Of a stretch of DNA of 64,000 nt, positions 1 through 64,000 are shown piece by piece. Location: positions 125,001 to 189,000 of the forward strand of contig CAUYUJ010011570.1 of the NCBI GenBank assembly GCA_963575745.1. Reading direction: 5' to 3'. The translations under genes were made by a program, and so were the position numbers. Origin of the DNA: Prorocentrum cordatum (Eukaryota; Sar; Dinophyceae; Prorocentrales; Prorocentraceae). Each line of letters starts with the position of its first letter. The stretch's first letter is position 1. The notes beneath the pieces are model-generated. The model had not been told where the DNA came from, did no database searches, and saw nothing but the letters and a program-made list of their open reading frames with translations.

Positions 1-1680
1 TCGGCGAGGGTCTTCTGGCGCAGTGGAGGTTCCAATCAATCAATTAAGCGAAGTCCATCATGTATTATGTGACGAGGGTAATTCAATCGATGATTCTGGA
101 CACCAGGATCTGAACCCCAATACCCTTTGTGAAGGAGGTGGTGGGTCGGGTGCAATTCGGGTGCCCCCGGGCCACAAGGAGGAAGGGAGGGGAGGAGAGG
201 AGAGGTGAGGAAGAGAAGGAGAGAGCAGGGATGAGGAATGAGGGGTAAGGGAGGAGGGACAAGGGACGGCAGAGCAGGGAGGGTGAGTGTGCAGGATGGG
301 AAATCCAAGATGGAGAGGGGAAGGGAAGAACGACGAGCGGGGATGGCATCGTCTCTCCGGCCAGAATCGGAGAGGACTTCTCCATCGACTCCGCGGGCAT
401 GGCTTCAGGCCTTGAGGGCAGCTTAGGGGGAACTGGATGAGAGGCCGCCGATCAGAGGGCTCCGCCTCCCCTACCAAGGGCAAGGGACAAGATGAGTTCA
501 CCAAAGCCGCCTGCAAGGGGTGCACGGCTTGCTGATCTGCAGGACGCACGCGCGCAAGGTGCCCCGCGAGGAGCTCCCGGGAAAACATGCAAACTCCCGC
601 CGCAGCTGGACCCCGCAAGTGATGCTCATGGCCCTCTCTCTAGCACACGTTGTCCAAAAAGCGACGGCAGCTGTTGCTGCAACAAGCAACGCCTGCACCA
701 ACCAACTGCACACAACGCCCGCTGCGACAAAGACAACGACCCCCGCTCACGATGGGCAAAGACTGCTGCCGGCCTCCGTCCCCACTCTCGGGCACATGCT
801 ACTAGAGACTAGGGATCCGTGCACCTGGCGCGTGGGCGCCATATCCACAGATCGGGCAACGTAACCCCCGAAACCTGGCGCCAATGCCGCCCGATCTGGC
901 CACGGAGCATGCTGATCGAGCCTCGAAATGGGGCCATCGCTGATCCACGCGCCTTGTCTATGCTGAAATCTCATTTGCTCACCGTCCCCGCTCCGACTGC
1001 ACCCAGCACCTCTCAAGGCCAACCCCCCCAGTCCCTGGCGCGCGGATGGCGCCAGGGGCGCCGCCAGAAGAATCACCAGGGGTCCCAGCGCCGATCCAAG
1101 AAATCTGCCCGGACACCTCAGAGAAATTCTCGCCATGCCTTTGACTGTTCTTCGAGACGATTGCGGTCTTCCCTCTCCTCGTCCCTCGCCAACCTGCGCC
1201 CCTGTGCCTCAATTCGCAACAGATGCGTCCCGCCGTCCGCTTCAACGCCTATTGGACCTGGGCCCATCTCGCCGCAGAGAAAACATGTGCTCTTCGAGAC
1301 GAGGCGGGGCGGCGGCATCCGCAACTTCGCCCAATCCCAGCGCCGCAGCCCGCGCGGGAGGGGCGGACCGAGTTCGAGAAAGCGGCCCACGCCTCCTGGC
1401 GGCGCGGGCCCAGCACGCGCGCGCGCGGGCGGGGGGCGGACACGGCGAGAAGGCAGCCCGCAGTGGCACGGTGCACGGAGGGAGGAAATTGAACAAAAAA
1501 CAAATTTCGGACATCGTAATGACCTGCCCGACCGAGGAGGCAGGATGGGGGGTTAACAGCGCGAAGAAACTGAAAGGATGGCCAGTTCTCGCCGCAACTT
1601 CCCTTTGTGTGTGAGGCGTTTTGCTCATCCCGCCGCAGAGGCGGGCGGGGAGCCGAGATTCGCCCCCGGCCCCGGCGGGG
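1..1680. other. No gene recognised; purine-rich and GC-rich sequence
   Basis: Positions 180-340 are purine-rich (GGGAGGA-like) and 1240-1450 are very GC-rich. Open frames here are Arg/Pro/Ser-rich and show no domain or motif. The only structured part seen is a GC palindrome block near 1045-1125 that has a relative at 12340-12410, annotated separately. Confidence 0.6.
1045..1125. repeat. Dispersed GC-palindrome repeat, copy 1
   Basis: Contains GGCGCCAGGGGCGCC followed by GCGCCGATCCAAGAAATCTG. The same two blocks, in the same order and orientation, are at 12345-12405. GGCGCC ends facing each other could form a short hairpin. Two copies in one window suggest a dispersed short element; no coding capacity. 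Confidence 0.55.
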
Positions 1681-1689
1681 GGAACCAGA

Positions 1690-1990
1690 AGGGCGCTGCC
1701 AAGACCTCCTCCGAGACTCGATCCTCCTCTGTCCTTCTCCTCCTCCGATCCTCGGTCCTCTTTCTCCATCCTCGTCCTCCTCCTCTTCCTCCTCCTCTTC
1801 CTGCTCCTCCTCAATCCTCCTTATCCTCCTCCTCCCTCTCCGATCTTGGATCGTCGGTCATCCTCCTCCCCCGTCCTCATCATCGAGACCATTTTTCCTA
1901 AGAAATAATACATGTTACCCTGGGGGGGTCGGTCGTTGGTCGTCGGTCGTCGGTCGTTGTCGTCGTCACCTTCGTCGTCGTCGCCGTCCA
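1690..1990 (+). repeat. TCCTCC / GTCGTC pyrimidine-rich microsatellite
   Basis: Degenerate (TCCTCY)n from about 1720 to 1890, then GTCGGTCGTTGGTCGTCG-type repeats to 1990. Serine/Leu-rich frames through it are repeat artefacts. Confidence 0.8.
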
Positions 1991-2009
1991 AGCCCACAGT
2001 GCGTGAGCC

Positions 2010-3095
2010 CACAACACGGGCCCTGTGCACCACAATGCCTTTGTTGAACAGAACTGCTGCAGAAATGGTATTTGTGTGTGCGCAACGGCGCCTTTGTACA
2101 TCACATTGTTGTGCACACCGCGGGCGGCGCCTGTGTGCACCGCAGCTGCTGTTTCGGCACCCCCTGTGCACCAAACTGTCTGCATACACCACTCTGAAGG
2201 TACCGACGGAACCAATATTCCAGAACATCGTTGGGAGGCTTGAACGTATCAGCTCTAACTTGTGAGCTGAATGGGATTATGTGTTGTTCCCTGGCGAAGC
2301 GATCGAATACTTTTTACCCACAACGCCTGTGTACGCCGTAGAGACTGTGAACGTCGTGGCAACTGCGCGCACCACGGCGCCCGTGAACACCACGAGTCAC
2401 CACGAGGCTTGGGGGCGGGCGGCGCCGCGTCAGCCGAGGGAATACACGCAGGAGAAGGAGGAGGAACAGCAGCACCAGCAGGAGGAGCAACAGGAACCCC
2501 ACGATGGGGTCGACAGCTCGGGGCCCGCGCTGCTATTCCAAGAGCACTGCCAAGCTGCACGCCATCAGCGTGTGCATCTCTACGGCCCCGACAAAGCTCA
2601 AGTTCGGGAAATCGCTGGGGGTCCGAATGTACATGTGATCTGATTGTGATATTTATTTTCTGGCCCGAGGAACGCTCGGACATTTTGAACCCACAGCGAA
2701 TGTGAAACACAACACCTGTGTGCACCACAAGGCCCATGTGCATCACAATGCTTGCGTACACCACAATGCCCGCGTCCTGTATGCGCAGAGAGGACGTCGA
2801 CGAGGAGGAAAAGAATGAAGAGGGGGGATGAAGAAGTGACCTTGCGCACTACAGCTATTGCGTACATCACGACACCTGTGTACACCACAGGGCTTGTGAT
2901 GTGTACACCAAAATGCTTGCGTACAGCCAGTCTGCTGTTGTACACCACAGTGTACGCCAAAATGTGCGCCACAATGTATGCTTGCGTGCACCCACTATGC
3001 TGCAACGACAGTTGTGTGCACCACAACGCCGGTGTACACAGCAATGCCTGCGTACACCGTAGTGCACGCCAGCATGCACCGCTGGCACGTAGCAC
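2010..3095 (+). repeat. Degenerate 18-bp minisatellite (CACCACAATGCC family)
   Basis: Units such as CTGTGTGCACCACAAGGC, CCATGTGCATCACAATGC and TTGCGTACACCACAATGC follow each other at 18-bp spacing around 2715-2770, with looser copies from 2020 to 2190, 2315-2400 and 2860-3080. The 18-bp period keeps frames open on both strands, giving His/Cys/Thr-rich repeats that I regard as non-genic. Confidence 0.75.
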
Positions 3096-3690
3096 GCGGC
3101 TTTTCGCATCACTGTGGAGCCCATGGCGCCCTCGGCCTCGTGAGAGGGGCTACCCAGAGGCCTCCAGGGAGATCCTGGGGAAACCCTGTGGACACCATTC
3201 CTTCGGGAGAAACTCCTGGGAGGTCTCCCCGGGAACGTCCAAGAAGCGCATCCTCATGAGATTGTGTTTTTTTTTCCCTCTGGGCCATGACGCGCGTCAT
3301 GCCCCCCCCCCATCCCACGGCGTTCCCGGCACTGCCACAGTGCGTCTGGCACCACAATCTGTGGTTCCCACACGGCGGGGGGAGGGGTCGTTACGCTATG
3401 GCCCCCCCCCCCCCGCTGTCCCCTCCACCCAAATAACGCCCGTTATTGTCGCCGCGAATCGGCCACCGTGCCTTCAGCACGTATATGAGTGCCCAAAGGC
3501 TCCTGCAGCCCTGCGGAGGTGCCAGGGTTCAAAGTTTCTTTAAGGGCTCGGACCCCTGGTAGACGGGAAGTGCCTCTGGCGTGGACCGTTGGCTCTCTTG
3601 TAAAGTCTTCTTCTAACCAAGGGGCGCGGGGCGTATTCGGAAACTCGCTGGCGGATGACGGGAAGCGCGCATAGACTCGAAGAATCGCGC
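3096..3690. other. No gene recognised
   Basis: Contains T8/C10-12 homopolymers (about 3267, 3302, 3404) and unstructured GC-rich sequence. Nothing else seen. Confidence 0.6.
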
Positions 3691-3699
3691 GATGGACGC

Positions 3700-5230
3700 T
3701 GGTGTAGACCCGGAAGGAAATATTTTCAGCTGGGGGGAGTCTGAGGGGGGAAAGGCTCGGGGTACCTCTTTTACCAAAGCCTGGCGGATGATGGGAAGCG
3801 CGCGTAGACGCGATGGACGTTGGTGTAGAACCGGATTCGCCGGCCCAACGGGCCAGGGCGTGCTAAGATCTCCGGTAACTGGTTAACAGTATTAACAGTA
3901 TTTCTAGTTCGCGCGCGCGGGGCGGCCCTCTCAGGCTCCCCAGAGCGCGCTCAGAGTGCCCCAAGAGGCCCCCAAGACTGCCCAAGAGGCCCCCGAGACG
4001 CCCAAAGAGCGCTCGAAGACGCCGAAGATGACCCCAAGACGGCCCAAAAGGCCCCCAAGACAGCCCAAGAGGCCTCCAAGACGCCCCAAGAGCCTTCCAA
4101 GAGGCCTCCGAAGAGAGCCCCAAGAGGCCAAAATCGTTGATTGTCATTGCTTTTTTCTATGTTTTTTGTGTTCTGGCTTTTTCGGCTTCCGGACGCTCCA
4201 AGACGGCCCAAGAGGCTCCCAAGACCGCTCCAAGACGGCCCACGAGGCTCCCAAGAAGGCGCCCGGAACGGCCCAGGAGGGCCCCCAAGACGGCCCAAGT
4301 GCCGCCCAAGACGGACCAAGAGGCCCCAAGACGGGCCCAAGAGGGGCTCAAGAGGGGAACCGAGAACTGAAAAATCGAGCCCTCCGCCCCAGAAGGCGCC
4401 CAGGAGGCCCCAAAAAGGCCCCAAGAGGCCCCCAAGAGGCCCCCAAGACGCCCCAAGAGGCGCCCAAGAGGCCCAAAAGAGGCCCCAAGAGGCCCCAAAA
4501 CGGCCCCCGAGAGGCCCCAAAACTCGGCTAGCCCACAACGGTGCGACAATATGGGCCGGCGGAATGAGCGAAGCGATTAAATATTTTCAGCTGGGGGGAG
4601 TCTGAGGGGGGAAAGGCTCGGGGTACCTCTTTTACCAAAGCCTGGCGGATGATGGGAAGCGCGCGTAGACGCGATGGACGTTGGTGTAGAACCGGATGGA
4701 AATATTTTCAACCGGGGGGAGTCTGAGGGGGGAAAGGCTCGGGGTACCTCTTTTATCAAGGCCTGGCGGATGACGGGAAACGCGCATAGACTCGAAGAGT
4801 CGCACGTTGGACGTTGGTGCGGGCCCGAAGGGAAATATTTTTCAACCGGGGGAAGGGCTCGGGGTACCTCATTTATCAAGGCCTGGCGGATGATGGGAAG
4901 CGCGCATAGACGCGATGGACGTTGGTGTAGACCCGGAGGGAAATATTTTCAACCGGGGGGGAGTCTGAGGGGGGAAAGGCTCGGGGTACCTCTTTTATCA
5001 AGGCCTGGCGGATGACGGGAATCGCGCATAGACTCGAAGAGTCGCACGATGGACGTTGGTGCGGGCCCAGAGGGACATATTTTCAACCGGGGGGGGATCT
5101 GAGGGGGGAAGGGCTCGGGGTTGCTCCTTCATCAAGGCCTGGCGGATGACGGGAACCGCGCATAGACTCGAAGAGTCGCGCGATGGACGTTGTTGCAGGC
5201 CCGGAAGGGAATATTTTCAACCAGGGGGAG
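3700..5230 (+). repeat. Tandem array, units of about 109-134 bp
   Basis: Each unit runs AATATTTTCA(A/G)C..GGGGGGAGTCTGAGGGG..CTCGGGGTACCTC..GGCCTGGCGGATGA..GATGGACGTTGGTG. Unit starts are near 3719, 4580, 4701, 4833, 4942, 5075 and 5209. Longer units carry an extra GACTCGAAGAGTC block that shorter ones lack. The array is interrupted at 3837-4578 by a composite repeat. Units at 3718-3836 and 4579-4697 are identical over 119 bp. Confidence 0.9.
3837..4578 (+). repeat. Composite GCCCAAGAGG minisatellite element, copy A (inside the tandem array)
   Basis: Two arms of degenerate 11-12-bp GCCCAAGAGGC/CCCAAGACGGC units flank a non-repetitive core. At 4135-4205 the core is T-rich and ends TTTTCGGCTTCCGGACGCTC; at 4350-4410 a second core holds GAACCGAGAACTGAAAAATC followed by GAGCCCTCCGCCCCAGAAG. 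Both cores have counterparts at 8500-8560 and 8672-8735, and the second also at 6890-6950, so this is one dispersed composite family. Frames through it are Arg/Pro/Lys-rich (plus) or Gly/Leu/Trp-rich (minus) repeat translations, not genes. Confidence 0.75.
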
Positions 5231-5257
5231 TCTGCGGGAGGAAGGGACGTTCGGGGC

Positions 5258-5482
5258 GAGCGGCACGTTGGAATTTGCGCGGATCGTGAACTCCATCGGG
5301 TTCTTTTTTTGCGGGCGTTCGGGGTCAGCAGCACGTCTGAATTGGCGCGGGTAGCGAAGTCCACCTGGTACCCCGTGTGGACGCTCGGGGAGAGCGTCTA
5401 CGCGACATGCGAACTTGATGTTGGTGCACGTTCTTGCCGACCTCTTTGATTTCACGCGCTTCCCGCTCATGTCAAGAAAGGT
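5258..5482 (+). repeat. About 220-bp duplicated block, copy 1
   Basis: Near-identical to 6112-6335 over its length: ACGTTGGAATTTGCGCGGAT, CGTGAACTCCATC, GCACGTCTGAA, AGCGAAGTCCACCTGGTACC, TACGCGACATGCGAA, TTGATGTTGGTG and CGCTTCCCG(C/T)TCATGTCAAGAA occur in the same order. Inside it a looser ~80-bp unit (GTGAACTCCACCTGGTACC) is also repeated at 5930-6110. Confidence 0.8.
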
Positions 5483-5494
5483 TTCGACAACGCG

Positions 5495-5915
5495 ACAACG
5501 AGCGTTTCGCTCGAGACATCCTCACACAATCGAGAAGTCGAGGGTCGTATCTTAAAATGTGCGTTTCGCCCGAGACATCCTCAAATAATCTGGGTGTTTA
5601 AATCGCTGGCCTAATTTTCGGATCCTCGAAAATGGGCGTTTCGCCCGAAACATCCTCGAACACATTGGATGCCGACAAAGCTCTTGTAAGGCATCTGTTC
5701 GGAGCGATCTCGGATGACCTCCAAGATGGCCCTAGAAGCGAAAGTGTTGAAAACCAGCATGTTTTTAACACGTTCGTTTAGCAATCGGCGTTTTGTTTGA
5801 GACATCCTCCAAACAATGCCCTTTCGGACGGGTCCTCGAAGGCGAAATGATTGAAAAACCTATGGGGTTCAACAGCTCTGGTTTAGAAACAGCGCTTCGC
5901 TCGAGACATCCTCCA
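5495..5915 (+). repeat. Five spaced copies of a GTTTCGCYYGAGACATCCTC motif
   Basis: The 20-bp motif appears near 5505, 5562, 5635, 5788 and 5893 with non-repeated DNA of varying length between copies, and again as single diverged copies near 7422 and 9699. Irregular spacing separates it from ordinary minisatellites in the window. Confidence 0.65.
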
Positions 5916-6111
5916 ACAATTTTTGAACTCGCGCGGAAAGCAAACTCCACCTGGTATCTGTTGTGGGCGTTCGAGGTAAGAGCGACGTCTAAACTCGCGC
6001 GGGTAGTGAACTCCACCTGGTACCTTTTCTGGACGTTCGCGGTGAGCGGTGACTGAAAAGGTGTGGATTGTGAATTCCATTTGGGATCCTTTGTGGACGC
6101 TCGGGACGAGC

Positions 6112-6335
6112 TGCACGTTGGAATTTGCGCGGATCGTGAACTCCATCTGGCTCTTTCTGCGGATGTTCAAGGTCAGCGGCACGTCTGAACTGGCGCGGAT
6201 AGCGAAGTCCACCTGGTACCCCCTGTGGACGTTCGGGGAGGGAGTCTACGCGACATGCGAAGTTGATGTTGGTGTACGCTCTTGCCAAGCTCTTTGATTG
6301 CACGCGCTTCCCGTTCATGTCAAGAACGGTTCTGG
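6112..6335 (+). repeat. About 220-bp duplicated block, copy 2
   Basis: Partner of 5258-5482, same orientation, offset about 854 bp. The block ends just before a run of GGCCCAAGA-type sequence at 6345, as a composite repeat starts. Confidence 0.8.
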
Positions 6336-6339
6336 GTTT

Positions 6340-7045
6340 CGGGTTCAAGACGGCCCAAGAGAGCTGAAGGCGGCGGCGAAGGAGGAGGCCCATGAGGAGG
6401 AAGAAGAGAAGGAGGAAGAGGGGCAGGATGAGGAGGAGGAGGAGTCAGGAGCAAGACTCCCCTCAGGCGCCCAAAAGGCCCCTAGCGCACCAGCCAGGTG
6501 CCCACGACGGCAACGCTCTGGCAGGTCCTGGTGGACCAGCGGGGATCGGGGACAGCACGCGCACGTCACCACGTACACGCGTTTCACAAATACATGCGCT
6601 GCCCGTTCTTGTCTGGTCAAGTTCGGGCCCAAGACGGCCCAAGAGAGCTCCAAGACGGCGAAAGATCCCCCGGAGTACTCCCCAGACGGTCCAAGGGAGG
6701 CCCAAGAAGGCTACAAGACGGCCCAAGAGCATTCGAAGGCAGCAGAAGAAGCTTTCCAGATGCCCCCGAGAGCCCCAAGAGCTCTCCCAAGAGGGCCCCA
6801 AGACGGCCCAAGAGGGCCCCAAGCCGGCCCCAGAGGTGCCCAAGACGCCCAAGAGGGCCCCAAGACGGCCCCACGAAGGGCCCAAGATGGGGACCACGAA
6901 CCGACACTTCGAGCCTTCCGCCCCAAAAGAGGCCCCCAGGAGGCCCCCAGAGGCCCACATGAGGCCCCCAAGAGGCCCCAAAAGGGCTCCCGAGAGACCC
7001 AAAAGAGGCCCAGCGAGGCTCCAACACGGCCCCCACGAGGCTTGT
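6340..7045 (+). repeat. GAGGAG microsatellite and composite GCCCAAGAGG element, copy B
   Basis: 6370-6460 is a (GGA/GAG)n tract. 6625-7045 is a composite GCCCAAGAGG array; the conserved internal core lies at 6888-6950 (GATGGGGACCACGAACCGAC, then TTCGAGCCTTCCGCCCC), matching copies A and C. The head core seen in copies A and C is absent. Confidence 0.75.
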
Positions 7046-7500
7046 GTTATTTCAGGGGGGCATCGACATAACATCGCCCGTCTTGGGGTTCTTTGAAGGA
7101 TCTCTCGGCCAGTCGTCGACCGACCTGGGGCCATCTTGGGGCTCTCTCGGGCAACCGGCCCGCGTGAAACGACGACGACGAACGACGAACGCCGAACGAC
7201 CACGACGACGACGGAGGACGCCCGTGCGACGACAACGACGACAGCCCGTCTTGAAGTTCTGTTGGGGTTCTCAACGAGACGGTCACAGACAAGCTTCGTG
7301 GACAGAGCGGCGCTTCCCGACATGCTCTGCAGGAACTCGATGTTTCCAGAGTCGGCGGACGTTCTTCTAGCATCAACGGATGTCTACGATCCTCAACTTT
7401 CTGTCGAGGTTCTGGAAAAATGGCCCTTTCGCTAGAGATATCCTCGCAAAATCTGCCCAGAGGGGACTCCGAATCGACATCGTCTTGGAATCGCTCCCAA
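7046..7500. other. No gene recognised; short ACGACGACG tract
   Basis: 7165-7245 is a degenerate CGACGA/ACGAACG repeat. A single diverged TTTCGCYYGAGACATCCTC motif lies near 7422. Nothing else seen. Confidence 0.5.
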
Positions 7501-7504
7501 AGGA

Positions 7505-7900
7505 CCTTCTAACGGCCTGGGAGAGGCCCAAAGAAAGGACGCCCCGGAAGGCCCTTCGAGCGCCCAAGAGCGCCCCAAGAGGGCCCCAAGAGACCCCCAA
7601 GAGCGCTCCAAGAGGCACCCAGACAGCTCAGGAGAGCCCAAAGACGGCCCAAGACCGCCAAGAGGGCCCCAAGAGCCAAGAGACTCCCTGGAGCGCCCAG
7701 GAGGCCTCCAAACGGCCCAATATGGAGCCGAGACGGCCCCAAATGGCGCCGAGACGGCACAAGAAAGCTCCCAAAGAACCCCACGACGCGCCCAGACAGC
7801 CCAAGAAGACCTCAGCCACAAGAGGACCCAAGATGCCACCAAGAAGCCCCCAACAGGCCCCAATACAACCCCGCGCGGCGACAGGAGCCCCCAGGGTAGC
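7505..7900 (+). repeat. Degenerate GCCCAAGAG minisatellite
   Basis: 11-12-bp GCCCCAAGAGGGCC / GCCCAAGACCGCC units, more diverged than at 4.0 or 8.6 kb and without the conserved cores. Confidence 0.75.
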
Positions 7901-7959
7901 CGGATAGGGTCACCAGGACCCTCTCCTGATTCAACGTCCTTCTCTAATTGCCTCTTACT

Positions 7960-8175
7960 GTCCTCCGTAGTCGTCGTCGTCATCGTCCTCCGCATTCCTC
8001 CTCGTACTCGCCCTCGTTCTCTTCGTCCTCGTCCTTGTGCTCCTCTTCCTCCTCATTGTCCTCATGCTCCTTCTCGCTATCCTCACGTTCTCCACGTCGT
8101 TCTTGTCATCGTCTTCTTGTCGCCCTCAACGTCCTTGTCTTCTTCTTCTTCTTCTTCTTCTTATCATTGTTATTA
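7960..8175 (+). repeat. CGTCCTC / TCCTCC / CTT microsatellites
   Basis: GTCGTCGTCATCGTCCTC grades into CTCTTCCTCCTC and ends in an uninterrupted (CTT)n at about 8137-8162. Confidence 0.85.
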
Positions 8176-8309
8176 TTCGCCCAATAAGTAAATTGTAATC
8201 CAGCGGCGCTTCCGTTCTTGTACGATCAGGTTCCAAGACGCCGCTGGGCCCTCCTGGGCGTTCCTGGGGTGTGTCGCGTGAACCTCTGGGACGGTGACCC
8301 CGCCCATCA

Positions 8310-8840
8310 GGCGTAAAAATATGCGCAGAGGGCCCCAAAAAGGCCCCAGCAGGGCCCAAGAAGCCTCCAAGACGGCCGAAGAGATTTCCAAGCTGCCCAC
8401 GACGGCCCCAAGACCGTCCAAGAGGCCTCCAAAACACCCCCAGAGGCATCCAAGTGGCCTCCCAAGAGAGCTCCAAGAGGCAGAATTCATTGAGTTCCTC
8501 AAGGTTTGGGAAGAATTTCAGCGTTCGCGCCTTTCGGATTCCCGACGCTCCAAAACAGCCCACGAGGCCCCCAAGATCGCCGCAAGACGGCCTCAAAAGC
8601 TTCCCAGGAGGGCTCCAAAACAGCCCAAGAGGGCCCCCAAGGCGGCCCAAGAGGGCCCAAGACGGCCCTCAGAGAGGGCCCAGATGGGGAACCCGAACGG
8701 ACATTTCGAGGCTTCAGCCGTAAGAAGACCCAAGGAGGCCCTCCAAGAGGCCCCCAAGAGGCACCCGAGACTAAGAGGCTCCCAAGAGACCCCCGAGGGC
8801 GCTCTAAAGAGATCCGAAGAACCATCACTGAGAACTCTAA
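8310..8840 (+). repeat. Composite GCCCAAGAGG element, copy C
   Basis: First arm 8330-8480; head core 8482-8560 ending TTTCGGATTCCCGACGCTCC; second arm 8560-8670; conserved core 8672-8735 (GATGGGGAACCCGAACGGAC, then TTTCGAGGCTTCAGCC); third arm to 8840. Same order of parts as copy A. Confidence 0.75.
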
Positions 8841-9039
8841 CCCACAAGCCAGGCACGGTGGCGGGATGGGCGGAAGGCCATTGGCTCCGCCGCCCCCTGT
8901 TGGCTTGCCATAAGGGTGCCTGGCGTAAAGAATTCTATACGGCTTGCTTAGGGTTCTTTTTCCAAAAGAAATTCCCCTGGGGCTCCGGCCCAGCGCGCCA
9001 GCACCCGGCAAGGTTCCCAAATTTCGTCTCCCGTTGCCC

Positions 9040-9640
9040 AGATCGCCTCTAAGACGCAAAGATGCCCCCAAGACTGCCAAGACGGCACCAGGGGCCCAAG
9101 GTGGCCCCACGACGCACTCAAGACGGCACAATATGAACCCAAGACGGCCCAAGGTGGCTTCAAGATGGTCCAAGACGGCCCAAGAGGCCCCCAAGAGCAA
9201 GGCCTGGCGAGGCCAAACAAATAATTGTTCCTGATATGTTAGATGGATTTCAGCATTTGCTGCTTTTCAAACTTCCGACGGTCCAGGATGGCCCAAGATG
9301 CCCAAAAGATCGCGCAAAGATCGCCCAAAAGGCTTACGGCCAAAGAGGCCCCCAAGACGGCCCCAAGACGGCCCCAAGACGGCCCAAGGGGCCTCCAAGA
9401 CGCTCAGGTTGGCCTCGAGGACGGCCTAGCAACACCCCAAGAAGGCCCCAAGTCGGTTCAGAGAGGCCCCCAAGACGGTTTCCGACGGCGTCAACGGGCC
9501 AGGAACGCCCTAAGGCGGCCAAAGAGGCCCCTGAGAAGCCCCAAAAGGCCCCAAAGATGCAAGGGGGCCCAAGGGGGCTCCCAGGAAACTCCCAGGAGGC
9601 ACCAAGAGTGCCCCCAGATGCTCTCAAGATGCCCCCCCCA
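9040..9640 (+). repeat. Composite GCCCAAGAGG element, copies D (two partial)
   Basis: 9055-9210 is one arm. 9245-9290 resembles the head core (ATTTCAGCATTTGCTGCTTT, then CAAACTTCCGACGGTCC) and is followed by arm sequence to 9640. The second internal core is not visible. Confidence 0.65.
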
Positions 9641-9774
9641 TTCCTTCTCCTTATCAATAACTTCTCCCTGCCGCACCCCGACGCCAATTTTCAGGGCGGC
9701 CCGGGCGTTTCGCCTGAGACTTCCTCACCATTTATGACTCTGAAGTTTAAACCAGTGACAACAGTTTCACAAAT

Positions 9775-10190
9775 GGAGGGCGGGCCGCTTTCAAAATGTG
9801 GCTCTCGCCTTAGCGCCGTGTGCACTCGTTTAAACGTTTGCAAGAATTTCACGGATTGAAGGCGGGTCGTTTTCAAAATGTGGCTCTCGCCTTAGCGCCG
9901 CGCACACTCGTTTTGAAAATGCGCAAGGGCTTCCCGTATTGAGGGCGGTACCGTTTCAAAATGTGGCTCTGGCCTTAGCGCCGCGCACATTCGTTTTGAA
10001 ACACTGCAAGAGCTTCACGGATTGAGGGCAGGTCGTTTTCGAAATGTGACTCTCGCACTAGCGCCGCGCACATTATTTTTAAACAGTTGCAAGAATTTCA
10101 CAAAACATGAGGGCGGCTCCTTTTTCAAAATGTGGCTCTCGTCTTAGCCCGCGTTTATTCGATGTGAACATTTGCCAGAGTTCTCATGGA
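9775..10190 (+). repeat. Five-copy 82/83-bp tandem array
   Basis: Units start near 9778, 9860, 9943, 10025 and 10110. Shared blocks: GGGCGG, TTTTCAAAATGTGGCTCTCG, CTTAGCGCCGCGCACA, then a variable A/T-rich part and TTCACGGATTGA at the unit end. The last unit is the most diverged. Confidence 0.9.
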
Positions 10191-10560
10191 CTCCCATGAT
10201 CAACGTACCAGAAATGGTGTTTTATAACGATTCTGGATTCTGCGGGCGCAACAACTATGTTGATTCGCTGTGTTGGAATCCCGCAAGTGGCGTTCTGGCG
10301 CGATTCCGGATCGTCAATACGCAGCAATCAGGTCGATACGTGGCGTTGAAATCCCGAGGGCAATGTTTTGGCACGCTTCAAGATCTTCAAACGGTTGTCT
10401 TCCAACGAGGCAGTTCCCTCGATGGAAATGAACCGTTGTAGGGGCCTACGAAGAGGGAGCTTGGAGGGAGGGGTCATTCCAACATCGTTGATGACTCTTG
10501 GGTTTACACTGGTCCTCCTCCTTCTCCTTTCCCTCCGCCTCCTCCTCCTGATCTTCCCCG
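10191..10560. other. No gene recognised
   Basis: A short open frame (10172-10441, plus, 89 codons) has no recognisable domain and its codon choice differs from GC-rich coding elsewhere; I do not call it. A TCCTCC tract occupies 10510-10565. Confidence 0.5.
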
Positions 10561-10566
10561 CCATCC

Positions 10567-10725
10567 TCCCCCAAGTGTTCCCCGACGGGCTGTCTCAACG
10601 GCTGGGGGACCACCTGGTCAGAGAGCTGGGCAGAACTTTTGCCACAACGCTCGGCCACATGGGCGAGTCCACAAGGCAGGGGGGCGGCGGTGATTCGCCG
10701 TACGCGTCTTCGATGGCAAAATGCT
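10567..10725 (+). repeat. Dispersed ~150-bp repeat, copy 1
   Basis: Matches 24359-24505 in the same orientation: CCCCCA(A/C)GTGTTCCC, then CAACGGCTGGGGGA, CACAAGGCAGGGG (AAAAGGCAGGGG in the other copy), CGGCGGTGATTCGCCG and GCGTCTTCGAT. Both copies lie just downstream of TCCTCC/TTCC pyrimidine sequence. Non-coding dispersed element is the simplest reading. Confidence 0.65.
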
Positions 10726-11180
10726 CCCCGCTGCCTTGGGTCAGGGACACCTCCGGCAGCACCCGACCAGGCCGTGAGCGCCCCCGATGGATGCCGTCTT
10801 GCCTGCGTTCATTGCCCCGCCCCGTGCTGCTCCTGTCCCGGCAGCGCTGCTCCCAGCTGGAGGGCGCACGGCGCTGTAAGCAGAAAATGAAAGAACGGCT
10901 GAACATGAACGTTCGGAGTTTCTTGATGCTTCTTGGCCCTCGACTCCCTGGCGCGCTGAGCGCGTCAGCGGCGGCGCTAGAGGCGCCGCCGCTTCTGTGG
11001 AGTTGGGTCCTCGTGTTGAATACGCAGTGCAGCGCGTCTCTTTCTCTTCCTCTACTCCCTTCCTCCTTCTCCTTCTCCTCCTTCTCCTCCTTTACCTCCT
11101 TCTCCTCACTCCTTCCTCCACTTCCTGATCCTCCTCTTCCCTCTTCGAATCACCACTGCACCATCATTGTAATTATCATC
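10726..11180. other. No gene recognised; pyrimidine tract
   Basis: 11030-11150 is a TCTCC/TCCTCC microsatellite. The remainder shows no motif. Confidence 0.5.
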
Positions 11181-11194
11181 ACCGTCTTTCTACA

Positions 11195-11830
11195 ACCTTC
11201 ACACGTTTCGTGGCCCCTGGGGAGCTCCACCGAAGGCCCCAATGGCAGCGTTCGCATACCTCCTCCGACCATGTCGGCACAGCCCTCACACGTTTCGCGG
11301 CCCCCGAGGAGCTCCATCGAAGGCCCCAATGGCAACGTTCGCATCCCGTTTCGTGGTCCCCAGGAAGCTCCACCTAAGGCACCAGTGGTAGCTTTCGCAT
11401 ACCGCCTCCGACCGTGTCGGCACTCCCTTCACACGTTTCGTGGCCCTCAAGAAGCTCCACCGAAGACCCCTGTGGCGGCGTTCGCATACCGCCCCCCCGC
11501 CATTCTGGCACACACCTCATAGGTTTCTTGGCCCCCAGGGAGCTCCACAGAAGGTCCTAGTGGCAGCGTTCGCACACCACCGCTCAACCATTTCGGTACA
11601 CACCTCACACGTTCCGTGGCCCCCAGGGAGCTCCACCGAAGGCCCCAATGGCAGCGTCCGCATATCGCCCCCCGGCCATTCTGGCACACACCTCAAACGT
11701 TTCGTGGCCCCCAGGGAGCTCCTCCGAAGGCTCCAACGGCAACGTTCGCATGCCGCCTCCCGACCGTTTCCCAAACACCCCTCAAACGCTTCGGGGCACC
11801 ATTGTCAGGTCCCGTGCGAAATGTTCAGGC
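11195..11830 (+). repeat. About 87-bp tandem array (GGAGCTCCACCGAAGG family), copy 1
   Basis: Units of about 87 bp with CACACGTTTCGTGGCCCC, GGGAGCTCCACCGAAGGCCC and TGGCAGCGTTCGCAT start near 11200, 11287, 11430, 11518, 11606 and 11692. Related arrays lie at 22805-23425 (same orientation) and 14890-15570 (opposite orientation). Confidence 0.9.
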
Positions 11831-12160
11831 TTACTGCAGCTGCTCCCTCCACGTGATCTCGTGTATTGAGCGGTCCTGCTTGTAGTCGCCTCGTGTTTCA
11901 AAGGGGGTTGGATCTTCGCCAGGCGAATTATGTAGCTGTTTCGGCGTCGGGCTTATACGGCTTAAATGAGAAAACCTCCTAGTTAGTGGTGATCTCAGCC
12001 CCACTGGCCACTCCAGCTTGCTCCACGATCCCCAGAGGAACGCAACCCGACGGCTTATATATAGAGGACCAAGAGGTCTCTGGGAAGGCAAGGCCTCAGG
12101 AGGCCCTCTCTAGGGGTTTCGGCAGCCCAGGACGGCCCAACAAAAATGGAATGAGAGCCT
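11831..12160. other. No gene recognised
   Basis: Moderate GC, no repeat period and no domain in any frame. Confidence 0.5.
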
Positions 12161-12174
12161 CCAGACGCCGCTGA

Positions 12175-12280
12175 GACTCCTACGACGACAACGGACGACG
12201 GACAACGTACGACCGACGACGGACGACAAACAACGGACGACAACCGACGGACGACCGACGACGACAGAATAACAAGAAAC
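12175..12280 (+). repeat. GACGACGG / CGACGGACGAC microsatellite
   Basis: Degenerate ACGACGGACGAC repeat, the reverse-complement type of the tract at 1930-1990. Confidence 0.8.
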
Positions 12281-12309
12281 TGCACAAGCAGCATGAACTT
12301 TTGGAACAC

Positions 12310-12420
12310 CGCGCGCGTTTTGCTGGATCGGCGCTGAGCCCCAAAGGCGGCGCCAGGGGCGCCGGCCAGGGGGGCCGAGCGCCGATCCAAGAAATCTGCG
12401 CGGAGCGCAGAGAATGTAAG
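12310..12420. repeat. Dispersed GC-palindrome repeat, copy 2
   Basis: GCGGCGCCAGGGGCGCCGGCC then GAGCGCCGATCCAAGAAATC, matching 1045-1125. Here an additional GGATCGGCGCT at 12328 is the inverse of AGCGCCGATCC at 12379, giving inverted ends about 60 bp apart around the palindrome. Confidence 0.6.
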
Positions 12421-13060
12421 GTTTGTGTCTTGGTTCTCCGAGACGACGACGACGACGACGACGGCGGTCCTTGGTCGTGAGCACGCCGGAGATGGTGAGG
12501 AGCAACGTCGCGGACATCAGCACCGTGTCTGGAGGCGACTGCCTGCCCAGCGCTGCGAGGCACGAGGGGCCTGCCCCAGGGAGGAGGGGAGGAGAGGAAG
12601 AGGCAAGGGGGGCAAGGGCGGAAGGAAGGTCGCGGCTCTTGGGACTCGTAGGGGCGGGGAGGGAACTGGAAAGGTACTGGAGGACCAAGATGTTAATGAT
12701 GCTGCTGTCGCAAAATCCATCCGCAAAAATCCCTGGAGAGAAACCTCAAAAATACGTGAAACGAACTCCTTGGAACATGAATGAAGCGAATGTCCCGTTT
12801 TGAAGACCGCCCACCCTCAAACCGTCTATGTGCAAAATGCGTGGGTATGTACGCATAAACAAGACAATCGGGTGAGGAAGTCGTGCGAGGGGAGGGCATC
12901 TTGCGGCTTGCGATTGGCGTCGGATCTGGTTCGCGTTACCGACCAGCCTCACTAATTACATACCGATAATAATATGTTCAATACCGCGGTCTCAGGTCTC
13001 ACAATGCATCGATCTATAACGCTACCAGTGCATCATTTCTTTATCGGTGTCACGGCGGTC
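12421..13060. other. No gene recognised
   Basis: ACGACGACG tract at 12441-12462 and otherwise unstructured sequence. A/T content rises after 12680. Confidence 0.5.
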
Positions 13061-13074
13061 AACCAGTCGGCAAG

Positions 13075-13420
13075 TCTCACTATCGACATGTCGATATCGC
13101 TATCGAGCCATCGGGGAAACCATCGGGGAAACCGACTGGACAGCACTCGGGACAACCACTGGGGAAACCATCGAGACGTCCAAGCGTAGCTATCGGCCCC
13201 ACTGCCAAACTGTACTTCGTTATCTCGATCTGCCGATCTCACCGTGCATCTATTCACCACATGATCCATATATCAAATAGCAAATATGATTTTTCGGACG
13301 CACGAATTATCGGTCTCACTATCTATGTACAGGTTACACTCCCAAACGATCTGGCGGGCTCGGTACCTTCATATCGGGCGAACCATCGGGACAACAACGA
13401 CACAACCACGTCAAAACCAC
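13075..13420. repeat. Short ATCGGGGAAACC / TATCGAC repeats
   Basis: ACCATCGGGGAAACC-type 12-15-bp units at 13105-13170 and scattered ATCGG(T/G)CTCACTATC words nearby. Weak periodicity, with no coding sequence seen. Confidence 0.45.
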
Positions 13421-14060
13421 GGGATCACACGGGAGCCACCGCTGGGCGGAATGAGACCAATCTGATGGCAACCTACCCTAAGTATGCCGGGTCTGCCTCA
13501 CATTTGCGCAGCTTGGCCTGGCCCGCGCGTGGCGCGCGAGACGAACTGGAACCGAACCGATGTCCTGGCGGGGGGACTCCGTGTCACTTCGATCCCGCCT
13601 CCACCTCCGATACTCATACGTGTGTAAAGATTGTTTCTTACATGATCCTCTCTTTGCTTGTTATGATTCGCTCTCTCTAGCTCTCTCTCTCTCTCATCCT
13701 CTCTCCCCTTATATCCGCATCCTTCTCCTTAGCTTCATCTCTCTCTCTCTCTCTCTCCCTCTCTCTCTGTCTCTTTCTCTCTCTCTCTCTGTTGTTCTCC
13801 TCCGCCACCTCTTTCTCATCCTCGTGCTCCTGCTCCTCCCTGCCTCTTCTTGAGATGTTTCTCCATGAATTATCTTCTCCTTTTCATGTGCCAGGCCAGT
13901 GTTGGAGGGTGCGCCGCTGGATCTCCCCAAGGGAGCCCCTTTCCCCGATCCGTCGTCGGGGAGCCCCCCGCCCCCCCGCCCCCCCCCGTCCCCCTTTCGG
14001 CACGGCGCCCCTAGGCTCCAGAACCCCACCTTTTATCACCCCGAACGCTCATCCTCACCC
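13421..14060. other. No gene recognised; CT microsatellite
   Basis: (CT)n from about 13672 to 13795. 13960-14000 has C-runs. No domain in any frame. Confidence 0.6.
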
Positions 14061-14066
14061 CTACCT

Positions 14067-14100
14067 ACCCTAACCCCCAACCCTAACCCCAAACCCTAAC
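14067..14100 (+). repeat. Interstitial telomere-like patch (CCCTAA/CCCTAAA)
   Basis: CCCTAACCCCCAACCCTAAC followed by CCCAAACCCTAAC. The plant/dinoflagellate telomere heptamer is TTTAGGG; here the units are degenerate and only about four long. It directly precedes a 760-bp heptamer array. Confidence 0.6.
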
Positions 14101-14114
14101 GCTAGCCCCAAACA

Positions 14115-14878
14115 GTGCTCACTACTCATAACGCATTAACCACGACCCACTACTCACTACTCGCTACTCACTACTCACTTCTCACTACTCACTACTCACT
14201 ACTCACGACTCACTACTCACTACCCGCTACTCACTACCCAGTACTCACTACTCTCTACTCCCTACTCCCTACTCGCAACTCACAAATCACTACTCACTAA
14301 TCATTATTCAATACTCACTTCTCACTAAACACAACTCACTACCCAATACGCGCGAATCACAAATCACTACTCATCACCCACTAACCACTAACCACTATCC
14401 ACTACTGACTGCCCACAACCCTCTAATCACTTGCCACTACTCACAAGTTGCTACTCACTACTCACTGGTCAATACTCACTACGCGCAACTGACGACTCAC
14501 TACTTACTACTCGCTACTCCCTACGCACTATCCACTGCCCAATACTCAATACCCACTTCTCACTTGTCACTACTCACTACTGCCTACTCCCTGCTCCCTA
14601 CCCACTGCTCACTGCTCACTACTCGCTACTCCCCACTCGCTATTCACTACTCACTACTGTCTCCTCACTACTCGCAATTCCCTATTTGCAACTCACTATT
14701 CACGATGCGCTACTCCCGACTCGCTACTCATTACTCACTACCCACTCCCAACTACCAACTTTTCACTACTCACTACTCACTTCTCACTACGCACTGCGCA
14801 CTACTCACTCCTCACGAATCGCTCCTATCTACTCCCTACTCACGATTAACTACTCACTACTCACTACTATCTACTCAG
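14115..14878 (+). repeat. Degenerate heptamer array (CACTACT)n
   Basis: About 110 tandem 7-bp units of CACTACT with single-base variants (CGCTACT, CACTTCT, CACTGCT, CAATACT). Because three heptamers equal seven codons, all plus frames give a seven-residue Tyr/Ser/Leu/Thr repeat; these frames are artefacts. The period equals the telomere repeat length and the array abuts the telomere-like patch. Confidence 0.9.
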
Positions 14879-14884
14879 GGGGCC

Positions 14885-15575
14885 CCATCACGGGGCCTTG
14901 GGTGGAGGTGCATGTGGGGCCACCAAAACGCGTGAATGGTGTGCCGAAGTTCCGATATAGGTACCTAGGGCGCACGCGGGCGGCACCCTGCGGGCCTTGG
15001 GTGGAGCTCCCTGTGGGGCCACGAAGCGCATGGGGGGCGTGCCGCATTCGGCCGCGGGGGCGCATGCGGGCGGTACCATTGAGTCCTTGAATGCGGCTCA
15101 AACGTGCGGCCACAAAACAAATGACGGGTGTCCCGGGATAACTCGCGGGGGCGCGCGCGAGCGGCACCGTGTGGACTTTGGGTGGGGCCCCCTATGGGGC
15201 GTGAAGGATGCGCCGAAAGAGGCGGCGGGGACGCGCGCGGGCGATGGGGCCGCGAAACGTGTGAAGGGGCGTGCCGAAGTGAATGGCGGGGGCGCATGCG
15301 GGCGGCGCCACGCGGGCCTTGGGCGGGGCACTCTATGCGGCCACGAAGCGTTTGAAGGCCGCGCCGCAAGGGGTGGCGGGAATGCATGCGCGCGGCGCCG
15401 CGCGCGCCTCGGGCGGAGCTGTCTGTGGGGCCGCGAAGCGCGCGAGCGGCGTGCTGACATGCGTGGATGGGGCGCATGCGGGCGGCACCGCGCGGGCCCT
15501 GGGCGGAGCTTTCCACAGGGCCACGAAGCGCGCGAGGGGTGCGCCGGATTTGGCGGCGGGGACGCATGCCCATGG
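14885..15575 (-). repeat. About 90-bp tandem array (GGAGCTCCACCGAAGG family), copy 2, inverted
   Basis: In plus orientation the units read GGGCCTTGGGTGGAGCTCCC, TGTGGGGCCACGAAGCG, then GCATGCGGGCGGCACC. This is the reverse complement of the arrays at 11.2 and 22.8 kb. Unit starts are near 14895, 14992, 15173, 15314, 15405 and 15495. Confidence 0.85.
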
Positions 15576-15617
15576 CAAGAGAGAAAGACGCCCCCGACCC
15601 CCCCCCCAAAAAAAAAA

Positions 15618-15679
15618 CACGCACGCACGCGCGCACGCACGCACGCACGCACGCGCGCACGCACGCACGCGCGCGCGAA

Positions 15680-15743
<64 letters not shown>

Positions 15744-15795
15744 CACGCACACACACACACACACGCAGACACACACATATACACACACACACGCA

Positions 15796-15853
<58 letters not shown>

Positions 15854-15854
15854 C
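15618..15854. repeat. Alternating purine-pyrimidine microsatellite (CACG)n(CA)n
   Basis: (GCAC)n with GCGCGC patches changes to (CA)n at about 15730, with only rare breaks in strict purine-pyrimidine alternation. Sequence of this type is the classical Z-DNA-prone substrate. Confidence 0.9.
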
Positions 15855-15939
15855 CGAGCCCCCGAAAACGCGAGAAAGGATGCGAGGAGGAGAAGGGCAG
15901 GGAGGGAGAAGGGCAGAGTGGAAGTCGGAGTTGAGAGAG

Positions 15940-16500
15940 TGGAAGTCGGAGCATGTCTCCTCCCTCTCCACTACTACTGCCCGCCTCCTCCCCTCCCCGC
16001 CTCGCGCTTCATCCTCCTCTTCCTTCCTCCGCCTCAACTTCCCCCTCCCCTGCCCCCCCAGCATCTGCCTCCGCGCCCCGCCCTCTACTTCCGCCCCCCC
16101 CCCCCCCCGCCCCCCCACCATCGCCCCCCCCCCGCCCCCCCGCGTCCCCCCCCCGGGTCCTTCTAGCATCCCCGATGTTCCTGCGGCGATCGCTGCTGTC
16201 CTCCCCCATCTACCCCCTCTGATCCTCACCCCACACCGCCCCCCCCCCCCTCCCCCTTCTTGTCTCGCCCGACGAGGCCCCTTCTCGCCCGCGCGGCGGC
16301 GGCGGCGGCTGGGCCGCGGAGGGGCGGGCGCCCGCCGCGCCCGCGAGGGGGGGGGGGGGGGCGAGGGCAGGGAAGGGGGAGGGAAAGGGGCGAGAGGGGG
16401 CAGATGAGGATGGGGATGTAGGGGCGGCGGCGGCGGCGGCGGGAAAGGGGGGGGGAGGGGGGGGAGGGGGGGGGGGGGAGGGGAGGGGGGGGGGAAGAGG
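15940..16500. repeat. Strand-asymmetric C-rich then G-rich tract
   Basis: 15950-16260 is C/T-rich with C9-C10 runs; 16340-16500 is G-rich with several G7-G12 runs. Long Pro-rich or Gly/Arg-rich frames across it come from base composition. Confidence 0.8.
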
Positions 16501-16939
16501 TTGGAATGGCGGGGGAAGGGGGCGAGGCGGAGGAGAGGGGGGCCGCTCGCAGGCGGATCGCGCCTCGCGCGCTCAGGCGTCGCGAACTCGCTCAGCGCCC
16601 CCGCGGCTTCTCGCCCCGCCGAGGCGGGCGACGAAGCGGCGGCGAAGGCGCGGGAAGCGGCGCAGGGGCGCGAGCCCCCGACGAGGGGGGGGAGGGGGGG
16701 GACAAGGAGGGGAAAGGCAGTGGGAACGCGGCAGAGGTGGTAGAGGTAGGAAGGCAATGTATCCTCTCTCCCCCAGACTCCTCCGCCCTGGCATTTAGCC
16801 TCCTCCATCTCCGACCCCGCCCCCCCTTCCCCCGCTGCCTCGCCCCCCCCCGCCGCCGCCGCTTCCCCGCCCCTTCTCCCGCATCTCCCCCGCGCGCCCT
16901 TCCCCCGCGCCGCGCCGCCGCCGCCCGCCCCGGCCGCCC

Positions 16940-17595
16940 GCGCGCCGCTGCCCTTCGGGGCGCTCTTCTGCGCCTGGAGCTTGCGCTTCTTCTTGGCCTC
17001 GTCGGCCTGGCCCTGCAGCGCCGCGGTGATGCGCTCATCCAGCTTGCGCCCCGTGCCGTCTTTCACCCGCTGGATTGAGGCCGTCTGCAAGCCACTGACC
17101 ACGTGGCTGTCGGTGGACATCCCGTCATGCTCGATGTGTTTCGGGGGCCAATGATTGAAGAGCTCTCTCGCCTGGGCCATGCTGTCGCGCGGCGAGCACG
17201 CGCGGTCGACGTCGCTCATCGGCGCCATTTCCTCGACGACCTGGAGCTCGCAGCGATGGGGGTCTCCAGCCTTGAACGCCACCGAGCCGCCGCCAGAATG
17301 GAACTCAGCGCACACACTGCCATTGTCACAGCGCTCGCCCATGCCCCGCCCTGCGCGCGAGCACTTGGATCCACCGTCGTCGCCCCCGCCGAACAGCGCG
17401 AAGACCAGCCGCTCCTTCGCGTGCTCGCGCGGCGGGGGCACCAGTGTATCCCGAGGAGCCCTTGCCACCGTCGACCTCCGCGAGGTTGCTGACAGCCCGC
17501 GCAGGGCCGCGGATGGCGACGTGGCCGCAGCCCCGCAAGTCGCGCACGCGCCAGCGGTTCTCGGCCGCGAGCCCCCCGGGGAAATTGCCAAACAT
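16940..17595 (-). CDS. Coding-like exon(s) of an unrecognised protein (partial)
   Basis: From an ATG at 17595 the minus strand reads an open segment (MFGNFPGGLAAENRWRVRDL...) to about 17440. Coding character then continues one frame over (REHAKERLVFALFGGGDDGG...) to about 16940. The switch coincides with a five-base homopolymer at 17434-17438, so a one-base indel (real or assembly) explains it. The second part contains a Cys-containing stretch (SKCSRAGRGMGERCDNGSVC) and a Lys/Glu/Gln-rich helical tail ending in KKKRKLQAQKSAPKGSG, possibly a nuclear-localisation-like end. Third codon positions are mostly G/C. No domain family recognised. The segment then runs into low-complexity sequence that is probably intronic. 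It may be the 3' part of the gene whose other candidate exons lie at 18.99-22.62 kb. Confidence 0.45.
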
Positions 17596-18985
17596 GGGGG
17601 GCTGTGCCAGGGGGGCAAGGGGCCTCCGCGCCACCCCCCCGCGCCCGCCCCGACGACCCCCAACCCCTGGGATGCCCCGTGGAAAGCGACGGGGGCGGCG
17701 CAACGAAGGGCCGCGGCTGGAGCCGCGAGGCCACCCATTGCAAGCGGGCACGATCCTTCTTCTCAGCCCGACAGACGGAGGCCCGAATACGCGGGGCTCT
17801 GGGTAGACCCTCGGCGCCGCGGGAAGCTGCCCTGGAACCGCGCCCCACCCGCCTCCCTGATTCGCCTCCCGTCGGCGCCCCGCGAGGCATCGTCAAGCAC
17901 GGCCGCCGCCCCCTCCGACTCGGCGCGCGCCCCCCCCAGTCGGCCGCCCCCGCGGCCTTTCCTTTTACTCCTCCCCGCTAGCGGGGACGGTGACAGGCGG
18001 GCCAGATAGGTCTCGGCTGAACTGGTCGGCTTGCCCCCCGAGAGGGGGCCCTGATCGCCGCCGCGGCCCAGCGGTGCCTCGGGGGCCACCCAATGCCGCG
18101 ACGCGCCACCAAGGGTCTGAACGGCAGCGCGGTTAGGAAGAGTTCAGTGCCCTATGAGCCATTCGCCGGAACAGTCCTCGAAGGCGAAACATTAACGCCG
18201 AACGAGTCGGCCGCTTGCGCCATGGCTCTAGGCGCGCCCTGGGCGGGGGGGGCGAGCGCGCCAAGGAAAAACGCCCCTGCACCCGAACCCTCGGGCGCGC
18301 AAGGCTCGTGGGCTAGGCGCGCGCTGCTCGCTGAGATGCATCGCCGACAGCTGCCGCCCCGCCTAACCCATCCTCTCCATCATCCGACGCATCGCCGATC
18401 GCCGGGGAATGCGCATCCAATGCCTGCATCTGCGCTGGCCCAACCCACCTGGCAGCACGAGGCGACTGCGACTTTGCTTTCCTCGGAGGAAGCGGCGAGA
18501 GGCAGGGCGCTGCCTGCCTGTTCGCGTCGGTGCCAGCCAACCCAAGGCCAGGGGAGCTAGCTGCGCCCTCAGCACAAGCGGGCGGCCCACGCTGCGCCCG
18601 AAACGCGGGCGCCCTGTCCGCCGAATGTGCAGGCGAACGGCCTGTGTGTACCCGCCCTCGCCGGCATCGATCGAACCTGCTTGAGACTGACCCGAGAAGC
18701 CCTAGTTCGACCGCACCACGACTTACTTACATCAGCCCGCTGATGGGGCAATGCGAGTGGGGGCGGCGGTGGGCTTCAACAAACATCAGACCGAGCCTCC
18801 TGCGTGCACGCGCGGGCGGCCCTCTGAAATAGCGCGCCGTGCTGCGCCCGCGACGCCTGCCCCGCCACGAGATGGGCGGCCGGTTGAAAAGTCAGGCGCC
18901 CTCGCCGTTCGAACGCCAGATGTGCGTCACTGGCGGGAGGCAGGGCCCCGCCTCCGCCTGCGCCACGTCGCCCGCGGCGGAGGGC
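17596..18985. other. GC-rich sequence, no confident gene; possible intron
   Basis: No recognisable domain. Short open stretches on the minus strand (for example 18313-18540) have acceptable codon choice but neither splice signals nor similarity that I can support. Confidence 0.35.
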
Positions 18986-18987
18986 GC

Positions 18988-19065
18988 CCCCTTGCGGAAG
19001 CGCAAGCCGTCGAGCGGATGTTCGTTGTTCCCGACGCCCCCCGCGGGCTTGCCGCGCGTCTGCAT
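18988..19065 (-). CDS. Candidate exon of unrecognised gene
   Basis: Minus strand: a CAG acceptor directly precedes ATGCAGACGCGC; the frame reads MQTRGKPAGGVGNNEHPLDG then LRFRKG and could end at a GC donor (GGG|GCGCCC). Codon third positions are G/C. No known domain. Called only because of its codon pattern and its position among similar segments on the same strand. Confidence 0.3.
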
Positions 19066-19094
19066 CTGGCGAGAGGTGGCGTTTCAGCGGCGAT

Positions 19095-19095
19095 G

Positions 19096-19124
<29 letters not shown>
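19095..19124. repeat. G30 homopolymer
   Basis: Thirty consecutive G on the plus strand. It lies between two candidate minus-strand exons, so in transcript sense it would be an intronic C-run. Such a run can form G-quadruplexes and its assembled length is unreliable. Confidence 0.95.
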
Positions 19125-19126
<2 letters not shown>

Positions 19127-19132
19127 AAGCAG

Positions 19133-19245
19133 CGGCGGCGCGCGGGCAGAGTGGCCGACCCAAACCGCATGCCCCAAAGTGGGTGGCGGCGCGACGAGCG
19201 GCCGACGCCGTCGGCCGCCTCCTCGAGGCTGCGGTCGGCGCACAA
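19133..19245 (-). CDS. Candidate exon of unrecognised gene
   Basis: Minus-strand frame reads DRSLEEAADGVGRSSRRHPL then WGMRFGSATLPARRRCLA, with G/C third positions throughout and no stop. It lies immediately upstream, in transcript sense, of the C30 run. No domain recognised; boundaries uncertain. Confidence 0.3.
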
Positions 19246-19629
19246 TCAGCAACGCCGATATCAGAGCCAACGGCGGTCATCTGTCTCCTACCAAAGCGAA
19301 CCCAATGTACACAACATCGGCCACAAAGACCCGCGCGCGACGAACTGCGACGTGGGCAACGGCTGCGACGACGGCTGCGGACACCGCGGCGGCGACGAGC
19401 GCGGCAGCGGCGGCGGCGCATGCGCCGACGCAGGAGCACGACGGACGACGGCGAAAACAAGGGTGGCGTGGGCGGCAACGGGCTCGGCGGCAACGACGGC
19501 CGCCGACCGACCGACCGACCGGCCGACCGACCGGCCGACGACGACCGCGGCGGGCGCGGCCCCCCGCTGCGATTCAGCGCGCAAGGGGGGCAAGCAAAGG
19601 GCCGCGACTGCTGCGCCGCCGTCGTCGCC

Positions 19630-19810
19630 AGGCGTCGACGAAGCACTTCGCACGCGCAGCGCGAAGCCCCCAGAACAGCGCGTCGTTCTCCATGCGCTGC
19701 TGATGCAGCAGGTTGCGGCCCACAGCAGGCTGCGTTCGAGAACCATTTTCGACGCGGGCTCCGCGAACTCGCCCTTCTTGCGCACGCCCCCGCAACGGAG
19801 AGCCCTGCAG
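19630..19810 (-). CDS. Candidate exon of unrecognised gene, with a probable one-base indel
   Basis: Two consecutive coding-like stretches occupy different minus frames: first VRKKGEFAEPASKMVLERSL, then NLLHQQRMENDALFWGLRAA followed by RAKCFVDAW. The change of frame falls near the run TGTGGGCC at about 19720. A CTGCAG acceptor-like site precedes the segment at about 19809. No domain recognised. Either a one-base assembly error or decay of an old exon fits. Confidence 0.35.
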
Positions 19811-20170
19811 CCGGGGCGATAGCGGGGGCGAGAGAGAGCGCGGCAGGACAGACGAGAGCGGAGGGCGGAAGGACCCAGCAATGGCGGGAGATGAGGATCC
19901 GACGAGGGAAGGGTGAAGGGATAGGAAGGGGGGCGAGGACAGAGGGGGGCGAAGGGGCGAGGTGATCGGAAGGCGGCATGGAGATGATGACGGGGGCGGG
20001 GGGCGGAACGGGGAGGTCGTGGAAGGGCCGCGGAAAAAGGAACTGGGGAAACGGCGATGGGCAAGGGTGAGCACTCGGGAGGAGATGACGGCGAGATGGA
20101 GGACTGGGGCGGGGGCGACTCAGGACGGAAGGAATAAAAAACGCAGGAAGAAGGCGGCCATGAAGATGGC

Positions 20171-20172
<2 letters not shown>

Positions 20173-20204
<32 letters not shown>
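20173..20204. repeat. G32 homopolymer
   Basis: Thirty-two consecutive G, the second such run in 1.1 kb, again between candidate minus-strand exons. Confidence 0.95.
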
Positions 20205-20205
<1 letters not shown>

Positions 20206-20574
20206 GGGGGGCAATGGGGGGGATGGAGAGGGCTCGTGCGTGCTCAGCCCCAGCGTTGCACATCTGCATACGCTGGGCGAAACGCTTGCGCGCGCACGCT
20301 GGGGCGCGCACTTTAAACGAAACGCCGGGGGTGGACGCGGCCGCGCATGCGCTCCGAGCGGGGGCGCGCGTGCGCCTGCCCACGGCACTTGCGCGGCCCG
20401 TCCTCGCTGCGTCGCCAGCGCCCCCCCCTTCCGCCCTCGCCGCCCCCCATCGCAGCCGCCCCTCGCGAATGCCCTTTCTTTACATCGTCAGTACCTCCCT
20501 TGCAACTCGCCTCTGCGATTCCGTCGCCCCCCCCCCCCCCCCTTCGCGTCATCCCCCCCAATCGGCGTCCTGTC

Positions 20575-21047
20575 GCATAGACGCTGCATGAGACCATCTG
20601 CTCGTTCGACTTCTTGCACATCGTAGCGGTCGCAGCGTCGGGGATGCCTTTCTTCGTCAGCTTCGAATAGAGCGCGAACATCCACGACGGCGGGGTATCT
20701 GCCAGCTGGGCGACGCGCTCTGGCCACAGCGGGTTCTCGCCCAACTCTTTTGCCATATTATCACTGGCCTTGGGCCCCGGGCACCGTCTGGATCCGCCCC
20801 CTGCGGGCTGCCCGATGTCCTGGATGGGCTTCCGAGCCGTGATCATGGGCAGGTCGGCATTCCCCGTCTCCCGGGCCGCGCCGCGCCCTGGGGCCGGTGC
20901 CTCCGACGCGCCGACGAGAGGTCCCCCGATGATCCTCGAGCGGCCTCTTTGCGCTTCCCCCCCCCCCCCCCGCGGGGCCTCCAAGAAGCACCGAAGAGGT
21001 TTGGGCGGCCCCTGCGAGGCCTTGCATGCCCCCGACGCGCCCCCCAA
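20575..21047 (-). CDS. Coding-like exon of an unrecognised protein (about 155 codons)
   Basis: The best-supported host-like coding segment. The minus frame reads through ...ASQGPPKPLRCFLE..., ...MITARKPIQDIG..., ...ASDNMAKELGENPLWPERVA, QLADTPPSWMFALYSKLTKK and GIPDAATATMCKKSNEQMVS. Third codon positions are almost all G/C and no stop occurs for about 470 bp. It probably ends near 20575 at an AG|GA or similar donor before a C-rich tract. AG|G acceptor and AG|GC donor-like sites at 21020 and 20979 could define an alternative small 42-bp exon. No domain family recognised. Neighbouring candidate exons upstream (22.3 and 22.6 kb) and downstream (19.7, 19.2, 19.0, 17.5 kb) share the strand and codon bias. 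Confidence 0.5.
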
Positions 21048-21462
21048 AAAAGCGCCCCCCGCGATGCCCGACCGAACGTCCGAGAGGCCTGCGGCCCCCC
21101 TTCCTCGCCCCTCCCCCGTCTTCCCTCACCCCCCCCCCCCGCCCCCCCCCCAGGGGGCGGGGCCCGGCTGCGGGCGCGAGCGCGGGGCGGGCAACGCGGG
21201 GCGGGAAGCCAGGGGGGGCGCAACACGCTGAAGGAGGGATGATGGACAAAGGCGGGGCGCAGGAGTGAGCGAGGGAGAAGGAGGGCGACGGGATTCGAAG
21301 GGGCGGCGGTCGCGACGGCCACAGGCGGCCCCAAGTGAGGCCCAAGAGTGGCCCCATAGGGCCCAGGGCCGACCCGTCCACGCAGAGCGCGGCAACGTTC
21401 AGGCGCGCACGCGCGCGCTACCACCGCGCCTGGGACGCGCGAGGGCGAGGAGGGGATACGGG

Positions 21463-21605
21463 GGTCCATAGTGAGATCGATCGTGCGATCGATAGTGGGT
21501 TCGACAGGTCGAAGGATAACGGCGTCGATCGGTAGGTCGATCGCGAGGTCGATCGCGAGATCCACGGCGGACCCGATGGCGAGGAGAAACCGACATCGAT
21601 AATGG
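21463..21605 (+). repeat. 12-bp GATCGCGAGGTC array, forward
   Basis: Degenerate units of TCGATCGCGAGG / GATCGATAGTGG. A further short run is at 21738-21795. The same unit in opposite orientation lies at 21905-22045. Confidence 0.75.
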
Positions 21606-21904
21606 GGCCAATTAAGCGAGGTACGGGTGCAAAGGGGAGGAGATGCCGCGTGCCGTCGCAATCGCGCCAGCGGCGTCGTCGTCGCCATCGCCATCGGCGC
21701 ACTCGGGCAGCCCCCCCGTCGGGCAGCCCGAGGGGGGGTGCCGATGGCGAGGTCAATGGTGAGATCGATGGCGACATCGACAGCGTGATCAATTGCGAGG
21801 TATATGCCGAGAAACGTAGCGAGCACTGCCCTGGGTTCGCCCTATCGGCGGGGGGATGGGGTAGCGAGGTCGATTGGTAGATCGATATAGCGCGTCACTG
21901 CGAG

Positions 21905-22045
21905 ACCGCCCCGCCCTCCACCCCTCCATCCCACTACCGATCTCAATGTCAACCTCCTGATCGATCCCACTCTCGACCTCGCTGCCGATCATGTGATGCA
22001 TCACATTGTCGATGTGACTGTCGACGTCGCTGCCGATCTCGTCGG
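21905..22045 (-). repeat. 12-bp GATCGCGAGGTC array, inverted
   Basis: Units such as CGACCTCGCTGCCGATCTCG, the reverse complement of the 21463-21605 array. Together they form a large imperfect inverted pair with about 300 bp between arms. Confidence 0.7.
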
Positions 22046-22049
22046 CGCC

Positions 22050-22265
22050 CCCCCCCCCCCCTCCCCCCCCCCCTAGCCTCAATCGCCCATTGTCTCCTCG
22101 CTTCTCCCCCCCCTCCCCCTTTCCCCCCCCTCACCTTCCCCCCCCTCCCCCTCCTCCTCCTCCTTCCCCTCCCCCTCCTCCTCCTCCTCCCCTCCCTCGC
22201 CCTCCTCCTTCTCCTCTCGCCCCCCCCCTTCCCACCCCGCGCCCCCTTTTCCTCCTCGCCCTCCT
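22050..22265 (+). repeat. C/T-rich tract (CCCCCC, CTCCTC)
   Basis: Pure pyrimidine stretches with C10-like runs and (CTCCTC)n. In minus (transcript) orientation this follows a candidate exon, so it may be intronic. Confidence 0.8.
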
Positions 22266-22270
22266 GCCCC

Positions 22271-22336
22271 CCGTCGGGTGTCCTTCAGGAGGGTCCGCGC
22301 CGCGTCGCGGATGCCCTCGCATTGCTTCCTGCGGTC
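22271..22336 (-). CDS. Candidate exon of unrecognised gene
   Basis: Minus strand: a GCTAG acceptor is followed by GACCGCAGG, and the frame reads DRRKQCEGIRDAARTLLKDT then RR, a strongly amphipathic-helical, G/C-third-position stretch. An AG|G acceptor is the dinoflagellate preference. The donor is uncertain. Joining phase 0 to the 22553 end of the upstream candidate exon keeps the frame. Confidence 0.4.
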
Positions 22337-22552
22337 CTAGCCCGCAGCGGCCTTCTCGCCCGCGGACGGCGCTTGGGGGGGGGAAGAAGGGGCGCGGGGG
22401 GGGGGGGGGGCGGCAGGGGGGGGGTGGCGCGGGGGGGCGAGGGGGTGCTTCCAGCGCGCGCCCCTCCAATCATCCCCCCCCACTCCTCCTCTGGTTCGCC
22501 CCTCGCCAACCCTCATTTCCCTCGCCCCTAGTGCGCCGCCGCGACAGGGCGC

Positions 22553-22621
22553 CTTGTCGGTCAGGGCACAGCAGAGGGTCCGCATGGCGGGGTCAACCGG
22601 CTCGCTGCTGGCCCCCGCCAT
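22553..22621 (-). CDS. Candidate first (or 5') exon of unrecognised gene
   Basis: ATG at 22621; frame reads MAGASSEPVDPAMRTLCCAL then TDK. The exon would end AAG|GC at 22553, a GC donor; GC donors are frequent in dinoflagellates. Open frame and G/C third positions continue upstream of the ATG to about 22680, so the true start is not certain. No domain recognised. Confidence 0.35.
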
Positions 22622-22804
22622 GGCCGCGGGCGCGCAGGGCCGCGCGCGCCGCCCCGCAAGCTCGCGCCCCCCCCCTCCCAGTGCCCCCCGACGTCGGGGG
22701 CGCGGCGGGCGACGGGGCGCGGGCGGGGGGGCAGGGGCGCAGAAGGTGAAGGCAGGAATGGGGGGGCTCTGCGGGGGTGATGGCGGGGTCGGGGGTGTCT
22801 TTTC

Positions 22805-23425
22805 GGATCATGAACGGGCGGCGCCGTTTGGGCCTTGAATGTGGCCCCCCATATGGGGCCACGAAGCGTAAAAGACAGCGCCCGCGCACCCCCCCCCCCC
22901 TGCGCCCTCCGCATGTCTGTCTCTGTTTCGGCGTGCCCCTCGCGCGCATCGTGGCCCCGCATGGAGCTCCACCGAAGACCCCGGCGGTAGCGTCCGCATG
23001 GCGCCGCAGCGCCCGGCCTGGAACGCCCCTCGCAAGCGTCGCGGCCCCACGGGGAATCCAAACGAAGACCCCAATGGCAACTTCCGCATGGCACGCACCA
23101 GCGCACCCGTTTCGACAGACCTCTCACACGTTCCGCGGCCCTTCGGGAGCTCTGGCGAAGGCCCCAGCGCCCGTCTCGGCGCGCCTCTCACGCGCTTCGT
23201 GACTTAATATGAAGCTCCACCGAAGGCTTCAGTGGTAGCGCCCGCATGACACCACAGCACCAAGTTCGGCACGCCCCTCCCACGCTTCGTGGCCGCATGG
23301 GGAGCTCCACTGAAGGCCCCAGTGGCAGCGCCCGCCTGGCGCCGCCACGCCCATTTTCGGCACGCCCCCCGCGCGTTTCGCGGCCCCCAAAATGCTCCAT
23401 CGAAGGCGGTCGGCCCCCACGAGGC
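22805..23425 (+). repeat. About 80-90-bp tandem array (GGAGCTCCACCGAAGG family), copy 3
   Basis: Units with GGAGCTCCACCGAAG, GCAGCGCCCGCATG and CTTCGTGGCC. Same family and orientation as 11.2-11.8 kb, more GC-rich and more diverged. Confidence 0.8.
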
Positions 23426-23554
23426 GGTTCTCACAATAGCGTGTGGACTGGTTTTTTCGCCAGGTTGATATTTTCTTGTGCTTTGTTTGAAAGCTGTTGC
23501 TTATGGTAGCCTTTCTGCAAAACTTCGCACTGACCATCGCGATGTTCGAAAACT

Positions 23555-23790
23555 ACCACTCACTACACATAGTGGCCACTAGCGGCCTGTAGCGGCCACT
23601 AACGCGCGCGACTAGCGGCCATGAGCGCCCATTCAGCTGCCACTATCGGAAATGAGGGGCAATGTCGAGGCCATCTAGCGGCCACTGGCAATTGCACCTA
23701 GCGGCCATTTAACAACACAGAATGGCCACGAGCGGCCTGTAATGGCCACTGGCGGCCCTTAGCGGCCAGGCGCGTGACTGAATTCGCCGA
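23555..23790. repeat. Dispersed-in-block AGCGGCCACTAG repeat
   Basis: At least ten copies of AGCGGCC or its variants with TGGCCACT in both senses (AGTGGCCACTAGCGGCC and similar), irregularly spaced. The core TGGCCA is palindromic, so copies read on both strands. Confidence 0.75.
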
Positions 23791-23929
23791 AACCTATCGT
23801 GGCCTCGCACGCGCGCGTTGATAAATGCCGTTGGGTGTCGCCATCCTAGAAGACAAAACTAGATTCGAATTCCATTATACAACCTCCGAAACTCGCCACA
23901 TTAACGTTGCCCTTTGCTTCGGTTCGGCC

Positions 23930-24300
23930 TTCCGGCGTCCCAGAGACGGCCCAGTAGGCGCGCAAAATTGCCCAGGGATCGCCCAAAGGGCCTCCAATAT
24001 GGCCCCAGGACTGCCCAAGAGGCCCCAAAGACGGTTCCCAAGGGGCCCCAAGACGCCCCGAGAGGCTCCCCAACGCCCAAGATGGCCGTCAAGACGGCCC
24101 CGAAGCGCCCTAAAGCGCCCAAGTCGCGGCCCAGAGCACCTCCGAAGACGGCTTCCAACGTCGCCAGACGGACTGGGCGGCCCCCACGGAGCCGCCACAT
24201 GCCCCCAAGAGGCCCAAGAAGGCCCCCGAAAGGCCTCCCAGAGGCACCCAGGGAGCCCCCAGGAAGCTTTAAGAATGATCCAAGATGCTCTCAAGAGGTC
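23930..24300 (+). repeat. Composite GCCCAAGAGG element, copy E
   Basis: Begins with the head-core-like TCGGCCTTCCGGCGTCCCAG and continues with GCCCAAGAGGCC-type units to 24260. Same orientation as copies A-D, 14 kb away. Confidence 0.65.
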
Positions 24301-24358
24301 GCAGTATCATGATTATCATCATCATTGTCCTTTCCTTTCCTCACTACCCTCTTCCTCC

Positions 24359-24505
24359 CCCACGTGTTCCCGGAAGGTTTTCCACAACGGCTGGGGGAAC
24401 GCACGGTCCAACAGCGTGGGCAAGCTTTGCCCGCGTGTTTGGCCGACTAGGCGTATCCAAAAGGCAGGGGTCGGCGGTGATTCGCCGCAGGCGTCTTCGA
24501 TCGAG
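24359..24505 (+). repeat. Dispersed ~150-bp repeat, copy 2
   Basis: Partner of 10567-10725; see there for shared blocks. Confidence 0.65.
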
Positions 24506-24855
24506 ACAGAAAGCGTCAGCGATATACACTCGGTACAACTGAAGTATGTCCAAGGCGTTTGTTATGAAGGTTTCAGCTCGGCGTCTTGGAAATCCATGTT
24601 GTTGCGTTTTCAAGTCTCAGCAGAACTAAATCAACTAAGCAATGATGCGCGATTTTAGCGTTTTCAGATCAGTGTTTTAGCGGCTTCAGCCTGGAAGCGG
24701 CAAACGCGACCGAGGAACCCTACATACTTATAGTATGGCCGGGGGAAAGATAGCTGAAGTGAAGCATGTGAGAATGATGCTGGTGGCCGTTGTCCCACCG
24801 GCACCGTTGGTGACGCCAATCAAGAGGAGAGGTGGAGGGGGGGAAGCGCCGCGCC
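24506..24855. other. No gene recognised
   Basis: Unique, lower-GC sequence without motif or domain. Confidence 0.5.
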
Positions 24856-24859
24856 CGCC

Positions 24860-25440
24860 ACACTTTGCGAGCCCGAAGCGGGTAGCGACCGCACCCCCAA
24901 GGCACCCCTCTGCGGCGTCGAAGACATGCAACGCCTGCCACACCAGCGCATCCCCTGTGGCGTCGAAAAAGCGTCACGCCTGCCACGCTTTGCGGGCCCG
25001 AAAAGGATAGCGACCGTACCCCCAGCGCATTCCCTTCGGCGCCGAGAAGTTGCCGCGCCTGCCACGACTTGCGAGTCCGAAACGGATAATGACCACACCC
25101 CCAACGCACTCCCTGTGGCCTCGAGAAATTGCCACGCCTGCCGCGCTCTGCGGGGCCGAAGCGGATGGCAACCGCCCCCCCAGCGCACCCCCTGTAGCAT
25201 CGAGAAAGTGCAACGCCTACCACATGCTGCGAGCCCGAAACGGTTAGCGACCGCACCCCCAGCGCACACCGTGTGGCGTCGAAGAAGTTTCACGCCTGCC
25301 ACGCTTTTCGAGCCCGAAACCGACATCGACCGCACCCCCAGCGCACCTCCTGTGGCATCGAGCAGATGCCACGCCTGCCACACATTGCGAGCCCGAAACG
25401 GATAGCAACCGCACCCCCAGCGCAACCCCTGTGGCGTCCA
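24860..25440 (+). repeat. 79-bp tandem array
   Basis: CGCCTGCCAC recurs at 24977, 25056, 25135, 25214, 25293 and 25372, an exact 79-bp period. Each unit also has GCGAGCCCGAAACGGATAGC, GACCGCACCCCCAGCGCA and GTGGCGTCGA. Confidence 0.95.
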
Positions 25441-25905
25441 GAAAGTGCCACGCTTGCTAGGCTTTGCGACAGTGTCGTGGATAGCGGCAGCGTTGGGAGA
25501 CCACCCCCTGCGCAGCCCCTTATGGTGTCCAGAGCGTGCCACGCCTGTTAGGCTTTGCGGCAGTGTCCTGGATAGCGGCCGCGTTCAGATACCACCCCCT
25601 GCGCACCCCCTATGGCGTCCAGGAAGTGTGCCGCCTGCTAGGCTTTGCGACAGTGTCGTGGATAGCGGCCGCGCTGGGAGACCAACCCCTGCGCACCCCC
25701 TATGGTGTCCACGACGTGCCACGCCGGCTAGGCTTTGCGACAGTCTTGTGGATGGCGGCCGCGTTGAGAGACCACCCCATGCGCACCATCTACGTACGGT
25801 GTCCAGAAAGTGCCACACTTGCTAGGCTTTGCGACAGTGTCGTGGATAGCGGCCGCGCTGGGAGACCACCCCCTGCGCACCCCCTATGGTGTCCAGAGGT
25901 GCTGT
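25441..25905 (+). repeat. About 90-bp tandem array, related to the 79-bp array
   Basis: Five units with GCTAGGCTTTGCGACAGTGT, CGTGGATAGCGGCCGCG and GAGACCACCCCCTGCGCACC. The GCCACGC..CTTTGCG and CCCCCTGCGCACCCCC blocks are shared with the 79-bp unit, suggesting one grew from the other. A relative in opposite orientation lies at 44290-44820. Confidence 0.9.
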
Positions 25906-26005
25906 GCTGTGCTGTGCAGTGCTGAGCTGTGCTGTGCTGAGATGATCTGTGCTGTGCAGTGCTGTGCTGTGCTGCGCTGTGGTGCGCTGTGCTGTGTGAG
26001 AAGGA
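25905..26005 (+). repeat. Pentamer (GTGCT)n microsatellite
   Basis: GCTGTGCTGTGCTGTGCAGT-type repeat about 100 bp long, followed by a GAGGAGGAGG tract to 26045. Confidence 0.9.
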
Positions 26006-26045
26006 GAAGGGAACGGAGGAGGAGGAGGAGGGGGAGGAGGAAGGG

Positions 26046-26560
26046 AGGTGATTGAGCCTCGCGGGTGCGACGCGGCACGGAAGAAAACCAAAACCCCACG
26101 AAACATGTGGGGAACAACGCAAAAGCAACGGCCCTGAAAACGTGGTTAGCGTCTTCAGCCTGTCAAGAGCCCAAAGTAGAAAACGCAACAAAAAACGCTC
26201 AGGGCGCTTTTAATCGGGCGTTGGCAGAACTGGGTTTAATGGGACCTGGTTTAATGATGTGTACTGGGGACGCCCCCCCCGCCCCGTTCCACTATTCGGA
26301 AATGCCGTCACCCGAAAATGCACCAACTACGGCAGACCTAATCTAGTGATTATGAAGAATTTAGGGGCTCCAGGGCCCTGACACGAACCGGGCCCCCTTA
26401 CCTGGTGTCCTAGCTTTACCCGATTTAAGACAAACAAGATATATGCACAGGTGATTCGTACGAAATAGAAACGGAAGGACAGAGGGAGGGAGACAGAGAG
26501 AGAGAGAGAGACATAGAGACATACATATAAAGATATATATATATATACATATATATATAT
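26046..26560. other. No gene recognised; ends in AT microsatellite
   Basis: (GA)n at 26493-26512 and (TA)n at 26525-26560, the latter abutting the tyrosine-recombinase element. Nothing else seen. Confidence 0.6.
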
Positions 26561-26717
26561 ATGCTTGGCGGACTCCTGGGCGCCAGCCTTACAGATTCAC
26601 AGCACTTTTGCTCCAGACCGACCATGCTGTCAATCTGTGTGATTGCGGCCCAGAGCCGCTCGCATCTAGATGCCTCAGCCTCGCAGAGGTTACCCCCCGC
26701 GAGGCAATCACAACTCC
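26561..26717 (-). repeat. Split direct repeat B2 (3' terminus of element)
   Basis: 157 bp matching 26861-27017 with two substitutions, offset exactly 300 bp. It forms the outer end next to the AT tract. Confidence 0.9.
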
Positions 26718-26775
26718 AGCGCAAGTGTAGAAAGGCTCTAACAGCAGGGTGGGACAAAAGGGGACCGAGGGAGGG

Positions 26776-26857
26776 AAGCTTGAGCATTGATGCAACGACG
26801 GTCGCAACGGCGCCCTCTCATCCTATCTCGCAGAGAACACCAGGCACGCCAGAGCAA
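26776..26857 (-). repeat. Split direct repeat A2
   Basis: 82 bp identical to A1 at 32906-32987. It lies between the two B copies, separated from B1 by 3 bp and from B2 by 58 bp. Confidence 0.92.
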
Positions 26858-27804
26858 TCTATGCTTGGCGGATTCCTGGGCGCCAGCCTTACAGATTCAA
26901 AGCACTTTTGCTCCAGACCGACCATGCTGTCAATCTGTGTGATTGCGGCCCAGAGCCGCTCGCATCTAGATGCCTCAGCCTCGCAGAGGTTACCCCCCGC
27001 GAGGCAATCACAACTCCGAACCAGAAAGCAAACACTGAAACTTTGCGAAACTCTCACACTGGCCCTCAGCACATATCTAGTTAAAGCACAGAAAGTTTTA
27101 TTCCGCAGCGCTTGTTTGTAGGCTCTACCAAGCTCCACGCAAAGCCCTCTGGGATACGGCTCGGCGATGTGGGTGAGAAATCGCCCAGTACTGTCTTTTC
27201 CTTCAAGCACCCGGTGCGGGCACTTCGAAAAACTGCAAACGCCGCGGCCTTGGCACTGGGCCCCTTTGAGCTCGGCAAGGTCGAGATGACAAAACCGAAG
27301 GCGGGTTCGCTTACGCCACGGGGCTCCGAAAGCGCAAAAATCAACATCTAGATCGAGCACGTTACTGGAACGGGCGAGCGCTTTGGCCCCAGGGAGACTC
27401 CAAAGCCAAGAGGTCGAAGGATTCTCGATAACCACAGGGACCTTAAGAGATCTGCAAAGGGAAAAGAGGCCAAAGCTGAAACGGGCTAAACGGTTACCAC
27501 GGGCAACCTTCAGACAGTCGGCGGGATTCAGGTGAGGGAGTCCAAGGGGGTGCTCAGCGTCTCGAAGCGGCGGAGGTCCATTAGGCCGATTACGAGCACG
27601 CGACAGTGACTGACACGGAGTAGCTATCCACACGCCCAGGAGCATTTTGCTCCGCACCCAGCCCCTGACCAACTTCTGAATTTTGCTGGACAAGACACCG
27701 GCAGCAGCGTCATGGATAATGTCCAGTTCGAAGCGGGGGAGACCCCTCAGGACTAACCGAAACGATCGAGAGAGGTTGCCGCTTCCACTGAAGACTTCCA
27801 GCAT
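26818..27804 (-). CDS. Methyltransferase with C5-type motifs, last ORF of the retroelement
   Basis: An ATG at 27804 opens a 328-codon frame. It begins MLEVFSGSGNLSRSF, matching the SAM-binding motif I (E-x-F-x-G-x-G). At about 27610-27632 it has ATPCQSLSRAR, which fits the catalytic Pro-Cys of motif IV of C5 cytosine methyltransferases. At about 27411-27433 it has VIENPSTSWLW, fitting the ENP motif VI. Further downstream are DFCAFGAPWRKRT and a short Cys-containing region (CQGRGVCSFSKC). The last ~90 codons read into repeats B1 and A2. Classical DIRS elements carry an adenine-type (Dam-like) methylase between RNase H and recombinase; this one differs in motif and position. It is the longest undamaged domain in the element. 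Whether it acts on DNA cannot be told from the sequence. Confidence 0.65.
   Translation of the reverse strand: MLEVFSGSGNLSRSFRLVLRGLPRFELDIIHDAAAGVLSSKIQKLVRGWVRSKMLLGVWIATPCQSLSRARNRPNGPPPLRDAEHPLGLPHLNPADCLKVARGNRLARFSFGLFSLCRSLKVPVVIENPSTSWLWSLPGAKALARSSNVLDLDVDFCAFGAPWRKRTRLRFCHLDLAELKGAQCQGRGVCSFSKCPHRVLEGKDSTGRFLTHIAEPYPRGLCVELGRAYKQALRNKTFCALTRYVLRASVRVSQSFSVCFLVRSCDCLAGGNLCEAEASRCERLWAAITQIDSMVGLEQKCFESVRLAPRNPPSIDCSGVPGVLCEIG
26861..27017 (-). repeat. Split direct repeat B1
   Basis: Inner copy of the 157-bp B repeat, directly downstream of the coding region in element orientation. Confidence 0.9.
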
Positions 27805-27836
27805 CACTTGCTGTCCAGATTCGTTCACACATCGAG

Positions 27837-28700
27837 CTAGGTCGCGCAGAGGACTGCGCCACTTGTATCGAGGCTGTGCCTGGCGATGCCCCGAAAGTGG
27901 TGAGGGGGCATGTTTAGCCGTTCTTGAATCCGTCTTGCCTCGGTGTACCGCCTCACGACCTGATCTGTAGCCCACCGACCTCTCTGTGTTATCTCGTCTT
28001 GGGTGAGGGCCCGCACCAGCAGCTTGTGGCCCGCCTCTTCGTGCCAGGGGAAGGCGGGGCTGTCTAACACCAGCGAGTCGTCGTACACCCCCGTCTGGCC
28101 TGCTACCCCGCTTACCCTCAGATGAAGCGTCATGCTCCAGGTCCTGCGCGGGCCTTTGAGCAGCACTGACGGCGGCACCAGGCTGTGGGTGGTCAGGGAG
28201 AGCGCCTCCGACGGCCTCAGGTGCAGGGCGAAGGCCACGGCCGTGAGTTTTGCCAGCACTCGCTCCCTGGCCTGAACTAACTGGCGGATGACAAGGCAGC
28301 AGGTGGTCCACGGCAGCCGAAGCCTCGACCGAGGCGGAGCCCGCGTGCGCCATCCCCGAGCAGCTCGGGTCGCACACGGCAGGCTGCTGCACTCCAAGCC
28401 CAGGTGGCACCCCGCGAAGGCCAGCGACGCGAAGAGCTTCCTCGCGTCCGTGCTCTCGCCCCCCATCAAGAACTGCTCGCGGATGTACATCGCCAGGGTC
28501 TCGTTCAGTTGCTCCTCGGCCGCCGTCTCCAGGCGCGAGTGCTCGGCCCAGAGGTAGAAGCGGTGGGCTCGCCTCTCGTAGTCCTGGCGGGTGGCGGCGG
28601 ACACCGACTCCTGCTCCAGAACCGAGTGGCTCTCTCCGGGCATCGGAACGATATCCCGGCTGCAGCCCTGGCGGCGCGGCAGGCGCCTGGCAGCTTGGCG
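27837..28700 (-). pseudogene. Tyrosine recombinase of the retroelement, core damaged
   Basis: The frame contains an N-terminal core-binding-like helix region (SVSAATRQDYERRAHRFYLW, about 28550-28610), then PRSRLRLPW and the first catalytic Arg in LRPSEALSL (about 28196-28220). The C-terminal part has ITQRGRW and VRRYTEARR (about 27940-27985), fitting the end of the tyrosine-recombinase fold in DIRS-order elements. The expected His-x-x-Arg box between these parts is not visible; the sequence goes from FPWHEEAGHKLLVRALTQDE straight into RGRW, which looks like an internal deletion. The frame differs from that of the RNase H end upstream and the methyltransferase downstream. The enzyme would normally join the circular cDNA to target DNA. 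Confidence 0.7.
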
Positions 28701-28879
28701 GCCCCCCTCCACGCGAGCTCGGACAGCAAGGCTCGTCGTAGAGGCTGAGGCCCGGCGGCGGCGAGACGAAGCCACGGCCGCGCTGGTCCTCGGTCCTCCC
28801 CGACTCCTCGGCAAGCCGCCCGTCACCTGAGCAAGGGCTCCTGCGCCTGGCATCCCCAGCGGCCGCTCGATCAGCTTCA

Positions 28880-29885
28880 GCTGTAAGGCCAGGCCGGTTC
28901 CGCGAGGCTGAGTCCGCACTGTTGTGCTCAGAAGGCACCCAGCGCCAGACGACGCAGCCACTGCACAGCGCTAGAGCTGCGACAGGACGACATACTCGCT
29001 GAAGCGGCGCCGATGAGGACCGGCCCTTGAGCAAAGCCAGCAACGGGGATGATATGAGTGTGTCTGAAATTTCCAGAGCTCCGAAGAAGGTGCTTTAGAC
29101 AGCTGACCAGAGCCCTGCCCTCAAGGATGACCTGGGGCTCCTCACGCTCCCAAGGCTTCGAGAGAATACGCTTCCAGACACCACCCCAGACCTCCTTCGA
29201 GACGCTCCTGAACTTGGCCTCTGGGGGCTTCAGGAAGACCTTGATGGGCTCCTCGAACATCAGGCCCTGCGAGGCCCTCAGGACATGGTAGGGCTCGGTG
29301 AACCCCGTGCTCGTCTCGGTCTCCTCGGTCTCATCCTTCCACATGCCGATGTCGAAAGCTCGGGGAGGCATCGACTTCTCGTTGTCTCGCCCAAACCTCC
29401 ATCGCTCGTTGAAGGACGACAACTCGACGACCTGATCGTGCGTGAAATCCTTCTCAGTGATTCCAACCCCCCACCACGAGGCGTCCACGCAAGAGACCAC
29501 CTTTGAGAGAGGCCTGCCCGCGTTTCTGAACCATAGGACCAACAAGGACTTACACCACCGCAGTTCACGTCGAACGGACCCCCAAAGACGTAAGGACCTA
29601 TGACCAGCCACGCGGATGAACGAGTACACGGCACCCAGAGCGCTCAAGAGTTCCCGCCTGATGAGGCCCCGAGATGCGCAGTGCGATATGACCCTCCGGA
29701 GCGTGTCCCCAGCACAGCGGTCTTGCCTCAAGATCTCCTGGATGCCCAGACGCAACCTCCACCGTAAACGAGGATTCAGCCCGATGACAGCATCACTCGA
29801 ACCAAACTCCCAGCCCCAAATCTGACCGCCTACTCCCTCCTCGACCTCATGCGTAGGCAACCCGACTCGATTTAGCGCGGCCCAC
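28880..29885 (-). pseudogene. RT thumb and RNase H region of the retroelement
   Basis: An RT connection (LLSALGAVYSFIRVAG...) is followed by RNase H motifs in order: VVSCVDASWWGVGI with the first Asp (about 29462-29500), VILEGRALVSCL with the Glu (about 29105-29130), and WVPSEHNSADSASR (about 28901-28941) with the terminal Asp. Between the Glu and the last motif the frame shifts near 29043-29060, and the segment that should carry the third acidic residue (usually Asp-Asn) is split by that shift. RNase H would remove RNA from the RNA:DNA hybrid. Confidence 0.75.
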
Positions 29886-31188
29886 GGCCCGGGCGATGTC
29901 CCCAGCGCGCTCCATAGACCGTGACAGTGAGACAAAGTTGTAAACGTACTCAGTGCGAATGAAATCATCGCTCAAACTCGGGGCTGGTCGACGATCAACA
30001 AGGAAGTTATGTGTACTGACGCCCGGGACTAGAGAACTGATGTGCTCATTCAAGGTCTGGCAGATCCAAAGGCTCACGCTCCAACCCATGGGCGGACATC
30101 GGAAACATGGAACCACCTTTTGCGAAGGATGAACGGGGGTACCCTCGCCAACGTGAGAGAGAGATTGAAGTCGCCAGCCCTGACGGGCGGGAGGCCGAAG
30201 TATTTTTGCAACCCTGGAGGCAGCAGAATGTTGTAGAAAGCATCCGCGATGTCTACGCCCGCCACTGCGATTGGGTCATCCCCGTCTACGGCGATCTGGC
30301 TGAAAGCACCGCCTGAGGCTAACTCAACTTGGTCGGCCTCGCCGAAGCGCAGTGACGAGTAGCGGCCATCTAAGATCACCCTCAGATCGCCATTTTTCTT
30401 GTGAACGAAAAAGAGCCCGACCGAGCACTCGCAGTCCAGCTGGAAACTCACCAGGTTAGAGTCCACCAGCCGCCGAAGCACTCGCTGATACAGCTTAGGG
30501 TTGCGAAGGTTGGGATCAACGTATAACCGACGTGGTCCCTCAATACGGATGCGGTCCAACCCCTGTTCTCGGGTAGCAACAAATCTTGCAAACGATTGGC
30601 GATCTTCCGGCCCGCATCACCAGCCAAACGCTCTAGCGTCTGTGGAGAAGTCGTAGCAGCAGGCAGAGAGATGCGGTCGACGTTGTCGAAGCCAACCGGG
30701 GCGATGGCCACGGCCTCCCCGTGGTGCGCCTGAGACACCCGAAGCTCCGCAAGGGCTCCTGGGCCGTCGAGGTCCATCGGCGGCTCTCCGAAGCGGCGAA
30801 CCGCATCTTCCAGCTCCCAGTGCACCTCGGCATGGACAGCAAGCAGCGGCTCTCCAGCGGCACGACGCGGAAGATCGTCATGTCCACTTCCACCCAGGTA
30901 CATGTCGTTGAGAGTCACAACTATCTCATTCACCATGTCGAGCCTGTGGTGGCGACGGTGCACCCGCCGAGCAGCTGTCCGAGAAAGGGTCTTCGTGTTC
31001 TGAAGCTCTGTAGAGGAAGAAGCAGGGTCAAGGCGAAGAGGAATCGGGAAGACATCGCGCTGGCGACCATCCCGGCGAGAGGAATAGCGGCCCCCACGTA
31101 CATCACGGACTCCAGGCGGGGAGACCGAAGCCGCCCTCTGTTGCATCTCGGGCGGGTCGAGGGGCATCCCGTCCGAGGTCACTCTCAT
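29850..31188 (-). pseudogene. Reverse transcriptase ORF (pol) of the retroelement, frameshifted and catalytically altered
   Basis: The ATG at 31188 overlaps the stop of the gag-like ORF (ATGA). The N-terminal region contains GFDNVDRISLPAATT, then the frame shifts near 30560. The next frame has fingers (VGLFFVHKKNGDLRVILDGR, about 30350-30430) and palm motif A (VDIADAFYNILLP, about 30215-30262). Another frameshift lies near 30110, before motif B (PMGWSVSLWICQ, about 30065-30095). Motif C, normally Tyr-x-Asp-(Asp/Asn), reads EYVYNFVSLS at about 29935-29952, so the first catalytic Asp of the pair is replaced by Tyr. One more frameshift occurs near 29890. With three shifts and a missing catalytic Asp this copy could not make active reverse transcriptase. 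Confidence 0.85.
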
Positions 31189-32426
31189 TGCCCCGAGAGG
31201 GCGCGACGATCCTCACGCGCATTTCGCAGCGACTTGAGGATGTCCGCGTCCCTCTCTGCTATGGCGCACACGTGGTGTAGGAGGTCAGGACACACCATCA
31301 TCCTGCCATCCTCCTTCGATGCCAATGCGAAGGCGGAGGCCTCGTCCAACAAGGCGAACTCGGCGGAGCCGTGGCCACGACTGCGTCCCTGAAGGGCCGC
31401 GTGTAGTGAACCCTCCGCCTCCATCGCGTACACGTACCTGTAGAGCTGTGCCTGTCGCATGGCCTCCCCGACGCCCACAAGGTCTGGAAGACTCACCTGA
31501 TCCCAGCGGGCTAAGGACGCGATCATCCTCATGATGCTCTCGTAGTGGGCCGCGCCGTAGTCATCGCTCGTCAAATGAGGCTGATTCCCGAACTGCGTGA
31601 AATGCCCCAGCGGGCTTCTGCAACGTCGGTCGACAAAAATGGAGCACCTCACCGCCAAACGGGGGCCCTCCAACGGCCATCCTGGAAGCGGCGTATGCTC
31701 GAACTTGGCGACAGCGTCCCGAAAATGGATACGAGTGCGATGGCCATCTGACTGCAGTGTGATGCCAAGGAGCCTGGCGTCAAGTCCAGTCTCAGCGCCA
31801 GCGTAGAGCGCCAGGCTGGCCGACACCCGTCGGATTCCGATCCAGTCCTTGTCGGTCCTCATGATCCCGACGTCGCCACCGAGTCGCTCCGACACATTCA
31901 GGGCCGCAACCGTTCCGCGATCTCCCGCGGTAGTCGTCGCCGTACCTCCAGCGCTGCCTCCAGCAACGCCACCGTCGGCACCGACCAGTTGCGGCCCAGG
32001 TCCCACGCCGCGCAGCTCAACGTCGAAAGCCCGCAGCGTGCCCTCAACAGGAAACTCAGCAGCGCGGCCCCCAGCGGTCTCCCAACCCCGGTAAATCTCG
32101 TCGGCCACCTGAGTCACCCCATCTGTGATTGCGGTCTTCTCATTGACCGTCAAGCGTCGCCCGAACCCGTGTAGCAGCCCCGCATCCTGAATTCCGCGGT
32201 CACGATGAGTGTCCACGAAGCGAAAGCCCAGAATATCAGCGCTGTCCCTGCTGCAGTCTTCTCTGCAGGCATCATGATCAGGCGCGCTGCGGCTCAGCAG
32301 CAGACGAGTCTGAGGTCCAGTTGGCGGATCCTCTGCTTGCCCCCAGATCCGACGCAGATGCCACTGCTGCTCGCCGGCGAATAGCACCCACACCCAAGGG
32401 CGGACGTATCCCAGCCGGGCGACCAT
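31185..32426 (-). CDS. Gag-like ORF of the retroelement (413 codons)
   Basis: ATG at 32426, stop overlapping the pol start at 31185-31188. It contains a Gly/Thr/Ala-rich middle (about residues 145-165) and, near residues 240-280, a segment WPLEGPRLAVRCSIFVDRRC followed by SPLGHFTQF. That resembles the capsid-like region I associate with dinoflagellate elements of this kind (inference). The C-terminal third is helical (MRMIASLARWDQVSLPDLVG... and AEFALLDEASAFALASKEDG). No enzyme motif. The likely role is packaging of element RNA. Its start overlaps the end of the upstream Cys-rich ORF in another frame, so the two may once have been one protein. Confidence 0.65.
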   Translation of the reverse strand: MVARLGYVRPWVWVLFAGEQQWHLRRIWGQAEDPPTGPQTRLLLSRSAPDHDACREDCSRDSADILGFRFVDTHRDRGIQDAGLLHGFGRRLTVNEKTAITDGVTQVADEIYRGWETAGGRAAEFPVEGTLRAFDVELRGVGPGPQLVGADGGVAGGSAGGTATTTAGDRGTVAALNVSERLGGDVGIMRTDKDWIGIRRVSASLALYAGAETGLDARLLGITLQSDGHRTRIHFRDAVAKFEHTPLPGWPLEGPRLAVRCSIFVDRRCRSPLGHFTQFGNQPHLTSDDYGAAHYESIMRMIASLARWDQVSLPDLVGVGEAMRQAQLYRYVYAMEAEGSLHAALQGRSRGHGSAEFALLDEASAFALASKEDGRMMVCPDLLHHVCAIAERDADILKSLRNAREDRRALSGQ

Positions 32427-32892
32427 TGTCGATGGCGGCAGGAGTCCGGCGGCCTGGCAGTCGCCAAGAGCACACGTTCCTCAGGCACGAATATCCCAAG
32501 AGCACCACCGCCTGCAACAAAGCGATCAGCGCATGAAGCCACAGGGCCACGAGCTCGCCCAGCCAGCCGCCTGACACCGAAGAGCCCTCGGTCGGTCCTG
32601 ACGTTGGATCCTCACCCGGAGCAGCGGCGCCAGGGGGCTCAGAAGCAGCTGCAGCCTCCGCCGCAGGTGGCGGCACAGGAGGTGTTGAGCTCTGACCTCC
32701 GCCGGCGATCCCGCCGGCCTGCAAGGGATTCAGGCCCGTCGGACACTGCAGATGCGGGCAGCTGGGACAGTGCAAGGTGGGGCACGATGGGCAGTCAGGG
32801 CACGTAGGACAAGGCTGCGTCCGCCACCAGTATGCCGTGAGGAGCTGAGTGACGGCGCCCACGAGCCAAACCCCGTTGCGGAGTACAGGCAT
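32278..32892 (-). CDS. Cys-rich, membrane-like 5' ORF of the retroelement
   Basis: ATG at 32892, just inside repeat A1. A hydrophobic start (MPVLRNGVWLVGAVTQLLTA) precedes a regular CPxC array (PCPTCPDCPSCPTLHCPSCP), a Pro/Ala/Ser-rich linker, and a hydrophobic segment (LGELVALWLHALIALLQAVV). Cys pairs at three-residue spacing suggest metal binding or disulphide packing. The frame overlaps the gag-like ORF by about 150 bp in a different phase, so a frameshift may separate two halves of one gag. Function unknown. Confidence 0.5.
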   Translation of the reverse strand: MPVLRNGVWLVGAVTQLLTAYWWRTQPCPTCPDCPSCPTLHCPSCPHLQCPTGLNPLQAGGIAGGGQSSTPPVPPPAAEAAAASEPPGAAAPGEDPTSGPTEGSSVSGGWLGELVALWLHALIALLQAVVLLGYSCLRNVCSWRLPGRRTPAAIDNGRPAGIRPPLGVGAIRRRAAVASASDLGASRGSANWTSDSSAAEPQRA

Positions 32893-32905
32893 CTGGACGC
32901 CACAA

Positions 32906-32987
32906 AAGCTTGAGCATTGATGCAACGACGGTCGCAACGGCGCCCTCTCATCCTATCTCGCAGAGAACACCAGGCACGCCAGAGCAA
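32906..32987 (-). repeat. Split direct repeat A1 (5' terminus of element)
   Basis: 82 bp identical to A2 at 26776-26857. It marks the 5' end on the minus strand. Confidence 0.92.
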
Positions 32988-34470
32988 AACATATCTCTCT
33001 ATCGGCAACGCGATCCCTGTTATGCCCCAGGACCCCGTGGGTCCTCCTCTATTTGTCGCCGCTACCGTCAACGCTACCGCCGCTGGCGTTCCTGTCCTCG
33101 TGGTCGTGGTCGTCGTCGTCAGCGTTGTCCTCGTCGTCATCTTCCATCCCAAGCGCGGCTCCCGGAGTGCCTCACCAGCAGCATCAGCACGTTCGCCGTC
33201 ACCCAGATGACGAGGTAGCTCTGACTGCCGCGGGCTGGAAGGGAGGAGGCAGGGCGAACGAAGCGAGGCGGCAGAAGAGAAGGACTGTTTTGCCAACCCA
33301 GAGCCATTCGGGAAACAACGGGAAACACACCCGAGGCGAAACACAACCTCTCCGCACTCGGAGCCGAAGCCACGAATACGACATGGCGCCGCAACGCCCC
33401 ACTAGTGCATCACCTTCTTGACGGAAGAGGAGGAGGAGGCGGAGGAGGAGGAGGAGGAACAGAAGGGGAGGAGGAGAGCAGGATGGGAGGGCGAGGAAGA
33501 TGGGGGAGTTGGAAGAGGGGCGAGGTCGAAGGAGGGAGACGGGGAGAAACGCTCCCTGCCAGGCGGGGGAGGGGTGTCAGCTCCGAGCAGAGCAGCGCCG
33601 GGCTCCCCCACCGCGCCGCGCTGAAAGCGCTCGGGGATTTCCGGGCGTGCAGTCATCGTGCTACCACACGGCACGCTGGATAGTTGATGAGCGGAGGGGC
33701 TTCGCTGGCAACTGCGAGCCTCGGACACGAGCAGGCTCCCCGACCGAGATCTAGACCCAGGGAACGGCCCGAAAAACAATGCCTTGATTGGGACCCAAAG
33801 GGTTCTCTTATCTCAGGGCCTCGGAAATAGTGGCTCCACGCGCACACACACACACACACAAGCGCTGAGCACGAACCAGCGCTGCCCTGGAGGGGGCAAA
33901 ATAGTTCTTGCGGCCATTACGTGTACGCCGGCCGCCCTCTGGGCGGCGGGGAACTAGGCGAATGCGACCAGGGCAGGGAGGAAGCGGAGAAGCGAAGCGA
34001 ACGCTGGAGTCATGCGCGCTCCACTAGTAAGCCCGCCCGTGCTCATTAGGGCATGATTGGAAACGAAGCGAATGCTGGAGTCGTGCGAACTCCGCTAGGA
34101 TGCCCGCCCGTGCTGGTAGGACATGGCGTGGAGGCCGTGGCCTCGAACATGTGAAGGCAGTGAGAAGGTAGGAGGAGGGAGGAGAAGGTAGTGCCGGAGG
34201 GAGGAAGAAAGAGAGGCGAGGAAGGAGCAAGGAGAGGTTGGATGTGATCTGGAATGGGAAGACATGCTAAGACTATAATCCGCCGGCCCCCTTGTGGGGC
34301 CACCAGGCTGTAGGCACGTGATTCGCAGTTTCCTGTACCAGTTGTAGTTTGTAGTTTCCAATGTTACAGTTCTGCTTCTTGCTGGTTACTGCAACTAGTT
34401 GATTGACCGCGCGAGGGGGGGGAGGCCCAAACAGGATTTTTTGGCACCCCCTGGGCGCGTTGTCTGAATT
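32988..34470. other. No gene recognised; short microsatellites
   Basis: GTCGTCGTC at 33101-33140, (GGA)n at 33423-33465, (CA)n at 33841-33860. Near-duplicate phrases GAAGCGAA(C/T)GCTGGAGTC at 33993 and 34063 mark a small ~70-bp duplication. No domain in any frame. Confidence 0.55.
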
Positions 34471-34487
34471 GCTGGGTGGGCTCAAAA

Positions 34488-35055
34488 TCGACACCCCTCA
34501 CGCAGATCCGCGAGGTCAGGGTCCAAAAACACAAAGGATTTGCCACATTTCTGAAATTCGGTGCCACCCCTCACGCAGATCCGCGGGGTCAGGGTCCAAA
34601 AACACAAGGGATTTGCCACATTTCTGAAATTCGGTGCCACCCCTCACGCAGATCCGCGGGGTCAGGGTCCAAAAACACAAGGGATTTGCCACATTTCTGA
34701 AATTCGGCGCCACCCCTCATGCAGATCAGGGTCCAAAAACACAATTTGCCGGTGCCACCCCTCACGCAGATTGGGTCAGCCAAATTCGCGGACCCCTCAC
34801 GCAGATCCGCGGGGTCAGGGTCCAAAAACACAGGGATTTGCCACATTTCTGAAATTCGGTGCCACCCCTCACGCAGATCCGCGGGGTCAGGGTCCAAAAA
34901 CACAGGGATTTGCCACATTTCTGAAATTCGGTGCCACCCCTCACGCAGATCCGCGGGGTCAGGGTCCAAAAACACAAAGGGATTTGCCACATTTCTGAAA
35001 TTCGGTGCCACCCCTCACGCAGATCCGCGGGGTCAGGGTCCAAAAACACAGGGGA
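34488..35055 (+). repeat. 73-bp tandem array (about eight units)
   Basis: Unit: CACCCCTCACGCAGATCCGC, GGGGTCAGGGTCCAAAAACA, then an AAGGGATTTGCCACATTTCT core and GAAATTCGGTGC. Copies are nearly identical; two around 34705-34800 are internally deleted. A single diverged half unit lies at 63757-63795. There are no spacers, so this is not CRISPR. Confidence 0.95.
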
Positions 35056-36345
35056 TTGTAAACCATACACGCCTTACCAATCGCCCTGTGTGGTAACCCC
35101 TCTTGTGATCAGTTGGTTTTGCCGATTGCGAATCGGCCTCGCATGAAGTTCCGATACTGCTGCACGACAGCGCCAAAGCCTCATGACTTAGCTTTTCCAT
35201 GGCCCGTTCTCCGAGAGAGGGGGCCGGCGGCAGGGTGCGAAACCCTTACGGATCAACACCACACGCACACATAGCAAAGGCATACATCCTCCCGGACATG
35301 CTGATGTCGGCTTGAACCAGAGTCCGCACATAGCAAACAGTTGTGGAGCAACTTTGACGCAAATTTATGGTGCTCTGCGCTTCTAATGAGGTGCTCGCGT
35401 CTTTGAATGATGGGTCCACCCCAGATGGGGCACGGCACTGAGTACTGCGTGGACTGACTCACCGTATTCGGTATAAGTGCATCGCGTTTGAAAAAACGAA
35501 AACAGAGCCCCCACGCCGCCTCGTGAGCTTCGGGTTCACGTCGCACTGGGCCATGCAGGGCACGACGATCGAGAAGACTATGGGCGCGAGACCTGCCCAA
35601 ACTCACCCCTCTGATATCATCATTCGATGTCGTCTGCGTTGCCTTCCCCCCTTTACCTCTTCCTTCACCCTTATAGCTCAACCTCATCCGTTCACCCCTC
35701 TTGGCACTAGCAACGCCATCGCACACGCATGGGCCGTTCCGTGTGCAATCAGGAGGGGGCTGCATGTTCGGGAAACGTGGCGGATGAGCACGAGAAATGC
35801 GATGATGATTCAAGAAGGAGGAGGAGAAGGAGGAGGAGGCAGCAGCAGCAGGAGCGAGAGAAGCAAAAGGACCAGAGCAAAGTCGAGAGGTGAACACCAG
35901 AAAAGCGCTAAGAAAAAAAGTACGGTGTATAAATGTGGCCCGCGCCAAAGGGAGAGCGCCATTCTGAACAACACGCTTTCGAGATGCCTCCAGCGAGGCC
36001 GTGCGACACGAAACAACTTTAACCACCCATCGAACAGTCAATGCACTCTGTGCCCAGGGTTCTTCTGCGTAAGATCGCCTCGGGAACCCCTCAACGAGCC
36101 GAAAGGGAGCCGAACGCTGCCCAATACAGCCCCAGGAGCACCCCGAGGTAAACCATGAGACTGCCCGAAGGCCGCCCATAACGCCCCCCAAAAGGGCTGC
36201 AAGACACGCCCGCACGTCCGCAAAGATAGTGACACCGAGCCATTTCGGGAAAGCTGTAGGTGGAACCGTTTCGCCCAAGACGGCCACGGGAGCCCCGACG
36301 GGCCCTCATGAGGCCACAACGAACCCCCTTCAATGCCTGCAAGGC
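35056..36345. other. No supported gene
   Basis: A 344-codon minus-strand open frame (35253-36287) crosses a GGA tract (35815-35850) and the diverged GCCCAAGAGG-type sequence at 36090-36320; it shows no domain and inconsistent codon choice. 35215-35253 carries a short block shared with 47750-47790. Confidence 0.45.
35215..35253 (+). repeat. Short dispersed block, copy 1
   Basis: GAGAGAGGGGGCCGGCGGCA, then GGGTGCGAAACCCTTACGGA and TCAACA. Similar to 47750-47790 (CGGCGGCAGGGGGCGAAGCC, CTTACGGATAAACA). GGGTGCGAAACCC / GGGGGCGAAGCCC could form a tiny hairpin. Confidence 0.55.
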
Positions 36346-36648
36346 GGAAGAGGAGGAGGAGGAGGAGAAGGAGGAGGAGGAGACCCGATCCCATCTGGCA
36401 AGTCATCCGAGGCGCCCACATCGCTAGATGCCCTACCGCCGCGCCAGAGCCCGCGCCCTGGCATCCCGTCGGCAAATAAGGCGGAACCGGCCTGCAGCAG
36501 GCCGAATGGCTCGCGATGTGATTTGGGCCCCCTCGGACCTGAGCTTGTTAAACGTGTTTAACAGAACGTCGCGTGCTATGGCAATGGAGACGATCTCATC
36601 GCACTAGAGAGGCATAGAAAAAAGAAGGAGCCCAGCAAACACCTCCGC

Positions 36649-36666
36649 CCCCCACCATGGTGGGGG
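36649..36666 (-). other. 18-bp perfect palindrome in the LINE 3' region
   Basis: CCCCCACCATGGTGGGGG directly follows the ORF2 stop; an adjacent GGCCTAGGCC-type palindrome covers the stop itself. Some LINEs use a 3' hairpin for recognition by their reverse transcriptase; that role here is inferred only. Confidence 0.5.
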
Positions 36667-36667
36667 C

Positions 36668-37657
36668 CTAGGCCCTAGGCAGATTGGCAAGCATCACTCC
36701 GAGAAGAGCAGGACAGACAAGGTAATGCACGATCTGGTCACCAGCAATACATTGACATCCAAACCTGCATCCTAGCGTGGCCTGGCGGTATCTCCGAGAG
36801 GTATTCCAAGCGTTGCATATACTGCGCAGCAGACTGAGTTGAACAAAGGGAGCAATGTGCTGGCCGACCACTTTTAGCCGAGAGAAACACAGTTGGGCTT
36901 CAGGGGCCCCGACTTGGCCAGCTTCAGGAAACCTCGAGGCCCAATGCTGGAGACGCCTCAGGATAAGCTCTGGAAAAGGGACCGGGGGTTGATGGGCGAG
37001 CACAAGCTTGGTCATTTTCTTCTGAAGCCCGTGCTCGAAGACGGCGGGGGCGGACGGGATTCGGGATAACTCACGATAGTTCTGGTTCATCATGAAAACG
37101 TAAGACTTGGTACAAACGGGATGGAGATGAGCGTCCAGATGGCATTCGGGGTCATCGAACGCGTCCTCGATTTTCTCGATGCAGGCGAAAAAGACGGAAG
37201 AGGCGAGGGTAGCACGATCTGCAGCGGCACGAGCTTCGCGTGTGAGAGACCTGGCCCGAAATAGTTTCCCCCCAAGAGACTTCGTTCCCACCAGCATATG
37301 ATCAGACAAGGCATGCCGAGGAGCACATGTAAGCGACTGTAGCCCCAGATGCACCTGCCAGCTGCAATCGGCCGCGGGCGGAAAGAACTGGGCAATGTAC
37401 GTGGGCACGGCGACTGCGATCTGGCTGTGCGCCACGAGAGAAATCGACAGGCCTAACTTCAAAGTCTTAATGAAGCGGCAGCGGTCGCGGAACTTGACCA
37501 GCGGGGCGGCCCAAGACTCCCCCTGGGCCCTGATCCCGCACATCGCACCAAGATACTTGGCACACTTAGACATCCCGAAGCTCCGAACTCTGACCCCCTG
37601 CCGTTGGAACTTCCTCTCCTCCTCCTCCCTGTTAAACTCGCGGTAAAATAATACCAC
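36668..37657 (-). pseudogene. LINE ORF2 C-terminal region with Cys/His finger
   Basis: Continues the reverse transcriptase frame after a one-base shift at an A6 run (minus strand) near 37655-37665. About 330 codons. It includes a conserved helical linker (VRSFGMSKCAKYLGAMCG at its start) and, near the end at 36710-36775, C-x-x-G-C-x-C-x(4)-D-x-x-x-H-Y-x-x-C-P, a finger like those at the C termini of many LINE ORF2 proteins and thought to bind nucleic acid. It ends at the TAG at 36668. Confidence 0.8.
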
Positions 37658-38874
37658 CGTTTTTTGAAGTTCGGGGCGAGGCCCGCGGCGAGCCCTGCAA
37701 GCATCCTAACTTTCATGACAATGGGCACGGCCGCGTAGATATCAAAGGCGGCGGAGGCAACATCGTCGGCGAAGGCACCGCGCAAATGGACAGGTCGGGG
37801 CAGCCGAAGACAGAGCAAGCGTAACATCGGGTCGAACCCCAGGGCGAACGCGCTTCCCGAGAGTGGACATCCTTGCTTTATCCCGCGGAGGATGCGAAAA
37901 GAGCAGTGAGACACCCCGCCCAGGAGAATGGTGGTGGCAACCTTGGCGTAGAGCGTCTTTATTGCATTCAGTACAAACTCGGGAAAGTTCATTTTCTCGA
38001 ACACGAAAAATATCCAATCATGGCATAAACTTGGGAAGGCGGCCTTAACGTCCAGCAGGATAGCGCCTGCAGTCTGCCGCCATAAAAGACCTGCTCCTAC
38101 GACCATGTGGGTCTCGAACTCAATCAGCAGATTGTCAAGCATGTTACGGTGTTTAACGAAGCCCCTTTGGATCCCAATAGTGGTGTCCACGCAAACGTCT
38201 TTCAGGCGGCAGTTGATCGCGACAGCGACAATTTTGTTGATCGGGTTGGAGAGGGAGATGGGACGGGTCATTTCAAGGGTCCTCCAGAGCTCGAAACCGT
38301 CGCGGTCCAGGAAACCGTTGGGGAGGAAGATCGAGTTGCTGAGGTTGAAATCGTCTGAAAGCTGGCCGAAATCCAAGATATGCTGGTGCATGGCGTAGGC
38401 GGCCCACCTAACAAATAAGTTCCCTTTGGACCAGGCAGAGTAACATAGCCCGTCAGGGCCAGGGGCGGAATCGCGAAGCCGATCCAAAACTCCGTAAAAC
38501 TGTTCTTCAGAGAGCCCCCAAATCTGAGCCTCCCTCACTTTTTGAATACGTTCCTCCAGCTGGTCCCTCGCGGCAATTTGAAATCAAGCAGAGGCGTGAA
38601 CTTGACTCCAATGAGCGGCTAGAGCATGAGCCCCAGCCTCAGCAGTCGGGAAAGCGCCCCCCTCGGCATCCGCGATGCCCGTGAGGAATATTCTCCGATT
38701 CTTCGGCGACCAGGCCGGTGCCAATCTCTGAAGACGCGCAGCTCGGTGCTCATAAAACTGGGGGGATTCCGTGGTATGTCCAATGATTTCCTCACTCTTT
38801 TTGGCACCGAGCGGCAGCAATCTTGGCCATATACTCTTGAAAGACTGACTGGTTGTGCCGCGTGCCACAGTCAA
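37459..38874 (-). pseudogene. LINE ORF2 reverse transcriptase region
   Basis: Motifs in order: DSAPGPDGLCYSAW (about 38440-38470), RPISLSNPINKIVAVAINCR, GFVKHRNMLDNLL, AILLDVKAAFPSL with the motif A Asp (about 38020-38060), GIKQGCPLSGSAF motif B (about 37840-37885), and AFADDVASAAFD with intact Asp-Asp (about 37745-37780). An in-frame TGA at 38584-38586 separates the linker (from 38874) from the reverse transcriptase core. Upstream, the frame is one base off from the endonuclease frame. Both lesions would stop translation before the catalytic core. Confidence 0.88.
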
Positions 38875-40144
38875 GGTCGAGAAAGTTGAGCAGCACGGTG
38901 ATGGCTTTGACGGCCTTCTTCAGCGTGCTTATCTTGTGGCTCCGCATGGCGCGATTCACCGCGAACAGCCACTGCAAATGCTGCTCGGCGGAACTGGGCG
39001 GAAACTCAGAAAGGCGATGCTGGACAAGACGTCCTGCGTCGTGCATTAGGCACGTGAGCTCTTCAACCATCAGCGGCGGATTATCTTCGCACACCCCGTG
39101 CTCGTCGATCAGCTTTTCAAGCAGGATCGGATACAGAGGGTGACGAGAGACCCACGAGGCGACGGCCCGAGCGCGGTTGTCTCCGCCTCCGTTCAGACGC
39201 AGGTACACCGGGGCGTGGTCACTCGGGAGGTCGGCTTTACAAATATACCAGGAGGTCCCAGAGGTCGTTTTCAAATCCAAGATATCCCCAGTAAACATAT
39301 TGGTATAAATACGGTCGATCCTGGATACACTAACCACATTCCCATTCCGAGTGGCGTGGTGGGTCGGGTTCTCTTGGTAGCATTCCATAACGTTAAGCAA
39401 GAGCGACCAGAACTTATGGGCGAGGGGGTCGGGGCCGTTGATCTGCACAGAGCCGTCTACTCGCCGGGCACCCTCGCCCAGCTCGCAAAAGTTGAAGTCT
39501 CCAACAAAGAAGAAGAGGCCCTGGACAGTGCGCAAAAAATCGGCGCATAAGCGAAGAATCCTTATTTTCTCTCTGTGGCGGCAGCTCGGGTGTAGATGGA
39601 GGTTCAAGATGGCAAGCGAGAAAGAGTCGGACTGGATGGTGACGGCAAGGAGACGCCCAGGAATAATCACATTGCGTTGATGTTGAGGAAGCAGAGCGAG
39701 AAGAGAGCGAGCGAGCATGATCGCGTTCCCGCCAACGCGACTGTCGGGACAGAACGTACAGACAGATTCATAGCCAGGGAACTCGGTACGCAACGACTCG
39801 CGATCCCCTTCATGGCCGTGCGTTTCTTGCAAGCATATGATATTGTGTGCTCTAATTAGGTTAGCGAGTCGATCGAAGGTCTTGACCTGAGTGTCGTGGC
39901 CCCCAGAGACCGCGCCGAACAGGGTATGACAGTTCCAAGTAGCAATCCGAATATCTCGACCGTTGGCCAGGGATGGCGGAAAAGAGAGGCGAGAACTGGC
40001 TGGGTTCTCAGGCGAAGGTGGCCGGGCTCCGGATTCAGCATTCGACAGAGAAGGCGAACAAAGATCAGAAGACTCGGGCGACAGAGGCAGCGAGGCAACG
40101 GGAGAAGGCAGAAAATTAGCACACGATACTAGGCTGGCATCACT
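38792..40144 (-). pseudogene. LINE ORF2 AP endonuclease region
   Basis: The frame is open from directly after the ORF1 stop (TGA at 40145-40147) and is the same frame as ORF1. After a Ser/Pro-rich linker the endonuclease starts with IRIATWNCHTLFG (about 39925-39965). It has ICLQETHGH with the catalytic Glu (about 39815-39840), LNLHLHPSCRHREK, FVGDFNF (about 39490-39512), RIDRIYTN (about 39290-39315) and SDHAPVYLRL (about 39195-39225), the full set of APE-type motifs. It would nick target DNA to prime reverse transcription. The frame ends at 38792, beyond the likely shift near 38810 into the reverse transcriptase frame. Confidence 0.88.
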
Positions 40145-41239
40145 TCAGTACTGCTGGACGGAGGCCTGGGCCTGCTCGACCATCCAGTTGGCGGTCGTCT
40201 CGGTGATGCTCCACTCGGAGAGCTGGTCGCTAATCGGCTTCAACTCGTACATGCCTCCAGGAGCATCGGTCAGCTTGGAGATCTCCCAGCGGTCGTTCTC
40301 GGTGGTGATACTGAACACGCCTTTGAACGGGTTGGTGCCGATCTTGATTGAAGGGCCCCACTTCCCTGTGTTCTCGAAGTGCTTGCGGACGAGCGGCCAG
40401 AGGGCGCTCAGGACGCGGTTCTTCTGGCGGGCCTGCAGCGGCATATCCCTGCGGCATCTCAGTGGATGAAGGGAGGTGTTGCGGTAGTCCTGCCATGTCA
40501 CGGGGTTCGCGAGGAACCAGTCATGGAAGTCGCGGGCCTTCTGCTCAGAGTTGAAGGTGACGGCGAACGCTTGAGATACTTTGTGGAAATGACCTGTCAT
40601 CCCTTCGCTGATGGCGGCAGGAAGTCGGCTTTTCATCTGGTTGAAGACTGTGTGCCTATACGGCTCAGTGACTGGGCGAGGAAAACCGCTGCTCCACCGT
40701 CTGGTAGGATCGATCTGGTTGTGCTCGTCGTTGGCGAGATCGATCATTGGAATCTCGGAAGCGCGGGAGCCAGCACTGGTGCCCCTTCCTAAGCGACGAG
40801 ACTTGGATGGCGGCCGAGTTGAAGCGGAGCCTGCATCGGACGGAGCTCGCTGTAGTTCGGCAAGGGACGCTTCGAGCCTGGCCATCTTCTCATTCATCTG
40901 ACGTTGAATCTCGAGCCCTGCGTTTTTGGCGGTGGGGTTGCCGTCTTCGGTGTCAAAGAAGGCAGCGTTGGTGGCGGCTTCTTGATGGGCATGCTCGAGT
41001 CGAGACACTCGTAGGTCCATGTCGAGAACGAGGGCTTGGTGGGCTTTCTTAGCTTCTTCGAACTTGTCCTCCATGGCGAGCTCGAGATCGGAAATCTTCT
41101 CCTCCAGTTCTTCAGCAACGGCGAAACGTTTTTTTGTTTTTTTGACATCTCTGATGTCGTCCCTCGTGGCGCTCATGCCGCCGTTCATCCCTTCTAGAAC
41201 TTGGAGCAACTGAGCATTGGATACCTCGGCAGCGGCCAT
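40145..41239 (-). CDS. LINE ORF1 protein (coiled coil plus nucleic-acid-binding-like domain)
   Basis: ATG at 41239, chosen because an upstream in-frame TGA at 41297-41299 rules out extension and this is the first ATG after it; 364 codons. Residues about 30-100 form a heptad-rich coiled coil (VAEELEEKISDLELAMEDKF ... MDLRVSRLEHAHQEA), with another helical stretch near 120-140 (MNEKMARLEASLAELQ). A Ser/Arg/Gly-rich linker follows. The C-terminal half has AFAVTFNSEQKARDFHDWFL, which fits the second half of an RRM-like fold as in other LINE ORF1 proteins. It presumably binds element RNA as a multimer. The stop is TGA, with ORF2 continuing in the same frame. Confidence 0.8.
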   Translation of the reverse strand: MAAAEVSNAQLLQVLEGMNGGMSATRDDIRDVKKTKKRFAVAEELEEKISDLELAMEDKFEEAKKAHQALVLDMDLRVSRLEHAHQEAATNAAFFDTEDGNPTAKNAGLEIQRQMNEKMARLEASLAELQRAPSDAGSASTRPPSKSRRLGRGTSAGSRASEIPMIDLANDEHNQIDPTRRWSSGFPRPVTEPYRHTVFNQMKSRLPAAISEGMTGHFHKVSQAFAVTFNSEQKARDFHDWFLANPVTWQDYRNTSLHPLRCRRDMPLQARQKNRVLSALWPLVRKHFENTGKWGPSIKIGTNPFKGVFSITTENDRWEISKLTDAPGGMYELKPISDQLSEWSITETTANWMVEQAQASVQQY

Positions 41240-41396
41240 TGCACTGCCAGGAAACGAGACAAGAGTCTGGAGAAACAAACTGGGTGGCAAAATGCCTCAG
41301 TGTGCGAAAAAAGGGTCAACCCCCGACCCTTGTGTCGCGGGCCGAGTCGGGAGCAGCCCTGCTCTGACCTGGCCAGCTGCCTTGAGGATATGCCAA

Positions 41397-41423
41397 CTTG
41401 AGCCAAGACCTGAACCAGAATGG
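41397..41423 (-). other. Two truncated spliced-leader relics in tandem
   Basis: Directly 3' of the full leader on the minus strand: CCATTCTGGTTCAGG (41423-41409), matching the leader's last 15 bases at 12 positions, then TCTTGGCTCAAG (41408-41397), matching its last 12 at 11 positions. No base separates leader and relics. Such stacked relics are the recorded mark of mRNAs trans-spliced again after a processed copy reintegrated. Confidence 0.8.
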
Positions 41424-41445
41424 CTTGAGCCAAAATGGCTACGGA
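41424..41445 (-). other. Complete dinoflagellate spliced-leader sequence (22 nt)
   Basis: Minus strand reads T, CCGTAGCC, ATTTT, GGCTCAAG, the exact dinoflagellate leader DCCGUAGCC...GGCUCAAG with D = U. It sits 185 bases upstream of the ORF1 ATG. There is no GT donor and no Sm site downstream, so this is a genomic copy of a leader from a reverse-transcribed trans-spliced mRNA, not a leader-RNA gene. Confidence 0.95.
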
Positions 41446-44070
41446 AGAGGAGGAGGAGGAGAAGAAGGAAGGAAGGACGAGGGTAGTGAGGCTTCGAACA
41501 AGGAGGATACCTATGTTCAGGAACCACGCTACTTCAAAAAGGACACTGGACATGAACGGTTCTCATCCTCTCTCACGCGCTGGCACAATGGCGAGGTTTG
41601 CCACATGCAGTGGTTCATCGCGTTCGATGATCACGCGCTGCCATGAAATTGCAACTTGACATCCTCATCCTAAACCCCTCCATCTGGCACAGCCCGTAAT
41701 TGATAATTCACCTCTTTCCTATACTGTTCCTCCCACATGTTCGCCTTCGGCATGACCGACAATGCTGTACCGCTTATGTGCAAAACTCTGTGTTCCCAAT
41801 CGACTGTCTATGCTGATCTTTCTTTACTCGTCTTCAAGCCTCCGAGGCATATGCTGATCGCTCATGCTCCCAACTTTGCGGCCCGTAGTCCGACCGACAT
41901 TCTCCCACCAATACGACAGCGCTTCATGAACCTTATCTAAACGCGCAACCGCAATATGAATGGCACACCGAGAAACAACAGCACGATGGCAACCGTCAGG
42001 ACGACGAGGACGACGACAGACGAGGACCAGAGAAAATGAGACTACGAGAAGTCATCAAATAATGTACATCCACCTCCGCATCGTCATCCTCCTTCCTCAT
42101 CCCTTCCCTCCTCCTCCTCGTTTTGATCCTCCTACTCCTCCTCCTCCGTCTGGCCCCCCCCGACCCTTGGGACCGTCACAGCAATCCGTTACAACTGAAG
42201 AAACAAACTCACATGACATAGTATCCTCTCGTTCGTCCTCCTCCAACATCCTCCTCCTCCTCCTCCTCCACCTCATGCCTCAGAATCGGCTCCTCCTTGG
42301 GCTCGTTTTGACCACAATGTCGAGGGGAAACCGTCCTCAGGCACATCAACGTGGAAACACCACAGACAGGTCTTGATCCTCAAGGTTCGATCCTGGAACC
42401 TCGATCCCCCACCCCCGTCCCTCCTCCCAATTCATTCGAGGCCCAGCTGCAGAGAAGACTCAGCGATGCCGAGATGCGCAGGTGGACGAGAGCGCCCTGA
42501 GAGCCAAACCTCCAGTGCAGTCAGGCAGCCTCCCAAACCCGAATGGAGGATAGGGGCTCAATCCTCTAGCGACTCGGAAAGATTGCGACGGATCCGCGCG
42601 GCCGTGCTTCAGTGCCGCTGCCGTGGCCGCACAGGAGCAGCCACCATGAGGAGAGGATGGTCAGAGATACCCATCGAATGATTGCCGCCGCTCCATCCCG
42701 CGGGCCGCCGCCACCGAAGGTTGGGGGTGGCCGAACGATACTGATGCCGCCACTCCCTGGATCTCTCACGGCCTACGCTCTAACCGGGATTATGAGGCGA
42801 ACCCGGCCGTGGCGGGGGATCCCCGAAAAGCCTCAAAACGGCGGAAACGAAGGAAGGGCATCGGTATCGGTACTGACAGGAAGACCCTGATATCGGGCGT
42901 CGCGAAAACAATGGCGCATCGCGAAAAATCACGACTGGAGCCCTAAACACCATCTTGCTGCTGCATCTGTCGAGCCGGCTCGATCTGGGCTGGGTCCTGG
43001 CCTGAAAGGGGGCGAGAACACCCGGCGCGCAGAAATTGCAACGCAAATCTCAGGAGCCATCCACCCCCCCGATCTCCGCGCGCACGGGGATTCCGAGGCG
43101 AAGCGGTTAGTGGCGCCGAGGGCCGAAGAGGCGGAAGCGAGGGTAACCAGCCTCGATCTGATCCGTGCCCGTGCCCCTAAGACTGACAAACGCCCAAATG
43201 CGACGCCAATCCGAGCGACATGCGCCGGGAAACCGAGGGAATGCTTAACCCCGAGCCTTGGATAATAAAATTACCCCACCCCTTCACTACTGAGTGTTGA
43301 TTATCCCCGGCGAATGCAGGCGATGCGAATCATCGGGGCAGGGATCCGTTCCAAGATGGCAAAGAGTGTCGAGCGTCGGTAGCGGTCTCGGCACCCTGGG
43401 CGAGGAGCTGTTCTAGCAACACCCGATCGGTAGCGGTCTGACTTCTCCCCCGAGAGGGGGGCATACCCCGCCCGCCCCACGCTCCGCGCGCGCCCGCGAG
43501 GGCTCGCCCAGCTCGTTCCCCTGCTCCCTTCCCCGAGAAGGCTCTCCCACCCCGACCCCCGCTGGGCGCGCGGTGGCGCGCGGGCGCCCGCTTGGCATGC
43601 TCGCCCACCTCGTTCCCCTGCTTCAGGGGCAGAAGCGGGACGCCCAGCTGGGCGGCGGGGAGCGGCCCGCCCGGCGGCTGGGACGACAACAGACACGGGT
43701 GGCGAGCCAGCGTCGCCCTTGTGAAGCCATCGGGGGCCGCAGTCGGCCCCCAGGAAGGTCCCAAGGGGTCGGGGCGAAGCAAATTGCAGCCTCTGGGGCG
43801 GGGTCTGGACGTCCGCGGACCAAAGTCTCGGATAAGCCGTCTCTTCCTCCTCAGCCCCTCCCTTCCTCACATATTCTCCCCTACTTTTCCCTCCTTCCTC
43901 TGCTCATAGAATCCTGCCTCAAGTGGTGGGTGCTCTGGCCTTTCCCACTGTCCTCCTCTCGGATCCGTGATGCCTACTTGAAATTTCCCACATGCCTCGT
44001 GGGCTCCTGGTTTTCTCTCACTCATGTTTCACCTCCTCGTTCTCCTTCTCCTTGTAACCTGCACTCGCGC
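41446..44070. other. No gene recognised
   Basis: 41443-41485 is a GGA/GAAGGA tract; 42090-42160 and 42235-42275 are TCCTCC tracts; 43440-43700 is GC-rich. Open frames are short or Arg/Pro-rich without domains. Confidence 0.55.
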
Positions 44071-44071
44071 G

Positions 44072-44175
44072 CAGCACACGTACATGCAGCACACGTGCAG
44101 CACACGTGCAGCACACATGCACACAACATACACACGCACTACACATCATACATACACACATCTACAGCCGCGCAC
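44072..44175 (+). repeat. GCAGCACACGT / ACACAC microsatellite
   Basis: 11-bp GCAGCACACGT units repeated about four times, grading into CA-rich sequence. Confidence 0.8.
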
Positions 44176-44289
44176 ACAGACACACCATCCGACGCTAGTG
44201 CAAACCTGGCGTGTTGTTTACATGTCACACCCCAGAGGTATTCACGACACACTAGGCACCTACATAAGACACACGTCCATTTAGAGATC

Positions 44290-44825
44290 ACGACCGTGGC
44301 AGGCGTGGCACTCTCTCGACACCAGAGGGGTTGCGCAGGGGGTGGTCTCTAGTTCGCGGCCCCTATGCGTGTCAGGGTCGGCGAGCGTAGCAGGCGTGGC
44401 ACTTTCTCGTCGCGCGAGGGGGTGCGCAGGGGGTGGTCTCTAACAGCGGCCCCTATACGCGCCTGGGCTGGAGAGTGTGGCAGGCGTGGCACTTTTTTGA
44501 CACCAGAAAAGCGTGCGCAGGGGGTTGGCCCCTGAGCGCGGTCTAACCCCGCTGCAGACTCGCAGGGCGTGGAAGGCGTGACACTGTATCGACACCACCA
44601 AGAGTGCGCAGAAGGTGGTCCCTGAGCGCGGTCTCTATCCGCTGCAAGATCGCAACGTGTGACAAGCGCGGCACCTTCTAGACGCCACATGGGGTGCGCA
44701 AGGGTGGTCCCTGAGCGCGGTCTCCATCCGCTGCAGGCTCGCCAAAAATGGCAGGCGTGGCACTTTCTCGACACCTCAACTGGGGTGCGCAAGAGGTGTT
44801 CCCTGAACGCGGTTGGGTCCTTCGC
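44290..44825 (-). repeat. About 90-bp tandem array related to 25.4 kb, inverted
   Basis: Plus-strand units read GTGGCAGGCGTGGCACTTTC, TCGACACC, then GCGCAGGGGGTGGTC. This is the reverse complement of GAAAGTGCCACGCCTGCCAC and GACCACCCCCTGCGC of the 24.9-25.9 kb arrays. Unit starts are near 44297, 44387 and 44478, with more diverged ones to 44820. Confidence 0.85.
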
Positions 44826-44834
44826 CAGGATATG

Positions 44835-45640
44835 TGTTTGGTTTCTTTCTTTCTTTCTCTCTCTCTCTCTCTCGCTCTGCTGTTGCAATAGAACTCTTAC
44901 GTGCACCCCCAGCTTGGACCGAGTATCCGAATCCCAGACGTTGAAATAATCGCGGCCCTGCTGTAATGCGGTCTGGTAAGAGCAACATAGAAGACGCGTG
45001 TCGACTTCAACGAGAAGTCCTGCTGATTGCTTAACGTACTTGGGCGCTGGATTCCCGTCACGGGGTTCTGGAGCTACTCCAGTAGCATGGACACATGGAC
45101 TCTGGACCAACGAGCTGCCATATGAGATGAAGAAATCCAACACCTCCCAACTGTCCTGCATAATGCTGCTTACCTTCACTTCAATGTTGGTAAGCAGCAA
45201 AACCGGCCGAGCCCGCACATCTGCAATAAGTGTGCGAGCGTTATAGAAGGGCATCGAATTCCCCTGAGGTATTTTGGAATCGAGAAAACACGGAGGTAGG
45301 AGAACATGTATGTCTCGCCTGACCTTCTCAAGCAACGCACACATTTGTCCAGCGCGGCATTGAGTTGATTCAGAATTTGAAATAGACTGCATGATCTGCC
45401 TCCGCATCGTTTCGTCTTCAGCTGTCGATCGGCAAGGCACTGATAGTACATAACACCAAGAATTCTGTAGAGAAACAACCACCGAACTGCAACACCATTT
45501 TCAGGATGGGCGCGGCATCCGCCAAGCGTTGCTCGAGAGAGATATCCCGTCTAATGGAGCGACCGCTAAGAAATTGGCAACGATCAGCAGTTATGCGATA
45601 GATAAACGAGGGCAATGTCATGACCAAACTACCACATGAT
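44835..45640 (-). CDS. Candidate coding segment, unrecognised, possibly frameshifted
   Basis: The minus frame ending in the 44.3-44.8 kb array is open from 45482. Its first ~200 codons (…ETMRRQIMQSISNSESTQCR…, RDIHVLLPPCFLDSKIPQGN, KVSSIMQDSWEVLDFFISYG, CVHATGVAPEPRDGNPAPKY) look protein-like rather than repetitive. An adjoining frame upstream (45648 to about 45470, ITADRCQFLSGRSIRRDISL then EQRLADAAPILKMVLQ) may join by a one-base shift. Codon third positions are less GC-rich than in the 17-22 kb segments, so it may be of different origin. No domain family recognised, and the (CTTT)/(CT) tract at 44848-44875 and the array downstream are probably not coding. Confidence 0.3.
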
Positions 45641-46925
45641 TGCCACACTGCAACATAGAAATCGTGACACGTGAACCGGCATAGCTACGGAATCGACTGC
45701 GTCCCAAAATGATACGTAAACGTTTCGAAATCGCAAGACCATGTTCTTTACATGCCACAATTTCAGCTGCCACCACTTACATATATGTGCTTACTTCAAG
45801 AAAGCCAACAGATTCCTGATCACTCCTGGGATCCTCCCAGACGCCTCCTGGAAACTGACCCATCCTGATAATCAACGACATCCCTGTTATCCTATTTATG
45901 ACTAGAGTTATGGGGCGATAGCCAGCCTTGAAAGGGGAGTAAATGGGGCCCACGCGTATTTTGACTTATTATTTATATGGTTTCCCGCTATTATGTTGTA
46001 TGCGTATCCTTATATGTTCGTCTGTGTTTCTTCGCTGTCCGGTTTTCTTCCATGCTGTGGGCCCACCCTTTTCGTGGGCCCACATTTCGTGCCCCATGAT
46101 ACCACACCCTATTTATGCAAGTTGATGTACGGCTTGGGGTTCAGGACTGCTCGTTCCTTTGCCTCTCTGAATGCATCGAAGGAAAGTGCTGTCGAAGATG
46201 CTGCACCCAGGGTCCACTGTGTTTGTTGAAAGCATGTTGATGTTGTTTGAATCTTATGTTGAAGGTGTTCGGATGTAACTTCTAGGATCAAACCCCGATT
46301 TTGAAGCGCATGGTAGTTGTATCAATGTTCGCAGAAGAAGTGCAACGGATTCCGGGGGATGTAGCTCGTATCGGGTTTCCTTCTCTGTGTTGTTGATGTA
46401 CTTTCTTTGTGAATGTCTGGGCAGTCGCAGCCAATCTGGCGCCAATTTGGCGGTGGCAATCTGGCAAGGGAGCCAACGCGAACCCAGCCTGGCGAACAAC
46501 AAAACCCTCCCAACCTGGTCAAGCCAGATTGGCCCCAGGAGCCCAATCCAATCTGCCAGTCTGGCCTTCGACTACCCAGAATGCTTACCCTTTTCTAGCT
46601 CTTTGTCGGGTCCCTGTATTTACGAATCTCCTGTAATAGTAAGCTCAATATCCATACGCACCGCCAGCGCTTCTGGCTTGAGTCTCAGATATTCCTGCCT
46701 TAGAAGCAATATAATGAGGAGACAATTGCGACAACAATACAAATTCCGGCCTTCGCCGGAATCACGAAAAAGCTGCGAACATATAGTTTTGCTTGAATTC
46801 TGCTATCTTCCCATAATTTCTCAACTTGTTCATCACTCGTCGTTATTCAGGCGGCGCCTGGAATCGACACGGTTTCGTCATCAGATTGCATGCGAACGAG
46901 GGAGCCGAAAAGGGCCCTGCTTAGC
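45641..46925. other. No gene recognised
   Basis: Lower-GC unique sequence. 46415-46560 repeats CCAATCTGGC/GCCAGATTGG words on both strands. Confidence 0.5.
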
Positions 46926-46929
46926 GTCC

Positions 46930-47455
46930 CCCGGAGGGGGTTCTCAGAACTTCAGGTGTATTCGCGCCCCCGAGGCCACGATCCCTAGCAAATTACGCCA
47001 CATTCGCGTCTCCGAGGCCACGATCCCTTGCAATTTACACAAGATTTGCGTCTCCGAGGCCACGATCCCTTGTAAATTATTCCACATTCGCGCCCTCGAG
47101 GCCACGATCCTTTTTAATTTACACCACACTCGCGCCCCCGAAGCCACGATCCTATGTAATTTATAGCATGTTCGCGCCCCCGAGGCCACGATCCCTTGCA
47201 AATTACAACAATTTCGCGCCCCTGACGCCACGATCCGTAGTAAATTACACAGCGGGCGCGCCCCCGAGGCCACACATTTGCGACCCCGAGGCCACGATCC
47301 CGCGTGAATTACACCACAGTCGCGCCCCCGAGGCAAGGATCCCTCGTAAATTACGCCGCTGTCGCGCCCCCCAGGCCACGATCCCTTGTAAAGTACGCCG
47401 CATTCGCGTCCCCGAGGCCACGATGCCCCGCAAATTACACCAAATTCGCGCGCAC
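46930..47455 (+). repeat. 42-bp tandem array (about 12 units)
   Basis: Unit: ATTCGCG(T/C)CYCCGAGGCCAC, GATCCCTTG, TAAATTACACCAC, repeated at 42-bp spacing from 46953. Because 42 is a multiple of three, a 225-codon minus frame with a 14-residue repeat (GIVASGAR...) stays open; I regard it as a by-product. Confidence 0.92.
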
Positions 47456-49235
47456 ACCCCACGCTACAAATCCACCTCGCGGAAGCTGCCCAAAGGCGCG
47501 ACTCCTTCTCCAGAGCAGAAAATAATAACCTTCCCAGAGATTGCCTGAAGCAATCCCCAGCCGTTCCCAGAGCGCTTCCAGTGAACAACTGGAGGAAAAT
47601 GCCAAGAAAGCAACAAAACATTCAACAACAACTTCAACATCTCAATCTGTTGTGCTCATCGCCAGCCGCCCTAGCATGACGTTCCCGAGTGTCATCAAGA
47701 CGGCGCCCGAACATCCCAATATAGCTCTGATGTATCCCATTATGATAGAGAGGGGGGTCGGCGGCAGGGGGCGAAGCCCTTACGGATAAACAAAATACTG
47801 CACCTCTTGGTCCATCAAATTGCATGCACATTAAAGTTCTAGTCCTCTGTGCGTGGTGTTGTGCTCGTTTGTGCGTGTAACATATTATTGTGATCTTCTG
47901 GGATGCTGGAGAAGCCGAAAATCAGGACAAGCTGAAGCTGTGAGCAAGTCATAGAAAAAATGTCGGACAAAATGTCAAGGGCCCTGGGGGTGGAGGATGG
48001 TCACTGCATCGGCCCTCGAATATGCACACCAACTTCGACAATAATTCTCAAAAATACATCCGCATTCCGTGTAGCGCACAAACTTCAATCGCGAATCTCA
48101 CGAGCGGCAGCCGAGTGCCACTTCGCTTACTTGCAGCCGCCCTCGATGAGGGCTCGGAGGAGGTGTAGGGGGCGATGTCTGGAGGTTTAGGTTAGGGGGG
48201 CGATGGTGGGGGGCACGCGCGAGTCTACCGCTGCGAGCGTGGTCACCGCCACAACTAAGCCTCAGGCATGCCGCCAATGTCAGTTTTGGTTCGTGCGAAT
48301 GCCGAACAAGTGTAGAATAACACTGAGGTCCAGAAGCCGAGGAGTTTGGGGGTGAACCGCACAAGCCCTGGCTAGCAGCGCACTTCGTTCATTCAATTAT
48401 GTTCGCTTCAAGCTCAGACTACGTTTACTCCCTTGTTGAGAGCAAATGAGTGGTGGACTTCCAGCTGCCCTCGGCGAGGCCTTGAACTAAGACCAGCCCT
48501 CGTTGAGGGCCCTTGTCACGGACCCGATCGGATGGTTGTGGAGTTGGTGTGGGGGGGGTCCTTGCGTTACCAGGTCACACAGCATATTCTGCATGCTCCA
48601 CTGCTTCTGCTCATAGTCACATATTTGCCCCTGTACGTTCTTACTGGTGCCAGGTCAAGCCTGCCTCCTTGCCCCGATTTGCTTTCGCACGGACTCTACA
48701 GATCCAAGACGCTCAAGTTCGCTCAACAAAAGGAGGTCGTGCGCGGACTCCTGCTGCCGATCTCCCCGCCTGCGCGGGCGCGCGCCTCCGATGGCATCTT
48801 CCTGAAGTCCAGGCGGCCCCCGAGCTCGGAAACGGACTCTGGGTCGTCGAGCCCGTCCGCCGCGTGCCGGAGTCCCTCGCCTCGGGCGGTTGAGCCGCGC
48901 GGCTTCGTCCTCGTCGCCACCCTCCTCCACAGCTGCACACCATGAATGCCACTCTCCCTCTCCTCTCTCCCACGAGTGTGTCCTGAGAGTGGCCGCCGCC
49001 CCTCCGCGAATTGATTTGTTCCATATGTTTGGCGCGGCCGTGGCTTTCTCAATTCGATCCCTCCGCGTCCTGCTTTCTACAAATATTCGCGCGAACTGTT
49101 TTTTTTATGATTTTGTACCATCCGACTGTTTACACTTTCTGGTACTCTCCCTGCAGCGTGGTCCTCGTTTTCGGATCGGGACTGTGCTCCCGGTGTTCAG
49201 AATGGCGCTCCCGCCCCTGCGTGGCCCGTTGTCTA
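47456..49235. other. No gene recognised
   Basis: Apart from the 47750-47790 block, no repeat or domain is visible. A 170-codon plus frame (48433-48945) lacks any motif. Confidence 0.45.
47750..47790 (+). repeat. Short dispersed block, copy 2
   Basis: Partner of 35215-35253, same orientation. Confidence 0.55.
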
Positions 49236-49239
49236 GATC

Positions 49240-49535
49240 CCACAGGTTTCGCGGGCACCACAGAACCCACAAATGTCACAAGCCGCCCCACAGATCCTAC
49301 ACGTCAAACAGGGTCCACAAATCCCACAGACAGGTTCCGCAGGTCCCCGAAGTGTCGCATGCCTGACAGGTCCCACAAGAGTTCCCCAAGTCCCACTGGT
49401 CCCGCATGTCCCGCTGGTGTCACGGGTCCCACAGGTCTCGCAGTTGCCACAGGTTCCACAGTCCCCACACGTCCCACAGGTGCCGCAGGTCTCACACGCC
49501 CCACTGGCCACAGAAGTCCCCCAAGTCGAACAGAT
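49240..49535 (+). repeat. 9-bp repeat (CCACAGGTN)n
   Basis: CCCACAGGTCTCGCAGTTGC-type units in steps of 9 bp. On the minus strand they give a Cys-Gly-Thr tripeptide repeat inside a 276-codon frame; the frame outside the repeat has no recognisable domain, so it is not called as a gene. Confidence 0.8.
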
Positions 49536-50955
49536 CTCACAAATTTCTTTTTCAGGCTGCGCAGAACATGACTGCCCCTCTTTCTTCCTATCCAGGGGGA
49601 GGGGAAGAAGGAGAGCCAGTGGGCAACGGTGAGGGAGATGGAAGGGGCAGAACGGGAGATGGGACGGTTCGGCAAAGATGGAGCACGGAGAAGGGAGGCA
49701 GGAGGAGGAGGAGTAAATGATCTCTTCTCCCTGATGTGGCATGAACTGAACCGGGCCCTGGAGGAAAAGAGTCCTCCCCCGGGACAAGCTGATCATCCTG
49801 AGTCGTATCATGACGCGGAGCCTGAACAAACAACAAATCCAAGACCACACTCCTACATGACGACTCATGCTCACACTGCCCCTCCGCACAGTCAACAAAC
49901 GTGCCCCGAAGAGGATGGCTCCAGGAGGCTGGCGGCGGTCGCCGATGGTCGCCAGGCGCTGGCCTGCGTCGCGGAAGTGGTAGCTCCCCAGGACCTTCGG
50001 CGCTGAACAAAGCTTTGCAATAACAGGGGGAGGCGTGAGGATGGAAGGGCACCACATATACACATATATATATATATATATATATATAGAAAAATGCCAA
50101 AAACGACTCTAGCCTGGGTTACAAGTGCGTGGTCTGTAAACCTCCTGGGAGCTCCCAAAGGCCAGAGAGCCGCCAGGACGCCGCGCGACACGCGCAATAT
50201 GCATGGTTTACCCTGTCAGCCTATAGGAGGTTCAGCGCACAGCGCCTTGTAAACTAGGTTAGGGGCGTTTTTTACGCCCTTGATGTACAGCTAGATCTAG
50301 ATCTATATCTATATATATATATATATATACACACTTACGCCGATCCTGGCGAGGTCCATCTTGGGCCAAGGCTCGGTGTATGCCATCCTGGCCTGTACAC
50401 CGATCTTGAGCGCAGGATGGGTCTGGCCAAAATCGGTGTAGGTGTATAGTTGGCGTCCTCCTGTATGAGATATCCTGTCAATTTGGGGAGAGCTCCTTAG
50501 AGGCTTCCAGCCGTTGTTATCAGCTGTGTGCTCCCAACCTCCCAAGCAGCGAAAAGAAACCAAGGATGACAAGTAATACGACGAACGACGGAACACAGAC
50601 ACGAGGCCCCGAAGACTGGGCAGCCCAGTGAGATGCCAGCACAGAGACGGTCGAAAATCGCAAGCACAAGAGATGGACGAAGAAAAATAGTACGATCGGA
50701 CAATGTTCATAGGGGGCTACGATGACCTGCCGTCTGAAACTGTGTCGGGTACAAGCCTCCCCTAATATGGCATTCCCTAACTTGACCTGACTCAGGCCTG
50801 GTCGACACTGTGCGTCAAAGCTAACCTGACCCACGAAAGCTAACGTGACCAACGGCTCGGCGACACCAGTGCGTCACGCGCGCGCTGTAACAAATGATGC
50901 ACGAGAACGGGGCGGCACAGCATGCAATACAAGAGTATCAACTGTATCACAGTTG
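49536..50955. other. No gene recognised; two TA microsatellites
   Basis: (TA)n at 50062-50090 and 50305-50330. GGATGG..CTGGCC words near 50350-50430. Nothing else seen. Confidence 0.5.
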
Positions 50956-50964
50956 ACACTCGTT

Positions 50965-51585
50965 TCCAATGAAGAGTTTGGCCGGCGCTAAAGCGAGAAC
51001 AACTTTCGCAATCATGGATGCGGCCAGCGCTATGGCGAGAGCAGCACTCTCGATCATGGATGTTGACGGCGCTGAGGCGAGAGCAGCTTTCGCAATCGTG
51101 GATTCCGTAGATGTAATCGTGGGCGAAGCCAATGCTGAAGCGAGAACAACATTTGCAGTCACGGATGTAGCCAGCGCTGAAACGAGAATAACAATCGCAA
51201 TCATGGGTGTGGTCGGCGCTGAGGCGAGAGCAACTTTCGCAATCGTGGATGTTGCCGGCGCCGAAGCGACAACGACACTCGGAATCATGGGTGTGGCCAG
51301 CGTTGAGGCGAGAACACCGTTCGCAATCATGGATATGGCTGGTGCTGGGGTGACAACATCCGTCGGAGTCGTGTATGTGGCTGGCGCTGAGGCGACAATG
51401 ACGTTCGCAATAACGGATGTGGCCGACACTGAAGCGAGGGTAACGTTCGCAATGATTGACGTGGTTGGCGAAGATGCGGAAGTAAACTTCGCAATCATGG
51501 ACGTGGCCTGCGCTGCGGCGAAAGCAACGTTCGCAACCAGGGAGGCGGCCTGGGTTAAGGTCAGCACAACGTCAATATAGTGCAT
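50965..51585 (+). repeat. 42-bp tandem array, open on both strands
   Basis: Unit: GCGCTGAGGCGAGAGCAACT, TTCGCAATCATGGATGTGG, CCG, about 14 copies with two internally enlarged. The plus strand gives a 203-codon frame with a 14-residue repeat (AEARTTFAIMDVAG type) from ATG to stop, and the minus strand a 212-codon frame. Unit divergence is high yet neither frame has a stop. It could be a repeat protein, but the second open strand argues for compositional openness. Confidence 0.85.
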
Positions 51586-51689
51586 GTGGCCACTGGTGAC
51601 GCGAGAGCATCCATTGTAGTCGTGGGCGAGGTGTCCCCCTGCACACGCGCACTGGCTCTAGCGCAACCAGCACACCACTGAGACGAGCA

Positions 51690-52175
51690 GCGCCAACACA
51701 AGCGGCACCATGCGCAGCAGCAGCAATACCAATGCCAACTACAGCAGAAATAGCCGCGCAAGCCACACAGGCAACACCAACAGTTCGTCTTTGACTAGCA
51801 CGACAGCAAACAGCACCACCACCACGCGCACCAGCACCAACGATACTAGCAGCACCAGTACGACGACCACGACGGGGAGTGCAGCAGCACCACCACTCGA
51901 CACAGCACAAGCGCCACCAGCAGCAACAGTGGGACCACAAAGACAGCGAACAACAACACCTAACGCAGCAGCACCAGCCGGGGAGCGACAACGCAACGCG
52001 AAACAACTCAAACGCAACCAACAGTACCAGTGTGACCAGCACGACCAGACACGCGCAACGATCAGCACCGCCATGACGCGCAAGACAGGATCCACCAGCA
52101 CGATATGGTACGACACGCGCAGCAACACACACCACCACCACCACGAACACCACCAACAGCACTACTGTAACTCAG
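51690..52175 (+). repeat. CAG/CAC/ACC-rich trinucleotide-like region
   Basis: Degenerate CAGCAGCAAT, ACCACCACG and CAGCACGAC words for nearly 500 bp; frames are Thr/Ser/Asn-rich (plus) and Val/Cys-rich (minus). Confidence 0.75.
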
Positions 52176-53070
52176 CTTGACGAAAAACAGCAACACCACG
52201 CGCAGCAACACAAACGTCACCACCAATTCCACTAGAACGAACACGACGGGAACCAGCAACGCCAGAAGATTCGCGCTGGACTGCGCGAGCACCCCTTCCG
52301 CGCGGGCCGGGCTCGGTGTCACCGAGGTCCGGGTTACGTTAGGTGGGTAGTCCACGTTAGCGGGGGGGGTGTATCCGACGACTGCACCAATAACAAATGA
52401 GCGTAACGGCTGCAAACACGTGCTCAGGCCCCTTCGCTTTGATCCGCCACCGTTCCTTCAGCACATGGTCAAGTCCCGAAGCTCACGCTTACGCGTGTGT
52501 CGAAACATTAGATGGGTTTCATAGCCCAGACAACAACCTTGAGGGAATGTACACGGGCTCCTTGGTATTTCAATCATCGCGTTGTCCTCTTGGAAGCGAT
52601 GCCCGTCACTAATACGACGGGAAACCCTGACATATAGCACAACGGAATTATATGAGATCCGTACCCAAGCATCGTGGCAAAAAAACCTGCCACGGAGCTC
52701 ACTATGCGATATTCCAATGCGCGCGTCGGCCCAGCGGGGCCGATGCGCCCACGGAAGCCATATGCCTCGTCCCCTCCTTCCTCCTCCTCCTCGTCATCCA
52801 GTGCCTCATCGCCCTCCATCCTCCTCCAGCTTGCTGCTCCTCCTCCCCCGTCCCTCCTCTTCCCACCTCCCTCAACGTGACGCGGCCAGGGAGAGACGGC
52901 ATAAGAGAGTCGCTCATTGGGCAGGTCGCCTCGAATTCAAATTCTAGCTGAGAGATTTCCCTGTGGGTCAATCTTGCCTCCTCTGGGGTTGTCCATTTTG
53001 CTTGATGTGATGTGAGCACGCATTGGCATTCATGCCGCCGTTCATCACGACCACCTCCGCCTCTTCATCT
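52176..53070. other. No gene recognised
   Basis: TCCTCC tract at 52765-52870; otherwise unstructured. Confidence 0.5.
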
Positions 53071-53343
53071 CTAGCTCCCCAGTGGGCCCAACCCCCCCTG
53101 CGGCACGGCGCGGCGCCCGTGGCCCAGAGCCTTCAACATGCGCTTCTGGAGACCGTCCTGCGATGCCCCCCACCGCGCCCCGGCCGAAGCCCCTGCAAAT
53201 CTGTCCAGGGGCCTGCCCCAAGCCGGCAAGGACGTAGGGTCGAGTTCGAGAACAACGCCCATGCACCGTAGGCTGTCTGGACCCCCGGCAGGCCCCATTC
53301 CAACGAGGTACAGTGCATGGTTGTTCGGCTCCGAGGGCCTCAT
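53071..53343 (-). CDS. Candidate short coding segment, unrecognised (90 codons)
   Basis: ATG at 53343; reads MRPSEPNNHALYLVGMGPAG, GPDSLRCMGVVLELDPTSLP, AWGRPLDRFAGASAGARWGA and SQDGLQKRMLKALGHGRRAV before a TAG. Composition is balanced and non-repetitive, with G/C-leaning third positions. It may be an exon or a retroelement fragment. No domain recognised. The next upstream sequence gives no obvious acceptor, so even the strand is only moderately supported. Confidence 0.25.
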   Translation of the reverse strand: MRPSEPNNHALYLVGMGPAGGPDSLRCMGVVLELDPTSLPAWGRPLDRFAGASAGARWGASQDGLQKRMLKALGHGRRAVPQGGLGPLGS

Positions 53344-54130
53344 AACTATCAGTGAAACCGTTCTGGATGGAGGATCGAGGATGCCTCGGGAGACGCCAAT
53401 GCGAGACGGTGCATACAGGTTGTCCGCGGATCAAAAACCCGGGCCTCTGACATGCGGGGAGCATGGAACTGGATTTTTCTCGCCATTCTCAGTCTCTGGG
53501 GGCAGTTGCTGGGCCCCGCGACCATCAAAAAACGGCCAAGGATGGAACAACTGGCCGCGGGTAATTGGTTGGGATTTCTCGGGGGCCCAGATTTCAAAAT
53601 CACGGGTCGATTTCGCGGGGAACACAGGAAGAAAGGGTGGCGACTCAACAGTTTGCCAAGTTCCAAAGGGAACCCGTGTCATGCGTTTTTGGTCTGGAAA
53701 TGGTGGCCTTTAACCACAGGGAGTCTTTAAACCTACCGCCCCCGCTCCCCAGCTGCTCTTGCCTGACAACAACGCAATAAACTCTGCGCGTCCCCAGATT
53801 CGCCCTGTCCTTGTCCTTATCCGCGTCCTCCTGCCCTGCCTCCTCTTCCTTCTCCTGCACATCCAGCTATCCTCTTCCTCCGCTCTCGCTCGCCCTGCCT
53901 CGTTCCTCCTCCTCCTCCTTCTCCTCCTGTCCTCTTCCTCAACTTGCTCCTCCTCCTCGTAATCCTCTTCTCTTCTCCCTTCCGGGATACTATTGTTCGC
54001 CGTGCTGGATGTTGTTGGGTGGTTGTGCCTCCAAGCAGGCAACATCCCTCGGGCGACCCTGCAAGAAAGAAACATCCGACGCCAATTCGTACAAGGGTTG
54101 CAGTACACGTCGATACCCTTCGCAGCGAGT
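53344..54130. other. No gene recognised; TCCTCC tract
   Basis: 53800-53975 is a TCCTCC/TCTTCC microsatellite. No domain elsewhere. Confidence 0.5.
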
Positions 54131-54134
54131 CGAT

Positions 54135-54576
54135 TTTACAGTAGTCGTAGTAGAGCTCACAATCGCGCTCGAAGTAGTAGAAGTAGTAGTAGTGGTCGTC
54201 GTCGTCGTGGTCGTCGTCGTAGTAGTAGTAGTAGTAGTAGTAGAAGGAGAGATCAGATTAGTAGTAAACGTAGCACTGGAAGAAGAAGTAATGATAGTAG
54301 CAGTCGTGGCAGTCGTAGTCGTAGTAATGGTGGTAGTTGTTGTAGCAGTAGTAGTCGCAGCAGTAGTTGTAGCAGCTGTCGTAGTAGTATCAGTAGAAGT
54401 CGTAGCAAGGTTGATGGGAATAGTCGTCGCAATTGCAATAGAAATATTAGTACTAGTAGCCGTAACTGTAGAAATAGTCGTATTAGTGTAGTAGTAGTAG
54501 TAGTAGTAGCAGTAGAAGTATTAGTAGTAGTAGTAGTAGTAGTAGCAGTAGTAGCTGTAGTAGTAGTAGTAGCAGC

Positions 54577-54619
<43 letters not shown>

Positions 54620-54625
54620 ACAGTC

Positions 54626-54658
<33 letters not shown>

Positions 54659-54724
54659 ACAGTCGTAGTAGTAGTAGTAGTAGTAATAGTAGTAGTAGTA
54701 GTAGCAGTAGTAGTAGTAGTAGTA

Positions 54725-54760
<36 letters not shown>

Positions 54761-55264
54761 ATAGTAGTAGCAGTAGCTGTAAGAGCCGTAGTCGTGTTAG
54801 TGGCAGTAGTAGTGGTAGTAGAGACAGTACTCGTAGTACTGGTAGTAGTACTAGTAGTAATGATGGTAGTCTATGTCGAAGTAATGGTAATCATGATTGT
54901 AATAGTAGTAGTAGTAGTCGTAGTCGTAGTCGTAGTAGTAGCAGCAGTGGCAGTAGCAGTAGCAGTAGTAGTAGTAGCAGTAGTAGTAGTAGTAGTAGCA
55001 GTAGTCTTGGTAGAACTAATGAGTAGTAGTAATAATACAAGTAGTGGTCGTAATAGTAGTAAGGGTAAGAGTGATAGTAGTAAGAGTAGTCGCGGTCGTA
55101 GTAGTCGTCGTAGTAGTCGTATTACTATTAGTGTTCGTATTAGTAGTCGTGGTAGTAATACTGAAAGCAGTAGTCGTAGCAGTAGCTGTAGTAGTAGTCA
55201 GTAGCCGAAGAAATCGTACGAGTAGCGGGAGTAGACGTAGTAGTAGGAATAGTGGTGGTACTAC

Positions 55265-55300
<36 letters not shown>

Positions 55301-55488
55301 CAGTCGTAGCCGTAGTAATAATAAAAATAGCTGTCGTAGTAATAGCAGCAGTAGTAATACTGATCAGAATGGTCGACAGAGTTACAATAGTAATACTAGT
55401 AGTAGTCGTAGAAGTGATAGTGGTAGTGGTAGGAGTAGTAGTAGTAGTAAGAGTAGTAGTAGGTATACTCGCGGTGGTAATAGTAATC

Positions 55489-55519
<31 letters not shown>

Positions 55520-55775
55520 AATGAGTAAAACTAATAATAACAATAGATGTCGCAATAATCTCAGTCATAGTCGCAGTGGTAGGTCGTAGCCGTATTAGTA
55601 GTAGAAATCACAACGGTCGTAGAAGTACTGATAGTAGTAATACTAGAACAAGTAGTCGTAAACGTCGTAGTAATAGTAGTGGTGGTACTAGTAGTAATAA
55701 TAATGATCAGAATGGTAGACATGGTTGCAGTAGTAATACTAGTAGTAGTCGCAGACTTAATCGTAGTAGTGGTAA

Positions 55776-55811
<36 letters not shown>

Positions 55812-56400
55812 CAAGTGTAGTCGTAGTAGTAGTAGTAGTAGCAGTAGTAGTAGTAGTAGTCGGAGTAGTAGTAGTAGTAGTAGTAGTAACACTCGCAATG
55901 GTGATAGAAAGAGTAAGAGTAGTAGTAATATTAATAGAAGTAGATGTCGTAGTAATCGGAGTCATAGTCGCAGTAGTAGGTCGTAGCCGTATTCGTAGCA
56001 GTGATCATAGCAGTCGTAGTAATACTAGTAGTAGTGCTAAAACAAAGAGTCGTAGTCGTAGCAGTAGTAGTATAGTAGTAGTCGTAGTAGCAGTAGTAGC
56101 AGTAGTAGTAGTAGTAGTAGTAGTAGTAGTCGTAGAAATAATAAAAAAATAATAGTAGGAATCGTAGTAGTAGTAATAGTAGTAGCGGTAGTAGTAGTAC
56201 TAGTAGTCGCGGTCGTAGTAGTAGTAGTAGTAGTAGTAGTAGTCATAGCAGTCTTAACAATAGAAACAACAATCGAAGTAGTGGACGAAGTAGAAGTAGT
56301 AGTCGTGGTCGTAGTTGTAGCACTAATAGCAGTAGAAATTGCAATGCTACTAGTGGGCGAAGTAGAAGAAGTAATCGGAAAAGTAATCCGACGACGACAA
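54135..56400 (+). repeat. 2.2-kb AGT trinucleotide array
   Basis: (AGT)n with scattered CGT, AGA and AAT variants across about 2.2 kb. Long Val/Ser/Arg or Thr/Ile frames through it are repeat translations. The longest uninterrupted AGT runs are near 54600-54780, with more interrupted sequence toward both ends. Confidence 0.97.
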
Positions 56401-58945
56401 CGACGACGGAAGATAGGTTTGCTTCCCATTCTTGGGTATCGGCAGCCCCCAACTGGTCCCCGACAGAAGTTGTTATTTCCTCATTATACGGGGTCATCGA
56501 AGACCCATCGCGGATCTCCAAGCTTCGCTTTGGGAGCTCAAGGTGACAATGGTGGCATGGCATGGTTACTGGTTCAGAGTGGCGCGCGCACTTTCCTCCC
56601 GCATCATGGCCTGGAAGTTCGTGAACACGTGCAACATACGAAGAATGCTAACGCAATATTCAACAAAAGGCAGCGTCTGCGAGAAGGAACTACCCCCCCA
56701 AGCGGCGTGCTACGACGCAGCGCAGGGCACCGCACGTGACGCTTACAATCTTCGGCGCACCTCGGCTGGCGCGCAAACCTTCGAAACGTTTCACCGCGCA
56801 GCCAGACGGGTTGGTACTTACTTCTGCTGCAAAAATGCACGCGTGAGACGCAATGTCCCGACGCAGGCTTGTCATGCAATTCTTCCGAACCGTCCAGGGC
56901 CGGACAAAGTCAGTAGTACTGGCGTGGCATGCAAAGTTGCACGTGGAGCCTTGGCCCTTGCCATCCATAAGGTGCTCGGCCCGACGCAGGCTTTCACTCT
57001 ATTTGTCAGAACGGCCTCGGGCCGAGCCAACTCACCAGCGCTGGCGTGGGGTGCAGGCCAGCTTCTATGCCTCTTTGCCCTTGCCATGCCATTCTCTGGA
57101 GTGCCGGCAGCCCCGCTTCTAGTCACGTCGGTTCCCCCCCACGTGTTGAGTAAGACGACTCCTGACAAGGCTCAGGGCCCTCCCTAGAAGGCTCCCGGCC
57201 TTCAAGAAGCCCCCCGCCTTCTGTAAGCCACCCCGCATTACGCCACCGCCCTCTGCGTGCCGCCGAGATGTGCCTCCATCGGCCAAGACGTGGCATTCGT
57301 CATCACACGGGTGCTTTACCTTGCGGTGCAAGCTGATTCCGTCAAGCACTGGGCAGCGTGGCTTGCGGTCGAGGGCCAGCCAGTGCAGCACGTGCTCTCG
57401 CATGGCTGCGCGGGACCGGGAGACAAGGGTATTCCAGAGCGGGTGCGTCGCCGGTTGCCTCTCCTGAGCCCCAGCAACCCGCATCGCATCCCACCACTAT
57501 CACTCAGCGCCATCTCTCCTTGGAAGCTGTCACTGCCTCGTCCAAGAATTGTCTAGCTTGGTGGGCCGCCGTCTGAAGAGTCTAAGCGGGAACCCCGCAT
57601 CAACTAGACGCAACACCCACAGGACCACGGCATGACAACTGCCGGATGGCAGCCGCCATCAAAATGCGCAGCACCAGCGCAACGATGCTGGCGGACGCAC
57701 ATATCGCACCGAAAACGAAGGCTCCGCTCCCAAGCTGGAACAATCAGAATCGGGAAACGGGATCCCACCGCAAGATGCTCCCGAACTAGACACGGCACCT
57801 GCCAGACCGCGATATTCGCATCACTCCTCCTGGGTTCCATCACTTCCCCGTTACTGCTTCTCTCCCCCGAGCCCTCCCAGCGGGCAGGGCGTTCCTTGAA
57901 CTCGGGGAGCTCATGGGAGGAGCCGACCCGCTTGTCGAACCTAGACGGCTCTGCGCCAGCGGAGTTGGACAAAGCCGGCGTCGAAAACGACGGAGAGAAG
58001 GAGGGAGGGGGAATGGGGGGAGCGTGGATAGAAGACGGGAGGGGCAAGTGAGGAGGGGCAGTGGGCGGCGGCGGAAGGGCAGGGGGAGGCGAGTGGATGG
58101 GGAAAGGAAAGTTGCAGCAGGGGGGGGGGGGGGGGGGGCATCTCGCAACCCGTCTCGCATCCCGTCGCACACTGGACGCGCGCTTCACAATCCCTTGAAA
58201 AGTGCTCTGGTCCTCACGCTCAAGGCCGACCCGCGCTCCCAAGGCCGCAACTTTGCCGTTGTCATGCAGGGGAATGCCTGGAGGCTCACAATTTGGAATG
58301 CAAAGCGATTGCAGTGGGCCCTTGCACCCGATGGGGCAGAATTTGAGGGCCCTCCTGGGCACTCGTACTCAGGCCCTCCTGGGGCGTAGTGCGTGGCATA
58401 TCAGTGCTGGAATTATCACAAACAATGTGCATTGTTCAAGATGCTAGGCCTCTGGGGATGCGCTGGGCCGAATTCCCAGGACCCTTCCCACCCAAGACGA
58501 CGAAAATCGAAGCCCCCGGGAGTATCCCCCCGAGACACCCAGAGATCCCCTGGTACACCTCGAGGTAATTACGCCACGCCTTGGAACTATCCTACCACCG
58601 TCGGTGGGAGATTCAACTGGAAACCTCTGGATGCTAAGAACCCGCACAATCGTGACCACGATGCCTCATCAAACATGTTTCGGGCACAACGGAAAGCGCT
58701 GCTTCTCGTCCAGCCTGCTTCTGTGGCTGCGACTGCTGTTGCCTTCTCATGCTGCGTGCTTCTGCGGACCCCTCTTGGGGCCTCTCGAATGCGTTTGTAT
58801 AATGCTGCGGCCTCTTAACCAACCTTGGAATATGTTGCCTGGAGGCGAAGAAAGTACCGCGACTTCCAGAGTTCGAACCGTCGGCTATGTATGATCGACT
58901 TGCGAGTCAGAGAGTCGTGCAGTCTTGCGACCTTCTGCGTCGATG
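56401..58945. other. No supported gene; G19 run
   Basis: A 251-codon plus frame (56432-57187) and a 252-codon minus frame (57604-58362) are open but carry no recognisable domain; the latter crosses a G19 run at 58120-58138 that would be an unlikely coding Pro-run. 56860-57060 contains two loose copies of a CCCGACGCAGGCTT...GGCGTGG(C/G)(A/G)TGCA phrase. Confidence 0.4.
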
Positions 58946-58949
58946 TGAA

Positions 58950-59200
58950 GCGCTCTTACGTTGCAGGGGGCGCCCGTGGGGTCATCTGGGGTCCTATCGG
59001 AGTCCGCTTTGGGAAGCCTGTTGGGGGCCTCCTTGGTCCTCTTGAGCCGTCTCGAGGAGTCAGTCGTCCGCCTTTGGGGATTCTTCTTGGCTGCCGTGGC
59101 GCTGTCTTGGCCGAGACTCCTCCACCCGCTTGGGAAACTTTCGGCTGTTTTGGGGGCGCTCTTGGTGCGCCAGATATAGCACATCTCTTGCCACACTTCA
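58950..59200 (-). repeat. Diverged GCCCAAGAGG-type sequence, inverted
   Basis: Plus strand reads CCTCTTGGTCC, GTTGGGGGCCTCCTTGG, TTTTGGGGGCGCTCTTGG, the reverse complement of the composite family at 4-9 kb. Highly diverged and short. Confidence 0.45.
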
Positions 59201-59914
59201 AAACCTAGCCTCCTTGGAGCCTCTGGCGGCCTGGGGCCTCTGAATCGGGAGTTGGGGGTGACCCTGGCCCATAGCATCCCAGGGACTTCCAAGAAGGCTC
59301 CCAACTCTTCTAGAGCACCCCAACCCGAGGCCCAGAGGGCCCAATTGCTCAAACATGTGACGAGCATCTGGGGACACCTAGCCAGGATGCACGATAAGGA
59401 TGCAAGCCCCGTGAAACCCCATGCCGAAGCGTTCCGAGCGGGGCTAACAATCGAGAGTGGTTAAGGATACAAAGCGAAGAGGCAACGTTACACTCCTCCC
59501 TTACTTGCACTGCCGCGGACTCGGTTACTCTGCCCACTGGGGCCACCGATTCTGCTAATATCTCGCTGCACGTCTTATTTGCACCAGTCCTCAACCTAAT
59601 TCGTTTTGCTCGCTTCGCTGAGTCGGCCCATCCTTTTGCATACCCGAAACAACGCTACAGCCCTGCAGCTAAAGATGCATGGGTACCCTGGGATAAATTA
59701 CTCATCAGTAGTGTCGATTTCGACTGTGCACTGGAAGCCTCTGAGCACCAGGGGGGGGCCGTGCACCCCTCCAGAGGGCCGCAAGCTCTAGTCGAGGCCC
59801 TGAAGGGGCGGAATAGAAACGTGTGTTTGGCAGGTAATGCTACGGTGCCATCCCCAATGTAATCTTTACCCGTAGCACCCCGCAGTTGTGGGTAAGACTA
59901 AGGGGGCGGGGGAG

Positions 59915-60035
59915 AGGTGGGTCGCGGGTGTCGCAGGTGTGTCGCGGGGTGAGTCGCTGGTGGGTCGCAGGTGGGTCGCGGGCGTGTCGCGGGGTCGGTT
60001 GCGGGGTCGGTCTCGGGAAGGGTCGCGGGCGAGGA
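59915..60035 (+). repeat. GGGTCGCGGG(C/T)GTGTCGC microsatellite
   Basis: 10-12-bp GTGGGTCGCAG / GTCGCGGGGT units, about ten copies. Confidence 0.8.
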
Positions 60036-60119
60036 CGACTGCACCAGCAGCAACAGCAACAACAACACTGATAATCTTAAGACTGCTCGCTCTTATCTGC
60101 TCGAGTGTCATTCAACGTA

Positions 60120-60200
60120 TGTCCCAAACCCTCGATACCCGCCCTCTTCGTCTTCGATCGTACCCCTCTCGGGGGGTATATGTTTCTTCCCTGTAGGCTG
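60120..60200 (+). repeat. Dispersed ~75-bp repeat, copy 1
   Basis: AAACCCTCGATACCCGCCCT, CTTCGTCTTCGATCGTACCC, then CTCGGGGGGTAT and TTCCCTG. Matches 61668-61745 in the same orientation. Confidence 0.7.
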
Positions 60201-60294
60201 GGCCCCGGCAAGCGGCGGGGCGGCCGCGGACCGTCGGCCTGGCCAGCGGCAGCGCTGATCGGCAGCAACCCGACCCCAAGAGGGACGGACAGGG

Positions 60295-60302
60295 GTCTGA
60301 CA

Positions 60303-60334
<32 letters not shown>

Positions 60335-60340
60335 CGAAAA
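60295..60340 (+). repeat. ACG trinucleotide run
   Basis: (ACG)n about 40 bp, shared in type with runs at 62510 and 62640-62760. Confidence 0.9.
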
Positions 60341-60362
60341 CGAGAGCGACAGCGGGTCCACG

Positions 60363-61130
60363 AAGGGCTAGAAAGGGGCCACGAAGGGCGACACTGGGGC
60401 CACGAAGGGCATGCGTATGGGGCAACGAAGGGCGCGAACGAGCGGGGGCCACGAAGGGCAGATAATGCGGGGTCACAAAGGACAGCGACGTGGCCACTGA
60501 GGGTAGCAACGGGGCCACGTGGGACAGCGAGGGGGCCACAAAGGGCGACAGCGGGGCCACGAAGGGCATGCATATGGGGCCACGACGGGCCTGAACGAGC
60601 GGGGGCCACGAAGGGCATACGTACTTTGGGCCGCAGAGGGCAATGACAGGGGCACTGAGGGCAGCAACGGGGCCACGAAGGGCAGCAAGAGGCCACGAAG
60701 GGCGACAGAGGGGCCACGAAGCGCATGCATATGGGGCCACGACGGGCGCGAACGAGCGGGGGCCACGAATGGCATACATATATGGGCCCACGAAGGGCAC
60801 GAAGAGGCCACGCAGGGCAGCGAGGGGGCCACGAAGGGCGACAGAGGGGCCACCAAGGGCTGCAACGGGGCCACCAGGGGCGCCGAGGGGGCCACGAAGG
60901 GCTGCAACGGGCCCACGAAGGGCAGCGAACGGGCCACGAAGGGCTGCAACGGGGCCACGCAGGGCAGCGAGGGGGCCACGAAGGGCTGCAACGGGTCCAC
61001 GAAGAGCAACGGAAAGGCCACGAAGGGCGGCAACGGGGCCACGAAGGGCACCGAGAGGGCCACGAAGGGTTGCAACGGGTCCATGAAGGGCACCGAGGGG
61101 GCCACGAACGGCTGCCACGGGGCCACGAAA
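60363..61130 (+). repeat. 21-bp tandem array (about 35 units)
   Basis: Unit CCACGAAGGGCTGCAACGGG plus one base, at 21-bp spacing. The unit lacks stop codons in all minus frames, so three overlapping minus frames of 230-340 codons and one plus frame stay open (seven-residue ALRGPVA repeat). I treat all as non-genic. Confidence 0.92.
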
Positions 61131-61194
61131 GCAACGATATCCCGATTCTTAAATAAGCTGCGAAAAAGTGTCAAACGTGAGCGCGACGTTTGGG

Positions 61195-61420
61195 TGCCTG
61201 AAAATCAGGAGCGCGCGTGTAAATTGCGGGGGGGTCCAACGCAAGAGCGCGGTGCTGGAGCAAATTGCAAGCGAGTCTCCAGCGAGAACTCGATTCCAGA
61301 GCGCCGAGAAAACGATTCCGGAATAAATGGTAAGGGAATGCGCAGCGAGAGCGCCACTCCTGAGTACAATGCGAGGAAGTCTCACGCGGGAGCGGGGGTC
61401 CTGGTTAACTTACGGGAGGA
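61195..61420 (+). repeat. Loose ~38-bp GAGAGCGC...AATTCCGG(A/G) repeat
   Basis: GAGCGCG, GCGAGAACTCGATTCCAGAG and GAGAGCGCCACTCCTGAGTA recur at about 35-40 bp. Similar words (GAGAACGCGAATCCTGAATG) occur at 63010-63125. Confidence 0.5.
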
Positions 61421-61667
61421 ATTGGTGCGGGAGCCGTTGGCGTTGCAATCGGGGGCCAACAACCTAGTTTGAGCCGAGTGAATTCTCCTAGTTATTAACA
61501 AGGTACGAACCCTGGGGGGAGCACATCAATTGAAAAACACAAAATGGTCACCAGAGGGGGGGCGAACACGAATTATTCTTCTGTAGTGAGTTCAACACTG
61601 ATGAGGAGAATACGAATAATGATGAGACTGTTCGCTCCTCTGCTCGCGTGCAACTCAACACGTAAAT

Positions 61668-61745
61668 CCAAAACCCTCGGTACTTGTTCTCTTCGTCTTC
61701 GATCGTACCCCCTTGGGAGTATCTCTGCCTTCTCTGCCACGTGTA
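61668..61745 (+). repeat. Dispersed ~75-bp repeat, copy 2
   Basis: Partner of 60120-60200. Upstream, AAAATGGTCACCAGAGGGGG at 61543 recurs at 63234 (AAATGGTCACCAAAGGGGG), with TTATTCTTC following in both, so a longer degenerate unit may be involved. Confidence 0.65.
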
Positions 61746-62505
61746 CCTGGCAGCCCCTAAAACAGGGCACAAAAGGACGGATGGAAGGGGGAGGGGAAAG
61801 ATGGAGCACGAGAGAGCTGAGCAGGCGGGGGGCCAGGAACGGAAAACACGTGGCATAACCGCACGAAATGGTCGGGCGGGTAAACCATAACGGGGTGGTC
61901 GGGATTGCGGGCCCAGGAGGCCAGGTCGAGCAGGCGGGTTGCTGAAGCGTGAGCCCTGCATGAACCGCGAAAAGGGCCCGAACGATAATGTCACCCTGTG
62001 ATTAACAAATCCGTGGGGGGCGCGTGTTTAAAAAATGGTCCCCTGGCTCGGGCGAATCGTGGGGTGGCGCCCGCCAGATTGAAAATCAACGGGGCGGCGC
62101 CGGTGATTAGCGCCGACGCCCGGCCGCCAACGAGGGGAACTGGGGGGTGGGTGGGAGCAAGGGCGAGCCAGGGCGCCCCTCTTTCTGTCGAGCCGATGCG
62201 GGCCTGCGGGTAAGGCGGGCTGGACGAAAGCTGGCGCAGCAAAGGGGGGATTTGCCAAGCAGCTCGCGTCGCCGATTTGCCAAACGCCTCCTGGCGCCGA
62301 AAGCGGCCATGCGTCAAGGACTGGCCCTTCGGCGGGGCGACCGAAACCAGCTGCGTGCAGCAGGCTTTGCAACCCCCCTTTCCTTTCCCAGCCTTTCGTC
62401 CGACCCGAGCAAGGCGGGTAGACCTCCTCGCCCCTCTGTCGCCGTCGTCGCCGCCGTCCCCTGTACTGCCTGCGCCGCTTGCGCCCGTTTCCAGCGGCCG
62501 CTCTT
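61746..62505. other. No gene recognised
   Basis: GC-rich unique sequence; frames are Arg/Ala/Pro-rich without domains. Confidence 0.5.
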
Positions 62506-62507
62506 TT

Positions 62508-62700
62508 CGTCGACGACGACGACGACGACGACGACGGGACGAGGACAAGGACAACGGACGGCGGACGGCGGCGACGACGACGCGCTGCGGATGCCCTAAG
62601 GGGGGGGGAGGGGGGTGCTGCGCAGGCCCGCTGTAGTCGACGACGACGCCGACGACGGCGACGACGAAGGCGACGACAAGGACGACGAAGGAGAAAAAAA

Positions 62701-62731
<31 letters not shown>

Positions 62732-62760
62732 CAGCGGCGGCGGCGACGACGACGACTGAA
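62508..62760 (+). repeat. CGA/ACG trinucleotide arrays
   Basis: (GAC)n at 62511-62535 and (CGACGA)n at 62638-62760 with a short break. Confidence 0.9.
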
Positions 62761-64000
62761 AGGGAGAACGAAAATTCGCCTCGGATGTGTACGACCCTTA
62801 CGACAACTTCTTTACGAAAGGCAATCGTTCTGAGGCTGTCATGTAGGGGTGTACACGATCCCCTCGGCGGCGCCAGTGACAACCCCCCTGGCAGGCGTGA
62901 TTGAAAAAAAAGGTTTCGCGCCCCGCGGGGTCTATTCATCAACCCTGGGGGGGAGGGGTCAGCCTTTTGTTAATCATAAGCTGGCATTAGCGGGATTCCC
63001 AAGCAAATCGTGAGGAAAGCCAGAACGAGAACGCGAATCCTGAATGTTGAGGGCGCGGCGTCTGAAAAATAAGAAAGAATCACGCGATTCTTGAATATTT
63101 TGTGAGGACGTCCCGCGCGAGAGTACGATTTTGGAATGATTAACCCAATGCCAACAACACAGGTTAGTGACACGTGACTTTCCTTGATCCGAAACCAGAT
63201 GCGAGCCCTGGAAGGGGCGCCTCAGAAAAAATCAAATGGTCACCAAAGGGGGAATGAACAATGCTTATTCTTCAGAAGCCAGAATGCAACAATAATGCTG
63301 GCCACGGTGGCCCAATTCAGTCACGCACACAGGGACAATGAATGACCGTTTGGCCCCCTCACTCTGACCTGCGTGCACGCATGAAGGACGAATTGAAACA
63401 GGTCTTACGCGAGATGGCAACGCGATCTTGCGCGGTGGTTTACGCGGGCGGCCAGCGCGGGACACCGCGTGGGGAACGAAGACGCTTACCCGCGACCTCA
63501 CGCGGGCAGCTTACGCGTCAATCTCGGCGCCAACGACACCGCTTTCTTGGAGTCGATCATACGCGCATGCGCGTATGAATGTACATCCCGTGTGTTTATC
63601 CCCCCCCTCCCCCCTCCGCTATCTCTCCATACCTCCCTCGCGTCATCTCCACATATTATGATACGCACCTCTACGAGAAATAGACCTCAGAAGCGAATCA
63701 TGCTTCGTCCGCGAATTGCGTGGCCATTTTGCTGCGTACATCCTCAATATTCGGACGCACCCCTCACGCGGATCACGACGTTAGGGTCCAATCCAACTTG
63801 TTAGCAGACGACCCTAAAGGAGAATACCCCGACCCAACAAACCAGAGGTGTGCGGACATATGCGGTACGCGGTTCTGAATACTCCTAGTTCGCGAAAGAG
63901 GGGTGGCCCCTGGATATCCCCGGACTGGAAAAAAAGGCCCCAAGGAAGGTCCTGGAAACCCTGGGTCAGAGATGTTGTTACTTCTGGGCGTAGCTTCGGG
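62761..64000. other. No gene recognised
   Basis: Contains loose repeats near 63010-63125 and 63230-63275, and a single diverged half unit of the 73-bp array at 63757-63795 (CACCCCTCACGCGGATCACG, TTAGGGTCCAA). Nothing else seen. Confidence 0.5.

Follow-up and report, generated by a model that had tools for sequence, protein, structure and literature searches.

Organization of the element

The window, that is the whole 64-kb stretch of Prorocentrum cordatum DNA analyzed here (C11570:125001-189000), contains an APE-type LINE with ORF1, endonuclease and reverse transcriptase, which runs on the minus strand from 41445 to 36384. The following features were assigned to the element and its target flanks.

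41443 to 41477, minus strand: unbroken pyrimidine tract of 35 nt immediately 5' of the leader (5' target side); the same type of flank in 27 of 30 copies
41424 to 41445, minus strand: dinoflagellate spliced leader, complete at 22 nt, which forms the 5' terminus; boundary taken from target-site duplications of sister copies
41409 to 41423, minus strand: first leader relic, 15 nt, 12/15 identical to the 3' part of the leader (CCATTCTGGTTCAGG)
41397 to 41408, minus strand: second leader relic, 12 nt, 11/12 identical (TCTTGGCTCAAG)
41240 to 41396, minus strand: 5' UTR; its initial 16 nt (TTGGCATATCCTCAAG) may be a relic of great age, with a putative alternative AG acceptor at their end
40148 to 41239, minus strand: ORF1, 364 aa, open; stop codon TGA at 40147-40145
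38795 to 40144, minus strand: ORF2, part 1, encoding an apurinic-type endonuclease domain (Exo_endo_phos) and sharing its frame with ORF1; first Met is residue 143
37462 to 38583, minus strand: ORF2, part 2, encoding the reverse transcriptase (RVT_1, FADD); the frame differs from that of part 1, and a stop codon in this frame lies shortly before it
36671 to 37705, minus strand: ORF2, part 3, C-terminal part past the second frameshift
36433 to 36670, minus strand: ORF2 probably ends here, in a different frame (stop codon 36435-36433), as judged from the reading frames in a part that no homologue covers
36384 to 36432, minus strand: 3' UTR, body ending in GGGATCGGG, an end common to sister copies
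36346 to 36383, minus strand: pyrimidine tract of 38 nt past the 3' end (3' target side), ending CTCTTCC(G) as the 5' tract does

For the product of ORF1, neither a Pfam match (E up to 0.01) nor, among 4247 candidates, a homologue was found. Its predicted model, of low confidence (mean pLDDT 49) and too weak for a fold search, consists of long helices followed by strand and helix elements. The endonuclease part matched Exo_endo_phos (4.5e-8) and carries the motifs WNC, QETH, GDFN and SDH, which we take to be the catalytic ones. The reverse transcriptase part matched RVT_1 (8e-14), and its profile matched L1 ORF2p (3.6e-35) and R2 (9.9e-34) about equally well in the PDB; one relative of this domain comes from Prorocentrum cordatum itself. 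Comparison with homologues revealed that ORF2 of the window copy is broken: the frame changes between 38882 and 38856 and near 37660, and immediately upstream of 38583 an in-frame stop interrupts the homologous stretch. ORF1 and ORF2 share one frame with a single TGA between them (40144-40147, minus strand) and no Met before the endonuclease; this TGA may be a site of read-through, or it may have arisen by a nonsense change that split a fused ORF.

The assignment to APE-type LINEs is based on the LINE-related reverse transcriptase, the apurinic-type endonuclease domain, and insertion at variable sites with duplications and a fixed 3' end. The bodies end in GGGATCGGG(T), followed directly by the target and not by poly(A); a poly(A) tail is not universal among LINEs. 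Scans for related reverse transcriptases revealed no relative in viral contigs and 20 distant loci in genome contigs, none with the exact leader motif; the search of plasmids with the reverse transcriptase gave no match. Neither Rfam nor tRNA scans detected anything in the window.

Several other features of the window were noted. Behind the 3' target tract stands CCTTGCAG-G (36342-36383, minus strand), resembling a 3' splice site. Another tract with the same CTCTTCCG ending, followed by TCAAG, lies at 33422-33458 on the minus strand; it was considered as the 3' boundary and ruled out, the 3' end having been fixed by sister copies. A 2-kb degenerate AGT-type trinucleotide array occupies 54173-56243, and a (CTCACTA)n array 14118-14877.

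Spliced leader and leader relics

The minus strand from 41445 to 41424 reads TCCGTAGCCATTTTGGCTCAAG, identical to the dinoflagellate leader at 22 of 22 positions. When up to three mismatches were allowed, the leader 21-mer matched the window at this site alone, and no match appeared in any of 100 shuffles. With the leader itself set aside, 15-mers scoring 12/15 occurred twice on the two strands of the window, as the first relic and at 50356, and 12-mers scoring 11/12 once, as the second relic. Because so few 15-mers and 12-mers score as high, the relic stack is not due to chance. The initial annotation had placed a full leader and two stacked relics at 41397 to 41445: the leader is perfect and the stack is present, while the relics are imperfect copies (12/15 and 11/12). 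The second relic, of 12 nt, is the remnant expected from splicing onto the leader variant CCGTAGTCTTGGCTCAAG, and this variant was found as the outer leader of another copy of the family (L065).

ORF1 starts 157 nt beyond the second relic. Directly behind the stack, 16 nt (41396-41381) could be what is left of an even earlier leader. Local alignment of the 5' UTR to the relic was not significant (equally good in 19% of shuffles), and the alternative AG acceptor at the end of this segment is suggested by the copies L057, L062 and L081. RNA folding of the 5' UTR was unremarkable (z -1.26). A leader followed by two relics would imply for the window copy at least three events of trans-splicing and reverse transcription, as had been proposed.

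Copies of the family and insertion boundaries

The assembly (4.128 Gb, 21,875 contigs) was searched with 801 bases around the 5' end, in which the leader starts at query position 256. Among 49 matches (best 40 of 887 candidates scored), 40 best-scored copies were obtained, the window included; because the query held the leader and 40 of 887 candidates were scored, this sample favours full-length, leader-headed copies. In 37 of the 39 other copies the match starts at query position 218 or later, and in two at 195 and 205. The window is pyrimidine-rich at both of these positions, and the copy starting at 195 (L076) has (TCC)n there. None of the 39 shares sequence with the window beyond the pyrimidine-rich stretch before the leader.

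The 5' end was read in 30 copies, all of which begin exactly at the leader with T + CCGTAG (29 exact) or T + CTGTAG (1); the first 20 nt of CCGTAGCCATTTTGGCTCAAG are unchanged in 19 of the 30. Of the 10 copies outside this set of 30, one (C20087) shows no match over the leader. The exact 5'-UTR motif TTGCCATATCCTCAAGGCAGCTGG occurs 20 times in the assembly, and in 20 of 20 cases in leader-joined copies that were read. L073 and L074 are identical over the stretch used for the tree and therefore probably represent one duplicated locus. The expectation that many copies start at the leader was thus borne out; in the copies read, neither shared upstream sequence nor a leader confined to one copy was seen.

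A flank was counted as pyrimidine-rich when at least 0.9 of the 30 nt before the leader were pyrimidines. By this measure 27 of 30 copies have a pyrimidine flank, mostly (TCC)n, and none has a purine-rich one; the background is 179 of 18278 positions (1.0%) in the window and 405 of 16164 positions (2.5%) in L023-L052. Weaker pyrimidine flanks precede the leader in L067, L070 and L077, and the duplication of L070 is not TCC. The targets thus consist mostly of one simple repeat. Kibi, Koshi, Waldo and Dong are LINEs that likewise insert into microsatellites; unlike in these, the 5' end here is a host leader, and the target tract may double as splicing context.

The 3' region of the window was found in 17 of 18 stretches taken at the expected 3' ends (the exception being L100), and a 3' end could be paired with a parsed leader in 16 of 19, the window included. 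The body ends in GGGATCGGG, and the next base is mostly T. An exact stretch of at least 17 nt, shared with the 5' flank and starting 0-1 nt past the body end, was present in 9 of these 16 copies. Five of the nine duplications, of 17-18 nt, are not pure microsatellite (L061/L089, L064/L092, L066/L094, L058/L087 and L070/L098). In the other seven, including the window copy, slippage or microsatellite repeats in the flanks kept a duplication of at least 17 nt from being set within 1 nt of the body end. Where duplications could be set, the 5' boundary of the insertion is the leader, whose first nucleotide lies inside the insertion or is shared by overlap; in L066 there is one extra base between boundary and leader. 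The proposal that the leader serves as the 5' end of the element agrees with these boundaries and with all 30 copies read.

Number and divergence of relics

The inner relics are 3' parts of the leader cut at its own AG, so that a full leader is followed by relics truncated after leader nt 7. No relic was found in 9 of the 30 copies read, one in 16 and two in 5. It had been suggested that the stack counts rounds of retrotransposition, that relic number marks subfamilies and that older relics are clearly more diverged; none of these suggestions was supported. Relic counts required 11 changes on the tree against a mean of 12.3 for shuffled labels, and values as low were obtained in 48 of 200 shuffles. 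Outer leaders differed from the leader at 19/630 positions, first relics at 9/300 and second relics at 5/60, but four of the last five come from the window copy, and the Fisher test of first against second relics gave p = 0.065 with this copy and p = 1.0 without it. In this count the innermost unit of L057, L062 and L081 was left out, its parsing ending one base short, and the outer leader of L062, which reads unchanged, was entered as zero differences.

In the same three copies a leader or relic is joined straight to GGCAG(C/T)TGG, with TTGCCATATCCTCAAG skipped and the 16 nt behind the stack missing, as expected if they were spliced at a later AG. Because use of a later AG can shorten the stack, the latter is a lower bound on the number of rounds and not a count.

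Proposed cycle of trans-splicing and retrotransposition

Very probably, the RNA of this LINE is trans-spliced, the element thereby takes the host leader as its 5' terminus, and the pyrimidine target, once duplicated, provides acceptor context for the next round. The DNA itself displays the leader at the boundary, the relics cut at the leader's own AG, the duplications, the pyrimidine target and the renewal of the leader on many branches. From these we infer trans-splicing of the LINE RNA, its transcription, and help from the duplicated pyrimidine tract. Element RNA trans-spliced at the TAG inside the old leader would give a new cDNA starting with a complete leader; alternatively, a later AG would accept the leader and the old pieces would be removed. 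Target-primed insertion into (TCC)n would then set a pyrimidine tract before the leader TAG and so favour splicing in the following round. Because nothing upstream of the leader travels with the element, transcription would have to rely on read-through from the flanks or on internal sequence. In the window copy the 35-nt tract at 41443 to 41477 could serve as the polypyrimidine tract for the leader TAG. Such a tract may not be needed at all, since trans-splice acceptors of Amphidinium have no simple consensus around the AG (PMC2488372).

A possible, though rather doubtful, alternative is that the pyrimidine tracts have no splicing role and are merely a preferred target, the pyrimidine-rich RNA end priming on (GGA)n. 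This would fit the 3' ends, most of which, among those listed, have a body ending in GGG followed by TCTCC, and also the leader sites that lie in (GGA)n in the opposite orientation (1611 of 16479 in a 15-purine test and 8 of 60 in a sample). Against it, the LINE family occurs in the pyrimidine orientation only (27 of 30 against 0), which is not decisive as strand choice in priming may explain it.

It is improbable that leader-headed copies are by-products, dead on arrival, of occasional trans-splicing in a LINE that possesses a 5' end and promoter of its own. Leader-headed copies of ordinary genes are indeed common in dinoflagellates (PMC6050394, PMC12014239). Moreover, ORF2 of the window copy is broken by two frameshifts and an in-frame stop that are supported by homologues, and the sample was drawn with a leader-containing query. 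However, all 30 copies read have a leader, and the relics found behind leaders in many branches show that leader-headed copies repeatedly parented further copies.

Stacking of leaders at the RNA level, by repeated trans-splicing of one mRNA with no passage through DNA between rounds, is very improbable. The leader's own AG could accept another leader, but a leader that is capped lacks the branch point or tract upstream that another round of splicing would need. In addition, the first relic of the window has three substitutions absent from the outer leader, an argument confined to few copies, as most relics are leader-identical.

Finally, SLACS, CZAR and NeSL-1 insert into spliced-leader genes, and here too LINE and leader are physically joined, the leader directly abutting the element; that it is the flank of such a target is hardly credible, since it is unsplit and followed by relics or 5' UTR in 30 of 30 copies read, the duplications lie outside it and put it inside the insertion, most flanks are (TCC)n, and the GTA that begins the SL-RNA intron right after the leader was seen at 0 of 60 sampled leader sites.

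Relation to known retrogenes and elements

Dinoflagellate retrogenes with DinoSL relics were reportedly described by Slamovits and Keeling in 2008. For genes, both leader relics and leader recycling are established (PMC3229502, PMC7245778, PMC12014239, PMC6050394). Two of these describe the same arrangement as in the LINE, a full leader followed by 15-nt relics cut past leader nt 7, and the same cycle of trans-splicing, reverse transcription and reinsertion (PMC3229502, PMC12014239). Unlike in these retrogenes, the carrier here is a retrotransposon family of autonomous type that makes duplications, ends at a fixed 3' position and targets (TCC)n, and relic number is no simple counter. In reviews it is left open which element is responsible for dinoflagellate retrogenes, one favouring Ty1/copia LTR elements (PMC6050394), and LINEs have been proposed for RNA-virus endogenization (PMC10235124).

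The closest precedent found comes from flatworms, in which LTR and LINE elements contain partial leader sequences (PMC12582326); the passage concerned is a single remark on 597 discarded loci and contains no analysis of boundary, stack, target or cycle. For the LTR element Cer1 of C. elegans, one study describes spliced mRNA with and without SL1 and a full-length 8-kb RNA that is not trans-spliced at that site (PMC3315495). No description of a leader-headed dinoflagellate LINE family was found in the passages available from the literature searched.

Spliced leaders elsewhere in the genome

With up to one mismatch, CCATTTTGGCTCAAG was found 41,740 times in the assembly, compared with 169 for the reversed control, and the exact leader 17-mer CCGTAGCCATTTTGGCT 16,479 times, compared with 0 for its control; 15 purines precede the 17-mer in 1,611 of the 16,479. 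Flanks at 60 leader sites, taken in order among 100 listed, were pyrimidine-rich in 23 cases, purine-rich in 8 and mixed in 29. Of 26 distinct sites from the CCATTTTGGCTCAAG search, 17 have a near-complete leader, with pyrimidine-rich flanks in 10 and purine-rich ones in 3. This distribution points, without amounting to proof, to insertion of leader-tagged host mRNAs by the same machinery. With regard to the many mixed flanks, some in other simple repeats, either another route exists or flanks decay.

Among 17 leader loci for which about 1.5 kb downstream was available, exact duplications amounted to one TCC run in one locus, a result that lends no support to action in trans. When ORF1, the endonuclease and three relatives were compared with these 17 loci by tblastn, only L051 was matched, itself a copy of this LINE. 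Pfam searches of 10 ORFs behind other leaders (L026, L032 and L040 included) gave none above the cut-off and one match below it.

Other repeats were observed to open directly with a complete leader (L102/L157, L115/L122, L032/L133, L118/L131, L040/L152 and L026/L129/L134); a good part of their flanks are (TCC)n or (GGA)n and others are mixed. Near position 1500 of L042 and L043, leader pieces stand head to head in an inverted arrangement of several units. L147-L149 (G000:C39:19.9-28.2 kb) are three near-identical leader sites with a common upstream flank, 3-5 kb apart, and form a tandem array that includes the leader. Among viral contigs the exact 21-nt leader was found in one (L001; IMG/VR 3300045993_001077, 1936-2913). 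This contig is virus-like, with 18% GC outside a patch, and holds two exact leader 21-mers, one of them 45 nt upstream of an ORF in the patch of 49% GC; the patch looks like a retrocopy of a dinoflagellate mRNA inside a viral genome. A leader 18-mer in a phage-like gene (L022) was taken as chance.

A wider model can be put forward tentatively, and we regard it as about as open to doubt as to belief, if slightly more so. LINE retrotransposition and trans-splicing would form one cycle in which the leader is a renewable 5' end and the targeting of pyrimidine microsatellites gives nearly every insertion a ready acceptor; the machinery, acting in trans, would also put leader-tagged host mRNAs into (TCC)n and would be a main source of the massive gene retroposition in dinoflagellates. 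A LINE family with a leader of its own and with a pyrimidine target that many of the sampled leader sites have in common is a concrete candidate for the maker of dinoflagellate retrogenes, and its choice of pyrimidine targets would also explain how promoterless retrocopies become spliceable. Relic counts may underestimate rounds of retroposition, as stacks can be shortened. If the model is true, this would be a retrotransposon whose 5' end is supplied by host RNA processing.
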